Both the position numbers and the translations under genes were made by a program. Positions 1 to 64,000 of a stretch of DNA of 64,000 nucleotides are shown here, piece by piece (the stretch's first letter is position 1; each line of letters opens with the position of its first letter). Source of the DNA: an uncultured Opitutia bacterium (GTDB lineage: Bacteria; Verrucomicrobiota; Verrucomicrobiia; Opitutales; Coraliomargaritaceae); assembly GCA_937136395.1 (NCBI GenBank), contig CAKZOI010000022.1, positions 62,001 to 126,000 of the forward strand. The letters are read 5' to 3'. The notes under the pieces are model-generated. The model ran no database searches, was not told where the DNA came from, and saw nothing but the letters and a program-made list of their open reading frames with translations.

Positions 1-144
1 GCCGCCGCCAGTGCTGACGCGGGATTTGTGCAATACTTATTGGATCAAGGAGTAGATCCTGTTGTCAAAGCATCAGACGGAAGCACGGCACTTTCCATAG
101 CCACGGCGAACAAAAATCAAGCCGCGACAACCCTTTTAAAATAA
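1..144 (+). CDS. Ankyrin-repeat protein, C-terminal fragment
   Basis: The frame is open from the first base to a TAA at 142-144. It encodes the last 47 residues of a protein whose start lies outside the window. The visible residues carry an ankyrin-like pattern: a helix ending in LLDQGVDP, then a DGSTALSIA turn-and-helix, then an Ala-rich last helix ending in LLK. Ankyrin repeats are protein-protein interaction modules, and the rest of the protein and its role cannot be seen. It ends 22 bases before the next gene and may be cotranscribed with it. Confidence 0.7.
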   Translation, partial: AAASADAGFVQYLLDQGVDPVVKASDGSTALSIATANKNQAATTLLK

Positions 145-166
145 ACACTCTAAATTGAATTAATTA

Positions 167-1546
167 ATGAAAAATCAAACTCGTAGAGCATTTCTAAAAA
201 CATCTGCTGCGACTGCGGCAGGCGCTTTTGTCTTACCACGTTTCTCGATTGGCCAAGCAGGCGGCTCGGCGAATAGTAAGCTAAATATCGCACACATTGG
301 TGCCGGTAACATTGCTGCAATGGCTTACTCCGGATGTAAGAGCGAAAACTTGATCGCGCTTTGCGATATCGATTCGCGTATGTTTTTACAACATAAGGGA
401 AAGCATCCTGAAGTAGCTAAAGCGCAGACATTTACTGATTTCCGCGTCATGTTGGATAAGCTTGGCAAGGATATTGACGGCGTCTGTATCAACACTCCCG
501 ATCATACGCACTTCAATGCAACCATTGCTTGTATGGAGCGGGGTATCCACGTATGCACTCAGAAACCCTTGACGCATAATATCTGGCAAGCTCGGACTTT
601 GCGCAAGGCGAAGGCGAAATATGGCGTGGTCACCAATATGGCAAACCAGGGGCATACCTATGATGGGATTCGTGCGATGCGCGAGATGTATGAAGCAGAC
701 AGTTTTGGTCAGATTCGTGAGGTGCATATGGGGTTTGGTGGCCCGAATTGGAAGGGTCCGTATTTTCAAAAACCAATGAGTATGCCGCTTCCTAGCGAAG
801 CTGTGCCAGTGAGCGTGGACTGGGATTTGTGGTTGGGGCCTCAGGCAGAGCGACCTTATAACAAGCTGTATCACCCGAAAAAATGGCGTGGCTTTTATGA
901 TTTTGGCACTGGGCAATTTGGTGATTGGTTCTGCCACATTGGAGATGGCGCGGTATGGGTCTTGGATCTGTATGAACCGACAGTAGTTGAGTGTGTTGAA
1001 CGCGGTCCAGCGATGTCAGGGATGATTCCTGACTACAGCGTTGTTCGTTTCGATTTCCCCGCACGTGGTAAAAAGCAAGCATGTTCAATGTATTGGTATG
1101 ACGGCGCTGTAAACGGGGGCACGCCGATTAAAACGCCCGATGATTGGGGTTGGGGCAAACTGCCGACTATGGGCTCTTACTGGTATGGGGATAAAGCAAA
1201 TGCATTCCTCGATGAACGTTCTAATAATCCACGCTTTACGGATAAGCAAAGAGCGCGAGTCTTCAAGGAGAGTGGTGGTGTTGCAAAAAAGTATCCACGC
1301 GTCCCTAAAGGTGGGCCATTCAAGGAATGGGTCCAAGCAATCAAAGGGGGCCCAGAGTGTGGCTCGAACTTCGACTATGCTGCACCGATGACTGAAGTTG
1401 CTTTACTCGGTGTGTTGGCGCAGCGCTTCGGAGGCCGTATCGAGTGGGATCCAATTAAAGGGGTGACCAATCGTCCAGAGTTGAATGCATATGTTAAGGA
1501 GCCCGTGCGTGCTGGTTGGGAAGCCGGTGAAGACCTTTGGGCTTAA
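167..1546 (+). CDS. Tat-exported Gfo/Idh/MocA-family oxidoreductase
   Basis: Encodes 459 residues. The N-terminus is a twin-arginine signal (TRRAFLK at residues 5-11, then an Ala-rich hydrophobic stretch to about 30), so the enzyme is predicted to fold with its cofactor in the cytoplasm and be exported by Tat. A Rossmann motif (GAGNIA, 45-50) follows. The family's EKP motif appears as QKPLTHN (131-137), Gln replacing the usual Glu. Members use tightly bound NAD(P) to oxidise or reduce sugars; exported ones are implicated in making 3-keto sugars. Neighbours ThuA and two DUF1080 proteins support glycoside catabolism through 3-keto intermediates. The exact substrate cannot be read from sequence. 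Confidence 0.9.
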
Positions 1547-1553
1547 TTGAGCT

Positions 1554-1748
1554 ATGTATATGCAAACACTTGCTTTTATTCAAAACGTTAGCATGTCCGA
1601 TCTCGTATTGGTGGTGTGTGTGATTTTACTATTTTTCGGCGCGAAGCGTTTGCCAAGACTTATCAAATCAATTGGTCAATCCTGCCGGGAGTTCAAGGGG
1701 GCGGCACGTTCCGACATGCCGTCTCGAGATTCGAACGATGTTAAATAA
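1554..1748 (+). CDS. tatA: Small TatA/TatE-like twin-arginine translocase component
   Basis: Encodes 64 residues. It has one N-terminal membrane helix (about residues 15-28), the hinge FFGAKRLPRL (27-36), and an amphipathic segment with GQSCREFKGA (41-50). This is the classic TatA/E layout: short helix, FG hinge, amphipathic helix, polar tail. TatA oligomers form the conduit for folded twin-arginine substrates. It starts 8 bases after a gene for a Tat-signal oxidoreductase and overlaps nothing essential downstream, so it is probably in the same transcript. The polar tail is short for a housekeeping TatA. A second Met at residue 3 is an alternative start. Confidence 0.8.
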   Translation: MYMQTLAFIQNVSMSDLVLVVCVILLFFGAKRLPRLIKSIGQSCREFKGAARSDMPSRDSNDVK

Positions 1749-1770
1749 ATTTACCCGAGATGATCCTATT

Positions 1771-2736
1771 ATGAAACGAATGAACTATTTTTTGGCTCTC
1801 CTTGCAGTCAGTTCATTAAATGCGGCCTCAAGCTGGGAGTCGCAGTTTAATGACAAGCCTGTAACTTCGGAGCAGATTTCGAAAATCGATGAAGCCTTGC
1901 CGAGCAAATCAATTGTTACACCTAAAGCGCAACGTAAGGTATTGATTTTTAGTGCAACTGCCGGTTTTCGTCATCCATCGATTCCTATTGGTAAATATGC
2001 ACTAGGGCAGATGGGGAAGCATTCGCGTGCATATGAGGCGGTTGTTAGCGATTCGCCCAAGCACTTTGAAATGGAAGCATTGAAGCAATTCGATGCGGTG
2101 ATATTGCTGAGCCCGACACTCGATTTCTTCATGCCTAACAAAAAGCAACGTAAGAACTTTAGTGATGAGGAGTGGAGCTTTCTCCGTGCGCGTCACGAAC
2201 GGCTTGTGGATAACCTTGTCGCTTATGTGAACGACGGTGGCGGAATCGTAGGCATTCATGCCGCGACCGACTCCTGCTATGAGCATCATGAGTATGGCGA
2301 AATGATCGGTGGTTATTTTGACGGCCACCCGTGGCGCAAGAATAACCACGTAACAGTTGTTGTTGAAGACTCAGAACATGGCACGATAGAGCCTGTTTTC
2401 GGCGATATAAAAGACTTCCGAATTCAAGAAGAGATTTATCAATTCAAAGAAGAGCCTTATTCGCGCGAGAAATTGCGTATTCTACTACACCTCGATCCGG
2501 AGCGAAGTGATAAGGTCAAAGGGATGAAGCGCAAAGACAATGACTACCCCGTCGCATGGGTGCAGTCAGTAGGTGAAGGGCGAGTGTTCTATACAAGCAT
2601 CGGTCATAATGATCACATTTATTGGAACCCTATGCTACTGAATCACTATCTTGCAGGCATACAATTTGCGTTGGGAGATCTTGAGGCAGACACGACGCCG
2701 AGCGCTAAGATCCAACTCCCACACGTCAGCCATTGA
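1771..2736 (+). CDS. ThuA-like domain protein, secreted
   Basis: Encodes 321 residues from ATG 1771. The frame is open further upstream to 1672, but that would overlap tatA, while 1771 gives a proper signal peptide (KRMNYFLALLAV, then an Ala-rich end). The body matches the ThuA-like fold: KVLIFSATAGFRHPSI opening strand, an Asp/Leu-rich AVILLSP strand, GGGIVGIHAATDS, and a late YPVAWVQSVGEGRVFYTSIGH block typical of the family. ThuA proteins resemble class I glutamine amidotransferases in fold and occur with Gfo/Idh/MocA dehydrogenases and DUF1080 proteins in sugar-utilisation clusters. ThuA/ThuB in rhizobia act in trehalose/3-keto-sugar use. The catalytic role here is unproven. Confidence 0.87.
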   Translation: MKRMNYFLALLAVSSLNAASSWESQFNDKPVTSEQISKIDEALPSKSIVTPKAQRKVLIFSATAGFRHPSIPIGKYALGQMGKHSRAYEAVVSDSPKHFEMEALKQFDAVILLSPTLDFFMPNKKQRKNFSDEEWSFLRARHERLVDNLVAYVNDGGGIVGIHAATDSCYEHHEYGEMIGGYFDGHPWRKNNHVTVVVEDSEHGTIEPVFGDIKDFRIQEEIYQFKEEPYSREKLRILLHLDPERSDKVKGMKRKDNDYPVAWVQSVGEGRVFYTSIGHNDHIYWNPMLLNHYLAGIQFALGDLEADTTPSAKIQLPHVSH

Positions 2737-2818
2737 GCTGCGCGTGATAGCTACTCGATGCAACGGTTTAGCAAATCACAATTAGCCGCCTCTACCTAAG
2801 TCAGTCAGCCTTATCACA

Positions 2819-3985
2819 ATGAAAATATCTCACTTTGTATTACAGGTTGTTTCCGTGTTTGCTGTTTTACCGACGCTGTGCGCAGCGTTTCCTATTGGAG
2901 ATGCGCCGGATGCAACGCATCCTTGGGGCGTGCATGATTATAATCGACCACAGCCGCCAATAGTCGAGCCCGGCGAGGGCTGTGGCGATGCACCTTCGGA
3001 TGCAATCGTTCTGTTCGATGGAACTGAGGCCAGCTTGGCCAATTGGGTGCATCGAAAACCAGGCGATAAGCGTAAAGGTGATTGGATGGTAAAAGATGGC
3101 GCGTTGCAGTGTGTTCCGGGTGCTGGCTATATCGAGACAGTGGCAGAGTTTGGAGATTGCCAGCTGCATATCGAATGGATGGCACCTCCAGTTGAAGAAC
3201 ACAAGTTAGGCCAGCAAAGAGGTAATAGTGGTGTCTTCTTATTGGGAGAGATTGAAGTTCAAGTATTGAATAACTATCAGAACCCCACGTATGCCGATGG
3301 CACTGCCGGTGCTATCTATGGCGTTATGCCCCCAGCGGTGAATCCATTACGAGGTGCTAATCAGTGGCAAAGCTATGACATTATTTTTCGTCGACCTATC
3401 GTTAAGGACGGCGTGGTGATCGATGAGGGGTCAATGACTGTGTTGGTCAATGGCGTGGTCGTTCAGGATAGCACGCCACTTGATGGAGGGGGCGGCTACA
3501 AGAAGCGTAAGGCATTGACGACGGTTTACCCAGAGAAAGGTCCTTTAGCGCTTCAAGATCACGGTAATCCTGTTCGCTTTCGGAATATTTGGTATCGTCC
3601 ACTACGTCCGAGAGCGACGGATGGCGGCACCGATGGGCGACTTTCTAAAGAGGCCACTAAACAGAAGCGCCGTGAAATTGCTGCCGATGTCCGTTTGCGA
3701 GGTGCTGACTTGAATGGATATGCTAAAATGACGAATCTGTTGGAAGCGTATCTTTACGATAATGATCCAGCTGCTTGGGCAGAGTGTGATAGGCTCGTTG
3801 TCGCGTATGTGGATGCATTGAAGTCCAAGACAAATGCTGATATTAAGAAAGCGCGCTGGGATATTGTGAACCTGTATAGGCATTTAACATATTTGCAGCA
3901 GTTTGACATGCTTTCGGATCAATATCCTCCCGTTGACACATTAAAGGCGATTGCTGATGCCAATGATTGGTTGAAAAAGAAATAA
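2819..3985 (+). CDS. DUF1080 (3-keto-disaccharide hydrolase-like) protein with helical tail
   Basis: Encodes 388 residues with a signal peptide (residues 1-23, ending AAFP). The DUF1080 jelly-roll spans about 60-262: DAIVLFDGTEASLANW, GDWMVKDGALQCVPGAGYIET, ECQ-type beta strands, NSGVFLLGEIEVQVLNNY, and a closing PVRFRNIWYRPL. Proteins of this family hydrolyse 3-keto-glycosides or bind glycans. Residues about 270-388 form an extra, mostly alpha-helical, Lys/Asp-rich region that I do not recognise and that the next gene lacks. The location after a ThuA protein and an exported oxidoreductase supports a role in a periplasmic keto-sugar pathway. Confidence 0.85.
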   Translation: MKISHFVLQVVSVFAVLPTLCAAFPIGDAPDATHPWGVHDYNRPQPPIVEPGEGCGDAPSDAIVLFDGTEASLANWVHRKPGDKRKGDWMVKDGALQCVPGAGYIETVAEFGDCQLHIEWMAPPVEEHKLGQQRGNSGVFLLGEIEVQVLNNYQNPTYADGTAGAIYGVMPPAVNPLRGANQWQSYDIIFRRPIVKDGVVIDEGSMTVLVNGVVVQDSTPLDGGGGYKKRKALTTVYPEKGPLALQDHGNPVRFRNIWYRPLRPRATDGGTDGRLSKEATKQKRREIAADVRLRGADLNGYAKMTNLLEAYLYDNDPAAWAECDRLVVAYVDALKSKTNADIKKARWDIVNLYRHLTYLQQFDMLSDQYPPVDTLKAIADANDWLKKK

Positions 3986-4003
3986 ATAATTGCCCTAGAC
4001 CTT

Positions 4004-4837
4004 ATGTATAAACCCCTATTCCTTATCGCGGCGTTCGGCCTCATCTTTCCTGCAGTGTATGCGGAGCGTTCACTCTTTGATATGGAACTCTCCGAATTCG
4101 AAATTTGGATGGGCGTGCCGCATACCACGGTGAAAGGCTTGCCCGAGGGCACGTTTCAATCTGACGATGTGCGTAAGGGCACTCCGATTGGCTTTAGTGA
4201 CCCTAAGCAAGTATACACAATGGTCGAAGAAGAGGGTGTGCCCGTGCTCAAGGTAAGCGGCGAGATCTATGCAGGATTAACGACGCTAGACGAATTTGAG
4301 AATTATCACTTAAGCATCTATGCGAGATGGGGTGATAAAAAGTGGGAGCCGCGTTTACACCGGTTACGCGACTCGGGCATATTGTATCATTGCTATGGCA
4401 AGCACGGTAGATTTTGGAATGTATGGAAATCGAGTTTAGAGTTTCAGGTTGAGGAAACGAATCTAGGAGATTTTATTCCACTTGGACGTCTCGGAGTGCA
4501 GGTGCGTAGCCGCGCTGGAGAAGGCAAGCGTCGGCAATATGACCCGACTTCTGAAGAATTTGGCAGTGGTTATACCAGTGCGTCTCCTGAGGTAGACATG
4601 CCGCATGGTGAATGGAATCACCTCGAGCTATACACCATCGGGAATGATTCGGTGCATGTCGTGAACGGGACAATCGTGATGGTTGTTGAAAATGCAGTAA
4701 AGCCAGATGGCACACCGCTTACGCGCGGTCAGATCCAGTTGCAGTCTGAAGCGGCTGAGGTTGACTATAAAGAGATGACGATTGCGCCGATAGAAGACTT
4801 TCCAGAGTTTATTAAACAAAGCGTTCAGTTTAAATAG
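4004..4837 (+). CDS. DUF1080 (3-keto-disaccharide hydrolase-like) secreted protein
   Basis: Encodes 277 residues with a signal peptide (hydrophobic residues 4-20, cleavage expected after VYA). The remaining sequence is a single DUF1080 jelly-roll: [20 protein letters not shown] strand pair, [25 protein letters not shown], and [14 protein letters not shown] before the last strands. It follows the first DUF1080 gene by 18 bases, so both are probably cotranscribed. It is a divergent paralogue rather than a tandem duplicate, since sequence and length differ, which suggests separate substrates or a catalytic/binding division of labour. A minus-strand tRNA and its terminator follow. Confidence 0.84.
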
Positions 4838-4890
4838 AGAAGTGATTTGATACGTCTGTCTTAGTATATTGAGCCTGTGAAATAAGGCGC

Positions 4891-4922
4891 AAAAAAAAGA
4901 CCGCTTCATGTGAAGCGGTCTT
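4891..4922 (-). terminator. Rho-independent terminator of tRNA-Ser
   Basis: A near-perfect palindrome (arms of about 11 bp around GACCGCTTC/GAAGCGGTC, small loop) is flanked on the plus strand by eight A's at 4891-4898. On the minus strand the hairpin is therefore followed by a T-run, which ends transcription of the tRNA-Ser gene. Confidence 0.85.
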
Positions 4923-4929
4923 AAAAAAA

Positions 4930-5020
<91 letters not shown>

Positions 5021-5128
5021 ATACCAAATTGAGCGACTGCAAGAGCAGCACTAAAAATAAACTAAGCGATGAAAGAAAGCGGGCTGACGATGAAGATCAA
5101 CCCTTATTTCACTGCTTTTTTGAAAATA

Positions 5129-6553
5129 TTAAGGATTGGAAGTCTTGCGACGCCCAGCGTTACGGCGTTGCGGGCGATTGCTCACACTGCTGCTGCCATT
5201 GCCACCGCCTGATGTGTTGTTGCCGCCTCCGGAGTTGCGCCTACTGCCAGCCCTTGGGCCACCTGGGTTTCCGCCTTTACGACTACGAGCTTGTCCGCCG
5301 CGTCGTTGACCGCCACTGCCGCCACCGCGCCGTTGGCCACCGCCGCCATTCTTTGGTTTTTCAACGCGAGCACCACTTTCGTGGAGTGCTTGAATGGCTT
5401 CTGCATGGTGCGCATGATCACTATCGACAGGCACTTTCTTTTTGATGAGCTTTTCGACTTCGCGTAGCAGTGCGACTTCCTCAAGGGAGCAGAAGGAGAG
5501 TGCTTTACCGCTTTCACCCGCACGCGCTGTGCGACCGATCCGGTGCACGTATGCATCTGATTCCATTGGAAGGTCGAAATTAATGACGAGCGTGATGTTT
5601 TTTACATCGATACCACGTGCGGCGACGTCTGTTGCCACCAATACCGGGATGCGGCCTTGCTTAAATAGATCGAGTGTTTTTTGACGTGCCGCTTGCGATT
5701 TATTGCCGTGAATAGAGTCCGCCTCAATGCCGATACTATTCAGTTTCTTAGCTAGGTTTTTTGCACCATGCTTTGTGCGGCTAAAGACAAGGCTCAGTTC
5801 GCTGCGGTGTGCTTCCTTGCGGTTCTTGAGTAGCTCGATGAGTAAGTTTTGTTTGTTGCCTTTGTCGACAAAGAGCACGCCTTGGTCGATTTTTTCAGCA
5901 GTGGTTCCTTGGGGAGCAATGCGAATCTCGGCTGGGTCGTTCATCAAGTTGTTCGCAAGCTTGGTGATCTCTGGAGCCATCGTTGCGGAAAAAAGCAGTG
6001 TTTGGCGGTTCTGGGGAATCGCTGCCGCAATTTTGCGGATGTCGCGGATGAAGCCCATGTCGAGCATGCGGTCGGCTTCATCGAGGATCAGTGTCTCCAC
6101 TTGCGAGAGGTCGACGTGGCCTTGTTGATGTAAATCAAGTAGTCGTCCAGTAGTCGCCACGCAGACGTCGAGCCCTTGGAACAGGTTTTTGATTTGAGGC
6201 TTTTCAGAAACGCCACCAAACACCATGCCGATCCGGAGATTGATGTATTTGCCGTAAGTTTCAAAGCTCTGCATCACTTGCACCGCAAGTTCACGGGTGG
6301 GCGTCAGGATAAGGCAACGCACGCCACGGCGAAAAGGTTTGCGTGGATTGCTGGCAAATTGGTCGAGTATCGGTAGTGCAAAGGCGGCTGTTTTACCCGT
6401 GCCAGTTTGCGCACAAGCGAGGAGGTCGCGCCCTTGTAAGAGGACTGGGATCGCCTTTGCCTGAATCGGAGAGGGGTGGGTGTAGCCTTTTTCGGCAAGG
6501 GCACGTTGAATGGGTGCTGCCAATGGCAACGCTTCGTAAAGTGTATCAGTCAT
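5129..6553 (-). CDS. DEAD-box RNA helicase, RhlE-like, with Gly/Arg-rich tail
   Basis: Encodes 474 residues from ATG 6553. The frame extends upstream to 6670, but homology begins at MTDTLYEALPL. It shows all helicase motifs: Q motif THPSPIQ, motif I AQTGTGKT, PTRELA, DEAD in [15 protein letters not shown], and the C-terminal ARGID and HRIGRTARAG. After about residue 380 comes a roughly 95-residue low-complexity tail of RRGG/GGGQ and Arg/Asn/Ser repeats that probably binds RNA. RhlE-type helicases act in rRNA maturation and RNA turnover. A second DEAD-box gene with a similar tail lies upstream on the same strand. Confidence 0.92.
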   Translation of the reverse strand: MTDTLYEALPLAAPIQRALAEKGYTHPSPIQAKAIPVLLQGRDLLACAQTGTGKTAAFALPILDQFASNPRKPFRRGVRCLILTPTRELAVQVMQSFETYGKYINLRIGMVFGGVSEKPQIKNLFQGLDVCVATTGRLLDLHQQGHVDLSQVETLILDEADRMLDMGFIRDIRKIAAAIPQNRQTLLFSATMAPEITKLANNLMNDPAEIRIAPQGTTAEKIDQGVLFVDKGNKQNLLIELLKNRKEAHRSELSLVFSRTKHGAKNLAKKLNSIGIEADSIHGNKSQAARQKTLDLFKQGRIPVLVATDVAARGIDVKNITLVINFDLPMESDAYVHRIGRTARAGESGKALSFCSLEEVALLREVEKLIKKKVPVDSDHAHHAEAIQALHESGARVEKPKNGGGGQRRGGGSGGQRRGGQARSRKGGNPGGPRAGSRRNSGGGNNTSGGGNGSSSVSNRPQRRNAGRRKTSNP

Positions 6554-6816
6554 ATAATCAGGTGTGGATGGGCGCGTTTGTGCGCTCGTTATGTATTTCG
6601 TTCGATGTATTGGTTTCGTGTCCTCATGACGCGTATCGAAAAGTGCGTTACAGAGGCAGGTTTTGGCCAATGGAATTGCGCCAACATTTGGCGATTATCG
6701 AAGGAAAACCTGAAGAGAGTGTGCGTAGGTGACAGGGACTTACTGTATAGGCAAGGATAATAAAGCAGGGGCTAGCGTGATCGGTGGCATTCGTTCAATG
6801 TTGAGCATTCTGTTAA

Positions 6817-6927
6817 AGGTAGCGGCGGACGTCCGCCCGCCACACCTATGATCAGCTTCCGATCGAGGGCATGAGGCTGATGAGCGAACGGCACTACAAT
6901 GGCGCGCAGGGACGCGCGCTGCTACCT
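6817..6927. repeat. GTAG-bounded paired palindrome (REP/BIME-like)
   Basis: The outer ends are AGGTAGC (6817) and GCTACCT (6927), an inverted pair. Inside the left end GTAG precedes a GC-rich hairpin (GGCGGAC/GTCCGCC). Inside the right end, read on the minus strand, GTAG precedes a second hairpin (GCGCGCGT..., CTGCGCGC). Two GTAG-footed hairpins facing each other is the layout of REP pairs (BIMEs) mobilised by RAYT transposases in other bacteria. Confidence 0.6.
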
Positions 6928-6935
6928 CCAGATAC

Positions 6936-6963
6936 AAAAAGGGCCCGCCTGAGCGAGCCCTTT
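6936..6963 (-). terminator. Rho-independent terminator of the 6985-8652 helicase gene
   Basis: On the minus strand an 11-bp hairpin (AAAGGGCTCGC with GCGGGCCCTTT, loop TCAG, one G-T pair) is followed by five T's (plus-strand A's 6936-6940). It lies 22 bases after the stop codon of the DEAD-box gene. Confidence 0.85.
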
Positions 6964-6984
6964 GTATTTAAAACCGAATACGTG

Positions 6985-8652
6985 CTAATCTGGTTTCTTG
7001 AATCGGCGCGCAGGCTTTGTGCCAGGCTTTGGTGCTGGCTTGAAGTCGCGATTGCCACCTTCTTTCGGGCCGCTAAATTTGTTTTTCTTTGTGAAGGGGC
7101 GCTTCGGAGAGTTGCCACGGTCGTCGTTCCAACCGCCACCGCCGCCGCGATTGCCACGATCATCGTTGCCGCGATTGCCACGGTGGCCACCACTTCCGCC
7201 GCCGCGATTACCGCGATCGTGGTTGCCGCGGTTGCCGCGAAAACCACCTCCTCCGCCACGGTTGCCGCGATAGCCTCCTCCGCCACCTTTACCCTTGAAG
7301 CCGCCTTTGGTAGGCTTGTCGGAGTAGGGTTCGCGGTCTTCTTGAATTTCTTCGCCTTCACGGATTTCTTCTTTGCCGAGTAGGTCGAAGAGCGCACTGG
7401 CAATGTCGGTTGGTGTATGCCCTGAGTCGAGTAAGCGATCCACAAGGTCGTCGTGGCGCTTGAAACTGTCGGCTTCTAAGAGGTCTTTGACTTGGTTGAA
7501 AACTTTGTCGGCTTTGCGACCTTCGACTTCTTCGAGAGAAGGAATCTTCATACGACGCACCACTTGGCGGGTATAGCGCTCAATCGCTTCGAGGCGATAG
7601 ATGTCGCGGCCGTAGACGAAGGTTACGGATTTACCAGAGCGCCCAGCGCGGCCAGTGCGGCCGATGCGGTGCACGTAGTCTTCAGGGTCGTGTGGTAGGT
7701 CGTAGTTGAAGACGATATCAACATCGTCGATGTCGAGACCGCGTGCAGCGACGTCGGTCGCGACGAGGAGTTCGACGCTGCCGTCTTTGAAGCGCTTGAT
7801 GACGCGTTCACGGTTAGCCTGTGTAATGTCTCCGTGGATACGGTCGGCGACATAGCCACGAGCTGCGAGCGCTTCGGTGGCGTCTTCTACCATTTGCTTG
7901 GTGTTGCAGAATACGATGCCACGTGGATTGGTCTCTAAATCAAGGAGTCGGCACATGACCTCGATCTTCGAGCGGTTGCGCACCTCGTAATAGGTCTGTT
8001 CAATCGTATCAACAGTAAGTGATTTGCGCTCGATCGAAATTTGGCGTGCCTTGTGGCTGAATGTTTTAATGAGTCCTTCGACAGCGCGATTCATTGTCGC
8101 CGAGAAGAACAGTGTTTGGCGGTCCTCCGGCATGTCGCCAAGAATGATTTCCATGTCCTCGCGAAAACCCATGTCAAGCATGCGGTCGGCTTCGTCGAGG
8201 ATACAGATCTTCATGTTGTCCGTGCGAAGTGTTTTACGGCGCAAGTGATCCATCACGCGCCCCGGTGTGCCGACGACGATGTGAGCGCCTTTGCGCAATG
8301 CGCGCATTTGGCGATCCAGAGGTGCGCCGCCATAGACGGGCACTGCAACAAGGCCTTTAAGCGCAGATGCAAGGCGGTGGATTTCTTCGCAAACTTGCAC
8401 GGCAAGCTCACGCGTCGGGCAGAGCACGAGCACTTGAGTTTCGTTAAGATCGATATCGATCAAGTTTAGGGCAGGCAGGCCGAAAGCGGCGGTTTTTCCA
8501 GAGCCTGTTTGTGAGAGCCCGACGATGTCGCAGCCAGTTAGCGCAACCGGAATGGTTTCTGCCTGAATAGGAGAGGGTGATTCAAAGCCTAAGCGGTGAA
8601 TACCTTCGAGGAGCTCTGGGCGCAGGCCAAGATCAGTGAATTTTGTGTCCAT
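6985..8652 (-). CDS. DEAD-box RNA helicase, DeaD/CsdA-like, with RGG-rich tail
   Basis: Encodes 555 residues from ATG 8652. The open frame runs on to 8778, but the Q-motif domain starts at [10 protein letters not shown]. Motifs: Q motif [45 protein letters not shown] and [10 protein letters not shown]. After the helicase core comes a linker with [14 protein letters not shown] (a DeaD-type region), then about 100 residues of [16 protein letters not shown] and DDRGNRGG repeats, ending basic. Such tails bind RNA non-specifically. DeaD-type enzymes help ribosome assembly and mRNA unwinding in the cold. It has its own terminator, so it is not strictly cotranscribed with the RhlE-like gene. Confidence 0.92.
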
Positions 8653-8994
8653 AATATCTGTAAATAAGCCCGTTGACCGGATATTTACCGATACTTGAGC
8701 TTTTGTGAAGGCGCTGAATCGTTCAGGCCTTTCCTTAAGTGAGGCGCAGGGCTTTGACAGGTTAGTCTTATATGACAAGGTTTAAATCGGATTCCTCGCC
8801 GAGTTATGCAATTTGATGTGTGGGTAATCTGACCGAGAGAGGGTTTAACGTAGTCAAAAGTTGCCACTTTCGGCTACGCTAACGGATTACCCTGATCGCG
8901 ACAATTCGCGTTTAGCTATAATGACGCCACACCCGCTGTGTCTAGGGTTAGTTTGTCCTTGCTTAGTCGCTTAGATCTTTAATAGGTCGATTGT
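8653..8994. other. Intergenic region between helicase and trhO (divergent promoters)
   Basis: 342 bases between two divergently transcribed genes, so it should hold both promoters. The only structure seen is a short inverted repeat at 8849-8878 with CGTAG/CTACG ends. No riboswitch fold or small gene was recognised. Confidence 0.5.
8849..8878. repeat. GTAG-bounded hairpin, single copy
   Basis: CGTAG at 8849-8853 and CTACG at 8874-8878 close an imperfect palindrome with AAAGT/ACTTT inner arms and a TGCC loop. The GTAG foot matches the other intergenic palindromes in this window. It is short and could instead be a transcription-termination or regulator site. Confidence 0.4.
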
Positions 8995-9831
8995 ATGTAC
9001 GAAGTTTGGAAAATAGCCGCTTTCTACCATTTTACTGAATTGCCCGACCGCGATGCTTGGGCGGAGCGTATGGTGGACCATGGCCTGAAAGTCGGACTTC
9101 GCGGCACGCTCATCTTTGCTCCAGAGGGAGTGAATTCCACATGTGCGGGTTCTGCTGAGGCAGTGGACGCGACGATTTCCCTTTTAAAGTCAGATCCACG
9201 TTTTGAGGCGATGGAGGTGAAATATTCATTTGCTGACTTCAACCCGTTTCCAAAGTTTAAGGTAAAGAAAAAACCCGAAATTGTGACTTTTCGTCAAGAG
9301 GGTGCCGACCCTCGCGAGGAAGTTGGCACTTATCTAGAGCCCGAGGAATGGAACGATTTGATCACTGACCCCGAGGTGATCACGATTGATACACGTAACG
9401 ACTATGAAGTGGAAGTCGGCCAGTTTAAAGGCGCGATCAATCCAAAAACGGACGATTTTACCGAATTTGCGAAATTTGTTGATGAGCACCTAGCATCGCA
9501 AAAAGGTAAGAAGATCGCCATGTATTGCACTGGAGGCATCCGCTGTGAGCGCTCTACGGCGTATTTGAAGCAGAAGGGCTTTGAGAATGTGTATCACCTC
9601 AAAGGTGGCATATTAAGGTATATGGAGATGATGCCTAAAGATCAGAGCCTTTGGGAAGGAGATTGCTTTGTTTTTGATTATCGTGTTGCGGTGGATCATG
9701 ACCTTAAGCCCGCTAAATGGAAAATTGATCCAGAAACGGGAGACCCGAAGCCGATGAACGACGACGAGATCGAAAAAATTGCAGAACGCCGTCGCAGTGG
9801 GGCCATTTTCAAGAAACCATACACGGTGTAG
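8995..9831 (+). CDS. trhO: tRNA uridine(34) hydroxylase (rhodanese family)
   Basis: Encodes 278 residues. An N-terminal acylphosphatase-like domain (about 1-95, with LRGTLIFAPEGVNST) is followed by a rhodanese domain with the active-site loop CTGGIRCE and YLKQKGFENVYHLKGGIL, the signature of TrhO (formerly YceA). TrhO hydroxylates U34 of some tRNAs to 5-hydroxyuridine in an oxygen-dependent way, the first step of cmo5U/mcmo5U formation. Length matches the family, though it lacks the long Cys-rich C-terminal extension of the E. coli form. It stands alone, with a promoter region on one side and the pseudopilin operon on the other. Confidence 0.93.
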   Translation: MYEVWKIAAFYHFTELPDRDAWAERMVDHGLKVGLRGTLIFAPEGVNSTCAGSAEAVDATISLLKSDPRFEAMEVKYSFADFNPFPKFKVKKKPEIVTFRQEGADPREEVGTYLEPEEWNDLITDPEVITIDTRNDYEVEVGQFKGAINPKTDDFTEFAKFVDEHLASQKGKKIAMYCTGGIRCERSTAYLKQKGFENVYHLKGGILRYMEMMPKDQSLWEGDCFVFDYRVAVDHDLKPAKWKIDPETGDPKPMNDDEIEKIAERRRSGAIFKKPYTV

Positions 9832-10067
9832 GGCGCTGGCCTACTGTCGCGATCAAGCTCAAGCCGTTCCGCTATATACGATTCTCAGCCGCTTGATGTA
9901 TCCGTGTAAATGTTTCGTCAATATCGACCTGCTTAGAGGATGTAGTGCGCGTATCTGTCTTAGACTCTGTTTGTATATGCTAAGCTCGGCATTGACAGAT
10001 TTGTGTAATCGGATGATATTGATAGTTTACAACTGTCCAGAATCTGGATTTTGTTGGATTCCCCGTC

Positions 10068-10739
10068 ATGAAATATCCCCCTCAGAAATTTACTTCGTTA
10101 CGCCTTCGTCGCGCCCAATCAACTCAGGGCTTTACACTTATTGAGTTGTTGATGGTCATTGCGATCATTTTGATCTTAGCTGGCATTACCTTTGGTATCG
10201 CACGCGGCGTTTATAACGCTCAAGCGCGAACTAAAGCCAGGGCTGAGCTTTCAGCGATCGCGCAAGCTATTGAGCAATTCAAGCTACAATACGGTGACTA
10301 TCCTTGGCACGATTCAGATATTGGCTCGTATCCCAGCTCAAGTGGTGAAGTGACCAACACTATGCTCATGTATGCATTGACGGGGCGTATGGTTATGGAG
10401 CGTCAAGCAAATGGCAAAGTTCAAGTTCGTTTGGTCAGCCGAAAGCTAGATGATCCCGAAGTTGAAAAGAATCCGAGCTTTATTGATCCGACTAAATTTT
10501 CTACCAGTGGCTCTGCGGATGATCCTGAGGCGTTTTTGGACCCATGGGGCAGCCCTTATCGTTATCGGTATAAGGGGGAGGCGACGCCAAACGATTGGGA
10601 GGTTTTTGGATTCCACCTATATTCAGTAGGACTCGATGGTAAAGAGACGAAATCGAAGATCGGCACGACTACTGGAATTATTGCCGATGACTACAGAGAT
10701 ACAGATAACAATATTGATAACATTTTCACAGGAGAATAA
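10068..10739 (+). CDS. Type II secretion/type IV pilus-like pseudopilin (GspG-like)
   Basis: Encodes 223 residues. The prepilin site is STQG-FTLIELLMVIAI with Gly at -1 and Glu at +5, followed by a hydrophobic helix. The basic leader is about 21 residues, long for a prepilin. The globular part has the GspG pattern IEQFKLQYGDYPW and DPWGSPYRYRY with a late Asp-rich, possibly calcium-binding, loop (DYRDTDNNIDN). It is the first of five pseudopilin genes in one tight operon, and its stop codon touches the next ATG. It is probably the major or second pseudopilin. Confidence 0.87.
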   Translation: MKYPPQKFTSLRLRRAQSTQGFTLIELLMVIAIILILAGITFGIARGVYNAQARTKARAELSAIAQAIEQFKLQYGDYPWHDSDIGSYPSSSGEVTNTMLMYALTGRMVMERQANGKVQVRLVSRKLDDPEVEKNPSFIDPTKFSTSGSADDPEAFLDPWGSPYRYRYKGEATPNDWEVFGFHLYSVGLDGKETKSKIGTTTGIIADDYRDTDNNIDNIFTGE

Positions 10740-11300
10740 ATGAAACAGAATAATTATAAAACAAGCGCGTTTACTTTAATTGAGCTCTTGATGGTGATCG
10801 CCATTATTGGCATTCTGGCAGGGATCTTGATTCCCACCGTTGGTTCGGTTCGCAAGCAAGCGAACATCGCTGCTTCGAAAGCACAGCTGACGAATTATGT
10901 GAATGCAGTCCAAATGTTTAAGAGTGAATATGGCTATTATCCATTCGTTTCTGGAGCGAGCGACGAGACTGTCGACTTGAGTTCAGAGAGCACAACATTT
11001 ATTGAAACTCTGTCAGGTCGGAACCCGACAACTGGCACGAGTGTTGCGGCTGGCGGTAATCGCCGTCGTATCGCCTTTCACAGTTTTTCAGAAACAGAAT
11101 TCTTCTTAGATGCTACAGATACAGTAGATCACACCCAAATCGCAGATCGTTTTAATAATACGTCTCTTTTCCTTGAAATCGACGGTGATGGCGATGGCTT
11201 CGTTCGACCAACAGGCGCGTCCAAGCAAATCAAAACGGGTGTCACTGCTTATGCCATCGATGATGATGACGGTGATGAAGCTTATCAGCTTTGGGACTAG
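10740..11300 (+). CDS. Pseudopilin (GspG-like), second in operon
   Basis: Encodes 186 residues beginning immediately after the previous stop codon. The short leader KQNNYKTSA precedes FTLIELLMVIAIIGILAGILIP, with Ala instead of Gly at -1 and Glu at +5. The next part, QLTNYVNAVQMFKSEYGYYPF, is typical of GspG-type helices. An acidic stretch EIDGDGDGF and a C-terminal DDDDGDEAY could bind calcium, as in GspG. The strict zero-base spacing suggests translational coupling with the first pseudopilin. Confidence 0.86.
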   Translation: MKQNNYKTSAFTLIELLMVIAIIGILAGILIPTVGSVRKQANIAASKAQLTNYVNAVQMFKSEYGYYPFVSGASDETVDLSSESTTFIETLSGRNPTTGTSVAAGGNRRRIAFHSFSETEFFLDATDTVDHTQIADRFNNTSLFLEIDGDGDGFVRPTGASKQIKTGVTAYAIDDDDGDEAYQLWD

Positions 11301-11320
11301 GTCATATTATTGAGTTTCCT

Positions 11321-12013
11321 ATGAAATCAACTTCACAAAAAAGTGCTTTCACGCTGATCGAATTATTGGTGGTGATCAGTATCATTCTAATTGCGTCATC
11401 AATTATCTTTATTGGAGGAACCGGAGGCGATGGAGCTGCTTTGAGTTCATCGCAGCGAATCCTTTCCGGACTCGCGCAAGGCGCTCGTGGTCAGGCTATT
11501 TTGAAAAATGCGGAGACACGACTGATCATCAACAATGACCCCGATGAATTAGACAAGTATCGTCGTTTTTTTGGTATTGTTTATCAAGGCACTGATTCTA
11601 ACGGAAATGTGGGATGGATTGCCGCAACACAAGGCACTTACTTGCCGGAAGGTATCTATTTTGATGCTGCGACCAGTGAGGGTGAATCCAGTGGCAACTG
11701 GTCTTCATCAGCGAATACCATGAACATCGATTTTCCTCGTTTAACTGCGCAGGCTGGAGCCGGTGGTAGTCATGAATATCTCTATTATGAGTTTAATAGT
11801 AATGGCACCTCCGCCAATTCTAACGCTTACTTGGTGTTACGAGCTGGCACGATGATTCCCTCTGGATCTGGTGCTGCCCAGACCGCAAATTTGACCGCGA
11901 CCACGGATCAAGAATTTTTACGCACCGCATTGATCTTTAGAAGAGCTGGAACGACCACTCCAGTTACGGATCCTGATGCAATCACGTTGTCCTCAGTGAC
12001 TGAAATTAATTAA
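11321..12013 (+). CDS. Pseudopilin (GspH-like), third in operon
   Basis: Encodes 230 residues from ATG 11321. The frame is open from 11291, but the leader KSTSQKSA before FTLIELLVVISI begins at 11321. Again the residue at -1 is Ala and +5 is Glu. The helix is followed by GGTGGDGAALSSSQRILSGLAQGARGQAI, which fits a minor pseudopilin of the GspH/FimT type. The rest is a Thr/Ser/Asn-rich beta domain. Minor pseudopilins form the tip complex that primes assembly. Confidence 0.82.
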   Translation: MKSTSQKSAFTLIELLVVISIILIASSIIFIGGTGGDGAALSSSQRILSGLAQGARGQAILKNAETRLIINNDPDELDKYRRFFGIVYQGTDSNGNVGWIAATQGTYLPEGIYFDAATSEGESSGNWSSSANTMNIDFPRLTAQAGAGGSHEYLYYEFNSNGTSANSNAYLVLRAGTMIPSGSGAAQTANLTATTDQEFLRTALIFRRAGTTTPVTDPDAITLSSVTEIN

Positions 12014-12025
12014 TCGATTAGTTAT

Positions 12026-12703
12026 ATGATTAAGCAATCTGCACAATCCGCTTCCGTTAAAGGCTTTAGTTTAATTGAAGTCGTCCTCGCTATTGGAATC
12101 TTTCTCGTTACTGTATTGGCCTTAGTCGGTCTACTCGGGCCGACTCTTCAATCGGTTGATGAAGTTGAGAAAACCGATGAAGTCTCTTCCATCGTCAATA
12201 CGGTGAATGCATTCTTGCAAAATTCACCAGGAATTGCCACGGCCGGCTCTTCAAAATTTGACACGATCTTTAATGCGGTCGCTCCTGGACATGCGACAAT
12301 ATTTGTCTTTCGAGCGTTTCCTGACTCTACATCGACAGATGTAGAGTTAAAAGTTGGCTTTTTCAATGAGACCGTTGGTGACCCTTCCGCTTCTATCGTA
12401 GCTGGAGACATCGTTTCAGGTGGCCAAGTTAGAGCGGCGGGCCCAGTTTATCGTGTGGTGCTTTCTCCATCATCTGTGCTGCCGGAACAATATTTACAAG
12501 GCGGGAGTAATCCAACTCGGACCAATGGCATGTTTACGATGACTGATTCGACACTGGCGAATTACGAAGAAGGTTACTTTGCCATGGAGGTTCGGATTTT
12601 TGCTGAATCAGCAGGCGCTGGCTACAAGCCCGATGGTAAAACCATTGCCTCCCTCGCTGATGTAGAGCCAATCTTTACTTACAATACCGCTATCGTCCGC
12701 TAG
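12026..12703 (+). CDS. Pseudopilin (GspI/PilV-like), fourth in operon
   Basis: Encodes 225 residues. The leader ends VKG before FSLIEVVLAIGIFLVTVLALVG; Gly at -1 and Glu at +5 are canonical, and the FSLIEV form is typical of GspI/PilV minor pseudopilins. The globular domain contains VDEVEKTDEVSSIVNTVNAF and beta-rich sequence without a recognisable catalytic site. Spacing is 12 bases from the previous gene and 5 to the next. GspI acts as the centre of the GspI-J-K tip complex. Confidence 0.82.
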   Translation: MIKQSAQSASVKGFSLIEVVLAIGIFLVTVLALVGLLGPTLQSVDEVEKTDEVSSIVNTVNAFLQNSPGIATAGSSKFDTIFNAVAPGHATIFVFRAFPDSTSTDVELKVGFFNETVGDPSASIVAGDIVSGGQVRAAGPVYRVVLSPSSVLPEQYLQGGSNPTRTNGMFTMTDSTLANYEEGYFAMEVRIFAESAGAGYKPDGKTIASLADVEPIFTYNTAIVR

Positions 12704-12708
12704 ATAAC

Positions 12709-13578
12709 ATGAATATTTCACAAGCATCACAATCTAGAAAATCGAGGTCTGCGTTTACCTTGATTGAAATTATGGTCGCCACGGTGATCATGGTCATCTT
12801 AGTCGGCCTCGTGATTCAGATCACTAGCGAAGTGCTCAAAGTTTGGAATCGTTCATCGGGTAAGCTCGCTGCGAATGCAGAAGCGCGTATTGCGATGGAT
12901 TTGCTGACGCAGGACCTTGAAACGGCTATTTTACGTGACAATGGAAAACAGTGGTTACGAGTCGAGTCACCTCAAAATCCAGCTGGGCCATATAATGATC
13001 AAACGGTTGCATTGAAATTATTTTCGCCGGCGTTAGATCGTGACATGACTCAGCCTGGTGATGTTTGTGCGATTGCTTACAGACTTTCCTATCGCCCTGC
13101 TTACGATGGTGCAAGTGACAGTATTTACGTGCTCTATCGTAGTATCGCGACACCTCAAGACACCTTTGATACACTTATGGGCTCATCGACGAATGCTACT
13201 CAGAATGAACTGACAGCAGGCGGTTTTTGGGACAAAGGGGACGTCGAAGTGGATAGTAATTACTTAGCCAGCAACATCGTCGATTTTAAAGTGATTCTCT
13301 ATGAAGACGACGGAACAGGTGAGGCTAATCCAGTGAACTGGGATCCAGCCAATCGCACATTGCGTGGTGGCGATTATGCATATGGTGGTTCTGGAAGTGC
13401 GACCTTAATAACTAGACCATTACTCTACGCAGATATCCGTTTAACGGTTGTCTCTGATGAAGGCTTAAAGATTTTGGATAATTTAGCAGGGACTGGATAT
13501 ACGGATGTAAACGATGTGGTTCGAGAATTTGGTGAAATATTCACACGTCGCGTAAATTTCTTAGCCCGACCACTATAA
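12709..13578 (+). CDS. Pseudopilin (GspJ/PilW-like), last in operon
   Basis: Encodes 289 residues. The leader ends RSA before FTLIEIMVATVIMVILVGLVIQ, with Glu at +5. The region after the helix, KVWNRSSGKLAANAEARIAMDLLTQDLE, is the GspJ signature (helix followed by D-L-L-x-x-D-L). The C-terminus has beta strands (YADIRLTVVSDEG, FTRRVNFLAR). No GspK-like gene follows. A strong terminator lies 23 bases downstream and ends the operon. Confidence 0.83.
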   Translation: MNISQASQSRKSRSAFTLIEIMVATVIMVILVGLVIQITSEVLKVWNRSSGKLAANAEARIAMDLLTQDLETAILRDNGKQWLRVESPQNPAGPYNDQTVALKLFSPALDRDMTQPGDVCAIAYRLSYRPAYDGASDSIYVLYRSIATPQDTFDTLMGSSTNATQNELTAGGFWDKGDVEVDSNYLASNIVDFKVILYEDDGTGEANPVNWDPANRTLRGGDYAYGGSGSATLITRPLLYADIRLTVVSDEGLKILDNLAGTGYTDVNDVVREFGEIFTRRVNFLARPL

Positions 13579-13600
13579 GTCTAGCGATACACTCTCTTTT

Positions 13601-13637
13601 AAATGCGTTCATCCAACCGAGGTGAACGCATTTTTTA
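13601..13637 (+). terminator. Rho-independent terminator of pseudopilin operon
   Basis: An 11-bp perfect stem (AAATGCGTTCA with TGAACGCATTT) has an 11-base loop and is followed by further T's on the plus strand. It lies just after the last pseudopilin stop. Confidence 0.9.
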
Positions 13638-13714
13638 TTTTGCGGCGGGGTATTAGCTTACCAGCGAGGCGATCTATAATACCATTTCTAGTATTGTTCG
13701 ATCTGGTAGCGCAG

Positions 13715-13952
13715 GCGTGTTTCGGATGGCACTACTTTAAGAGGATTTTTTGGTGGGGTCGCCTCGCCGAGGCGACCGTTTGCCCGCTGGTTACGATTAG
13801 CCAAAAGGTTTTAGATGGCCGTTTTATAGAGTTGGATAATCCACATTCTTTAGGTATATGGTGCCTATTGCCGCACGGTCGCCTCGGCGAGGCGACCCCA
13901 CCTCTTATAATGGCTGAAAACATCCTTAAGGTAGTGCCATTCGGGACGTGTC
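13715..13952. repeat. Inverted-repeat element with twin 21-bp palindromes
   Basis: The left arm (13715-13777) contains GGCACTACTTTAAGAGGAT, then GGTGGGG and a palindrome of 10-bp arms GGTCGCCTCG/CGAGGCGACC. The right arm (13877-13952) carries the same palindrome, then CCCCACC, and after about 20 extra bases ATCCTTAAGGTAGTGCC. The arms are thus imperfect reverse complements around a roughly 100-base centre with no coding frame. This resembles a non-autonomous MITE or paired REP element. Confidence 0.6.
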
Positions 13953-14210
13953 TCACGCCGCACGAAAGTTTGTGGTGCCTCGCAAGCCTCTATGCGCACG
14001 AAGGACGGTGCCGCGCTGCCCTGTAATCGACCCTAAATACTGGCTAGAGGGGAGCTGGCTTATTCAGCCTAGGTCTAGAGAACCGAGGCTCCAAGAGAAT
14101 GGCCACGAAGGGGCGAACCTTTTAGAAAACGGTATTAACCTAGATACTGGAGTCAGAATACTGAAGTCAGGAGTCAGTAGTTTATACTGAGGAATTTACA
14201 AATACAGGGA

Positions 14211-14230
14211 GCTTCGCCAATTGGCGAAGC
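14211..14230. repeat. Perfect 20-bp palindrome
   Basis: GCTTCGCCAA followed by its exact reverse complement TTGGCGAAGC. It lies 60 bases past the stop of the minus-strand MFS gene. No T-run follows on either strand, so a terminator role is weak. It may be a repeat or a protein-binding site. Confidence 0.5.
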
Positions 14231-14289
14231 GTATAATTTTGCAATCAGTTGATTGTGAACCCTGACTGCTTTTTTTAGGATAATTCGCT

Positions 14290-15636
14290 CTAATCGCTCT
14301 TTATTGGTTTTGGTAGGCTTAGTGCCATTAGGAATGGCAATAGGATCATTAAGCCCCCGCACAGGTAAGCATTTTGTGAGCCATAGGCGAAGTAGAGCCC
14401 TGCGGCTGCTAGCGGTCCAATTGCTCGGGCTAAAGAGCCTGCGGAGCGAAAGATGCCGAGTGCCGCCCCTTGCTCCTGCTCATTGGAATAGAGTGATACC
14501 AGTGCACTCAGAGTCGGTGAGCAGAGTCCAATCGATAGAGCCATGATTGCTAGGGCTAGAAAGAACAGGCTGAGGCTTTGTGCATTGGCGAGAACTAAAA
14601 ACGCAATACTGCCGCTGGCGAGCCCGACCACTGCAAGCTGCTTTTCGCCGACAGGTTTGGCAAGGCGCCGCACGATGCCTCCTTGCACGAGAACTAAAAT
14701 GAAGCCAATGAAAACGAACATACCGCCGTTTTGTGCTGGGCTGAACTGGAAACGTTCCACTGCGAGGAAGGTCAGTGTGAACTCCATTCCGCTGAACGCT
14801 AACATAAAGAACAGGTAGACGAGGTTGGTGCGGCGGGTGGCTGCCGTTGGGCATTGGAAGAGTTTAAACACTGCCAATCCTTTGCGTTCACTGGGCTGCC
14901 CACGTTTCGCTTCAGGTAAGGTTTCATCGAAGCGCTTCGCCACCCAGATGAGATTCAGAAGTGCGAGCACTAGGCTGACCAGTGCTGGCACGGAGAATGG
15001 GTTGATGCCGTAGGATTCGGAACCGTTAATCAGTTCCACCAAGTTGATTTTAGCAAAGAGTCCACCGATGGCAGGACCCACGATGAAGCCTAGACCAAAA
15101 GCGATACCAATGATCGCCAATCCACTTGAGCGCTTCTCGCGAGTGGTTGTGTCGGCCACTGCGGCGGTAGCGACTGATAAGTTACCACCCATCGCGCCGC
15201 CGAGCACGCGCGCGAGAATGAGGATCCAAAAAGACGCTGCAAAAAACCAAGCCACATAGCTGAGCGCCAATCCGCTAATGGTGATCAAAAGAACTTTGCG
15301 ACGACCCAATCGATCTGAATACGCGCCCCAAAGCGGTGCGCAGATGAATTGGAGGATCGAGTAAAGTGAGCCGAGTATGCCACCAAACAGCACCGCTGTC
15401 ATGAAGCGGGGGTCTTCAGCGCCACTGCGCTCTGCGAGTGCCGCGATGGGTGCAATCAACTGTCCGAGTAAGCTGCCATCGCCTGCTCCATTGGGCAGGT
15501 AGTAGTCCAGCATCGCTGGGAATAGTGGGAAGATGATTGAGAAGCCGACGAGATCAAGGAAGAGCGTCAGAAAGATGATGCCGAGCGTGCGACGGCTTTT
15601 TGTCTGCTCGGGAGTCGGTGTTGCTTTGGAAGCCAT
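14290..15636 (-). CDS. MFS transporter, TetA-like (drug:H+ antiporter family)
   Basis: Encodes 448 residues with about twelve membrane segments. It starts [24 protein letters not shown], and the loop 2-3 motif A appears as [14 protein letters not shown], both typical of the TCR/Tet-type drug antiporter subgroup. An insertion of about 40 residues between helices 1 and 2 ([12 protein letters not shown]...) is unusual. A polar cytoplasmic loop sits in the middle ([18 protein letters not shown]). Substrate is unknown; this subgroup includes many non-antibiotic exporters. The start codon lies 1 base from the stop of coaD, so it is cotranscribed with it. Confidence 0.87.
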
Positions 15637-15637
15637 T

Positions 15638-16123
15638 TTATTTCGGATGCCCGAATTTTTCGGAGAGGGCGGCGTGCACGTTTGCGGGAATGAGGCGCTT
15701 TTCTCTATCTGTGAATTTAAAGACTTGTTTGACTAGATTAGAGCTCGTGAAGAAAAATTGCTCATTGGGCATCAAAAAGATGGTTTCGATCTTTTCGTCT
15801 AGGTGCCGATTCATCTGTGCCATTTGAAATTCGTGCTCGAAATCGGAGACAGCGCGTAGTCCACGGATGAGAGCGACGGCATTGATTTGTTCGGCTAGAT
15901 CGACAATTAGTCCGTCAAAGGCGACGACTTCGATGTTTGGTCGATCGACTAAGTTCTCTTCAATGAGTGCAACACGTTCCTCGGCAGTGAAGAGTGGTTC
16001 TTTTGCTGCGTTTGTCGCCACTGCGACGACGACTTTATCGAAAATACGACGACCACGGTTGATTACATCAAGGTGCCCGTTGGTGATCGGATCGAAGGAG
16101 CCTGGGTAGAGTGCTATTCTCAT
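15638..16123 (-). CDS. coaD: Phosphopantetheine adenylyltransferase
   Basis: Encodes 161 residues from ATG 16123. The longer frame to 16162 adds only a non-conserved leader. The nucleotidyltransferase motif appears as [16 protein letters not shown] at the N-terminus, with [34 protein letters not shown] and SSNLVKQVF further on, all CoaD signatures. It transfers AMP to 4'-phosphopantetheine, the penultimate step of coenzyme A synthesis. Length is normal for the family. It precedes an MFS gene separated by one base. Confidence 0.96.
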
Positions 16124-16382
16124 GATGCGACTGATTGAGGCGATCTGCTGTGAGAAGTCCAACTTTAATGTGGAGCTGAGCTTGTGAGCGTGGCATTCCT
16201 GCCCGTCGCTTGTTTGAATGAGCGTATTATCGAGCTTTGACGTTTCTGGTAGTTTGCTCTCTCTCTCAGATTTGTTCGGTTGTCAGCCGGCAGTGGCGTT
16301 CGCGCTTGCGCGAGCGCTTCTTTCCGTGGAGCCGTCGCACGAGGGAGGTTCCTCAAAATGTCCAAAGTCTCACGATTTCGGG

Positions 16383-16473
16383 ATGTAGTCGCGTCGCTCT
16401 GCCGACGCGATCATAACGATCGGCCTAATTTTCACGAAACATTCAAAACGGCGGCAGAGCGCCGTTGCTACAT
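16383..16473. repeat. GTAG-footed inverted hairpin pair (REP/BIME-like)
   Basis: TGTAG at the left and CTACA at the right bound two GC-rich hairpins. The left one is GTAG then CGCGTCG-CTCTGC-CGACGCG. The right one, read on the minus strand, is GTAG then ACGGCG-CTCTGC-CGCCGT. Both hairpins share the loop CTCTGC in inverted orientation. This is strong evidence for one repeat family arranged as an inverted pair. Confidence 0.7.
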
Positions 16474-16518
16474 TCTATTTTTGAGGCTGTCGCAAGCGAC
16501 GACGCCACGGAAAGGCAC

Positions 16519-16555
16519 AAAAAAAACTGCCCAGGTCGAACTCATGGGCAGTTTT
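16519..16555 (-). terminator. Rho-independent terminator of sucCD
   Basis: On the minus strand AAAACTGCCCA pairs with TGGGCAGTTTT across an 11-base loop and is followed by a T-run. It lies 35 bases after the sucD stop codon. Confidence 0.9.
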
Positions 16556-16589
16556 GAAAGAGGTTCTTCGGACTACTGTCTTCTGAATT

Positions 16590-17474
16590 CTAACCCTTAT
16601 AGATCTTCAACAACGCGTCTGCGATCTCGGAAGGGTTGCGGGCGATCGATACGCCAGCGTCTTCCATGGCAGCAAACTTCGCTTCGGCTGTGCCAGCACC
16701 ACTTGCGGAGACGATCGCACCCGCGTGGCCCATTGTGCGGCCTTTTGGTGCGGAAGCTCCAGCGATGAAACCAGCGACTGGCTTTGTCACGTGCTCTTTG
16801 ATGTAGGCGCAGGCTTCTTCTTCAGCGCTGCCACCGATTTCACCGATCATGATGATGGCATCGGTATCAGGGTCTTCATTGAGCATACGCACGGCGTCGA
16901 GTTGTGAGGTGCCGTTAATCGGGTCACCACCGATACCGATACAGGTCGATTGGCCATGTCCGCGTTGTGTCAGTTGCCAGACCGCTTCGTAAGTGAGTGT
17001 TCCCGAGCGTGAGACCACGCCGACACGACCTGGCTTGTGGATGTAGCCGGGCATGATGCCGATCTTACATTCGCCCGGTGTGATGATACCTGGGCAATTG
17101 GGCCCGATGAGGCGTGTTTTGGTGTTGTGGAAGTAGAGGCGACGACGGACTTCAGCCATGTCACGCACGGGCACACCTTCAGTGATGCAGATGACGAGAG
17201 GGATCTCGGCTTCAATCGCTTCAAGAATAGAGTCGGCTGCAAAGGCGGGTGGCACGTAGATGACGGATGCATTGGCTCCGTATTCTTTGACGGCTTCAGC
17301 GACAGTGTTGCAGACCGGCACTTTGCCTTCCCACATTTGGCCACCTTTACCAGGTGTGACGCCAGCGACGACGTTTGTGCCGTATTCGACGCACTGTTGA
17401 GTATGGAAGGTCCCGGTCTTACCGGTGATCCCTTGAACGACGAGACGGGTGTCTTTGTTTACTAGAATGCTCAT
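16590..17474 (-). CDS. sucD: Succinate-CoA ligase, alpha subunit
   Basis: Encodes 294 residues. The CoA-binding domain begins [17 protein letters not shown], followed by the ligase domain with [26 protein letters not shown] and the phosphorylated histidine in MGHAGAI (His250). The alpha subunit carries the phosphohistidine and binds CoA; with SucC it interconverts succinyl-CoA and succinate in the TCA cycle with nucleotide formation. It lies 34 bases after sucC on the same strand and is followed by a terminator, a two-gene operon. Confidence 0.97.
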
Positions 17475-17508
17475 TTGAACTGTTAGTTAAATATGATCGT
17501 TGCTGGGA

Positions 17509-18702
17509 TTAGCTGTTGGCTTTGACTTGCTCGACGATGATCTCGGCGGCTTGCACTAGGCTATCTGCAGGAGTGAGGGCGACACCGCTTTCGCGGAGGA
17601 TTTTCTTGCCAGCTTCAACGTTGGTGCCTTCGAGGCGGACAACGAGTGGCACGGTGATATCGACGTTCTTGGCTGCGGCAACGATACCATTTGCGATCAC
17701 GTCGCACTTCATGATACCACCGAAGATGTTGACTAGAATGCCCTTAACGTTCGGATCGGAAAGAATGATCTTAAAGGCTGCAGTGACTTGGTCTTCATTG
17801 GCACCTCCACCGACGTCGAGGAAATTAGCTGGTGAGCCACCGAAGCTTTGAATGATGTCCATTGTTGCCATCGCGAGTCCAGCGCCGTTCACCATACAAG
17901 CGATGTTTCCATCGAGTGCGATATAAGCGAGGTTGTGCTTGGAAGCTTCGATTTCCTTCGGGTCTTCTTCGTTCAGGTCGCGGAGCTGCTGAATTTCAGG
18001 GTGTTGGAAGATCGCGTTGCCATCGAATGAGACTTTGGCGTCCAGTGCGATGAGGTTGCCTGCTTTGTCGGTGACCAATGGATTGATCTCGACCAGCATC
18101 GCATTCTTTTCCCAGAACATCTTGTAGACGCCTGTTAGGATGCGTGCGAACTGCTTGATCTGATCACCTTTGAAGCCGAGTGCGAATGCGACTTGGCGGC
18201 ACTGGTGGTGACGTAGTCCCATAGTTGGAGATACCGGCACGCGGATCAATTTCTCAGGAGTCTTTTCGGCGACTTCTTCGATGTCCATGCCGCCTTCAGT
18301 CGAAGCGATGATGACTGATTGTGCGGTTTCGCGGTCGAGGACAATGGCGAGGTAATATTCGTGCTCGATATCACAACCTTCAGTTAGGTAAAGTGTCTGC
18401 ACCTTGCGGCCTTCTGGACCGGTTTGCGCAGTGACGAGTGTGTTGTCCAACATGTGGTTGGCTGCTTCTTTGGCCGCTTCGCGACCTTTGACCACTTTGA
18501 CGCCACCTTTGTAGCCGTCGGTGAAAGTGCCCTTGCCGCGTCCACCTGCATGGATTTGGGCCTTAACAACGATCATTTCGTCGTCGCTAAGGTGGGAGAT
18601 TGCTGTGTCAACTTCGAGGGATGTTTGAGCGGCGTAACCGCGTGGGACGGGGACTCCGTATTCCTGAAGAAGGCGTTTGGCCTGATACTCGTGGATGTTC
18701 AT
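17509..18702 (-). CDS. sucC: Succinate-CoA ligase, beta subunit
   Basis: Encodes 397 residues. The N-terminal ATP-grasp region shows [21 protein letters not shown] and [16 protein letters not shown], and later [19 protein letters not shown], followed by the C-terminal ligase domain with [21 protein letters not shown] and [10 protein letters not shown]. It binds the nucleotide and works with SucD. The start is preceded by a minus-strand dus gene 129 bases upstream. Whether the enzyme uses ADP or GDP cannot be told from sequence by eye. Confidence 0.97.
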
Positions 18703-18831
18703 CGATATTTATTAATGTGGTGTTTAAGGCACGAAAAGCATCTTTGGATGCCAAGGACTTAGCGCTGGTGCAACTCCTTTTGCTACGTTTTCGCAAAAGA
18801 AAAGCACTGGGAAGAATGAATCGCATTCATT

Positions 18832-19902
18832 TTAAAGAGAGCATCCTTGGCTGGTTTCGCAATTCGGGCGGGCGACGAGTCCCTTGATGGGTTCGTCGGG
18901 GAAAGGCTGCTCTGCTCGTCCATTCTCGACGAGGTGGCGGTCGCAGATTGTATCGAGCTCGGATTTACTTTTCGCGCGGCGCATTTCGTGAAGGAATTTG
19001 CCGTCGACATCCACACCGAGGCCGACGAAGTTGAGAAATTTCTTCATGTGGTTGATGTGATAGACGCCGTTTCGATCAGGGTGGCTGGTCGCCATGATCA
19101 AATCCTCGATGTATTCGCGCACGTCGCCGAGTGTCGGTTGGAAAATGGGCTCGCCGGCGAAGTGTTCGCGATGTTGACGGAAGATCCACGGATTACGGAT
19201 ACAGGAGCGTCCGATCATGAGACCCGCGCTCTTGGTTTCGTCGAGCACCCATTGGCCTTTTTCTACGGAGGTGACGTTGCCGTTGGCGAGCACTGGGCAG
19301 GGCACACGCTGGGCGGCACGTTTGATATATTCGTAGTGCACCTCGCTGCGGTAGGCCTCTTTGACGGTGCGAGCGTGCAGGCTAAGTAAGTCGATCTGAT
19401 GTTTGTCGATTAGGTCAAGGATCGTTTCAAAATGTTCGTCACTATCAAAGCCTATGCGCATTTTTACAGTGAAGCGACCTTTGATCGCCGAGCGCAGGCA
19501 GCTTAAGACTTCATCCACTTTGGCTGGGTCGCGTAATAAGCCGCCCCCTACATTTTTTTTGTAAACCTTCGGTGCGGGGCAACCCATATTTAGGTCGATA
19601 CCGGAGACGGGAAGTTTGGCATCTTCCATCGCCTTCACGGTGCGTTCGAGATCGGGTAGACTTTCACCAATGAGTTGCCCAAAGATAGGGCGGCCAGTAT
19701 CATGATGGCAGATCGAATCGACGATATGTTGCTCTAGCGTTGAGTGTCCGTGCACGCGAAAGTATTCGGTGAAGAGTAGATCTGGAGCACCGTATTTTCC
19801 GAGTAAACGCATGAACGGTAGAGTCGTCACGTCCTGCATCGGAGCGAGGGCGGTCCACGGTTGGCCTGGAATGAGTGTGTCTGGAAGTGGTGCGAGACTC
19901 AT
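18832..19902 (-). CDS. dus: tRNA-dihydrouridine synthase
   Basis: Encodes 356 residues with a flavin TIM barrel: ALAPMQDVTTLPFMRLL at the start, GIDLNMGCPAPKV with the catalytic Cys, VKMRIGFDS, LSLHARTVKEAYRS, VLANGNVTSVEKG and LMIGRSCIRNPWIF. Dus enzymes reduce uridine in the tRNA D-loop using FMN and NADPH. The C-terminal helical domain recognises tRNA. The substrate-specific subclass (A, B or C) is not assigned. The start codon overlaps the stop of the upstream small gene by 4 bases (ATGA), so the two are translationally coupled. Confidence 0.92.
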   Translation of the reverse strand: MSLAPLPDTLIPGQPWTALAPMQDVTTLPFMRLLGKYGAPDLLFTEYFRVHGHSTLEQHIVDSICHHDTGRPIFGQLIGESLPDLERTVKAMEDAKLPVSGIDLNMGCPAPKVYKKNVGGGLLRDPAKVDEVLSCLRSAIKGRFTVKMRIGFDSDEHFETILDLIDKHQIDLLSLHARTVKEAYRSEVHYEYIKRAAQRVPCPVLANGNVTSVEKGQWVLDETKSAGLMIGRSCIRNPWIFRQHREHFAGEPIFQPTLGDVREYIEDLIMATSHPDRNGVYHINHMKKFLNFVGLGVDVDGKFLHEMRRAKSKSELDTICDRHLVENGRAEQPFPDEPIKGLVARPNCETSQGCSL

Positions 19903-20195
19903 CTGATTTTGCCTTCATTGGCGTGTCGCGTGTAAATTGCCAAGTATTTCTTTTGCATCACACGCCATGAAGTTAGGCCGTCCCATGAAAGCTTTAGAAA
20001 AAGACTGGCGATCAGCGCGGTAAAGGTCACTGCAAATGGATCATCAACGATCGTGCGAACATCGTGACTTTTATCAACTAACAGCCAAATCAATGAATAT
20101 AAAAAAATCACTAGAACCAATGACCAAAAGAGAAGCGAAAGGCTGAGGATTATCTTAGAGAGCCATGTCATGAGGAGTTGTAGCGCAGTCGTCAT
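19899..20195 (-). CDS. Small two-helix membrane protein, unrecognised
   Basis: Encodes 98 residues with a strongly hydrophobic stretch at about 12-38 and a second weaker one at about 55-67, then a basic tail (MQKKYLAIYTRHANEGK). I do not recognise a family. It overlaps the dus start by 4 bases and lies 11 bases after the bifunctional-nuclease gene on the same strand, so it sits inside a three-gene run. This conserved-looking arrangement is the main support for it being real. Confidence 0.65.
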   Translation of the reverse strand: MTTALQLLMTWLSKIILSLSLLFWSLVLVIFLYSLIWLLVDKSHDVRTIVDDPFAVTFTALIASLFLKLSWDGLTSWRVMQKKYLAIYTRHANEGKIR

Positions 20196-20206
20196 GCTTG
20201 TGATTT

Positions 20207-20650
20207 CTAGTCTTCTTGCTTGAGGATCTTCTCAAGGATCTCGGTCATGTCGTCGACAGAGTCGATGACTGTGCTGGCCGCGTAGATGGGCTTGCTAGAG
20301 CTGAGTGCCAGCACGAGAGAATCACTCGGGCGAGCGTCGATTTCGAGTATCTTGTGCCCGAGTTCGTTTTCCATGGAAACGATCAGCCGCGCAAAAAAAG
20401 TGCCTTCTTCAACGTGGTTGATGATGACTCGTTCGACTTCTGCGCCGAGACCATCGAGCAAGCTGAGCATAAGGTCATGTGTCATTGGCCGCTCAAGTCG
20501 CTCGCCGTTCACGGCGCGTTGAATCGCTTCACCGATGCCTTGATCGACGTAAATGACGAAAGTCTTATGGGCACTGCTCAAGAAGATAGCGCACCCATTT
20601 GATGTGGGCACGACTCCTTTAAGTTCGATGCTGACGACATTGTTATCCAT
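20207..20650 (-). CDS. Bifunctional nuclease family protein (BFN, DUF151)
   Basis: Encodes 147 residues from ATG 20650. The frame reaches 20674, but the family starts at MDNNVVSIELKGVVPT. Conserved blocks are FVIYVDQGIGEAIQ, RPMTHDLMLSLLDGLGAEVERV and the hallmark EIDARPSDSLVLALSSSKPIY. BFN-domain proteins were named for DNase/RNase activity of a plant homologue; their bacterial role is poorly known. It begins the run with the small membrane protein and dus. Confidence 0.88.
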   Translation of the reverse strand: MDNNVVSIELKGVVPTSNGCAIFLSSAHKTFVIYVDQGIGEAIQRAVNGERLERPMTHDLMLSLLDGLGAEVERVIINHVEEGTFFARLIVSMENELGHKILEIDARPSDSLVLALSSSKPIYAASTVIDSVDDMTEILEKILKQED

Positions 20651-20723
20651 TTTTGAGTAATATGTGCGCCTCATTTCTTCGCTTCAAGCGTTATAAGGCA
20701 TTTCATTTTTTTGAGACACTCTA

Positions 20724-21350
20724 ATGGATTTCGGTTCTAGTCTAGGATCGACAAGGACTATTTTTTTATCGCGCTCGTTGTGGGGAGTTCTGAGAATCGA
20801 CGAAGTGAAAAAAAGTTCTGAACAGAAGCAGCCGAATGTCTACCTTGTCGGTTTTATGGGCGTGGGGAAGTCTGCAATCGGGCGTCGCTTGGCGCGCGAA
20901 ATGGGCTATCGTTATCTCGATTCAGATGATGTTATCGAAAAGAATGTTGGAAAACGTATACCTGAGATCTTTGAGGCCGAGGGTGAAGTTCGCTTTCGTC
21001 AATATGAGCGCGAGTTCATTGAATCAGGGCATCCCGCAGAGCGTTGTGTGGTTTCCTGTGGCGGTGGTTTAGTGGTGCAACCCGGTATGTCTGAGTTACT
21101 TAAGACCAAAGGTGTCGTGATTTGTTTATTTGCTTCAGTAGAGAGTATCATTGAGCGCACCAGTCGTAATCAGAATCGCCCCTTGCTGAATGTGGAGAAT
21201 CCCGCAGAGCGCGTTCGCCAATTATTATCAGAGCGAGAGCCGATTTACATGAATTCTGGTGCGTGTATTTCCACAGAGCGTCGCAGTATCGCCGAGATTG
21301 TTCGGCATATTAAACGCACGTATGCCCAGTGCGTGCGGAAGGCGCGCTAG
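20724..21350 (+). CDS. aroK: Shikimate kinase
   Basis: Encodes up to 208 residues. The kinase domain starts at about residue 38 with VYLVGFMGVGKSAIGRRLA (Walker A) and continues with LDSDDVIEKNVGKRIPEIF, EVRFRQYEREFI, SCGGGLVV and RNQNRPLLN (lid). It phosphorylates shikimate at O3 in chorismate synthesis. The first about 35 residues are not conserved, so the real start may be a TTG at 20778 or a later non-ATG codon. It is divergent from the bifunctional nuclease gene, with about 70 bases between them. Confidence 0.92.
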   Translation: MDFGSSLGSTRTIFLSRSLWGVLRIDEVKKSSEQKQPNVYLVGFMGVGKSAIGRRLAREMGYRYLDSDDVIEKNVGKRIPEIFEAEGEVRFRQYEREFIESGHPAERCVVSCGGGLVVQPGMSELLKTKGVVICLFASVESIIERTSRNQNRPLLNVENPAERVRQLLSEREPIYMNSGACISTERRSIAEIVRHIKRTYAQCVRKAR

Positions 21351-21437
21351 CTTGAAGTCTTTCTGGATAGATCTGGGACTTTGTCTTTGGGATAAATCGA
21401 CGGCTTTTGAGTTGATTCATGGCTGAACTAGACTAGT

Positions 21438-21625
21438 TTCTTAGGCAACCCTGCAGTGTTCGATCTTAAACGGAGTTTCTGTCCTTTACTCTTTCGCAAT
21501 CGGGAGCTGACCCTTTTTGGTAGCTGTCCAGCCGTCAATCGGAAGACAAAAGCCGCGAAGGAAGCACCCACCTTAGACGCAAAAGGCCAAGGACTCCCCC
21601 TTATACGGCACATGTGGGGCTTTTT
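21438..21625 (+). ncRNA. ssrS: Candidate 6S RNA
   Basis: No frame here has family support. On the plus strand the 5' part reads CCTGCAGTGTTCG, resembling the 5' conserved end of 6S RNA. The 3' part contains GAAGGAAGCACCCACCTTAG, close to the GCACCCACCT box of many bacterial 6S RNAs. A possible closing helix is CTTaGGC near 21440 with GCCAAG near 21588. A CCCC/GGGG hairpin and six T's near 21620 could terminate it. 6S RNA mimics an open promoter and sequesters sigma-70 polymerase. Ends are approximate and the assignment rests on recalled motifs. Confidence 0.5.
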
Positions 21626-21643
21626 TGTGCTCAGACGGTCAAA

Positions 21644-22450
21644 TTACTCCTTCGCGAGTTCTAATGAGCGGGCTTTGGCTGCGACGAGGGCTTTGTCGAC
21701 CAGGCCGCGAAAATCGGCTGCCTCGAATACTTGGAGGGCTGCTGCGGTGGTGCCACCTGGAGAAGTGACGGCGTCGCGGAGTTCTTCGGGGGTGTTCTCA
21801 CTTTCGGCGAGGAGCATGGCTGCACCGAGTAAAGTGTCGATGGCGAGTGCATCGGCGAGACCTTCGTCGAGACCGCAATGGATACCTGCTTCACGCAGTG
21901 CGGCAGCAAATTCAAAGACGTAGGCAGGGCCACTGCCACTCAGCGCGGTGACGGCATCGAGATCCGTTTCGTCGACTTCGTGAAAATTACCGAGCGAGCT
22001 TAAAGTGTTTTCGACAATGGTCGTGTCTTTTTCAGAAAGTTCGCGCAGTGGCGCAAATGCAGTGACTCCAGCGCCGATTTGCCCAGGTGTATTCGGCATG
22101 GTCCGCACGATATTTCTGGCTGCAGTAAATTTTTCGCTAAGGCGGGAGAGGGGGGTGCCGGCGAGGATGGAGAGCACGAGTTTGCCTGTTGCCGCATCGG
22201 CGAGTGTCTTGTTGATGGCGCTGAACTGTTGCGGCTTGCATGCGAGGACGACGGCTTCCGTTTGGTAGAGCGCCGCAGTGATATCTGATAGATACTGTAT
22301 GCCGGTTTGTTCGGCGAGCTCTGGGCCGGTCGGGTCGTCGCCACAGGTGCAGGCAATTTCTTCGGGAAGGTAGTGTTCTTTCTCGAGTAAGCCACGAACG
22401 ATGGCCGATGCCATGCGACCTGCGCCAATGAATACAATACGAATGCTCAT
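21644..22450 (-). CDS. proC: Pyrroline-5-carboxylate reductase
   Basis: Encodes 268 residues. The Rossmann fold begins IRIVFIGAGRMASAIVRGLL. Later blocks are ACKPQQF, LVLSILAGTPLSRL, IVRTMPNTPGQIGAG and the C-terminal signature DAVTALSGSGPAYVFEFA followed by VTSPGGTTAAAL. It reduces pyrroline-5-carboxylate to proline with NAD(P)H. Length is typical. It lies 8 bases after the receiver/kinase gene and is the last gene of a minus-strand run. Confidence 0.96.
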   Translation of the reverse strand: MSIRIVFIGAGRMASAIVRGLLEKEHYLPEEIACTCGDDPTGPELAEQTGIQYLSDITAALYQTEAVVLACKPQQFSAINKTLADAATGKLVLSILAGTPLSRLSEKFTAARNIVRTMPNTPGQIGAGVTAFAPLRELSEKDTTIVENTLSSLGNFHEVDETDLDAVTALSGSGPAYVFEFAAALREAGIHCGLDEGLADALAIDTLLGAAMLLAESENTPEELRDAVTSPGGTTAAALQVFEAADFRGLVDKALVAAKARSLELAKE

Positions 22451-22458
22451 AATCGTGT

Positions 22459-23571
<1,113 letters not shown>

Positions 23572-23703
23572 AACAGTTCGAGTTTAAATTTATGGGTGCT
23601 TTTGAGTGCGTGCGCAGTGAAACTAGTGCCTATTGATAAGCGCTTATATCGGAAGGTAAAACAGTAAATGTATCGAAAGCCTGACGGATTCAGTAATCGT
23701 GAC

Positions 23704-24354
23704 TTATTCGTTGATCTTGCTCAAGCGTTCATCGACGACTGCGCTACGGCTGAGCATGTCGTGTATACATTGACGACGTTTATTGAAGAGCAAGCCGATG
23801 AGCGTGAGGGGTGTGGTAATTGGGAAAATGATAAAAATCATGGTTGTTTTAACACCGCCTCGGACGATTCCTGTGAAAATCGGGAGCGTTCCTAGTGTGA
23901 CTGTGCTCATGGTGCGCAGACAGCAGAGCTGCTTGCCGATGGATCGGCCAGCGAAGAAAGCTTCGCAGGTGCCGAAGTAAGCCCAAAAAAGAATGAACAT
24001 GAGGTTGAGCGAGTAGCTGATCGCTTCAGTTAGAGAGGGTGGTGCTTCCGGCGGAGACCCTCGATCAAGTATCGGTGCTTCGGCCCAAATGATGACTTGG
24101 TCTGCCCATTCTTTAAAGTCGAACCCTGCGCCAGGATGGTTTTCAGGCAGGCCAAATTTGCCTAGTATAAGGATTGAAATGCCTATTAGCAGGGTGAAAT
24201 CGAGGAAGAAGGCGAGCCCCCTTAGGCCTATGCTGGCTGAAGGTAGTGGGCCGTTGCGATGAAAAATCGAATCGAGAACATTCGACGGTTTCAAAGGCGG
24301 TGGCATCGCCGATGGATTCTCCTTTTTCGGTGGTTCGTTCGGTGGTTCGTCCAT
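23704..24354 (-). CDS. RDD-family membrane protein
   Basis: Encodes 216 residues. The first about 40 are Pro/Asn/Glu-rich and probably disordered. The RDD domain follows: SIGLRGLAFFLDFTLLIGISILI (helix 1), a long polar insert, YSLNLMFILFWAYFG (helix 2), GRSIGKQLCCLRTMS, and a third helix near FIIFPITTPLTLIGL ending RRQCIHDMLSRSAVV. RDD proteins are small integral membrane proteins, some acting as Na+/H+ antiporters; function here is unknown. It lies 5 bases after folD. Confidence 0.85.
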   Translation of the reverse strand: MDEPPNEPPKKENPSAMPPPLKPSNVLDSIFHRNGPLPSASIGLRGLAFFLDFTLLIGISILILGKFGLPENHPGAGFDFKEWADQVIIWAEAPILDRGSPPEAPPSLTEAISYSLNLMFILFWAYFGTCEAFFAGRSIGKQLCCLRTMSTVTLGTLPIFTGIVRGGVKTTMIFIIFPITTPLTLIGLLFNKRRQCIHDMLSRSAVVDERLSKINE

Positions 24355-24359
24355 CCAGT

Positions 24360-25232
24360 TTAGCTCTGGTTGGCTTTAAAGGCGCGCACGGTATTATACA
24401 TTAGCATCGCTACGGTCATGGGACCCACGCCTCCGGGGACGGGTGTGATGTGAGATGCTTTCTGTGAGACAGCTTCAAAGTCTACGTCACCTACGAGTCG
24501 GTAGCCGCTTTTACGTGAGGCATCCTCGACACGGTTGATGCCGACATCGATCACCGCAACGCCGTCTTTGACCATGTCACCAGTGACGAAGTTAGGGCGC
24601 CCAATGGCTGCAATGAGGACATCCGCTTGGCTGGTGATGCTTGCAAGATCTGCGGTGCGAGAGTGGCAAACTGTGACTGTGGCGTTTCCTGGCATGCCTT
24701 TACGCATCATGAGTAATGCAGCAGGCTTACCCACGATTTGGCTACGTCCGAGAACGACTACATGCTTGCCTTCAGTCTCCACGCCACTGCGCTCGATGAG
24801 CTGCACGATGCCTGCGGGCGTGCAGGCGACGAAGCCACTCGGATCTTCCTGGCAGAGTTTGCCAATGTTCACCGTATTAAAGCCGTCGACGTCTTTGCTC
24901 GGAAGCACGCGATTGAAGGTTTCTGTTTCGTCGATGTGCTTTGGAAGTGGTGCTTGGACTAATATGCCGCTGACCTCAGGGTCTTCATTTAAGACATCGA
25001 TCTGTGCAAAGAGGGCATCCTTGCTGACGTCTTCGGGGAGCACGTGCAAACGGCTGCCGAGGCCAATGCGTTCTGCTGTCTTTTGTTTTTTACGCACATA
25101 AGACACTGATGCTGGATCCTCGCCGACGCGGACGACTGCGATGACGGGTTTGGGGCCAGACATGGCTTCGACCTCAGTGGTGAGTTCTTCGATGATTGAT
25201 TCTGCGATAGCGTTGCCGTCGATGAGTTGCAT
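24360..25232 (-). CDS. folD: Bifunctional methylenetetrahydrofolate dehydrogenase/cyclohydrolase
   Basis: Encodes 290 residues. Hallmarks are [22 protein letters not shown] (with the catalytic Tyr and the Lys), [70 protein letters not shown] and [15 protein letters not shown]. It interconverts 5,10-methylene-, methenyl- and 10-formyl-tetrahydrofolate with NADP, feeding purine and methionine synthesis. Length and motifs are standard. Confidence 0.97.
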
Positions 25233-25261
25233 AAGTGAATGGGCTGAATTAAAGAAGGTCG

Positions 25262-26182
25262 TTATTCGCTAATGCGAATGGTGCGAGCGATGATGACGAG
25301 TTGTGTGCTGTCAGGGGCGATGAGGCTGACTTCGCCATGGATAAAAACAGTTTGATTGGTGTATGAACGAATGTCTTCGATATACATCTGTGAAACATCA
25401 ACGTAGGCGACACGGGTGCCCGTAGTGTCCTGTAGTTGCAGGCTGTAGCGTGGCGCTTCGTTATTGATTGCGCGAATCAGTTTGCCTGTGAGGCGGTAAA
25501 TGCGTCCGTCTGGTTGTGCAGAGCCGGTGCTTTTGTGCGGATGGTCTTGAGCCTGTGCTAGGGTCGATTGTGGTGCTGCTGGAGTGGCAGTCGGTTTTTC
25601 AGGAAGGTCAACACGCTCCGCTGTGCCTGTCCAAACCACATTTTCCGGCGGTAGGGCTTCGGGGCGAGTGATACCGACTTTAAGGTTTGGGTTGAAGCGT
25701 GTGGTGTCTACTTTGATCGGATTGGCGCGTGTCGGAGGGACGTAGATGGGGAGTGGATCGCGATGTGCGCCAAGTTGAAAGTAAACCGGGAGCACTTTTT
25801 GGATGCGGATATGTGCCCATTTTTCGTTGATTTCGAGCAGCTCAATTGGATCGTTAGCTTGGATTCGTGTAATTGGCGATCCGCTTAAGTCGTTCTCCTC
25901 GAATACCTTGGCATTAATTTCGATTTCAAAATTCTTGGAAAGCTTATCGGCGGCGAGGAAGCCTTCTATCATCAAAAGGTCGGATGAGCGCATCCAACCT
26001 TTTTGCGCCAGACCTGCATTGGTGATGGTGATTGCATTCTTAACGATCGGGTCAGTTTTGCTGACGCGCTTAATCACGGGTGCCTCAGTCGCTGGGTTTA
26101 AGCGGATCGGCACATCATTGGCAGCAAGGCTGAGCCCTGCGCCAAGAGTGCATGCGATGAAATAACCAAGAATGCGTTGCAT
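25262..26182 (-). CDS. Secreted SH3-like domain protein, unrecognised
   Basis: Encodes 306 residues with a signal peptide ([19 protein letters not shown]). Two segments look like bacterial SH3 domains: about 25-75 ([17 protein letters not shown]... [15 protein letters not shown]) and about 80-135 ([19 protein letters not shown]... [14 protein letters not shown]). A Pro/Thr-rich linker leads to a C-terminal OB-like segment ([13 protein letters not shown]... [12 protein letters not shown]). Such proteins often bind peptidoglycan or envelope partners. Function is not assigned. It lies between a pseudouridine synthase gene and folD on the same strand. Confidence 0.7.
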
Positions 26183-26221
26183 AATAAGAAAGTTGGTGAA
26201 TCGAGAGAGTTTTGACGAGGC

Positions 26222-26953
26222 TCAACCGAAGAGTCGTTCAATATCTTTTTTACCGAGAATTTTAATGCCACCTTTAGGGATGTTTTTCAAGATGATGCCA
26301 CCGATTTGAATGCGGACGAGTTTTTTGACAAAATAGCGGTTGGCTTCGAACAATCGACGGACTTCACGTTTTTTACCATGATGTAGGTGCACTTCCAGTC
26401 GCCGCTGGTGGCCTTCGCCGACTTGTGGTGCAGGAAGCACTTTTTCGGCTTTGAGGAAGTCGCCTTCGTATTCGACGCCCTTGAGTAGCTTGGGGATGTC
26501 TGCTTTGTTGAAGTCACGGTGAAGCACAACACGGTAACGCTTGACGATTTCTGTGCTAGGGTGCGTCAGGCGGTGTGCTAGATCACCATCATTAGTGATT
26601 ACGAGTAGACCCTCGCTGTCCTTATCGAGCCGTCCTGCGCAGAAGAGTCTGAGGCGCAGCAAGTCGGGCGGCAGCAGGTCAAAGACGGTGCGCTCAGCGT
26701 GCGGGTCTGAATTGGTGCACATCACGCCCTTCGGCTTATTCATGACTAAAGTCACGATACGCTCCTGCTTCATCAAGAGTGGTTTATTGTTTACGAAAAT
26801 AGCGGCATCAGGCAGAGCTTTGTCTCCGAGCTGGGCAATTTTTCCATTTACGCGCACATTGCCATCTTCGATGTAGCGCTCGGCCTCGCGGCGTGAGCAG
26901 AGCCCCGAATTGGCAATTATTTTTTGTATACGCTGTGTTTCCTGTTCTGGCAT
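26222..26953 (-). CDS. Ribosomal large-subunit pseudouridine synthase, RluB/RsuA family
   Basis: Encodes 243 residues from ATG 26953; an alternative start at 26971 adds six residues. An S4 RNA-binding domain (QRIQKIIANSGLCSRREAERYI... VRVNG) is followed by the RsuA/RluB catalytic domain: NKPKGVMCTN, the catalytic Asp in CAGRLDKDSEGLLVITNDG, HPSTEIVKRYRV, and HHGKKREVRRLFEA. It isomerises specific uridines in rRNA, likely 23S. The RluB versus RluE/F assignment is not certain. It is divergent from fabG. Confidence 0.9.
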   Translation of the reverse strand: MPEQETQRIQKIIANSGLCSRREAERYIEDGNVRVNGKIAQLGDKALPDAAIFVNNKPLLMKQERIVTLVMNKPKGVMCTNSDPHAERTVFDLLPPDLLRLRLFCAGRLDKDSEGLLVITNDGDLAHRLTHPSTEIVKRYRVVLHRDFNKADIPKLLKGVEYEGDFLKAEKVLPAPQVGEGHQRRLEVHLHHGKKREVRRLFEANRYFVKKLVRIQIGGIILKNIPKGGIKILGKKDIERLFG

Positions 26954-27090
26954 ATATGCACTTGAGCCCATTTCAGGCGGCGGTGTCAATGTTGCTCGAA
27001 ACGAAGATTCGTGCTTGCCCAACTGTAATAGATAATTGTGAATTAAATGATACTATAGTTTTCACTCACTCTGACTTCTTAATTTAATTG

Positions 27091-27839
<749 letters not shown>

Positions 27840-27869
27840 CTGAGATTCCTTGCACTTAAACCTAGAAAA

Positions 27870-28126
<257 letters not shown>

Positions 28127-28147
28127 TTCCACTCTCTAATTTTAACG

Positions 28148-28177
28148 ACTAAGCCGCTTAACCGCGGCTTAGTTTTT
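28148..28177 (+). terminator. Terminator/attenuator hairpin between acpP and fabF
   Basis: A perfect 10-bp stem (ACTAAGCCGC with GCGGCTTAGT, 6-base loop) is followed by five T's at 28173-28177, ending 11 bases before the fabF ATG. It should end most acpP transcripts, with readthrough or a local promoter feeding fabF. Confidence 0.85.
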
Positions 28178-28187
28178 ATTCACTCTT

Positions 28188-29441
28188 ATGGAACAAGCAC
28201 CTAAACGAAATCGAGTCGTTATCACCGGCATCGGAACTGTCACCAGTTACGGCGATGGTGTGCAAACCTTCTGGGACAATGTTCTAGCAGGTAAAAGTGG
28301 TATCGATACTGTTCAATCCTTCGACATTACGGAATACCCATCAAAAGTGGGTGCCGAAGCTTTGCATTTCGATGCAGGCAATTATATGGACCCGAAGGAA
28401 GCGCGTCGTAATGACCGCTATACGCAGTTTGCGGTCGCGGCATCCCGTATGGCTCTAGAAGATGCCGGCGTGGATACTACAAAGCTCGACTCAGATCGTT
28501 TCGGCGCACTGATCGGTTCTGGTATTGGTGGGATGCTCACCATCCAGCAGCAAAGCCGCCGCCTATATAAGATGGGGCCGCGTAAGGTTTCACCTTTTAT
28601 GATTCCCTCTCTGATCGCTAACATCGCCAGTGGTGTGGTAGCGATTGAATTTGGAGCTCGTGGGCCAAACTACGGTATCGTCAGTGCCTGCGCATCAGGC
28701 ACACACAGTATCGGTGAGGCTTTCAAAATGCTCCGCGACAGCGATGCTGATATCATGCTTGCTGGTGGCAGTGAGGCTGCCGTTACAGAGCTTGGCTATG
28801 CAGGTTTCTGCTCCATGAAGGCGATGAGCACGAGCTACAACGACGCCCCACAAACCGCGAGCCGTCCTTTTGATAAAGGCCGCGATGGTTTCATTATGGG
28901 CGAAGGTGCTGGTGTTTTAGTTATGGAGACTCTTGAGCATGCTCAAGCGCGTGGTGCCAACATCATCTGCGAGATCGCAGCTTACGCTGCGACTTGCGAC
29001 GCGTATCACATCACTTCACCCGATCCAGAAGGCAAGGCGCTTGGTGCGGCAATGTCCAAGGTTGTGCGTGAAGCCGGCCTAGAGCCGACTGATGTCAGCT
29101 ATATCAATGCGCACGGCACATCCACTCCATACAACGATAAATTCGAAACAGGAGCCATTAAGAAGGCCTTTGGTGAACACGCTTATAAGATGCCTGTTTC
29201 CTCTTCAAAGGGCATGACAGGTCACTTGCTAGGTGCTGCTGGTGGCATTGAGTCAGCAGTTTGTGCACTCGCGATTCGCGATGGCAAGGTGCCGCCTACG
29301 ATCAATTATACTGATCCAGATCCTGATTGTGATCTCGATTACGTGCCTAATGAAGCGCGTGACCACGAGGTTAATGTCGCGATCTGCAACAACCTTGGCT
29401 TTGGTGGTCACAACGCCAGCCTCTTGTTTAAGAAATTCTAA
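28188..29441 (+). CDS. fabF: 3-oxoacyl-ACP synthase II
   Basis: Encodes 417 residues. It is a thiolase-fold condensing enzyme with active-site Cys168 in SACASGTHSIGEAF, His in NAHGTSTPYND and His in GMTGHLLGAAGG. It extends acyl-ACP with malonyl-ACP. The GFGGHNA end is typical. It follows acpP, but a hairpin terminator lies between them, so it may be made at a different level. Confidence 0.97.
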   Translation: MEQAPKRNRVVITGIGTVTSYGDGVQTFWDNVLAGKSGIDTVQSFDITEYPSKVGAEALHFDAGNYMDPKEARRNDRYTQFAVAASRMALEDAGVDTTKLDSDRFGALIGSGIGGMLTIQQQSRRLYKMGPRKVSPFMIPSLIANIASGVVAIEFGARGPNYGIVSACASGTHSIGEAFKMLRDSDADIMLAGGSEAAVTELGYAGFCSMKAMSTSYNDAPQTASRPFDKGRDGFIMGEGAGVLVMETLEHAQARGANIICEIAAYAATCDAYHITSPDPEGKALGAAMSKVVREAGLEPTDVSYINAHGTSTPYNDKFETGAIKKAFGEHAYKMPVSSSKGMTGHLLGAAGGIESAVCALAIRDGKVPPTINYTDPDPDCDLDYVPNEARDHEVNVAICNNLGFGGHNASLLFKKF

Positions 29442-29465
29442 TTGATTTAGTTTAACGCTTTCTAG

Positions 29466-29503
29466 CAAAGCCCCACTTCGTCAGCGATGTGGGGCTTTTT
29501 CGT
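29466..29503 (+). terminator. Rho-independent terminator of fabF
   Basis: A stem of AAAGCCCCAC and GTGGGGCTTT (with a 10-14 base loop region) is followed by T's. It lies 24 bases after the fabF stop. Confidence 0.88.
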
Positions 29504-29631
29504 GCTAGGGGCTAGCTTCCAGTAGGAGCGGTATCCATCCTTACGTATTTGGTCACGGCTGGATTCGCGATTCAATAAACGATTCTTCCGCTTAGTTAAT
29601 ATGCGTTATGTATGGGGAATGGTATAAGCAA

Positions 29632-29660
29632 TAAAAAACCCTCCATGAGGTATGGAGGGC
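29632..29660 (-). terminator. Rho-independent terminator of glgE
   Basis: CCCTCCAT pairs with ATGGAGGG around a short loop. On the minus strand it is followed by six T's (plus-strand A's 29633-29638). It lies 26 bases beyond the glgE stop codon. Confidence 0.87.
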
Positions 29661-29685
29661 TTTTGCGAAAACTACGTAAGAGTTG

Positions 29686-31650
29686 TTACCCTACTATTTG
29701 AAAAATGTGAGCGACGCGCCGGTTTGGTTCGAGCTCCAAGTAAGGTTGGCTGCCGTGCCAGATGTATTCTTTCTGAGCGTCAAAGTGATCACGAAGGATG
29801 AGTGTGCCGTTGTCCGGGAGGCCAAGGTCTGACATGGGTAAGTGAATTGTGCCGACTTGCTTGTTAAACCAGTCCATATTCACGACGACGATAAAACGAT
29901 CCGTCTTGTCGAAGTTCTCCTTGAGGTAGGCAATAAAGTTTGAATTCGAGCAGGGTATGAACTGAATGTTTAAGGTGCGCTGGAATGCCTGATGCGTGTT
30001 GCGTATGCCGTTGATGAGTGCGATCTCGTTCTTAATATTTCCTGGCTTATCCCAGTTCCAAACTTTGAGCTCATACTTTTCACTATTGTTGTTCTCTTCC
30101 TTACCTGGATAGGGCTCGTTATCAAGGACTTCGTAGGATGGACCGTAGATACCCATATTGGATGAGAGCGTGGCAGCGAGGAGGTAGCGGCCGATATAGG
30201 TGGCTCGATTTCCTTTTTGCAGGTCTTCGTGAAGGATGTCTGGTGTATTAGGCCAGAAGTTCGGGTAGAAGTATTCTTTGGTCTCACTTTGCGTGAGTTC
30301 TTCGACGTATTCTTGTAGCTCGGCGGCGTTATTGCGCCAGGTGAAGTAGGTGTAACCGTGAGTGTAACCGCCTTTAGCGAGACAGTGCATACGCTTCGGT
30401 CGTGTAAAAGCTTCTGCGAGGAAAATGACTTCAGGGTATTTTGCTTTGATGTTTAGCACGCACCAACGCCAGAACTCCATTGATTTGGTGTGTGGGTTGT
30501 CGACGCGAAAGACTTTTACGCCTTGCTCGATCCAATATTCGAAAACGCTTTTTAGTTCTTCCCATAGGTTTTCCCAGTCATCGGTTTCGAAATTGATCGG
30601 CAGGATATCTTGATACTTCTTTGGTGGGTTCTCGGCGTATTGAACGGTGCCATCCGGACGCCAACGGAACCAGGATGGATGTTCTTTCACCCATGGGTGG
30701 TCTGGGGCGCATTGAAATGCGATATCGAGTGCGACTTCCATGCCATGTTGGTCCGCTTCGTGGAGGAACCATTTGAAATCATCGAGTGTGCCGAGCTCGG
30801 GAAGGATCGCTTTATGTCCGCCTTCGGCGGCACCGATCGCCCATGGACTGCCGACATCCGTATCGGATGGAGTCAGGGTGTTGTTTTTGCCTTTGCGGAA
30901 TTCGCGGCCAACAGGATTGATCGGCGGGAAGTAGATGATATTGAACCCCATGCGTTGGATCTCGGGCAGACGTGTCGCCGCATCGCGGAAAGTGCCGTGA
31001 GTGACGCCGTCATTGGCGCAGGAGCGCGGGAAATACTCATACCATGAGCTGAACGCAGCACGTTCGCGCTCGACGAGCATGAGTGAGCGAGCTGTTACTG
31101 TTTCCCATTCACGTGCTGGGTATGCGCGAGCGATGCCGAGCACATGCTTGCTGTAAGCAAGGGTGATACGTTGATTTGTGTCAGCTTTGGAATCGCCGAG
31201 AAATTTCGCCCACTCTTTAAGTTGCTTGGCGTCCTTCTTTGACGCGCGCTTCGAGGTTTGCTCGAGCAGTTCAGCGCCGATCTTACATTCGATATCAATG
31301 GGTTGTCCTTCTGCGTGCTTCTTTTTGAAGCCTTCATACCAACTGCCGTAGTGGTCAATGACGCCGGCTGCTTCGTATTCATACAGGCCAATCTCGCGGG
31401 TTTCGTAATTGGCAGCAAACTCGTCATTTCCCAAAGCTTGCATGGGCAAGTAGTCCCAATCGGAGTCACCGATCTTGCGGATGCGCAGATCGAGGGTGAG
31501 GAGGTCGTGGGAGTCTGCAAAGGCGTGTGCTTTGAAGTTTACCCAATCGCCTTTGACGCGTTTGAATGGATTACGACCACCATCAATTTGTGGTGAGAGG
31601 TGGTCGATGACAACGCGTGCCTGACCGTTTTGTTTGGCTAGAAAGGACAT
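29686..31650 (-). CDS. glgE: Alpha-1,4-glucan:maltose-1-phosphate maltosyltransferase
   Basis: Encodes 654 residues, a GH13 subfamily 3 enzyme. An N-terminal beta domain (ARVVIDHLSPQIDGGRNPFKR) precedes the barrel with GFNIIYFPPINPVGREFRKGKNNTL, ALDIAFQCAPDHPWVKEHP, nucleophile region VFRVDNPHTK and acid/base FLAEAFTRP, followed by YFTWRN. It adds maltosyl units from maltose-1-phosphate to the non-reducing end of alpha-1,4-glucan. The next gene on the same strand is a GlgM-type synthase, which would supply that donor. Length is typical. Confidence 0.95.
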   Translation of the reverse strand: MSFLAKQNGQARVVIDHLSPQIDGGRNPFKRVKGDWVNFKAHAFADSHDLLTLDLRIRKIGDSDWDYLPMQALGNDEFAANYETREIGLYEYEAAGVIDHYGSWYEGFKKKHAEGQPIDIECKIGAELLEQTSKRASKKDAKQLKEWAKFLGDSKADTNQRITLAYSKHVLGIARAYPAREWETVTARSLMLVERERAAFSSWYEYFPRSCANDGVTHGTFRDAATRLPEIQRMGFNIIYFPPINPVGREFRKGKNNTLTPSDTDVGSPWAIGAAEGGHKAILPELGTLDDFKWFLHEADQHGMEVALDIAFQCAPDHPWVKEHPSWFRWRPDGTVQYAENPPKKYQDILPINFETDDWENLWEELKSVFEYWIEQGVKVFRVDNPHTKSMEFWRWCVLNIKAKYPEVIFLAEAFTRPKRMHCLAKGGYTHGYTYFTWRNNAAELQEYVEELTQSETKEYFYPNFWPNTPDILHEDLQKGNRATYIGRYLLAATLSSNMGIYGPSYEVLDNEPYPGKEENNNSEKYELKVWNWDKPGNIKNEIALINGIRNTHQAFQRTLNIQFIPCSNSNFIAYLKENFDKTDRFIVVVNMDWFNKQVGTIHLPMSDLGLPDNGTLILRDHFDAQKEYIWHGSQPYLELEPNRRVAHIFQIVG

Positions 31651-31664
31651 TTACGAATGTAGAA

Positions 31665-32876
31665 TTAAGAGTATTCCTTGATTAGGGAGGCGTAGAGATC
31701 GCGAGTTTGCTCGGCGATACTTGTCCAACTAAAGAGGTCCACCGCGCGCTTGCGACCTGCCTTCGCGAATCGCTCGCGCTTCTCAGGGTCCTCCATCAAG
31801 CGGTTCACGTTGTGTGCGAGATCCTTGGCAAATGCAGTTGGATGAAGCGGTGCGAATGGGCTCTCGCTTTGCTGTGCGACAGGCACTAGGAGGCCAGTTT
31901 CGTCGTGCACGACGACTTCTGGAATGCCACCTACTGCGGAGCCGACGACTGGAGTTTCGCAGGCCATTGCTTCGAGGTTGATGATACCGAATGGCTCATA
32001 GATGGATGGGCAACAGAAGACTGCGGCGCCCGAGTAGAGCTGGATAATATCTGTCTTGTTGGCCATTTCATCGATCCAGTAAATGCCTTCGCGGTCTTTT
32101 TGAACTTCATCGACTGCAGCTTTCATCTCTGCTGCAATTTCCGGAGTGTCGGGTGCGCCCGCACAAAGCACCACATTGTAGCCTTCATGCATGTATTTGA
32201 TCGCTTCGACTAGATGGATGATACCCTTTTGGCGGGTGATGCGGCCAACAAAGAGGACAAACGGCTTGTCGTTGGGCACACCAAACTTCGTCAGTGCCGG
32301 ACTTGCGTCCACTGGCTTGTATTCATCAGTGTCTATACCATTATAGATGACGTGAACCTTCTCTGGAGATACATTAAAGTGCTTGAGGATATCGGTCTTT
32401 GTGCCTTCGGAGACAGCAACTACAGCATCAGCCATTTCGAGTGCAGTTTTTTCTACCCAGCAACTAAAGTCGTAGCCACCTTCAAGTTGTTCGCGCTTCC
32501 AGGGACGGAGTGGCTCAAGCGAGTGGCCAGTGATGACCAGAGGGATCCCGTAGTTGAGCTTCGTCATGATCCCCGCCATGTGCGTATACCACGTGTGGCA
32601 GTGCACGACGTCGGCTTGATTGCCATCTGCATTAAATGAAATTGCACGCTGCGAACTCGACATAATGGAGTGCAAGTGCTTAGGTGCGCCAAAGTTCTCT
32701 GTGCTCACTGGGTAGCCTTTGACGGTGAGTGGTTTGCCAGGAGTGTGCTGATCGCCGAATGCGCGGACATCTACATCTATGAGCTTAGCAAGTTCACGGG
32801 TGAGGTATTCGACGTGGACGCCGGCTCCGCCATAATTGTAAGGGGGATACTCGTTGGTGTAGATTAAAGAATTCAT
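31665..32876 (-). CDS. glgM: GT4 glycogen synthase/maltose-1-phosphate synthase (GlgM-like)
   Basis: Encodes 403 residues from ATG 32876. The frame is open to 32993, but the conserved start is NSLIYTNEYPPYNYGGAGVH. It is a GT-B transferase of the actinobacterial GlgA/GlgM type: VHCHTWYTHMAG, GHSLEPLRPWK, VIYNGIDTDEY, FVGRITRQKGI and PSIYEPFGIINLEAMACETPVVGS. Mycobacterial members use ADP-glucose and glucose-1-phosphate to form maltose-1-phosphate, or extend glucan. Location 14 bases upstream of glgE favours the maltose-1-phosphate role. Catalysis is not proven by sequence alone. Confidence 0.9.
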   Translation of the reverse strand: MNSLIYTNEYPPYNYGGAGVHVEYLTRELAKLIDVDVRAFGDQHTPGKPLTVKGYPVSTENFGAPKHLHSIMSSSQRAISFNADGNQADVVHCHTWYTHMAGIMTKLNYGIPLVITGHSLEPLRPWKREQLEGGYDFSCWVEKTALEMADAVVAVSEGTKTDILKHFNVSPEKVHVIYNGIDTDEYKPVDASPALTKFGVPNDKPFVLFVGRITRQKGIIHLVEAIKYMHEGYNVVLCAGAPDTPEIAAEMKAAVDEVQKDREGIYWIDEMANKTDIIQLYSGAAVFCCPSIYEPFGIINLEAMACETPVVGSAVGGIPEVVVHDETGLLVPVAQQSESPFAPLHPTAFAKDLAHNVNRLMEDPEKRERFAKAGRKRAVDLFSWTSIAEQTRDLYASLIKEYS

Positions 32877-32989
32877 AGGGGGCGTTGTTGGTAATGGGCT
32901 AGTTGAACTGTCACAGTTTAATAGCCTTATCTTTAAATCGAGAGAGGCGATTAGGCTCAAGGATTTTCGCACGGATGGCTGCGTAGGAT

Positions 32990-33961
32990 TCACGTGTGGT
33001 CTTGCGCAAACTCGATGGCTCTTTGTTCAGACCAGTAGGTGTTTTCGTCGCTAAATTGCAAAAAACCCATATGCCCGCCACTTTGAGGCGCTTCTAAGTG
33101 AAAATAGCGATGCGTCGATGCGACGTCTGTGGGGAAGCATTTGGCGGTCAAGAATGGATCGTTTCGGGCGTTCACTAGTAGGGTGGCAACAGAAATGTCT
33201 TTAAGCACCGGTCCACAGCTACATTGTTGCCAATACTCGTCGGCGCTCGCAAAGCCATTGAGGGGAGCAGTATAGTTACCATCAAACTCTCGAAAGGTTC
33301 TCATTTGGTCGATGCCAGTGTCAGTGATTTGACCTGGAAACTGCCTGACTTTGTGCCGAACTTTGTTGGTCAGTGTTTTGAGGAAACGTCGCATGTAAAT
33401 TCGATTGGCAAACCTTTCTAGCTGCTCGGCGCTGCTGGCGAGGTCTGTGGCGACTGAAAACGCCACTGCACACCGAATCTGTGGGTATAGGCTAGATCCT
33501 TGATCGCCTAAATATTTCAAGGTGATATTTCCGCCTAGACTGAAGCCAATGAGTGAAATGGCCTCGTAGTCATGATGTGTGACCACATGTTTAATGATCG
33601 CGCCCAAATCTGCGGTGGAGCCGCTGTGGTAGGATGTTAGTAAGCGATTTGCCTCGCCGCTACAGCCACGTAGGTTCCAAGCCAGTGTGTGCCAACCCTT
33701 TCGTTTGAAGGCGCTTGCCATACCACGCACGTATTTGCCATTCGAGCTGCCTTCTAGACCGTGTGTTACTATAACGAGTTGCTTGGAAGGACCCTCGCGC
33801 AGCCAATCCAGATCGAGGAAGTCGCCATCTGCGGTATCGATGCGTTCGCGTGTGTAGTTCACTTCGGGCATTTTTCGGAACAGAGTCGGAAAAATCGTTT
33901 GCACGTGCCCATGGCTCAGCCCTAGAGGTGGCTGGTAGCTTGAATTTTCAATCAGTGGCAT
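32990..33961 (-). CDS. Alpha/beta hydrolase, YheT-like
   Basis: Encodes 323 residues. It starts with the YheT/ABHD1-3 pattern YQPPLGLSHGHVQTIFPTLFR, then VTHGLEGSSNGKYVRGM, WNLRGCSGEANR, the nucleophile elbow GFSLGGNI, and late ARNDPFL and SGGHMGFL (Asp and His of the triad). The family hydrolyses esters of unknown nature. It is upstream of glgM on the same strand with about 110 bases between, so may be in a separate transcript. Confidence 0.9.
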   Translation of the reverse strand: MPLIENSSYQPPLGLSHGHVQTIFPTLFRKMPEVNYTRERIDTADGDFLDLDWLREGPSKQLVIVTHGLEGSSNGKYVRGMASAFKRKGWHTLAWNLRGCSGEANRLLTSYHSGSTADLGAIIKHVVTHHDYEAISLIGFSLGGNITLKYLGDQGSSLYPQIRCAVAFSVATDLASSAEQLERFANRIYMRRFLKTLTNKVRHKVRQFPGQITDTGIDQMRTFREFDGNYTAPLNGFASADEYWQQCSCGPVLKDISVATLLVNARNDPFLTAKCFPTDVASTHRYFHLEAPQSGGHMGFLQFSDENTYWSEQRAIEFAQDHT

Positions 33962-34015
33962 CTTATCGTGTTCGTCGTTTGCAATGGGTGCAGAAATACT
34001 TGATAAGTATTGATT

Positions 34016-34432
34016 ATGATCAAGTCATTCCCCCATTTCTTATTTGCTATCACAGTTCTCGTTTCATTCGTAGCATGTGAAAAGTCTGGCGATGTCGATG
34101 CCAACGAAACCGCCGAGCAGGCGTCGCCGAAGGCTCAGGTCGACGTTGAAGAAGTGAAAGAAGACCTCAAGGAGATCGCTGCGCATGCGCATTCCGAAGC
34201 CAAAGAAGTCATTGCGACTGTGAAGGAGAAAGGGGCTAAGAATTTGGAAGTCGCGAAAGAGAAGTTGGCCGAGGTGAAGGCTGAAGCGAGTGAAGAGATG
34301 ACCGAGCTGGTCGAAATGGCTGACCGAGAATTAGAGGAAGCAGGCGCGGCCTTGAAGAGCGCAAAAGAAGATGCTGCGGAGTCGTTGAATCAGTTCCTGC
34401 AAAAGGAATCTGCGGTAGAGACGGATCAGTAA
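34016..34432 (+). CDS. Helix-rich lipoprotein, unrecognised
   Basis: Encodes 138 residues from ATG 34016. The signal ends in a lipobox VSFVAC with Cys at about residue 21, so it is a predicted lipoprotein. After that it is almost all charged alpha helix (VEEVKEDLKEIAAHAHSEAK, EVIATVKEKGAKNLEVAKEK) with a short-period Ala/Glu/Lys pattern like LEA- or apolipoprotein-type amphipathic helices. No enzymatic motif is visible. Its 3' end overlaps the convergent methyltransferase gene by 7 bases. Confidence 0.72.
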   Translation: MIKSFPHFLFAITVLVSFVACEKSGDVDANETAEQASPKAQVDVEEVKEDLKEIAAHAHSEAKEVIATVKEKGAKNLEVAKEKLAEVKAEASEEMTELVEMADRELEEAGAALKSAKEDAAESLNQFLQKESAVETDQ

Positions 34433-35076
34433 GCGTCGTCATCACCTTCTGTTTTCTGATAAATGCAGATGTCTTTGTCTCCGTAGTAGGCGACTAGGAT
34501 CGCACCTTCACCGGCGACGGCATCGAATAGTTTGAGCATCATATCTTGTTCGCCTGGCCAAGGGTAGACGAAGAATAGGTCGACTTCTTCAATATCGATA
34601 TCCATGCCCTCGTAGCGCGCGGAGTATTCACTTGTATAGCCAAAGCTATCATCGCGAACGATATCGTGTCCGCTCAGTGCATCATAAATAATAAAACCTT
34701 CTGGGATGAAGCTGATTGCTAAAAACTCTGCGTCAATATTTTGGTCGCTGAGTAGGGCCTCTGCTTTTTCGACGAGCATGGGCTCGATTTCGATGCCCGT
34801 GGCTTCGTAATTAAGCAGGGCCGCGAAGGCAGTGCCGACGCCGAAACCGCTGCCCCATTCGATGAAGTTGCTGCCGAGGGGGAGCCCTTGATCTGTGACG
34901 TATTTGAGCGCCGAATACACTTGATCCGGTTCACTCGGCACATAGCGGGGGAAGCGCTTGTTTAGCTTTTCGTCGTAGAAGCGGTCGCAATGAGCGTCGG
35001 CCTCTTCAATAAACGCTTGGACGTCGTCTGGTATTGAGCGCGCTTCGACCTCATAAGGCAGTTGGATGTAGGCCAT
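34426..35076 (-). CDS. SAM-dependent methyltransferase-like protein
   Basis: Encodes 216 residues. The segment FIEWGSGFGVGTAFAALL resembles methyltransferase motif I (E-W-G-S-G), followed by ATGIEIEPMLVEKAEALL (the acidic ribose-binding Glu in motif II) and DLFFVYPWPGEQ later. No DNA- or protein-specific target domain is visible, and the substrate is unknown. The gene ends 5 bases from moeA's end on the same strand (moeA upstream), so it may be cotranscribed with it. Confidence 0.7.
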   Translation of the reverse strand: MAYIQLPYEVEARSIPDDVQAFIEEADAHCDRFYDEKLNKRFPRYVPSEPDQVYSALKYVTDQGLPLGSNFIEWGSGFGVGTAFAALLNYEATGIEIEPMLVEKAEALLSDQNIDAEFLAISFIPEGFIIYDALSGHDIVRDDSFGYTSEYSARYEGMDIDIEEVDLFFVYPWPGEQDMMLKLFDAVAGEGAILVAYYGDKDICIYQKTEGDDDAY

Positions 35077-35081
35077 GAGGA

Positions 35082-36287
35082 TTAGTGCCAGGGGTGGAAG
35101 TCGAATTCAGATCCCACACTGTAGGATTTTGTCTGGATCGGCGGCACGACGATGTATCCATCACTTTTGAGAATGTGGACTAAGTCCCCAGAGTTGTTGA
35201 CTGGTTGCGGTGTCGCAGTGTTGTGCTCGTGGATTGAAACCGGAAGGAAGATCGTGAAATCGTCGCGAGCGCTAATGTCTTGGTCGATATTAACTGATCG
35301 AGTCGCTTCAATGGTTTGTTGTCCCATCGCGTTGAAAATCGCAGGGATGACATATTGATGTAGGCAGGTCAGTGTGGACAGTGGGTTGCCCGGCAGTGTA
35401 AAGACTGAGCATTTTTGATTCGTCCAGAAGCCCATTGGTTTGCCTGGCTTCTGTGCGATGCCGTGAAAGTGATTTGTCAGGCCCAACTCATCCAAGGCAT
35501 CTGGAATATAGTCTTTTTTTCCCATCGAAACACCGCCGCTGAGGAGTAAGATCTCATTCTTTGACAGTAGTGTTTGAAGGGCTGCTTTACAGGCTTCATA
35601 ATTATCGGGTAAGTGTGCCTTCTCTTGCGAATATAAATGCGAGCGAACCAAGGCGGTCTCTACCATGATGTCGTTAGATCGGCGGATTTGATGAGCTGCG
35701 GGAGTGCTATCGATATTCACGAGTTCGTCGCCCGTGCTAATGATTGCGATTGATGGAATCTTCGCTACGGCGAGCTCTGTATTGCCACAGGTCGCGGCCA
35801 CCGCAATCTCTCGACTGCCGATTGGTGTCCCCAGAGCTAGTATCTGTTGCCCTGCAGGGCGATCACTGGCAAAGCCATGAATGCAGTCGTTGGCCTGATG
35901 AGTATTCGGATTTAGTAGTTGCATGGTATGTTCGTCAATACGCTTGGTTTCCTCGTATGGCACGACACAGTCGGCGTCTTCTGGAACGACCGCACCAGTC
36001 ATGATTTCAGCGCAAGAGCGTGGAGCTGGGCCGATCAATTGGGCAGGACTGCCCGCAGGTGCTTGGATGGTAATTTTAAAAATACCTTCGGCGTCAATTT
36101 CACTGGCGCGAATAGCATAGCCGTCCATCATTGAGCGATTGAATGGGGGGAACGGTCGATCTGCATGAATTGCCTCTCTCAGAATGCGACCTGCACATTT
36201 GTTTAAGGGGCAATGCACGGTCGCCACGGCAGGTAGGTTTTCGTTGATGAGGCGTGTTGCCTCTGTTGAAGTGATTAAAGCTTTCAT
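35082..36287 (-). CDS. moeA: Molybdopterin molybdotransferase
   Basis: Encodes 401 residues. Signature blocks are HADRPFPPFNRSMMDGYAIRASE, GPAPRSCAEIMTGAVVPEDADCVVPYEE, ISTGDELV, RSNDIMV and the MogA-like LLSGGVSMGKKDYIPDAL with LPGNPLSTLTC. MoeA inserts molybdate into adenylylated molybdopterin. It is divergently placed with moaA, with only 5 bases between their start codons, so both promoters must lie within the neighbouring genes or overlap. Confidence 0.95.
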   Translation of the reverse strand: MKALITSTEATRLINENLPAVATVHCPLNKCAGRILREAIHADRPFPPFNRSMMDGYAIRASEIDAEGIFKITIQAPAGSPAQLIGPAPRSCAEIMTGAVVPEDADCVVPYEETKRIDEHTMQLLNPNTHQANDCIHGFASDRPAGQQILALGTPIGSREIAVAATCGNTELAVAKIPSIAIISTGDELVNIDSTPAAHQIRRSNDIMVETALVRSHLYSQEKAHLPDNYEACKAALQTLLSKNEILLLSGGVSMGKKDYIPDALDELGLTNHFHGIAQKPGKPMGFWTNQKCSVFTLPGNPLSTLTCLHQYVIPAIFNAMGQQTIEATRSVNIDQDISARDDFTIFLPVSIHEHNTATPQPVNNSGDLVHILKSDGYIVVPPIQTKSYSVGSEFDFHPWH

Positions 36288-36292
36288 GTGGA

Positions 36293-37342
36293 ATGTTCGT
36301 GCATAGCGTGCACGGATACGTTTTTAAAGACTCAATGATAAAAGATCAAAGAGGGCGAGGACTGACCGATCTGCGAATTTCGCTGATAGATCGCTGTAAC
36401 TTGCGCTGCAGCTATTGTATGCCGAAAGAGATTTTCGGTCCGGATTATCAGTTTTTAAAGAAAAAGGAGTGGCTGCGTTTTACCGAGTTAGATGATTTGG
36501 TTGAAGCTTTTGTGAAGCTAGGCGTGCGAAAGGTCCGGTTGACAGGTGGAGAGCCATTGCTACGCCCTGGTTTGTCTAAGTATATTCGCGGGCTGAAGCA
36601 TTTGCATCAAATTGAAGATGTCGCGCTGACCACTAATGCATTGCGTCTCGCCGAGAAAGTTGGCGAATTGAAAGAGGCGGGCTTGGATCGCGTGACTGTC
36701 AGCTTGGATGCGCTGGATCCCGAGATTGCAGGCGCGATGAATGGACGCGGAATTGCGCCGAAAGCCGTATTGGCCGGAATCGAGGCGGCTCAGGCAGTTG
36801 GCTTTCAAGTCAAGGTGAACATGGTTGTCGAGCGAGGAGTCAACGACGGTGAGATTTTACCGATGGCGCGCTATTTTAAAGGGCGTGGCGTGACGCTGCG
36901 GTTTATTGAGTTCATGGATGTGGGAAATCACAACGGCTGGGCGATGGATCGTGTGGTGAGTGGTCGCGAGATTTTGCAGACAATCGAACCGGAGTTTAAG
37001 GTGGAGCCGTTGGATGTGACTTCCGATAAAGAAGTCGCGAAACGTTATCGCTACACGGATGGTTCCGGTGAATTTGGCCTGATTACTTCAGTGACTCAGC
37101 CGTTTTGCGGCGGCTGCACGCGAGCACGCATCTCGGCGGACGGTAAGCTATATACCTGTCTCTTTGCGAGCCAGGGTTTGGATTTGAAGTCCTTCATGCG
37201 AGCGGATGATTACGAGAAAGCGAAGCTTTTCGAATTACTAAGAAAGCATTGGTCGGTCCGCGAAGATCGCTATTCGGAGGTGCGCACCGATGATGGCTTT
37301 ACTTCTCGTGATAAGGTCGAGATGTCCTACATCGGTGGGTGA
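36293..37342 (+). CDS. moaA: GTP 3',8-cyclase (radical SAM), molybdenum cofactor synthesis
   Basis: Encodes 349 residues from ATG 36293; an alternative at 36335 removes 14 non-conserved residues. The radical SAM cluster motif is CNLRCSYC in LTDLRISLIDRCNLRCSYCMP. Also seen are KVRLTGGEPLLRPGL, TTNALRL, RVTVSLDALD, and the C-terminal cluster around FCGGCTRARISADGKLYTCLF. It ends in Gly-Gly, as MoaA proteins do. It makes 3',8-cyclo-7,8-dihydro-GTP. Its neighbours moeA and the decayed nitrate locus indicate that Mo cofactor once served nitrate reductase, though other Mo enzymes may exist. Confidence 0.95.
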   Translation: MFVHSVHGYVFKDSMIKDQRGRGLTDLRISLIDRCNLRCSYCMPKEIFGPDYQFLKKKEWLRFTELDDLVEAFVKLGVRKVRLTGGEPLLRPGLSKYIRGLKHLHQIEDVALTTNALRLAEKVGELKEAGLDRVTVSLDALDPEIAGAMNGRGIAPKAVLAGIEAAQAVGFQVKVNMVVERGVNDGEILPMARYFKGRGVTLRFIEFMDVGNHNGWAMDRVVSGREILQTIEPEFKVEPLDVTSDKEVAKRYRYTDGSGEFGLITSVTQPFCGGCTRARISADGKLYTCLFASQGLDLKSFMRADDYEKAKLFELLRKHWSVREDRYSEVRTDDGFTSRDKVEMSYIGG

Positions 37343-37347
37343 TGCGT

Positions 37348-38376
37348 TTATTTTTTCCGAGTGTTGGAGCTCTTGGGAGCTAAGTTTGATTGGCTCGGGA
37401 GCATGGTGCCAGCGACGGATTCGCAGATGCCTAGAAAAGTCTCCTCGGTGATGGAGAGTTTCTTGTCTTTTGCATAGGTGATGCCCCATTGGCGGGTGAT
37501 TTTTCGGTTGCCGGTCGGGACGTGGACGAGACTGCCGATGTTGATTTCGTTTTCAACGATCCATGATGCAAGAAAGCTGACTCCGTAGTTAATTTTTACC
37601 AGTTCCTTAATTGCCTCCATGCTGCCTAGCTCGATGTAGTTGTGTAGTCCGAGTTTGTTTTGGCGGAAGAAGGCTTCGATTTTTTCGAATGTCTGGCTGG
37701 TTTTATTGTATAAAACGAGACGCTCCTGGGCAATTTTGCTCATTTTGCTAGTTCCTTTTTGCGCAAAATCGTGGATCGGTGAACTTACTAAAATGAGCTC
37801 GTCTTTAAAAAGTGGCCTAATTGCAACGTCATTCACATCACTTGGGTCTACAATGATCGCTAGATCGAGCTCGTGGCAGCGCACCATTTCGAGGAGCTCG
37901 GGAGTGTCGGCGGGTGCAATACTCAGGATGCAATCAGGGAAGCACTCGTTGAACTCTCTGAGCACGATAGGCAGTATGTATTGGCAGGCCGTAGTGCTGG
38001 CTCCGATACGCAGTTTGCCGCGCCCCCAGTTGGCACGGTCTTGGATGCGGCTGTGTGCTCCTTGCATCTGATTAAGAATGTTTTGTGCATCTTTGTAGAG
38101 GTCATTACCATCCTCAGTGATGTTGATTTTTCGGCCGGTTCGAGTGACCAATTGACAGCGTAAATCGGTCTCCAAATTTTTGATGGAGTGGCTGATCGCG
38201 GACTGTGTGAGATTTAAGATGCGTGCAGTTTCGGTGAAACTGCCGGCTTGCACTAGTGTGCAGAAAGCAAGTAATTGGCGACCACCGAGCGCTTCTACTC
38301 CGATCGCCCCGATGAGTATATCCGCATGATTCAAGTGTTGCACGAAGCGTGCACACGCTGTGCCGACCCTGCGCAA
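37348..38376 (-). CDS. LysR-family transcriptional regulator
   Basis: Encodes up to 342 residues. The winged HTH begins at [27 protein letters not shown] and continues [13 protein letters not shown]; the effector-binding domain has [18 protein letters not shown] and [10 protein letters not shown]. LysR proteins normally start just before GRQLLAF, but here about 30 unrelated residues precede it, encoded by DNA antisense to the NrtA-like fragment. The native start appears to be lost at a deletion junction near 38290-38300, or a weak non-ATG codon is used. Regulation of the former nitrate genes is likely. Confidence 0.85.
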
Positions 38377-38676
38377 GTTCCGGAAATATTAAATGTGCTC
38401 TCAAGTCCTTCTTATCTGAACTGTCGACCCGAGACATTAGCGCATGCGTTCTCCGGAAGTTTCCCCATGGGGCATGGGCAAATCAGCGAAGGTGATTTTA
38501 TTCAATTTAGTGCACACGAAGTGAATCGGCCCGATAAGAAACGCGCAGCTCTTGTTTACGAAGACCTTTGCCGCTACTTGCCGCATCCGAACCTAAAGGC
38601 GGCCACCCCGAAGATGATTTCCCGCGTTTATCGCGAATCCATTTATGAGCAGGCGATGAGCCCAGCTGTAATCTAA
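38275..38676 (+). pseudogene. NrtA/CmpA-family binding protein, C-terminal remnant
   Basis: An open frame of about 133 residues without a sensible start. The protein reads [48 protein letters not shown] and ends without a signal. This resembles the C-terminal third of cytoplasmic or periplasmic nitrate-binding proteins (NrtA/CmpA/NasS). The N-terminal about 250 residues are missing. The start is antisense to the LysR N-terminus. A second fragment of such a gene begins 28 bases later. It is probably a remnant and not expressed as a functional protein. Confidence 0.6.
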
Positions 38677-38704
38677 TATCTATATTAAACTAGAAAATGC
38701 CACT

Positions 38705-39841
38705 ATGATAAAACGTATAATAACACTTGCTGCGATCACTGCATCGTCAGCGACGCTCCATGCGGAGCTCCTCGATGTTGAGAAAGACGCACTCAAGTTC
38801 GGGTTCATTAAACTCACGATTTCCCTCGAAGGGTCTGGCATCGAGTATTAAGTTGGGGATGCCTTGGGGGTCTTTCCTGAGAATAACGTAAAACTGGTGG
38901 ATGAGATCATTGCTGCGGCCGGATTCGGACCTGATGAATTAGCACCTGTCCCACACGGTAAAGATCAGCAGCTCTTTGATGCCTTGCGTTTTCACTATGA
39001 TGTCAGCGTGCTTACTGAGCCTTTCTTGTTGGCCTGCGGTCGTCTGACCAAGCATCCCGAATTAAAGAAAATCATTGCTGATGATGAGAAACGAAAGGCT
39101 TACCTATCCGGGCGCGGTTTAGTGTATCCAATCGTTGATTTTAATGTAAAGTTTCCCACGACGGAGTATTTGGTCGCTCCATTAAAGGCGTTGAATCCAC
39201 GTTTATACTCTATCTCTTCCAGCCCGAAGGCGCACCCGAGCGAAGTGCATTTAACTGTGGGTAAGGTGACGTATGATCTGCATGGCCGTAAACGTTTAGG
39301 TGTGTGTTCAACATATTTGGCAGACCATAAATTGGACCGCCCTGTAAAAGTGTATATGCACTCAAACAAGGCCTTTCGTTTGGCGGAAAATAACGATGTC
39401 CCTGCGATCATGATTGGCCCAGGCACCGGCATTGCGCCGTTCCGAGCATTTCTAGAAGAGCGCGAAGCACGCGGCGCCAAGGGCAAAAACTGGTTATTTT
39501 TCGGCGACCAGCATCAAGCGACGGATTTTCTCTACGAGGAGCAAATCACTGCATAGATGAAGAAAGGCTTACTCACTCGTTTCGACACCGCGTTTTCTCG
39601 GGATCAGGAGGAGAAGATCTATGTGCAAAACCGTATCGTTGAGCATGCTGAAGAATTCTATGCATGGCTTGAAGAGGGCGGTTATATTTACATCTGTGGT
39701 GATGCCTCGCGCATGGCGAAGGATGTCGATAAGGCGATCCACAAGGCTGTCGAGATCGCCGGAGGTAAGTCTGAGGACGAGGCTAAGGCCTATGTCGAGG
39801 CACTGAAGAAAGCAAAGCGCTATCTCCGTGATGTGTATTAG
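38705..39841 (+). pseudogene. Chimeric remnant: NrtA signal peptide fused to CysJ-like flavoprotein, two internal stops
   Basis: One frame of 379 codons is broken by TAA at 38849-38851 and TAG at 39554-39556. It opens with a signal-peptide-like start (MIKRIITLAAITASSATLHA) and ALKFGFIKLT, as in NrtA-type binding proteins, then switches to ISLEGSGIEY-stop-VGDALGVFPENN, the FAD-domain motif of sulfite reductase flavoproteins. Later segments are [40 protein letters not shown] and [17 protein letters not shown], all typical of CysJ/NADPH-flavoproteins. The stops occupy positions where Gln/Glu and Trp fit, and the FMN domain is missing. It is very probably a pseudogene from a deletion. Confidence 0.85.
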
Positions 39842-39868
39842 GGAGCGTTGGTCTGGGGGGCTGTTGTC

Positions 39869-39895
39869 GAGGTCCGCGCAATCGCGGCCCCCTAC
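39869..39895 (-). repeat. GTAG-footed GC-rich hairpin (REP-like)
   Basis: On the minus strand GTAG (complement of CTAC at 39892-39895) precedes a GC-rich hairpin with CCGCG/CGCGG arms around ATTG. It lies between the flavoprotein pseudogene and the next gene and matches the GTAG-hairpin design of the other repeats. Confidence 0.55.
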
Positions 39896-39960
39896 GGTTG
39901 CTTCACAGTCGCTGAAGTCGGTGGTTGCCTTTCTGGGTTTTCTCTAAACGCTCCGCGACT

Positions 39961-40256
39961 ATGAAAAAGACATTCCCGCTCACGCACCCGAAAAAGAAGT
40001 CTGAACGCTTGGTTGAATCAATTCGTGCGGATGTAAAAAAGTATTTGAAGCGCGAGCGAAACAAGAAACTGCCCGAAGGTGTCGATTTCTGGGATTTTGA
40101 TTGCAAGGTCGGTGCGTCGGCAGAGTCGGCGCAAGTCGTGCACGTCGCTGAGGTGTCTAAAGCTATTGGTCAGGTCTTGGCTGATGGCAGTGAAGCTTGT
40201 TACGTAGAGCTTTTGTCGAAACCGGCTACACGCCAGAAGCGTTCGAAAGAATCGCT

Positions 40257-40260
<4 letters not shown>
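39961..40260 (+). CDS. Conserved small protein (DUF6172-like)
   Basis: Encodes 99 residues from ATG 39961; the frame runs back to 39925 without support. The opening [21 protein letters not shown] and then [25 protein letters not shown] recall the DUF6172 family, from memory. The last part is basic. Function is unknown; it is conserved and cytoplasmic. Its stop codon overlaps the convergent gspE/pilB stop by 4 bases. Confidence 0.72.
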
Positions 40261-41948
<1,688 letters not shown>

Positions 41949-42055
41949 TATAGGGAAAGTGTAAAAGTTTTTAGGCAGAGAATCTGTATGTTGGGTAACG
42001 CTTATCGAGTCTCATTTGTTTCAAAGGTTCCGCACTATCAACAGCTGAATCGGAT

Positions 42056-42457
42056 CTAGCAACTCTGTTCATCGTCTTCCCAATAGTCGTCGCCGTAGTT
42101 AAAGAAGATTTCTTCGCCTGGGAGAATTGTGCGGAGTGCTTCAATACGTGCAGTTTTCCAGCGAGTGGAGGTGACCAGAAATGCGTTGGGATCGTCGTTG
42201 TGGTTGATATAACGGGTGTAATTTGCCTTTGGTCCTTCGCCCACAATGATGTGGTTTTTAGAGACCCACATGACATAGGGTGAAAAAGGGCGGTCCGGAT
42301 CGAGGAATTCCTCCTCGTTTATTATATAGCCTGTATAGTAACCGATGGTGTCATCCTTGTCGATTTGGGTTTTGGCGAATAAGCCGTTGCCTGCGCCTTC
42401 GATCGTTGACGGCTTGATTTCGAAATCGGATTCGGTCCAGGTCTTTGGTTTTGGCAT
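42056..42457 (-). CDS. SET-domain protein lysine methyltransferase-like
   Basis: Encodes 133 residues. It shows the SET core: IEGAGNGLFAKTQIDKDDTIGYYTG (first block), YVMWVSKNHIIVGEG, the signature RYINHNDDPNA (the NHSxxPN block) and LPGEEIFFNYGDDYW (the pseudoknot-completing GExxxxxYG motif). Compact SET proteins without a pre-SET domain occur in some bacteria; the substrate is unknown. It lies 107 bases after gspE/pilB's start on the same strand, before mutY. Confidence 0.88.
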   Translation of the reverse strand: MPKPKTWTESDFEIKPSTIEGAGNGLFAKTQIDKDDTIGYYTGYIINEEEFLDPDRPFSPYVMWVSKNHIIVGEGPKANYTRYINHNDDPNAFLVTSTRWKTARIEALRTILPGEEIFFNYGDDYWEDDEQSC

Positions 42458-42497
42458 GGTGGTAGCTGTGTTGAGTGTCTTTACGAATGACTACAGT

Positions 42498-43532
42498 CTA
42501 CCGTAGTGATTGTTTCAAGAGTTCTTGAACCCATTTACGGTGTGGGCCGGAGAGGGTGATTCGTCCAATTTGTTGGATAGGAATCCATTGGAGCTCGGGC
42601 GTTGATTCCAATTGCGAGTTAGGCACTTGTTTGGTATTCAGCGTATGAATACTTTCAGTGATGCGGCGATTGGTGATGCCTCGGGTTTTGGTGAGTAGCG
42701 GTTTTGCTTTCGGAGCTGCCAGCTTGAGTTGCTCGAAACTGGGGAGCTCAAATTGTCCGGCGAGTTGCTTCGCATCGGTCGCGTGCTGATAGAGCAAAAT
42801 GTTGTTTTCTTGGATGACCCAGGCTCGGGAGATGGCGGCCTTGATGGTAGCTTTACGCTGGATTTTTGGAATGATGTCGGGTTCGCCTTGCTCAAGTCCA
42901 AGGCAGTCTGGTGCGACGGGGCAGATCGAACAGCTTGGGTTCTGCTTGGTGCAAATGAGCGCTCCGAGCTCCATCATCGCTTGATTGTGTTCGCCCGGGT
43001 GATCCTTATTGAGCAGCTCATCAGCAAGTGGAGTGAATTGCTTGACGGCATCTCCGTTATTTTTGAATTCGCGGGTGTCGTTGCTGAGTCGTGCCAAGAT
43101 GCGCACGACATTGCCGTCGACGACAGCTGCGGGGAAGTCCTGCGCGATTGAGCTGATTGCGGCGGAGGTGTAGGGGCCGATTCCGGGAAGCGCTTGCCAT
43201 TCGGTGGCGGTCGTCGGTTTGGGCTCCATGCTGATGTAAACTTTAGCTAACTTATGTAGATTGCGCGCTCGGCTGTAGTAGCCGAGGCCCTCCCAATGCT
43301 TGAGCACGTCTTCACTGGGAGCCTTGGCGAGTGCTTCAAAGTCAGGGAAGCGCCGCATCCAACGCTCAAAATAGGGTAGCATCGTCTTGATTTGTGTCTG
43401 TTGCGCCATGAGCTCGGATACGACAGTTCTGTAGAGCGATGGTGTCGTGCGCCACGGCAGTGGTCGTTGTGCGGTGGCATACCACTTGGAAAGCGCGGAC
43501 TGAAAGGCTTTAATATTAGTGTGCAATGACAT
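42498..43532 (-). CDS. mutY: A/G-specific adenine glycosylase
   Basis: Encodes 344 residues. The HhH-GPD core has LPWR, SELMAQQTQIKTMLPYFERWM (catalytic Glu), GLGYYSRARNLH, LPGIGPYTSAAISS, AAVVDGNVVRILARL (catalytic Asp), and a 4Fe-4S site C-X6-C-X2-C-X5-C (CTKQNPSCSICPVAPDC). A C-terminal NUDIX-like domain (AWVIQENNILLYQH) recognises 8-oxo-G. It removes adenine from A:8-oxoG pairs. The start overlaps the divergent 43519 frame, but that gene's true start is later. Confidence 0.95.
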   Translation of the reverse strand: MSLHTNIKAFQSALSKWYATAQRPLPWRTTPSLYRTVVSELMAQQTQIKTMLPYFERWMRRFPDFEALAKAPSEDVLKHWEGLGYYSRARNLHKLAKVYISMEPKPTTATEWQALPGIGPYTSAAISSIAQDFPAAVVDGNVVRILARLSNDTREFKNNGDAVKQFTPLADELLNKDHPGEHNQAMMELGALICTKQNPSCSICPVAPDCLGLEQGEPDIIPKIQRKATIKAAISRAWVIQENNILLYQHATDAKQLAGQFELPSFEQLKLAAPKAKPLLTKTRGITNRRITESIHTLNTKQVPNSQLESTPELQWIPIQQIGRITLSGPHRKWVQELLKQSLR

Positions 43533-43671
43533 GAAAGAAGTAGGTTTGAAGAACGTGGCTCAAAGGTCGAACTTCGAATGTAACTGGAAGGTAATTTCCC
43601 TGACCAAAATCGGTGCTCCGCACGAATACTTGGCTTGCCTGTTTCGGGGAAATGAGGAAGGTTGGGTGCGT

Positions 43672-44397
43672 ATGCGTATCATTCTTACATGGGCTTTGTT
43701 TTTTCTATCAATGACGGGTGCACTGCCTGCTCAATCGGATAGCTTTGCGATGCGGCGTGCTTTGCAGCGCTATACCGAGGTCTATGGTGGCGGGCGTGAC
43801 GCCGACGCATTAACTTCGATTAGTATTGAGGGCACTCAAGAAATTGGCGGAGAGGTATATGATTTTCTTTTGCGCAAGAAACGTCCAAATTCTCTTCGCT
43901 ATCGCATCAGCCGTGAAGGTCAGAGCGTAGTGACCGCCTATGACGGGATTTCAGGTTGGATGCAGATCCAAAAAGATGGTGAGTTGACGACTCGTAAGTT
44001 AACTCGCGACGAGCGTATCGTGCTCAAAGAGGAAGCTATTTTTGAGGGTCCATTATTTCGACATTTAGAGAGTCGCCGCCATCAAGTGGAGATGACTGGT
44101 CTTTCAAGAGTTGAAGGGCGCGATGCTTTTGTCTTTCAAACTAGGGAGGCCAGTGGGCGCCGTTCTATCTATTATTTGGACACTCGCCAACCGCATGTAT
44201 TGAAAGTTGAGCGCCTTGGGGCCGACGACAAGGTGGTGATGACTACGCATTATAGAGATTATCGGGATGTGAACGACTACCCTATAGCTTTCGAGGTGGA
44301 AACACTTGTTGATGGGGAGGTGGTTTCACTGGTCAAAGTGGATTCAGTTACTCCAAATCCAGGGTTACTCAGTTTTTATTTCCGAATGCCTGAATAG
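43672..44397 (+). CDS. Secreted LolA-like outer-membrane lipoprotein-sorting protein
   Basis: Encodes 241 residues from ATG 43672. The frame runs upstream to 43519, overlapping mutY, but a proper signal peptide ([20 protein letters not shown]) starts here. The rest is an extended beta protein: [79 protein letters not shown]. This is typical of the LolA/LppX superfamily, which carries hydrophobic cargo across the periplasm. It is followed 38 bases later by a flavoprotein gene. Confidence 0.8.
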
Positions 44398-44435
44398 GCG
44401 GATCTAATGTGCCATGTCTTCATAGTGATCCGACG

Positions 44436-45647
44436 ATGAGAGGGCGGCGCTCAGTTGCTGTTGTCGGTGGCGGGCCTGCGGGCTTGCGGGCCGCTGAAGT
44501 CGCGGCTGACGAGGGCGCACAGGTCACACTGTATGACCACAAGCGATCGGTTGGCCGTAAGTTTTTAGTCGCAGGTAAAAGCGGTCTAAATCTTACTAAC
44601 GACGCTGACTTTGATACATTTTTGTGTAAATACTCGGGCACAGAGTTTCCAGTAGAGCGTTGGACAACCCTTCTTCGTGGGTTTGATTCCGCGGCTTTAC
44701 GGCAATGGGCTTCTGGTCTTGGAGTGAAGACCTTTGTCGCAGGGGGGGGGAAAGTATTTCCGACTTCAAAGAAAGCGGCTCCTCTACTGCGTCGCTGGAT
44801 AATGAAGTTGAAGGCTCAAGGCGTTGGGTTTGTTGTCAATCATCGCTTGCGAGATCTGCGTAGGTCGGAGTCAGGGGTGTTGCTTGATTTCGACTGCCCG
44901 ACTGGGCAAGTGACAAAGCACTACGATTCAGTAGTCTTGGCCTTGGGAGGCGGTTCTTGGCCGACTACCGGCTCAGATGGTGGATGGATTAGTATGCTAG
45001 AGCGGAGTGGTGTCTCTGTGCGCCCCTTGCAGGCTGCAAACTGCGGTTGGGAGTGTGATTGGACTGAATCGACACGTGCAATTGCAGAAGGTCGACCTTT
45101 GCACCATTTGTCGATTTCTGCTGGTTCACACACCATTAGCGGCGAATTGATGGTGACTCGATACGGTTTTGAAGGGGCACCGATGTATCAGCTCGGTCCG
45201 GCTTTGCGTGCAATGCAGCAGCCAGAGCTTATCATTGATTTTAAGCCAGTATTTAGTCTTGAGCATATGGTGAAGAAGATGGAATCCGCACGTCGCGACT
45301 TTTATAAAGAAGCACGGTTACGATGGAAGTTTACCGAGCCGATGTGTGCGATTCTTCGCCAGCTATATGGCGAGTTCGATTCGGCTGAAGTCCTTGCTCG
45401 GGCAGCGAAGGCCTGTCGGATTCCTTTAAAGGGACCACGCCCCATCGAAGAGGCGATCTCAAGTAGTGGAGGGGTCGCTTGGTCTGCGCTCGATGATCAA
45501 TTGATGCTGAAAGACCTGCCACATGTCTACTGCGCGGGAGAAATGATTGATTGGGAGGCACCGACGGGAGGGTTCTTAATCCAAGGCTGCTTTGCGACTG
45601 GCACTTTAACTGGAAGGGCCGCGGGCAATGTGCAATTGAAGTCGTAG
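44436..45647 (+). CDS. FAD-dependent oxidoreductase, HI0933/PP4765-type flavoprotein
   Basis: Encodes 403 residues from ATG 44436; a GTG at 44409 is an alternative. The dinucleotide-binding site is [18 protein letters not shown], then [16 protein letters not shown] (the family signature GxKxLxxGxGxCNxxN variant), [15 protein letters not shown] and a C-terminal [25 protein letters not shown]. It belongs to the HI0933-like flavoproteins; substrate is unknown. The TAG stop codon lies inside the left arm of the 24-bp inverted repeat that follows. Confidence 0.9.
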
Positions 45648-45719
45648 CGTGCAGCTTTAGCAAACGATTATTTAGAGCTCATGTTGAAACAACGTTCGTT
45701 TGCTAAAGCTGCACGCTAC
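45644..45719. repeat. Perfect 24-bp inverted repeat element (GTAG...CTAC ends)
   Basis: Left arm 45644-45667 begins GTAGCGTGCAGCTTTAGC. The right arm 45696-45719 is its exact reverse complement, ending CTAC. The 28-base centre has no coding sense. A related copy lies at 52249-52323. It may act as a terminator-like hairpin for the flavoprotein gene, but no T-run follows. Confidence 0.85.
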
Positions 45720-45873
45720 TTTAAGCTTCGGTATTTTTGAGACAGTTTTCTCAGCGGCGACAGCACGGAGATGACGTAGCCCCGAAAATGGAGTGAGCTT
45801 AGCGATCGACATGGCCGGTCCCGAAGGGAACCAGACCACCGCAGGTGAAAGTCCCGGTTCGAGCTTGTTGCAT

Positions 45874-45912
45874 ACAAAAAAGCCCGTAAATCTTGCGATT
45901 CACGGGCTTTCC
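45874..45912 (-). terminator. Rho-independent terminator of tRNA-Lys
   Basis: On the minus strand AAAGCCCGT pairs with ACGGGCTTT, with an inner AATC/GATT pairing, and is followed by T's. It lies 5 bases after the tRNA 3' end. Confidence 0.85.
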
Positions 45913-45917
45913 GAAAG

Positions 45918-45993
45918 TGGTAGGCTGTCGGGGACTTGAACCCCGAACCAATTGATTAAAAGTCAACTGCTCTACCGATTGAGCTAACAACCC
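45918..45993 (-). tRNA. tRNA-Lys (anticodon UUU)
   Basis: On the minus strand the acceptor GGGTTGT pairs with ACAGCCT (two wobbles). The D-stem GCTC/GAGC, anticodon stem GTTGA/TCAAT closing the loop CTTTTAA (anticodon TTT), T-arm CGGGG/CCCCG, discriminator A and encoded CCA are all present; 76 bases with CCA. Confidence 0.97.
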
Positions 45994-46080
45994 CTTTGGA
46001 AGCGCAGGATGGAAGTATTGAAGGAGATGCTTGTCAAGTGTAGGAAAAAGATATTTTTTTTATTTTGAAGGTCTTTTCTT

Positions 46081-46108
46081 GGAACAAATCTAAGCTTTCA
46101 ACGATCTA
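46081..46108 (+). promoter_or_regulatory. Possible ECF-type promoter of the sigma gene
   Basis: GGAACA at 46081-46086 and TCTA at 46105-46108 resemble the -35 GGAAC and -10 TCTA boxes of RpoE-type ECF promoters with about 17 bases spacing from GGAACAA. The expected start of transcription would fall near 46114-46116, right at the first ATG of the sigma gene. This would favour autoregulation, or the second ATG at 46127 as the true start. Confidence 0.45.
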
Positions 46109-46114
46109 GCATAC

Positions 46115-46729
46115 ATGAACCCCACAATGACTGCAAAGACTGATACTTTAAACCCTGACGAGCTCCTTATCGAACGTATTAAAAACGGCGACACGGCAGC
46201 TTATAATGATATTGTTGCGCGTTATTACGGCCGGATTTACGCTCGAGTTTCGCAACTGCTTAAGAATAAGCAAGATGCGGAGGAGGTGACACAAGACGCC
46301 TTCATTCGTGCCCATCGTGGCCTCGACAAGTTTCGTGGTGACGCTGCATTTTCGACTTGGCTTTACCAAATCGCTACGAATCTCGCTCATAACCGCTACT
46401 GGTATTGGTTCCGCCGTAAGCGGGACTACTCGATTTCCTTAGATCAGCCTTTGTCTACTGATGGTGACCTTACTCTGGAAAATGTGATGCCATGCTCCGG
46501 TGAAACCCCTGCCGAAGCTGCTGTAAATCAAGAGTTTGTAGATCGCGTTTCAGAGTGTATGAATGGCTTAAATGAGAAGCATAAAGAGGTGTTAATCCTT
46601 CGAAATGTTAAAAACCTTTCCTATGAAGAGATCGCCCAGCAGCTCGAAATCAGCGTGGGCACTGTCAAAAGTAGAATTGCGCGAGGTCGCGAAAGTCTAC
46701 GTGATTTGATGGGTAACGATTTTTCATGA
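46115..46729 (+). CDS. ECF-type RNA polymerase sigma factor
   Basis: Encodes 204 residues from ATG 46115 (ATG 46127 also possible). Region 2 is LLIERIKNGDTAAYNDIVARYYG through DAEEVTQDAFIRAHRGLDKFRGDAAFSTWLYQIATNLAHNRYW. Region 4 is LNEKHKEVLILRNVKNLSYEEIAQQLEISVGTVKSRIARGRESL. There is no region 1 or 3, as in ECF sigmas. The gene overlaps its putative anti-sigma gene by 4 bases (ATGA), typical of a coupled regulator pair. The stimulus is unknown. Confidence 0.94.
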   Translation: MNPTMTAKTDTLNPDELLIERIKNGDTAAYNDIVARYYGRIYARVSQLLKNKQDAEEVTQDAFIRAHRGLDKFRGDAAFSTWLYQIATNLAHNRYWYWFRRKRDYSISLDQPLSTDGDLTLENVMPCSGETPAEAAVNQEFVDRVSECMNGLNEKHKEVLILRNVKNLSYEEIAQQLEISVGTVKSRIARGRESLRDLMGNDFS

Positions 46730-47565
46730 CAGAAGATAAATTTAGTGAGTTAGTAAATCTCTATCTAGATAAGGAAATCTCTGCGGAGGACTTAGCATCA
46801 CTCAAAGCGGAGCTAGCCGCCAATTCAGAGCGTGAGATTGAATTTAGAGAACGCTGCCGTCTACACCAAGCGATGCGTTTAGCTATGGTAGGCACATCTA
46901 GTGGCTCTAGCTCGACTCGTCGTCGCTCTGGAGCGTCTACACGTCGTAAGCGCTCTGGCTCCAGTAAGAGTTCTAGTCGCAGCCAAGCATCAAAACATTC
47001 GAGTGCGGTTGCGACAAAGAAGCGCTCCGTGAGCCAGTCAAGCAGGGGCGCAAGGAAGGCGGTAGATAGGCCTGTTGAAAGTGCTGCCAGTTTTCCACGC
47101 TGGATACCCGCAGTCGGTCTCGCCGCTTGCCTCGCTATCGGCGGTATGATGTTGTATCCTGTTTTTACCGATACGACGCATATTTCAAAGCAAACACTCG
47201 AGGGCGTCAGTGAGGATGAACTGGAGCAAGTGAAAGATCCGCTGGCAACGGTGGATCGTTCCGACCTTAAGCGTTTTGCCAGTAATTACGGGCGCTCGGC
47301 TCCTCGTAGCTCTAGCTTGGCGGCAGAGTTACGCTTGCTTGGACTGCACCCTGAGGTGATGGACCATGATGCCGAACTAAGCGAAATTAGTATGGCGAGT
47401 ATTAAGCCGCGAGATGTGAGTCAACGTCGAATAGAGATGTTTAATCAACTGAAGGAATATTCACCGCTACCAAGGGCTAATATATTGGAAACGGCCGAGC
47501 CGAAACCAAGCCGTTCAAGTCATTGGCCCGCAGGATTTCAAACATCCTTGGCGACTTTTAAATAG
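46726..47565 (+). CDS. Membrane anti-sigma factor with Arg/Ser-rich linker
   Basis: Encodes 279 residues. Residues 1-50 (MTEDKFSELVNLYLDKEIS, then EDLASLKAELAANSE) resemble the zinc-less anti-sigma N-terminal domain. Residues 57-110 are an unusual Ser/Arg-rich stretch (STRRRSG, STRRKRSG, SSKSSSRS). Residues 126-147 form a single membrane helix (WIPAVGLAACLAIGGMMLY), and about 130 residues follow on the other side. It overlaps the ECF sigma gene by 4 bases. The linker may bind nucleic acid or another partner. The family assignment is by layout. Confidence 0.8.
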   Translation: MTEDKFSELVNLYLDKEISAEDLASLKAELAANSEREIEFRERCRLHQAMRLAMVGTSSGSSSTRRRSGASTRRKRSGSSKSSSRSQASKHSSAVATKKRSVSQSSRGARKAVDRPVESAASFPRWIPAVGLAACLAIGGMMLYPVFTDTTHISKQTLEGVSEDELEQVKDPLATVDRSDLKRFASNYGRSAPRSSSLAAELRLLGLHPEVMDHDAELSEISMASIKPRDVSQRRIEMFNQLKEYSPLPRANILETAEPKPSRSSHWPAGFQTSLATFK

Positions 47566-47634
47566 ACACGGTTCTGAATATTCCTGCGCCTGAATGATGG
47601 ACAAATAGAATGTCTGTCCTTTGTATCTTTATTT

Positions 47635-48705
47635 ATGAAACTTCAGCGCGTCGTGATGGCAATGATTGCCATCTTTTTGATCTTCTATGTGCTCCACATC
47701 GGGCAGGCTTTATTACTGCCGCTTGTGATTGCTGGTGCGGTTGCGTATCTGATCAGTATTTTAGCACATACGATACGTATCGTTAAAATAGGGAGCAGGC
47801 GGGTGCCCAAGCCCGTGGCTATGTTTTTGGCGATCGCGATTATTTTAGCGGCGTTGAGTTTCATTGTGCAGCTAATCACGCTTAATATAGCCAGTGTCGT
47901 GCGTGTTGCACCGGAGTATCAGCAAAATCTAGAGGCATGGATCGTGAAAGGCTATACGATGTTTGGAGTGGAGGATGCTCCAAATTTAAACGAAGTTATC
48001 AGCCAGATCGATTTTCGCGGCTATCTACAAGACTTTGGAGGCACCGTGCGCTCATTGCTCAGTAGTGCGGGTATTATTGTCGTCTATCTTATTTTCTTAC
48101 TGCTTGAGCAACGAACTTTCTCGAGTAAGATCAAGGCTCTCGTGCGCGACCCCGATCGCCAAGAAGATGCCTTTGAATTGATTGGCAAGATGGGCCATGA
48201 TATTCGTTCGTATATTGGTATTAAGGTGATAACTAGTGCGGCTACTGGCATATTGAGCTATATTGTTTTGCGAGTTGTCGGTGTCGACTTTGCTAGCTTT
48301 TGGGCGGTATTAATTTTTCTCCTGAATTTCATTCCGACGATTGGATCGATCATCGCAACGGCATTTCCATCCATTCTTACCTTGGTTCAATTTGATACTT
48401 TAGGGCCCTTTATTGTGACTGCATCAGTGTTAACTGGCTTACAGTTTTGTGTGGGCAGTCTACTCGAGCCTAAGTTGATGGGAAATCGTCTCAACTTGAG
48501 CCCAATTGTCATTCTACTGTCTCTCGGATTGTGGGGCTCCATATGGGGGATTCCCGGTATGTTTCTTTGTGTGCCTTTTACGGTGATCATTATGATCGTG
48601 TGCTCCTATTTCCCTGCTTCTCGGGCGGTTGCAGTTGTCTTATCGGGCAATGGCGAGCTAACCGTTGGTGCGCGACGCCCAAATGGTGTGCCGCGCGCGA
48701 AGTAG
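47635..48705 (+). CDS. AI-2E family transporter
   Basis: Encodes 356 residues with about eight membrane helices: VVMAMIAIFLIFYVLHIGQALLLPLVIAGAVAYL, then an extracytoplasmic loop, and later FLLNFIPTIGSIIATAFPSIL and VGSLLEPKLMGNRLNLSPIVILLSLGLWGSIWGIPGMFLCVP. This last block is the family hallmark. The name comes from an autoinducer-2 exporter, but members also transport ions, so the substrate is not inferred. It follows the anti-sigma gene by about 70 bases and may share a promoter. Confidence 0.9.
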   Translation: MKLQRVVMAMIAIFLIFYVLHIGQALLLPLVIAGAVAYLISILAHTIRIVKIGSRRVPKPVAMFLAIAIILAALSFIVQLITLNIASVVRVAPEYQQNLEAWIVKGYTMFGVEDAPNLNEVISQIDFRGYLQDFGGTVRSLLSSAGIIVVYLIFLLLEQRTFSSKIKALVRDPDRQEDAFELIGKMGHDIRSYIGIKVITSAATGILSYIVLRVVGVDFASFWAVLIFLLNFIPTIGSIIATAFPSILTLVQFDTLGPFIVTASVLTGLQFCVGSLLEPKLMGNRLNLSPIVILLSLGLWGSIWGIPGMFLCVPFTVIIMIVCSYFPASRAVAVVLSGNGELTVGARRPNGVPRAK

Positions 48706-48802
48706 TGACTTTAGGGAATCCATTCTTGCTGTCTAAGGTCAATTAACTACGTATTATATTTTTCTCTCCCTTTTCACACACTACCCACTGAATACCTCAC
48801 CT

Positions 48803-51800
48803 ATGAAAAAGTTACTGGCTGCTAATCGCAGCGAAATTGCCGTTCGTATTTTCCGTAGCGCGACCGAACTCGGTTGCCAAACAGTCGCCGTATACGCCAA
48901 CGAAGATCGTTTTGGTGTGCACCGTTTTAAAGCTGATGAGGCGTATTTGGTGGGCCAGGGGCTTGGGCCTGTTGCCGCTTATTTAGATATCCCGAGTATT
49001 ATTGATTTAGCTAAAGCGAAAGGCGTGGATTATATTCACCCAGGCTATGGGTTTCTTTCAGAAAATGCCACTTTCGCGAAGGCCTGTGAGGATAACGGCA
49101 TTAATTTTGTGGGACCGAGCGCAAGCCTACTGGGGCGCATGGGAGACAAAATCGAAGCGCGTAAAATTGCCGACGAGGCAAATGTGCCTACCTTACCAGG
49201 GACCCAAGATCCAGTCTCTGATATGAATGAAGCCGTTAAGACAGCCAAGAAGATTGGCTTTCCATTGATTGTGAAAGCTGCCTTTGGTGGCGGTGGCCGC
49301 GGTATGCGTGTGGTGAAGGATCCGAAAGATCTGAAGCCTTTACTTGAAGAGGCACAGGGTGAAGCAGAGCGCTCATTTGGTAATGCATCCGTTTTCATGG
49401 AGCGCTATATTGGACGCGCAAAGCATATTGAAGTGCAGGTCCTTGGCGATAAGCATGGGAATGTCGTGCATCTACATGAGCGTGATTGCTCGGTGCAACG
49501 TCGCCACCAAAAGGTGATCGAGATCGCGCCTTCAATCGGACTTCCCGAAAAAGTGCGCAAAGAGCTCTGCGACGCCGCGGTCAAGATTGCGAAGGCGATC
49601 GGTTATTACAGTGCGGGCACTGTTGAGTTTCTACTGGATCTGGATACCCACGAGTGGTTTTTCATTGAAATGAATCCGCGTATCCAAGTGGAGCATACAG
49701 TCACTGAAGTCATCACAGGTATTGATATTGTGCGCAGTCAGATTCTTATCGCTGAAGGGCACTCCTTGCATGGAAAGGAAATCGGCATCCCGCAACAAGA
49801 CGAAGTGCCTCGCAACGGGGTCGCGATCCAAGCGCGTATCACGACAGAAGATCCTGAGAAGAATTTCGCTCCCGATTACGGTAAAATTGTTAATTACCGA
49901 AGTGCGGCTGGTTTCGGGATCCGCCTAGATGGCGCGATGGGCGACACCGGCGCGGTGATCACTCCTTATTATGATTCGCTTCTAGTGAAGTTGACTGCAT
50001 CTGCACGCACCTTCGAGTTGGCGATTCAACGTATGGACCGTGCACTGCGTGAAATGCGTATACGTGGCGTGAAAACCAATATCCCATTCATTGAGAATGT
50101 GATCCATCACCCGATCTTTAATTCTGGAGAAGCGACCACCACTCTAATTGATACCACTCCTGCGCTGTTTAATTTCAAGCGTCGCCGCGACCGTGCCACC
50201 AAATTACTGAATTTCCTCGGTGAGACGATCGTTAATGGTAACGAGCAGGTGAAAGGGCGCCCGGTGCCACTTATGGATCTGCCGGTGATTTTGCCAGATT
50301 ACGATCCTAAGGCGAAAAAACCAAAAGGCACCAAGGACTATTTGACTGAGCATGGGCCAGAGAAGTTTGCCGACTGGACGCGTAAGCAGAAACGGCTGCT
50401 CGTGACAGATACCACCATGCGCGATGCGCATCAGTCGTTGCTCGCTGCGCGCGTGCGTAGCTATGATCAGTTGATGGTCGCCGATTCGATCGCACAAAAT
50501 GGCCACAATCTTTATAGTTTAGAATGTTGGGGTGGTGCGACCTTCGATACCACCATGCGCTTCTTACATGAGAATCCATTTAAGCGCTTACGTCGTTTGC
50601 GCGAGCGTATCCCAAATGTTTGTTTTCAAATGCTGCTTCGCGGTGCAAATGGCGTCGGCTACTCCAACTATCCGGACAATGTGATTCGTGGCTTCATCAA
50701 GCATTCCGCGGAGTCAGGCATGGATATTTTCCGTGTCTTTGACTCATTGAATTACTTGCCAAACTTGAAGGTCGCGATGAATTCGATTCGCAAGGATACG
50801 AATGCCGTCTGTGAGGCCACGATTTGCTACACGGGCGATATACTAAATCCAGCGCGTGAGAAATATACGCTCGAATATTACGTCAATATGGCGAAAGAAC
50901 TGGAGAAAATGGGTGCCCATATTCTTGCGTTGAAAGATATGTCGGGTCTTTGCCATCCGAATGCCGCTTACAAACTAATTAAAGCGCTTCGCAATGAAGT
51001 TGGATTGCCCGTGCATTTTCACACACATGATTCCAGTGGCATTGCGTCGGCGTCGATTGTCAAAGCTGCGGAGGCGGGCGTCGATGTTGTCGACTTAAGT
51101 GTTTCATCGCTATCTGGGCTGACTGCCCAGCCGAATATGAACTCGATTGCGCATGCGATGCGTAGTGATAAACGTGATACAAAGCTCGATCAGAAGTTCC
51201 TCGACGATCTTTCGATTTACTGGGAGGCCGTCCGTCAATTCTACGAGCCCTTCGATACCAGTCCTAAGTTTGGAAGTGCCGAAGTCTATCGCCACGAAAT
51301 GCCGGGCGGTCAATACACTAACCTACGCGAGCAAGCACGTGCGCTTGGTCTGGGTAAACGTTGGCCAGAAGTCGTCCGTTATTATCATGAAGTCAACGCA
51401 CTCTTGGGCGACATTGTTAAGGTCACCCCGAGTAGTAAAGTTGTTGGCGATCTAGCAATCTTTTTGCTGACCAAAGGAGTGGAGCCGCACGATGTGGTGA
51501 ACTTAGAGCCAGGCACTGCGTTTCCTGAATCAGTGGTCGACATGCTTTCTGGTGGCCTCGGTCAACCGAAGGGTGGCTGGCCGAAGGCTGTGCAAAAAGT
51601 CGTTCTCGGAGATCGCAAGCCAAGTAAGGGGCGTCCAGGTGCTCGTGCTGAGAAGGTCGATCTCGATGTCGCACGCGATGAGGTGAGAGCGATTACGAAA
51701 CGCACGGATGTGCCTGACGATGACCTCTATTCGTATTTGATGTATCCGCAGGTGTTCAAGGACCTCGTCAAGAAAGTTGATCAATACGGGCATGCGCGTG

Positions 51801-52243
51801 TGTTGCCAACACCGACATTTTTCTATGGTTTAAAACCAGGCGAAGAGATCTCTGTAGAAATTGAGGAGGGTAAGACGCTCATTGTTAAACTGATCTATGT
51901 CAGTGATCCGAATGAGGATGGTCAGCGCTCGATAACTTTTGAGCTGAATGGCCGCGCGCGCGAGTGTGTGATTTTAGATAAATCAATTAAGACCGAGACC
52001 AAGCGTCGTGTGAAGGCTGACTCGGCTGATAAAAAACAAGTCGGTGCACCGATACCGGGTATGGTCAGTGCGGTCAGTGCGAGTGTCGGGCAGAAAGTCG
52101 CGAAGGGGGATAAACTCGTTATTCTTGAAGCGATGAAGATGCAGACGACTGTTTACGCGCTCACTGACGGAGTGGTAGATGTCTTAGAAGTTGGCGTGGG
52201 CGACCAGGTCGATAGTAAAGACCTGCTCGTAAAGTTGCGGTAA
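48803..52243 (+). CDS. pyc: Pyruvate carboxylase
   Basis: Encodes 1146 residues, a full-length single-chain enzyme. The biotin carboxylase (about 1-450) shows LLAANRSEIAVRIFRSA, KAAFGGGGRGMRVV, HERDCSVQRRHQKVIEIAPS and EMNPRIQVEHTVTEVITGID. The carboxyltransferase (about 525-960) shows TTMRDAHQSLLAARVR, ECWGGATFDTTMRFLHENP, LALKDMSGLCHPNAA and HTHDSSGIASAS. The biotinyl domain has the attachment site EAMKM (Lys1112). It makes oxaloacetate from pyruvate to replenish the TCA cycle. The gene stands alone and is followed by an inverted repeat. Confidence 0.97.
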   Translation: MKKLLAANRSEIAVRIFRSATELGCQTVAVYANEDRFGVHRFKADEAYLVGQGLGPVAAYLDIPSIIDLAKAKGVDYIHPGYGFLSENATFAKACEDNGINFVGPSASLLGRMGDKIEARKIADEANVPTLPGTQDPVSDMNEAVKTAKKIGFPLIVKAAFGGGGRGMRVVKDPKDLKPLLEEAQGEAERSFGNASVFMERYIGRAKHIEVQVLGDKHGNVVHLHERDCSVQRRHQKVIEIAPSIGLPEKVRKELCDAAVKIAKAIGYYSAGTVEFLLDLDTHEWFFIEMNPRIQVEHTVTEVITGIDIVRSQILIAEGHSLHGKEIGIPQQDEVPRNGVAIQARITTEDPEKNFAPDYGKIVNYRSAAGFGIRLDGAMGDTGAVITPYYDSLLVKLTASARTFELAIQRMDRALREMRIRGVKTNIPFIENVIHHPIFNSGEATTTLIDTTPALFNFKRRRDRATKLLNFLGETIVNGNEQVKGRPVPLMDLPVILPDYDPKAKKPKGTKDYLTEHGPEKFADWTRKQKRLLVTDTTMRDAHQSLLAARVRSYDQLMVADSIAQNGHNLYSLECWGGATFDTTMRFLHENPFKRLRRLRERIPNVCFQMLLRGANGVGYSNYPDNVIRGFIKHSAESGMDIFRVFDSLNYLPNLKVAMNSIRKDTNAVCEATICYTGDILNPAREKYTLEYYVNMAKELEKMGAHILALKDMSGLCHPNAAYKLIKALRNEVGLPVHFHTHDSSGIASASIVKAAEAGVDVVDLSVSSLSGLTAQPNMNSIAHAMRSDKRDTKLDQKFLDDLSIYWEAVRQFYEPFDTSPKFGSAEVYRHEMPGGQYTNLREQARALGLGKRWPEVVRYYHEVNALLGDIVKVTPSSKVVGDLAIFLLTKGVEPHDVVNLEPGTAFPESVVDMLSGGLGQPKGGWPKAVQKVVLGDRKPSKGRPGARAEKVDLDVARDEVRAITKRTDVPDDDLYSYLMYPQVFKDLVKKVDQYGHARVLPTPTFFYGLKPGEEISVEIEEGKTLIVKLIYVSDPNEDGQRSITFELNGRARECVILDKSIKTETKRRVKADSADKKQVGAPIPGMVSAVSASVGQKVAKGDKLVILEAMKMQTTVYALTDGVVDVLEVGVGDQVDSKDLLVKLR

Positions 52244-52248
52244 TATTT

Positions 52249-52323
52249 GTGGCGTGTCGCTTTGGCAAATGAATCCTGTTTCAATAGAAGTAGTAACCAA
52301 CGTTTGCTAAAGCTGCATGCCAC
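52249..52323. repeat. Inverted-repeat element related to the 45644 copy
   Basis: The left end GTGGCGTGTCGCTTTGGC and the right end CGTTTGCTAAAGCTGCATGC are imperfect reverse complements. The right end differs from the 45696 arm at 2 of 23 bases, and the left at 5 of 23. The centre shares TGTTTCAA with the inverted centre of the first copy. The element fills the space between the pyc and sua5 stop codons. Confidence 0.75.
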
Positions 52324-52325
52324 GC

Positions 52326-53327
52326 TTACTTTGCCGCCGCTCGGTGTAAGCGATCATTGATGGCTTTGCCGATGCCTGTCGGTGCCGAGAGCTCGATGTG
52401 CAGTTCTGTGTAGCCTTGCTGGTCGAGGCGTTGTATCAATTCGAAGAGGTTGTGGGCGACCGTCTCCGTATTGCCATCTTCGGATAGCCAGTAGGCGTGT
52501 TTAGCTATGGGTTCGAAGAGCGGCTTCGCATTAAAGATAATCGCACAATTTTCATGCACTGCGATGTCCGACAAGTTGGAGGGGGCAGTGCCTAGTTCGA
52601 ACAGATGCACTTTCGCCCGCGGGCTGTAGTGTTGGGTGAGTTGTCCTGGGGCGACTTGTGCTTTCTTATCGCTGGAGCCGAATGTGTGGTCGGCGAGGTC
52701 GCGACCGAGTGTGTCGCTCAGTGCTTCCTGTGTGACTGGGCCATGACGTAAAATTGACGGATTTTCAGGGTCTCGTAAGTCCACGATCGTGGATTCAAGT
52801 CCGAAGGAACAGGGGCCACCGTCGAGCACTGCGGAGATGCGCTCGCCAAGTGTGTTGTGCACATGCTTGGCAAGTGTTGGGCTGACGTAGCCGAATGGAT
52901 TTGCACTAGGTGCAGCGAGCGGGAAATCGAGACGTTGGAGCACCGCTCGAAATATTGGGTGCTGTGGCACGCGGATCGCCACGCTGGGCAGACCTGCAGT
53001 GACGATGTTGGGAATACTGTCATTTTTGTTCACAACCATCGTGAGTGGACCTGGCCAGAACTTGGCAGCGAGCGTCTCGACGGCAGCGTTGACTTCAACG
53101 TGCTTGATGGCGCCAGCTACATCCGCGAAGTGCACGATCAAGGGGTCGATCAAGGGGCGCCCTTTGACGCTAAAGATTTTACGTGCGCTATCTTCAGAGA
53201 GCCCATTGCCAGCAAGCCCATAGACCGTCTCTGTCGGCATACCAACGACTTCGCCGTCGCGCAGATATTGGGCACAAATATCGAGGGCGTTCTCGGTGGG
53301 TTCGTAAATGGTGCAGCGATTGGGCAT
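52326..53327 (-). CDS. tsaC: L-threonylcarbamoyladenylate synthase
   Basis: Encodes 333 residues, the long Sua5 form with a C-terminal domain. The YrdC domain has VVGMPTETVYGLAGNGLSED, KIFSVKGRPLIDPLIVHFAD, FWPGPLTMVV, VAIRVPQHPIF, PLAAPSANPFGYVSPT and ISAVLDGGPCSFGLESTIVDL. The C-terminal Sua5 domain has APGQLTQHYSPRAKVHLFELG. It makes threonylcarbamoyl-AMP for tRNA t6A37 modification. It could also be named sua5. Confidence 0.93.
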   Translation of the reverse strand: MPNRCTIYEPTENALDICAQYLRDGEVVGMPTETVYGLAGNGLSEDSARKIFSVKGRPLIDPLIVHFADVAGAIKHVEVNAAVETLAAKFWPGPLTMVVNKNDSIPNIVTAGLPSVAIRVPQHPIFRAVLQRLDFPLAAPSANPFGYVSPTLAKHVHNTLGERISAVLDGGPCSFGLESTIVDLRDPENPSILRHGPVTQEALSDTLGRDLADHTFGSSDKKAQVAPGQLTQHYSPRAKVHLFELGTAPSNLSDIAVHENCAIIFNAKPLFEPIAKHAYWLSEDGNTETVAHNLFELIQRLDQQGYTELHIELSAPTGIGKAINDRLHRAAAK

Positions 53328-53347
53328 GTGGAGCTTGGTGTGTAGCT

Positions 53348-53380
53348 ATAAAAAATCCTTCCCCGAAAAAGGGAAGGATT
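53348..53380 (-). terminator. Rho-independent terminator of rpsR
   Basis: On the minus strand AATCCTTCCC pairs with GGGAAGGATT around a 7-base loop and is followed by T's. It lies about 30 bases after the rpsR stop codon. Confidence 0.88.
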
Positions 53381-53407
53381 GAAAATACCTATTCAGTAAG
53401 GTGAGGC

Positions 53408-53605
53408 TTACTGCATTGTCAGCATGTTACGACCCTGCTTGATGAGTTTCGTGATGTGACGCTGATGTTTTGCGGAAAGTCCTGTGTCCTTACGTGGAAG
53501 GATCTTGCCCGTTTCTGTGACGAAGCGGGAAAGTAGCTCCACATCGTTGAACGTGTAGTCCATCGGGTTGCGGGAGCGATTAAGTGGTTTGTTCTCTGTG
53601 CTCAT
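53408..53605 (-). CDS. rpsR: 30S ribosomal protein S18
   Basis: Encodes 65 residues from ATG 53605. The frame is open to 53683, but the protein normally starts with a short N-terminus. The core [45 protein letters not shown] is the S18 fold. It has no Cys, so it is zinc-independent. In many bacteria rpsR sits with rpsF and rplI, whereas here it stands alone with its own terminator. Confidence 0.93.
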
Positions 53606-53765
53606 GAAGGGCGGGAAAGTAGGTGTTTTGTAAAGGGGTGCAAGTAAAAATTTAGCACTTTTTGCCTTATTACGATTCTGCATAGTTGCTGCTCGGTAGG
53701 GAATTGGCTAGGAAGCGCCGTGCTTTCCTCCATTTCGCGTTTTTCGTAGTCAGAATGACGCGCTG

Positions 53766-55883
53766 CTACTCGTTATGCGCTTTCACTACTTCTAAAAACG
53801 CTGGCAACACGGATTTCATCTTTGCGGGGCCGATTCCTTTGATTGCAAGTGCCTCAGCGGTCGTCTTTGGCTGTTGGTTGGCTAGTTCCACGAGCACGAA
53901 ATTCGGGAAAATGGTATAGGCAGGTTTACCACTCTGGGCTGCCATCTGAGCGCGTAGGGCGCTCAGTTTCTCGTAAAGCTCGGGTGATTTTGTCGCGTCT
54001 GCTGGATTGCCGTTCTTCGATCTGGACTTCGATTGAGTCGATATCGCACCTGCTGTGCGGTCGGGGAGTTCCAGTTCGACCTGAGCTCGGCCGCTCATCA
54101 CCTCGCCGCCGAGCTCGGTTAATGTCAGTAGTGGGTAGTTGCCTTCCATTACGGTTTGCACCAGTCCGCCGTCTTCCAGTGCAGTGAACAGGGCATCCAC
54201 ATAGACACTGCCTTCACACTTTAGTAGCCCGTAGGTAGTGAGGCGGTCGAGCCCTGCATCTAGAATCGGTGCTGCTTGGCTGCCGAGCAGGCATTGTATG
54301 ATCTTTCGTTTACCAAAGCCCGCGCCCCAAGGCTCGTTAGGGCGCTTATTTGACATGCGGGCGACACCACTCAGAGCCTTGCGCACGATTGTGTTTTCGT
54401 CGCCACTTAAGGCGCGAGCACTATGTTGTTTCCGGTTTTGGCAACCATCACAGCGACCGCAGTTCTTGGAGTTGCGTTCGCCAAAGTAGTCGAGGATCCA
54501 TTTTTGACGACAGGTTTTGGCGTAGGCAAAATTGATTACAGACTTTAGGCGTGCTTCGTCGCGCGCGGCTTTTTCGGCTAGCGCAGGGCCGTCTAGTGGC
54601 AAGTCGCGGCCAGATTTGCCGAGTTGTAGAATACGTGTTCCTTTCATGCGCTGACCTGGGATGTCGTAGCGCTCGATCCATTTGTGACGTCCAAGTATCG
54701 ACAGCGCGGTGCTGACCGCCATTGGGTTTACTTTATCCTCCATCCGTTCGACGAGTTGATCGACAGGCAGGTGCACTTCGTGGTTCTCGTCACTTTGCGC
54801 GCAGAGTTGATCAAACACGGCTGCGATCAACGCTTTGCCTGGATTGGCGCCTTCGATAAAGAAGTCCTGCACGCGTTTGTCTGCATAGGAAAACAGCATT
54901 TCGCAGACCGACGGCTGACCATCACGACCCGCACGACCCCCTTCTTGGTAGTAGGCCTCCACGCTGCCGGGCATTTCATAGTGGCAGACGAAGCGTATAT
55001 CCGAGCGGTCGATGCCCATGCCGAACGCATTGGTCGCCACGACCACGTTGGCCTTGCGGCTCATAAACACATCTTGAGCTTCGCTACGTTCGCGATCGCT
55101 CAGTCCTCCGTGATAGCGGATGATTGAACCCGCGATGCACTCGATCTTGTGAGCGACATTATCCACAGATTTGCGAGTAGCGCAGTAAATAATACCAGTC
55201 TTATGCTCCTTAACGAGCTTCTCGATGGCATCAAGCTTGTCGTTCTCGGTTGCGGATGAGCGCACGCGAAAGCTTAAATTCTCACGAGCAAATCCAGCGA
55301 CGAACTCAGCGGGCTCGCGCATTTCAAGGGTCTGCATGATATCGCTCTGCACATCGGGAGTGGCGGTCGCAGTCAGCGCCACACAGGGTGGGTTGCCAAT
55401 CGCTTTACGCGCTTCACCCAGTCGCATATAGTCGGGACGGAAGTCATGCCCCCATTGTGAAAGACAGTGCGCTTCGTCGATCGCCATTAGGCTGATTGCA
55501 TCTTTGGGCAGGGCATTGAGAAAGGCCTTGGAGCGGAAACGCTCGGGCGCGACATAGACCAGCTTTAGTTTTCGTTCGCGGATTGCATCGAGCACCTCGC
55601 GCTGTTCATCCAGTGATAGGGAACTGTTGAGGAGCCCCGCAGGAAGTCCGCGTGCCTTCAACGCGTCGACTTGGTCTTTCATCAATGCGATCAATGGCGA
55701 TACCACGAGAGTCACCCCTGGTAGCAGTAGTGCCGGAAGCTGAAAGCAGAGGCTTTTTCCGCCTCCGGTTGGCATCACTACCAAGGTGTCTTTTTGGTCG
55801 AGCACGGACTGTATGATCGAGCGCTGAGGCTCTCGAAAGGAAGGCATCCCGAAATACTTCTGTAGTGCGTCTTCTGGTGTCAT
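53766..55883 (-). CDS. recQ: ATP-dependent DNA helicase RecQ
   Basis: Encodes 705 residues. Motifs are MPTGGGKSLCFQLPALL (Walker A), DEAHCLSQWGHDFRPDY (DEAH and aromatic-rich loop), ALTATATP, NAFGMGIDRSDIRFVCHYEMPGS and QEGGRAGRDGQ. The zinc-binding region has CRQKWILDYFGE and CGRCDGC, then a winged-helix RQC and a C-terminal HRDC-like domain (LRAQMAAQSGKPAYTIF). It unwinds DNA 3' to 5' in recombination and repair. The linker between RQC and HRDC is Ser/Lys-rich. Confidence 0.96.
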   Translation of the reverse strand: MTPEDALQKYFGMPSFREPQRSIIQSVLDQKDTLVVMPTGGGKSLCFQLPALLLPGVTLVVSPLIALMKDQVDALKARGLPAGLLNSSLSLDEQREVLDAIRERKLKLVYVAPERFRSKAFLNALPKDAISLMAIDEAHCLSQWGHDFRPDYMRLGEARKAIGNPPCVALTATATPDVQSDIMQTLEMREPAEFVAGFARENLSFRVRSSATENDKLDAIEKLVKEHKTGIIYCATRKSVDNVAHKIECIAGSIIRYHGGLSDRERSEAQDVFMSRKANVVVATNAFGMGIDRSDIRFVCHYEMPGSVEAYYQEGGRAGRDGQPSVCEMLFSYADKRVQDFFIEGANPGKALIAAVFDQLCAQSDENHEVHLPVDQLVERMEDKVNPMAVSTALSILGRHKWIERYDIPGQRMKGTRILQLGKSGRDLPLDGPALAEKAARDEARLKSVINFAYAKTCRQKWILDYFGERNSKNCGRCDGCQNRKQHSARALSGDENTIVRKALSGVARMSNKRPNEPWGAGFGKRKIIQCLLGSQAAPILDAGLDRLTTYGLLKCEGSVYVDALFTALEDGGLVQTVMEGNYPLLTLTELGGEVMSGRAQVELELPDRTAGAISTQSKSRSKNGNPADATKSPELYEKLSALRAQMAAQSGKPAYTIFPNFVLVELANQQPKTTAEALAIKGIGPAKMKSVLPAFLEVVKAHNE

Positions 55884-56100
55884 TTCCCTTAAATGTGCAA
55901 ATGTTCACCTGTTTGCCAAGCAAAAGCGCAGCTTAGCTGTGTTCTGGGTCTTAATCTTAATTATACTCCTAATCTTAATCCCATTCCCGACGTTGAGATT
56001 ACGGTTAAGAGTAGGATTAGGACTAAGACTATAAAAAACCGTCTCGACAAAACGCCTCAGACTGAAACCCTTCTCGCTTCACTGAATTTACAGGACGATC

Positions 56101-57141
56101 ATGCAAGAACAACTAACAGCCATCGTAGCCGGCGTGCGGGAAAACGCACCGAACATCCAAAAGCGTGCCGAGTTTGAAGCCTATAAGGCGACGATCTCCG
56201 GTCCCAAAGGTTCCCTGACCGATGTCATGAAGGGCATGGGCAAAGTGCCCAAGGAAGACAAGCCAGCCATGGGTAAGGCGATCAACGAAGCGAAGAAGGC
56301 CGTCGAAGCTGCCTTTGCCGAAGTGATCGAGCGCCTCGAAGCCGCTGAACTTGCCGCCAAGCTCGGTCCCGCTATCGACCCGAGCCTCCCAAGTCCGGAT
56401 TCCGTTCGTGGCACATTACACCCGATCGCTCAGGTGCGTGAAGAAATGGTCAATCTATTTCGTCGCATCGGGTTTTCCGTTGCCGAAGCGACCGAGGTCG
56501 AGACTGAGCATTACTGCTTCGACGCACTCAACATCCCTAGCGATCACCCCGCACGCGACATGCAAGACTCTTATTATTTACCCGACGATTTGACGGTCAA
56601 CAACGTCAGCAAAGAGAACGACGAGAAGTATTTGCTCCGCACCCACACTTCGACCGTGCAGATCCGCACCATGTTGAAGGAGAAGCCTCCGATCCGTATC
56701 GTGGCACCGGGTCGTTGCTTCCGCCGTGACACACCCGACGCAACACACAGTGCCAACTTCCACCAGATCGAAGGTCTCTATGTTGACAAGAACGTCACGC
56801 TGCTCGACCTCAAAGCGACACTTGATCATTTTGTGAAAACGATTTTTGGACCGAAGGCAAAGACACGTCTGCGCCCGAGCTTCTTCCCATTCACCGAACC
56901 GAGTTTTGAGATGGATTTCTTCTCACCCGACCTCGGCAAGCTCAGCAACAAATGGCTCGAGATCATGGGTTGCGGCATGGTTGATCCTAAGGTTTTCAAG
57001 GCCGTAGGCATCGATCCCGAAGTCTACACCGGCTATGCATTCGGTATGGGCATCGAGCGCATCGCCATGATCCTGCAAGGCGTCGACGACATCCGCTACT
57101 ATTACCAAAACGACGTCCGCTTCCTAAAGCAGTTCGCATAA
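56101..57141 (+). CDS. pheS: Phenylalanine-tRNA ligase, alpha subunit
   Basis: Encodes 346 residues. A coiled-coil N-terminus (residues 1-90) is followed by the class II catalytic core: HPIAQVREEMVNLFRRIGFSVAEATEVETEHYCFDALNIP, HPARDMQDSYYL, LLRTHTSTVQIRTM, GRCFRRDTPDATHSANFHQIEGL, FFPFTEPSFEMDF and the motif 3 GFGMGIERIAM variant. It charges tRNA-Phe together with PheT, whose gene follows 120 bases later. Confidence 0.97.
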   Translation: MQEQLTAIVAGVRENAPNIQKRAEFEAYKATISGPKGSLTDVMKGMGKVPKEDKPAMGKAINEAKKAVEAAFAEVIERLEAAELAAKLGPAIDPSLPSPDSVRGTLHPIAQVREEMVNLFRRIGFSVAEATEVETEHYCFDALNIPSDHPARDMQDSYYLPDDLTVNNVSKENDEKYLLRTHTSTVQIRTMLKEKPPIRIVAPGRCFRRDTPDATHSANFHQIEGLYVDKNVTLLDLKATLDHFVKTIFGPKAKTRLRPSFFPFTEPSFEMDFFSPDLGKLSNKWLEIMGCGMVDPKVFKAVGIDPEVYTGYAFGMGIERIAMILQGVDDIRYYYQNDVRFLKQFA

Positions 57142-57154
57142 TACGACGTTATAG

Positions 57155-57241
57155 AAACCACGAATTAACACGAATGCACACGAATCAATTATCCACGCAT
57201 CTTTAAGAATTCGTGTTTATTCGTGTCCATTCGTGGTTCCA
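57155..57241. repeat. CACGAAT-type inverted repeat
   Basis: Left block ACCACGAATTAACACGAATGCACACGAA and right block TTCGTGTTTATTCGTGTCCATTCGTGGT are imperfect reverse complements in the pheS-pheT gap. Each holds three CACGAA units. Such repeats are scattered in intergenic regions of Verrucomicrobiota and other PVC bacteria, as I recall. The hairpin could affect pheT expression but has no T-run. Confidence 0.7.
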
Positions 57242-57256
57242 AAATTTAGAATTACT

Positions 57257-59721
<2,465 letters not shown>

Positions 59722-59901
59722 TGGAGGGCGGTGCTCCGTCACCGCCATACGTCTCCTATGCCTTGTGCGGTCTTTCATAGCAGAGGACGCGGAGAGACTA
59801 AATGCTCACTCATCTATCCATTCTCAAGCGGAGTCTGCCGAGTGTGCGTGCTGAATCGCTCGTTGACTGTATGGTTTATACGTTAATAAATTAGCTATAA
59901 A

Positions 59902-60888
59902 ATGATTTCTTGGGGTATAATTGGGTGCGGTGATGTCGCAGAGGTGAAGAGTGGGCCTGCTTTTCAGATTACTGAAGGTTCGGAGCTCGTCGCAGTTATG
60001 CGACGTGATGCTGTAAAAGCAGCTGACTTCGCTCGCCGACATGGTGTGCCATACTGGTATGCGAATGCTGAGCAACTGCTCGCAAATGATGCGATCAATG
60101 CAGTTTACATTGCGACACCTCCATCAACACATTTTTACTATACCGAGCGAGCGCTCGCTGCGGGCAAAAATGTTTATTTAGAAAAGCCGATGGCTTTAAA
60201 CTTAGCTGAAGCGGATGCTATCTGTGCTATGGCAGAACGCTACCCAACATCTTTGACGGTGGCTCATTACCGTCGTTATCTACCTGCCTTTATTCTTGTT
60301 AAAGAGTTGTTGGAGAGTGGTGCAATTGGAGTGCCCCGCAGTGCTACAATTGAAATCCTTCAGGCTCAGAATAATCCATCGATTATTGCAAATTCCGAAG
60401 ATAACTGGCGCGTGGACCCTGCGGTGTCTGGTGGTGGTTTATTTTATGATATCGCTCCACATCAAATTGATTTGATGACTCAGTATTTTGGCTCAATACG
60501 CAGTGCTAGTGGAGCGTCTTATAATCAAACTAAAATAAATGCGTGTCCGGATTATACACAGGGGAGCATTGAATTTGAAAACGGGATGATCTTTAATGGT
60601 GTGTGGGCATTTAACGTTTCTGAAGCCTCTAGCTGTGAGCGCTGTATGATCCATGGAAGTGCTGGCCGTATTGAGTTTTCATTTTATGGCAGTGAGGTAA
60701 TTTTGCAGCAAGGTGAAGCGTCTAAGACATACCATTTTGAGGCAGAGAAGCATGTGCAGCGACCGATGGTCGAAGCGGTGGTGCGGTATTTTTCGGGAGA
60801 CCAGAATCATAATCCATGTAGTGCGGCGGAAGCTCGTATTGTCGCTAGTGTGATGGAAGCTTTTTCGGTTACTCCAGAAAACCTGTAG
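59902..60888 (+). CDS. Gfo/Idh/MocA-family oxidoreductase, cytoplasmic
   Basis: Encodes 328 residues without a signal. The Rossmann motif is WGIIGCGDVAEVKSGPAF, followed by YIATPPSTHFYYTERAL and the EKP motif in NVYLEKPMALN, then WRVDPAVSGGGLFYDIAPHQIDLM in the substrate domain. It oxidises or reduces a sugar with NAD(P). The 16-residue C-terminal end has no export signal. It is not the same type as the Tat-exported member at 167. Neighbours are two aldo/keto reductases, suggesting sugar/aldehyde metabolism. Confidence 0.9.
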   Translation: MISWGIIGCGDVAEVKSGPAFQITEGSELVAVMRRDAVKAADFARRHGVPYWYANAEQLLANDAINAVYIATPPSTHFYYTERALAAGKNVYLEKPMALNLAEADAICAMAERYPTSLTVAHYRRYLPAFILVKELLESGAIGVPRSATIEILQAQNNPSIIANSEDNWRVDPAVSGGGLFYDIAPHQIDLMTQYFGSIRSASGASYNQTKINACPDYTQGSIEFENGMIFNGVWAFNVSEASSCERCMIHGSAGRIEFSFYGSEVILQQGEASKTYHFEAEKHVQRPMVEAVVRYFSGDQNHNPCSAAEARIVASVMEAFSVTPENL

Positions 60889-61011
60889 TGCTCATTGGGT
60901 AGAATCGATTGCTCGACTGTGCTATCTCGCCATTTCATTCGAGCTAGCTGAGTTCATAGTTCTAACGCACTCTCTGTTGTGAAATTTTCAGACCTTGGCT
61001 AGAAATTACAG

Positions 61012-61262
61012 ATGCCAAAATTACATATTGAACGCTCACTATTGATCGAGGCGCCGATCCATGAAGTCTATCAGACGATTCGAGACTTCAAGTGCTGGCC
61101 GCAATGGTCGCCTTGCTTGTTGGCGGAACGGGAGGCGCGATTGAGTTTTTCATATAATCGGTCTTTTTATGCGTGGAATGGGGCAGTGGTCATATGACCT
61201 TGGTGGATGTGCTGGGCATCGATCGTTGGCGATACACTTGGTTCTATTTCACGAAAGCTTGA
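61012..61262 (+). pseudogene. SRPBCC-family protein, N-terminal remnant
   Basis: A 61-residue frame opens with LHIERSLLIEAPIHEVYQTIRDF and WPQWSPCLLAE, the start of an SRPBCC/polyketide-cyclase-like protein (normally about 140-180 residues or more). It stops at 61195-61197. A second frame from 61194 (TLVDVLGIDRWRY) could continue the domain after a frameshift, and it also stops by 61262. Most of the domain is missing, so it is probably a decayed copy. Confidence 0.6.
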
Positions 61263-61324
61263 GCGCAAGTTATAGGCAGGTTGCTGTATTGGTGTTTAGG
61301 TATATTCAGTATATATAATTTAAT

Positions 61325-62254
61325 ATGAAACATTCTTTTCTAATACTTGGCACAGCAAATTATGGTGTGACTTCTGACGAATCCGCCAGCTTCGACTTGC
61401 TGGATACCTATGTCGAACGCGGCGGTAATACGATTGATACGGCCCGTTGCTACTCCGACTGGGTTCCAGGTGAACGTGCTCGGAGTGAAAAATTAATCGG
61501 CCGTTGGCTTAGGGATCGTAAGTGTCATGATCGAGTTTTGATTGCGACCAAAGGAGGGCACCCGCCGCTGGATCAGCCGACTCGTGTTCGTATGAGTCGT
61601 GAAGAGCTAACTGCAGATATTGAAGCCAGTCGCCAAGCGCTGGGAGTAGATACAATCGATCTCTACTGGCTGCATCGTGACGATATAAGACAGCCCATCG
61701 AAGCCTTACTGGAAACCCTTGAAGTGTTTCGCCAAAAGGGTTGGTTGAAGCACTACGGGGCGTCAAACTTCACTGCAGAGCGACTGGAGTGTGCGCGGGT
61801 TGCTGCGCAGCAAAACAACTGGCAGGGCTTTTTTGCGAATCAGCCAATGGGCTGTTTAGGCAGCTCGCATAGAAAGCCGCTGGACTATCCGCTTCTTGAA
61901 AAACTAGATGATGCGGGTGAGCATTTTCATTTGGCGAATGACTTGCCTGTCTTTCCATACACATCGCAGGCGATGGGCTATTATGAAAAAGTCTGTCGTA
62001 TGGGGCGTGACCATGCCAGCTTGCGGGAGCACCCTTTCAATACTGCAGGGTGTAATCAGATCGCCGATAGACTCGCGGTGCTGTCTAAAGATTCAGGGCA
62101 TAGCGTATCATCGCTGACTTTGGCTTGGTGGCGCACGAAAGGATACTCGGCGCACCCTGTCGTGGGTTGTCGAACCATCGATCAACTTCTCGATAGTTTC
62201 CGAAGTGAGGCGGTCACTCCAGACGTGCTCGATGCGCTTCGGGAAATCGATTGA
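61325..62254 (+). CDS. Aldo/keto reductase
   Basis: Encodes 309 residues of a TIM barrel: ILGTANYGVTSDESASFDLLDTYV, NTIDTARCYSDW (catalytic Asp and Tyr), LIATKGGHPP (Lys), LYWLHRDD (His) and KHYGASNFTAERLE. The C-terminus has HPVVGCRTIDQLLDSF, which is cofactor-binding. It reduces aldehydes or keto-sugars with NAD(P)H. It is distinct from its convergent neighbour at 62280. Confidence 0.9.
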   Translation: MKHSFLILGTANYGVTSDESASFDLLDTYVERGGNTIDTARCYSDWVPGERARSEKLIGRWLRDRKCHDRVLIATKGGHPPLDQPTRVRMSREELTADIEASRQALGVDTIDLYWLHRDDIRQPIEALLETLEVFRQKGWLKHYGASNFTAERLECARVAAQQNNWQGFFANQPMGCLGSSHRKPLDYPLLEKLDDAGEHFHLANDLPVFPYTSQAMGYYEKVCRMGRDHASLREHPFNTAGCNQIADRLAVLSKDSGHSVSSLTLAWWRTKGYSAHPVVGCRTIDQLLDSFRSEAVTPDVLDALREID

Positions 62255-62279
62255 GTGCTGTTACCTTTGTGTTAAGCGA

Positions 62280-63263
62280 CTAGTAAGCGCCTCGAATGTG
62301 AGAGTGGATGTCAGTTTTGTAAAATTCCGAAAGTGCTGCGTGCACACTTTCGGATAACGGTTCAAGTGCGCTGGCTACAGCATTCTCTCTTGCTTGTTTG
62401 GGAGAACTCGCACCTGGAATGACTACGGATACGGCATCATGATCCAATATCCAGCGAAGGGCGAGTTGCGCCATCGTGGCAGTGTCGGGGAGTTTTTCCT
62501 GAATCGATTGTGCGAGTTGCACGCCTTTTTCAAAAGGTATTCCCGCAAACGTTTCTCCGACGTTAAAGCACTCACCATTCCGATTGAATTGACGATGATC
62601 CGTTTCAACAAAGGTGCTGTTGGCACTGAACTTGCCGCTCAGTAGGCCACTGGCCAAGGGGAGTCGGACGATGATGCCTACACCTGCTGTCTGTGCTTGA
62701 GGAAAGAGCTCATCAATTAATTTTTGGCGGAAGATATTGAAGATGACTTGCAATGAGCAGAGCCCTTCTTGTTTGAGGCAGATGAGTCCCTCTTCCACCG
62801 TTTCTACGCTGGCTCCAAAATGCTCAATCAAACCTTCGTGTTTGAACGTTCGCAGCCATTCAAAAATTTCGCCGTCGCGTAAAACATCGGTGGGGACACA
62901 GTGTAACTGGAGTAGATCGATTCGATTTACCTTCAGGCGCGCCTGCGATGCCAGTATCGATTCAAGGAGTGCATCTTTCGTATAGGCATCTGGAAAGACC
63001 GAGCCTCCACGGCCAAATTTTGTCGCTACACGAATGGGGTGGTTCGTTTGCTGGAGATAGTTGCCGATGAAAGTCTCGCTTTGCCCTGCTCCGTAAACAT
63101 CTGCGGTGTCAAAGAAAGTGGTCCGACTCTCCGCTGCGGCTGATAGTATGTCAGTCGCGGCTTGCTCGTCCAAATCCTGACTCCAGTTACCTCCGATCTG
63201 CCAACAACCTAAGCCGATTTCACTGATTTCGAATCCATTCTTTCCTAACTTGCGCGTGTTCAT
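62280..63263 (-). CDS. Aldo/keto reductase
   Basis: Encodes 327 residues from ATG 63263; the frame extends to 63299 without conserved sequence. The barrel shows KNGFEISEIGLGCWQIGGNW, FFDTADVYGAGQSETFIG (Asp, Tyr), VATKFGRGG (Lys), LLQLHCVP (His), IEHFGASVETVEEG, and WILDHDAVSVVIPGASSPKQARENA. It probably belongs to the general stress/L-glyceraldehyde reductase type. It converges with the previous gene, with 25 bases between. Confidence 0.9.
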   Translation of the reverse strand: MNTRKLGKNGFEISEIGLGCWQIGGNWSQDLDEQAATDILSAAAESRTTFFDTADVYGAGQSETFIGNYLQQTNHPIRVATKFGRGGSVFPDAYTKDALLESILASQARLKVNRIDLLQLHCVPTDVLRDGEIFEWLRTFKHEGLIEHFGASVETVEEGLICLKQEGLCSLQVIFNIFRQKLIDELFPQAQTAGVGIIVRLPLASGLLSGKFSANSTFVETDHRQFNRNGECFNVGETFAGIPFEKGVQLAQSIQEKLPDTATMAQLALRWILDHDAVSVVIPGASSPKQARENAVASALEPLSESVHAALSEFYKTDIHSHIRGAY

Positions 63264-63316
63264 CGTTAAATTGAATAGAAGATTCAGGCTTTTGCGCAAT
63301 AGCTATCCCAAGGATA

Positions 63317-64000
63317 TCATCGCTGCGTGTCCAGATGTCGACGACAACGCTTTTCGTGTGGAACGGGTTTCCCAGTCGAGTTGACTGGATGTGTGTAAAG
63401 ATACTTCCAGACCGCTTCGTATAGATAGTTGCCGTTTGCATCTTTGGGAGATCGTTTGTTTGGATTGGATGCGCCGTGTGCATGTTTAGGATTTCCGACG
63501 TCGGCACTTGAAGTGAGTCTTCTGCTGTTTTCGTAGGGTGGCGCTGACGTGTCGACATTGACGATCGGACCGAATTGATTGAGACCGAGCATTAGCCAAG
63601 AACGACAGTAATGGTGCCCCGGCCAACCGGCATCTTCAGTGTGTGTGAAGCCGAAGAATCGCTCTGGTGGTGTTGCGGAGTTTTCAGACTGCCAACGCTC
63701 CGTTTGATCACGAGGCCCCGAAAGCATCACAACACGCGCCACTCGAATATGTTTTGCGAGACGTGCCGCAGTGGTCGATCCGTGAGAGGAGCCAGAGAGG
63801 ATGACCTTGTCCCAATCGAGACGCTTGCCGTCAGGGGAAAGAAACTGTTTCCAGTTGCCCTCGGGGTTTTCCTTCTCGAGGTATTTCACGAACTGGTAGG
63901 CACGTTCCATCAAGCCGTCTGGTTTGGCAATGTCGATGAGGTCAGTATGATCTTGTCCCGTTGCCGCTTCAAGCCGAAGCCCCGAGAAGTGGTTGTCATC
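63317..64000 (-). CDS. Alpha/beta hydrolase (BPSS1187-like), N-terminus outside the window
   Basis: The frame is open to the window end; 227 residues are visible. The nucleophile elbow is SGSSHGSTTAARLAKHI, with a serine between Gly/His residues, and the rest has HTEDAGWPGHHYCRSWLMLGLN with a probable Asp/His region. It resembles the BPSS1187 hydrolase group, whose substrate is unknown. The start lies beyond the sequence. It is followed by the aldo/keto reductase gene on the same strand with about 50 bases between. Confidence 0.78.
   Translation of the reverse strand, partial: DDNHFSGLRLEAATGQDHTDLIDIAKPDGLMERAYQFVKYLEKENPEGNWKQFLSPDGKRLDWDKVILSGSSHGSTTAARLAKHIRVARVVMLSGPRDQTERWQSENSATPPERFFGFTHTEDAGWPGHHYCRSWLMLGLNQFGPIVNVDTSAPPYENSRRLTSSADVGNPKHAHGASNPNKRSPKDANGNYLYEAVWKYLYTHPVNSTGKPVPHEKRCRRHLDTQR

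Follow-up and report, generated by a model that had tools for sequence, protein, structure and literature searches.

A REPIN within a MITE within a second REPIN: a probable stack of nested non-autonomous mobile elements in a Coraliomargaritaceae genome

REPINs and RAYTs have been described before (PMC3116915, PMC2817692), and the REPs adjoining RAYTs display a GT(A/G)G format (PMC2817692). Among Verrucomicrobia, GTAG repeats have been described from O. terrae (PMC3733652), the only paper found in the open-licence literature on a REP-associated tyrosine transposase in Verrucomicrobia, and the same source describes REP dimers lying regularly within a longer palindromic repeat in Anabaena variabilis. 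IS elements inserting into REPs are also known, for example ISPpu9 (PMC8450116). In the open-licence literature, no paper was found on Coraliomargarita with repetitive extragenic palindromic repeats, nor on nested insertion of MITEs with REPs or RAYT/MITE mosaics, and none describing a MITE that bears REPINs and inserts into the loops of REPs. Each ingredient, the REPIN, the MITE and insertion into REPs, is known by itself; what is new is their combination in a MITE that lands in REP loops with a REPIN as cargo.

The element described here is found in a 64,000-nucleotide stretch of contig CAKZOI010000022.1 from an uncultured Opitutia bacterium, referred to as the window, and the host genome comprises 3.18 Mb in 106 contigs. 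Most probably, the element is a composite of nested non-autonomous mobile elements, consisting of a REPIN in a MITE, in a second REPIN, in an outer repeat, and extends from 13680 to about 14032 (possibly 14134). It resembles the REPIN/BIME and RAYT systems described in PMC2817692, PMC3116915 and PMC3733652 in its inverted GTRG palindromes, conserved spacer, multiple copies and intergenic position, and its type flanks a Y1 transposase, here in relatives. However, the REPIN here lies within a MITE within another REPIN, and the host yielded no intact cognate RAYT. The Anabaena variabilis repeats likewise hold REP dimers in a larger palindrome, yet the account in PMC3733652 has one level, whereas the present MITE has been found with further interiors and sits within a second REPIN. 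ISPpu9 is similar as a mobile element landing in REP palindromes, but it encodes a transposase (PMC8450116), while the present element lacks one and has a REPIN as cargo. Finally, the short length, inverted ends, likely ~10-11-bp direct duplications and lack of a gene are shared with MITEs in general, although no parent element was found for this one.

Architecture of the element in the window

The centre of the element displays two exact 21-bp palindromes, GGTCGCCTCGCCGAGGCGACC at 13757-13777 and GGTCGCCTCGGCGAGGCGACC at 13877-13897, 120 nucleotides apart from start to start, and allowing up to three mismatches, these two matches compare with 0.00 expected from 100 shuffles of the window. As the original prediction claimed, they differ at the centre base (c or g); since they are exact reverse complements of each other, this difference reflects an odd palindrome length and an inverted second copy, and nothing more. 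Each is embedded in a 28-nt arm (13752-13779 or 13875-13902); the two arms show 100% complementarity and lie 95 nt apart. The first arm, on the forward strand, combines a GGTGGG head with the palindrome and represents the first REP of the inner unit P, while the second REP, on the reverse strand, is its exact reverse complement; the spacer C between them (13780-13874, no strand assigned) is found in six copies in the host genome. A GGTAGG head is seen instead at loci L004, L006, L007, L033 and L068, so that both variants of the GT(A/G)G head occur. With two inverted GTRG-headed REPs around a spacer, and with multiple extragenic copies (positions between ORFs from a crude caller) whose number is low for a REP family, the inner stretch 13752-13902 is, by its sequence features, a REPIN. 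The whole folds stably, with z-scores against shuffles of -10.9 for RNA (13724-13946) and -7.9 for single-stranded DNA (13680-14035). An Rfam search of the whole window at gathering thresholds returned two tRNAs and a 6S RNA (21445-21624, 65.2 bits) only, and no match at the element.

This REPIN is enclosed by a 219-bp MITE-like unit, B (13724-13942, forward strand), bearing inverted ends GRATGGCACTAC...GTAGTGCCATTC (the end sequence is also given as GAATGGCRCTAMYTTAAG and GAATGGCRCTAA). Its outer arms at 13723-13741 and 13925-13943 are 19 nt long and 89% complementary; these are the mirrored flanks previously predicted, and they provide B with the terminal inverted repeats of a MITE. The proposal of a MITE or a paired REP unit with a centre of roughly 100 bases is partly right on both counts, a REP pair with a ~95-nt centre being carried by a MITE-like element. 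The predicted limits, 13715-13952, were slightly off those of the MITE-like unit, the REPIN and the composite starting at 13680. The prediction also missed that a second REP hairpin (13705-13723 and 13947-14021), itself inside a further repeat, houses the element.

The interrupted hairpin belongs to a unit termed D, of which the left half of a GTAG-headed REP (GGTAGCGCAGGCGTGTTTC, 13705-13723, forward strand) precedes B, and the rest, including the second REP (GCAC...GGTGCCGCGCTGCC, 13947-14021, forward strand), follows it. At C12:8852-9000 in the host genome, the sequences that flank B on its two sides are joined directly, reading GGTAGCGCAGGCGTG-TCT-CACGCC...GCACCGAGGACGGTGCCGCGCTACC, and such uninterrupted D units are found at 11 other T-D places in this genome. 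D is a REP pair with GTAG heads facing inward, and comparison with these copies indicates that B in the window sits in the hairpin loop of D, a second, GTAGCGC-headed REPIN type.

D is in turn usually enclosed by TACCATTTCTAGTATTGTTTGATC... and ...GATCCATCTTTTTTTGAAAAGGTA, an outer repeat T with ends TACC...GGTA. In the window, the left end of T (TACCATTTCTAGTATTGTTCGATC, 13680-13703, forward strand) is one that recurs at many places in the genome. Its right part starts with CTGTAATCGACC (14022-14032, forward strand; identified by eye against L078, with no BLAST call) and is then disrupted, and as unrelated DNA follows 14032, the right end is uncertain; a possible candidate, GAAAACGGTA (14125-14134, forward strand), was placed by eye and runs into the beginning of an unrelated repeat family, while a script found no T end pair in the window. 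Across the host genome, the T end pattern is enriched, with 43 occurrences against 9 for the reversed pattern. A 3-bp TNA duplication flanking T is suggested by exact matches in 6/13 cases (shuffle mean 2.9, p 0.03), an end pair being absent at 13/26 loci. The separate repeat family at 14131-14250 (GAGTCAGAATACTGAAGTCAGGAGTCAG ... TTCGCCAATTGGCGAA) numbers at least a dozen copies genome-wide and also adjoins T-D stacks at C22:197.0 and C74:58.2 kb.

Copies, duplications and landing sites

The host genome encodes 17 exact palindromes. A module map based on BLAST covers 30 host loci (L033 and L107 overlap at C21:231.9-232.0 kb), of which 15 contain the palindrome: the twin form is seen at six (the window, C46, C21:137.9, C22:26.8, C73:146.6 and C47:44.8 kb) and a single palindrome at nine, while the remaining 15, T-D or D repeats, lack it. 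The map does not include C24:9.8 kb, where a fragment lies, C74:21.6 kb, where a MITE lacks P, or four places with a more distant D-like repeat (C95:28.9, C35:150.8, C35:143.1 and C22:42.6 kb). Block composition differs among the host copies. The single-palindrome copies probably arose by deletion through recombination between the two palindromes, as the two REPs of the host pair are identical, which would make loss of one palindrome together with the spacer possible, and as the single palindrome at L008 adjoins a retained right end of the spacer, the pattern that a deletion would leave. Insertion of the spacer with duplication of the 21-bp palindrome is less likely than a twin form existing first, given this L008 remnant and the two unlike palindromes of the twin form in relatives, namely G002 (TGCTCTC and TCGCCTC types) and G004. 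An extra stretch in the B arm is common to C22:196.9 and C71:138.1 kb, at different places, and the whole stack has therefore apparently been copied one or more times.

Of 43 genomes of the family, 15 hold the MITE ends CGAATGGCACTACYTTAAG with up to two mismatches, while a reversed control gave one match across all 43. Stand-alone B-type elements of ~170-187 bp are present in G010, G019, G031, G036 and G059, and no gene was found between MITE-type ends at the 30 loci examined among the matches listed. The interior varies by genome: P in the host and in G002, a genome of the same genus, a GTAG REPIN (GGTAGGGACGCCTGCCC...) at L265 of G002, and GGCTGCTTCAGCTGCC hairpins in G010, G019 and G036. 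No copy of the same interior without a REPIN was found, and the insertion of P into B is thus something we only infer.

Duplications were scored in 24 B-type MITEs and are exact in three (11/11 GGGTCATGTCG in G010, 11/11 CGAAATGACCC in G019 and 10/10 GAGACGGTGC in G002), reach 8-9 matches in six more (9/10 at L019 and L048, 9/11 at L252, 8/10 at L047 and L052, 8/11 at L262), and poor in the rest, the window among them. Over all 24, the mean identity of the 10-bp flanks is 0.47 compared to 0.35 in cross pairs, providing modest statistical support. In the window, the left copy, GGCGTGTTTC (13714-13723), forms the last 10 bases of the left D half, and flank comparison places an imperfect right copy, GG(GA)CGTGTCTC, at 13943-13954 on the forward strand, with 6/10 matches ungapped, rising to 9/10 only with a 2-base insertion (read by eye). 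An IS4-type enzyme would presumably fit duplications of 10-11 bp.

Movement is best illustrated by G002, where two base-identical 247-bp B+P units at C29:34324 and C29:64822 have surroundings without notable similarity, differing 10-bp flanks, and duplications of 9/10 and 8/10; a third unit is 240/247 identical. Base identity at unrelated sites argues that the MITE and its REPIN moved together, and the two identical copies suggest that this movement was recent.

As for where B lands, it splits D1 in its loop in the window and in further copies: it adjoins D1 in 12 of the 15 P-bearing places by BLAST, half of D1 being visible by eye in the other three, and it faces both ways relative to D. In G002, B interrupts D1-like REPs with other stems and, at L264, a D2-type hairpin, and in G036 a D1-like REP is interrupted by B at L048. 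A GTAGCGC-like word lies within 30 nt of 12/24 MITEs, against a proportion of 0.15 for random places in the fetched loci, a comparison drawn from REP-enriched loci and 24 non-independent elements in which the words at L262 and L265 look like chance. D-type REPs are not the sole target, as the landing site is instead GGGTCATKTC-like in G010, G019, G021 and possibly G031. The B-type MITEs of four other genomes (L237, L246, L252, L254) share GGGGTCATKTC as a recurring site, possibly part of a repeat in its own right, comparable to the GGGGWSAS-like TIRs described in PMC3733652. At L261 (G036:C13:50960-51317), two near-identical 174-bp B-type MITEs are arranged in tandem with a GGTCATGAGC-like site between them.

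REP-associated transposases in relatives and host

In Coraliomargarita sp. SDUM461004 (G004, recognised by a 600-bp stretch identical to the record), P-format REPINs (GGTAGGGCTCTCTCGCCGAGAGAGCCG ... CGGACGCCTCGGCGAGGCGTCCCTACC) are present in repeated copies and also lie on both sides of a gene for a 149-aa PF01797 Y1_Tnp protein, an intact REP-associated (Y1) transposase. The REP hairpin of this strain is GTAGGG-headed (CGCCTCGCCGAGGCG), while the window version reads GTGGGG. Similarly, a PF01797 RAYT in G036 is flanked on both sides by D-type REPINs (GTAGCGCAGGTGCGTCCCGCACCGC / GTAGCGCAGGCGCGTCCCGCGCCGC). The host genome has five PF01797 genes (six matches) and one further, broken RAYT at C71:56.3 kb, found with the G004 RAYT (45% identity over part, stops elsewhere). 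P or D REPs are beside none of the six RAYT-like host loci (0/6), and the host genome yielded no intact cognate transposase, making current mobility doubtful, and the host REPINs may be immobile now. The RAYTs at C39, C70 and C22:355.8 kb were rejected as cognates, having their own, different repeats (GTAGAAGCGACACTC..., GTAGGGGCTTCATTTATGAAG... and GTAGCGTGC..., respectively). At L080 (C39:88462 in the host), numerous GTAGAAGCGACACTCTTGTCGC REPs surround a RAYT gene, which makes this clearly a REP-RAYT unit, of another type.

These searches follow up the remaining parts of the original prediction. The refuting outcome that it named, no second copy, did not occur, with six twin copies in the host and related units in relatives; probable target-site duplications are present, though imperfect in the window; and a matching transposase accompanies matching REPs in relatives but not in the host genome.

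Assembly of the stack and its meaning

The innermost REPIN would be of the type mobilised by a RAYT, a presumed role for the enzyme, and would have become the cargo of a MITE producing a ~10-11-bp target duplication, itself presumably moved in trans by a putative DDE transposase. This MITE would have inserted into the hairpin loop of the GTAGCGC-headed REPIN D, which sits inside the outer repeat T with its TACC...GGTA ends. The order of nesting is one that we infer.

The same arrangement could also be produced by one modular palindromic repeat family, BOX- or ERIC-like, in which blocks are lost and gained by recombination between palindromes. Such a family would explain why block composition varies between copies, why the single-palindrome forms resemble recombination products, and why all four layers are inverted repeats around one centre, forming a long stem. 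This is nevertheless unlikely, since the layers occur separately: D is found alone at C40:25.9 and C71:53.3 kb, T-D without B at 12 places, B with other interiors, and a P-type REPIN alone in G004, while B occurs in either orientation with respect to D and has duplications at sites that are unrelated. Less probable still is a functional hairpin maintained for the flanking genes as a bidirectional transcription terminator or mRNA stabiliser. The very stable fold would suit this function, as would the positions of 28 copies, of which 14 lie between tandem, 10 between convergent and 2 between divergent ORFs, with 2 unresolved (crude ORF caller), yet a similar placement is reported for REPs in general (PMC3733652) and the composition of the element changes from copy to copy. 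Moreover, 5/5 relatives have the gene that lies upstream of the element in the window, and in none of the five is a module of the element found near this orthologous gene. A terminator role is also compatible with a selfish element, which may take on such a role.

Nested insertion of mobile elements remains the favoured reading. Speaking against it are the absence of P or D REPs beside the host RAYT-like loci, the imperfect duplication in the window and the modest mean identity over the 24 MITEs, the lack of a gene between MITE-type ends at the 30 loci and of a REPIN-free interior, and the want of a clean empty site at the orthologous locus, where downstream synteny is lost in the relatives. 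A broader proposal, tentative but a real possibility, is that a MITE family of Coraliomargarita-like bacteria prefers REP loops and carries REPINs of a different RAYT type, so that two unrelated transposition systems, the single-strand RAYT and a presumably double-strand DDE one, feed on each other and build multi-layer stacks moving as units. How REPINs spread is an open question, as RAYTs are often single-copy or lost. If true, a MITE carrying a REPIN and landing in REPs would represent a second, RAYT-independent route of spread, and MITEs with REPINs would be a source of mosaic repeats between bacterial genes.
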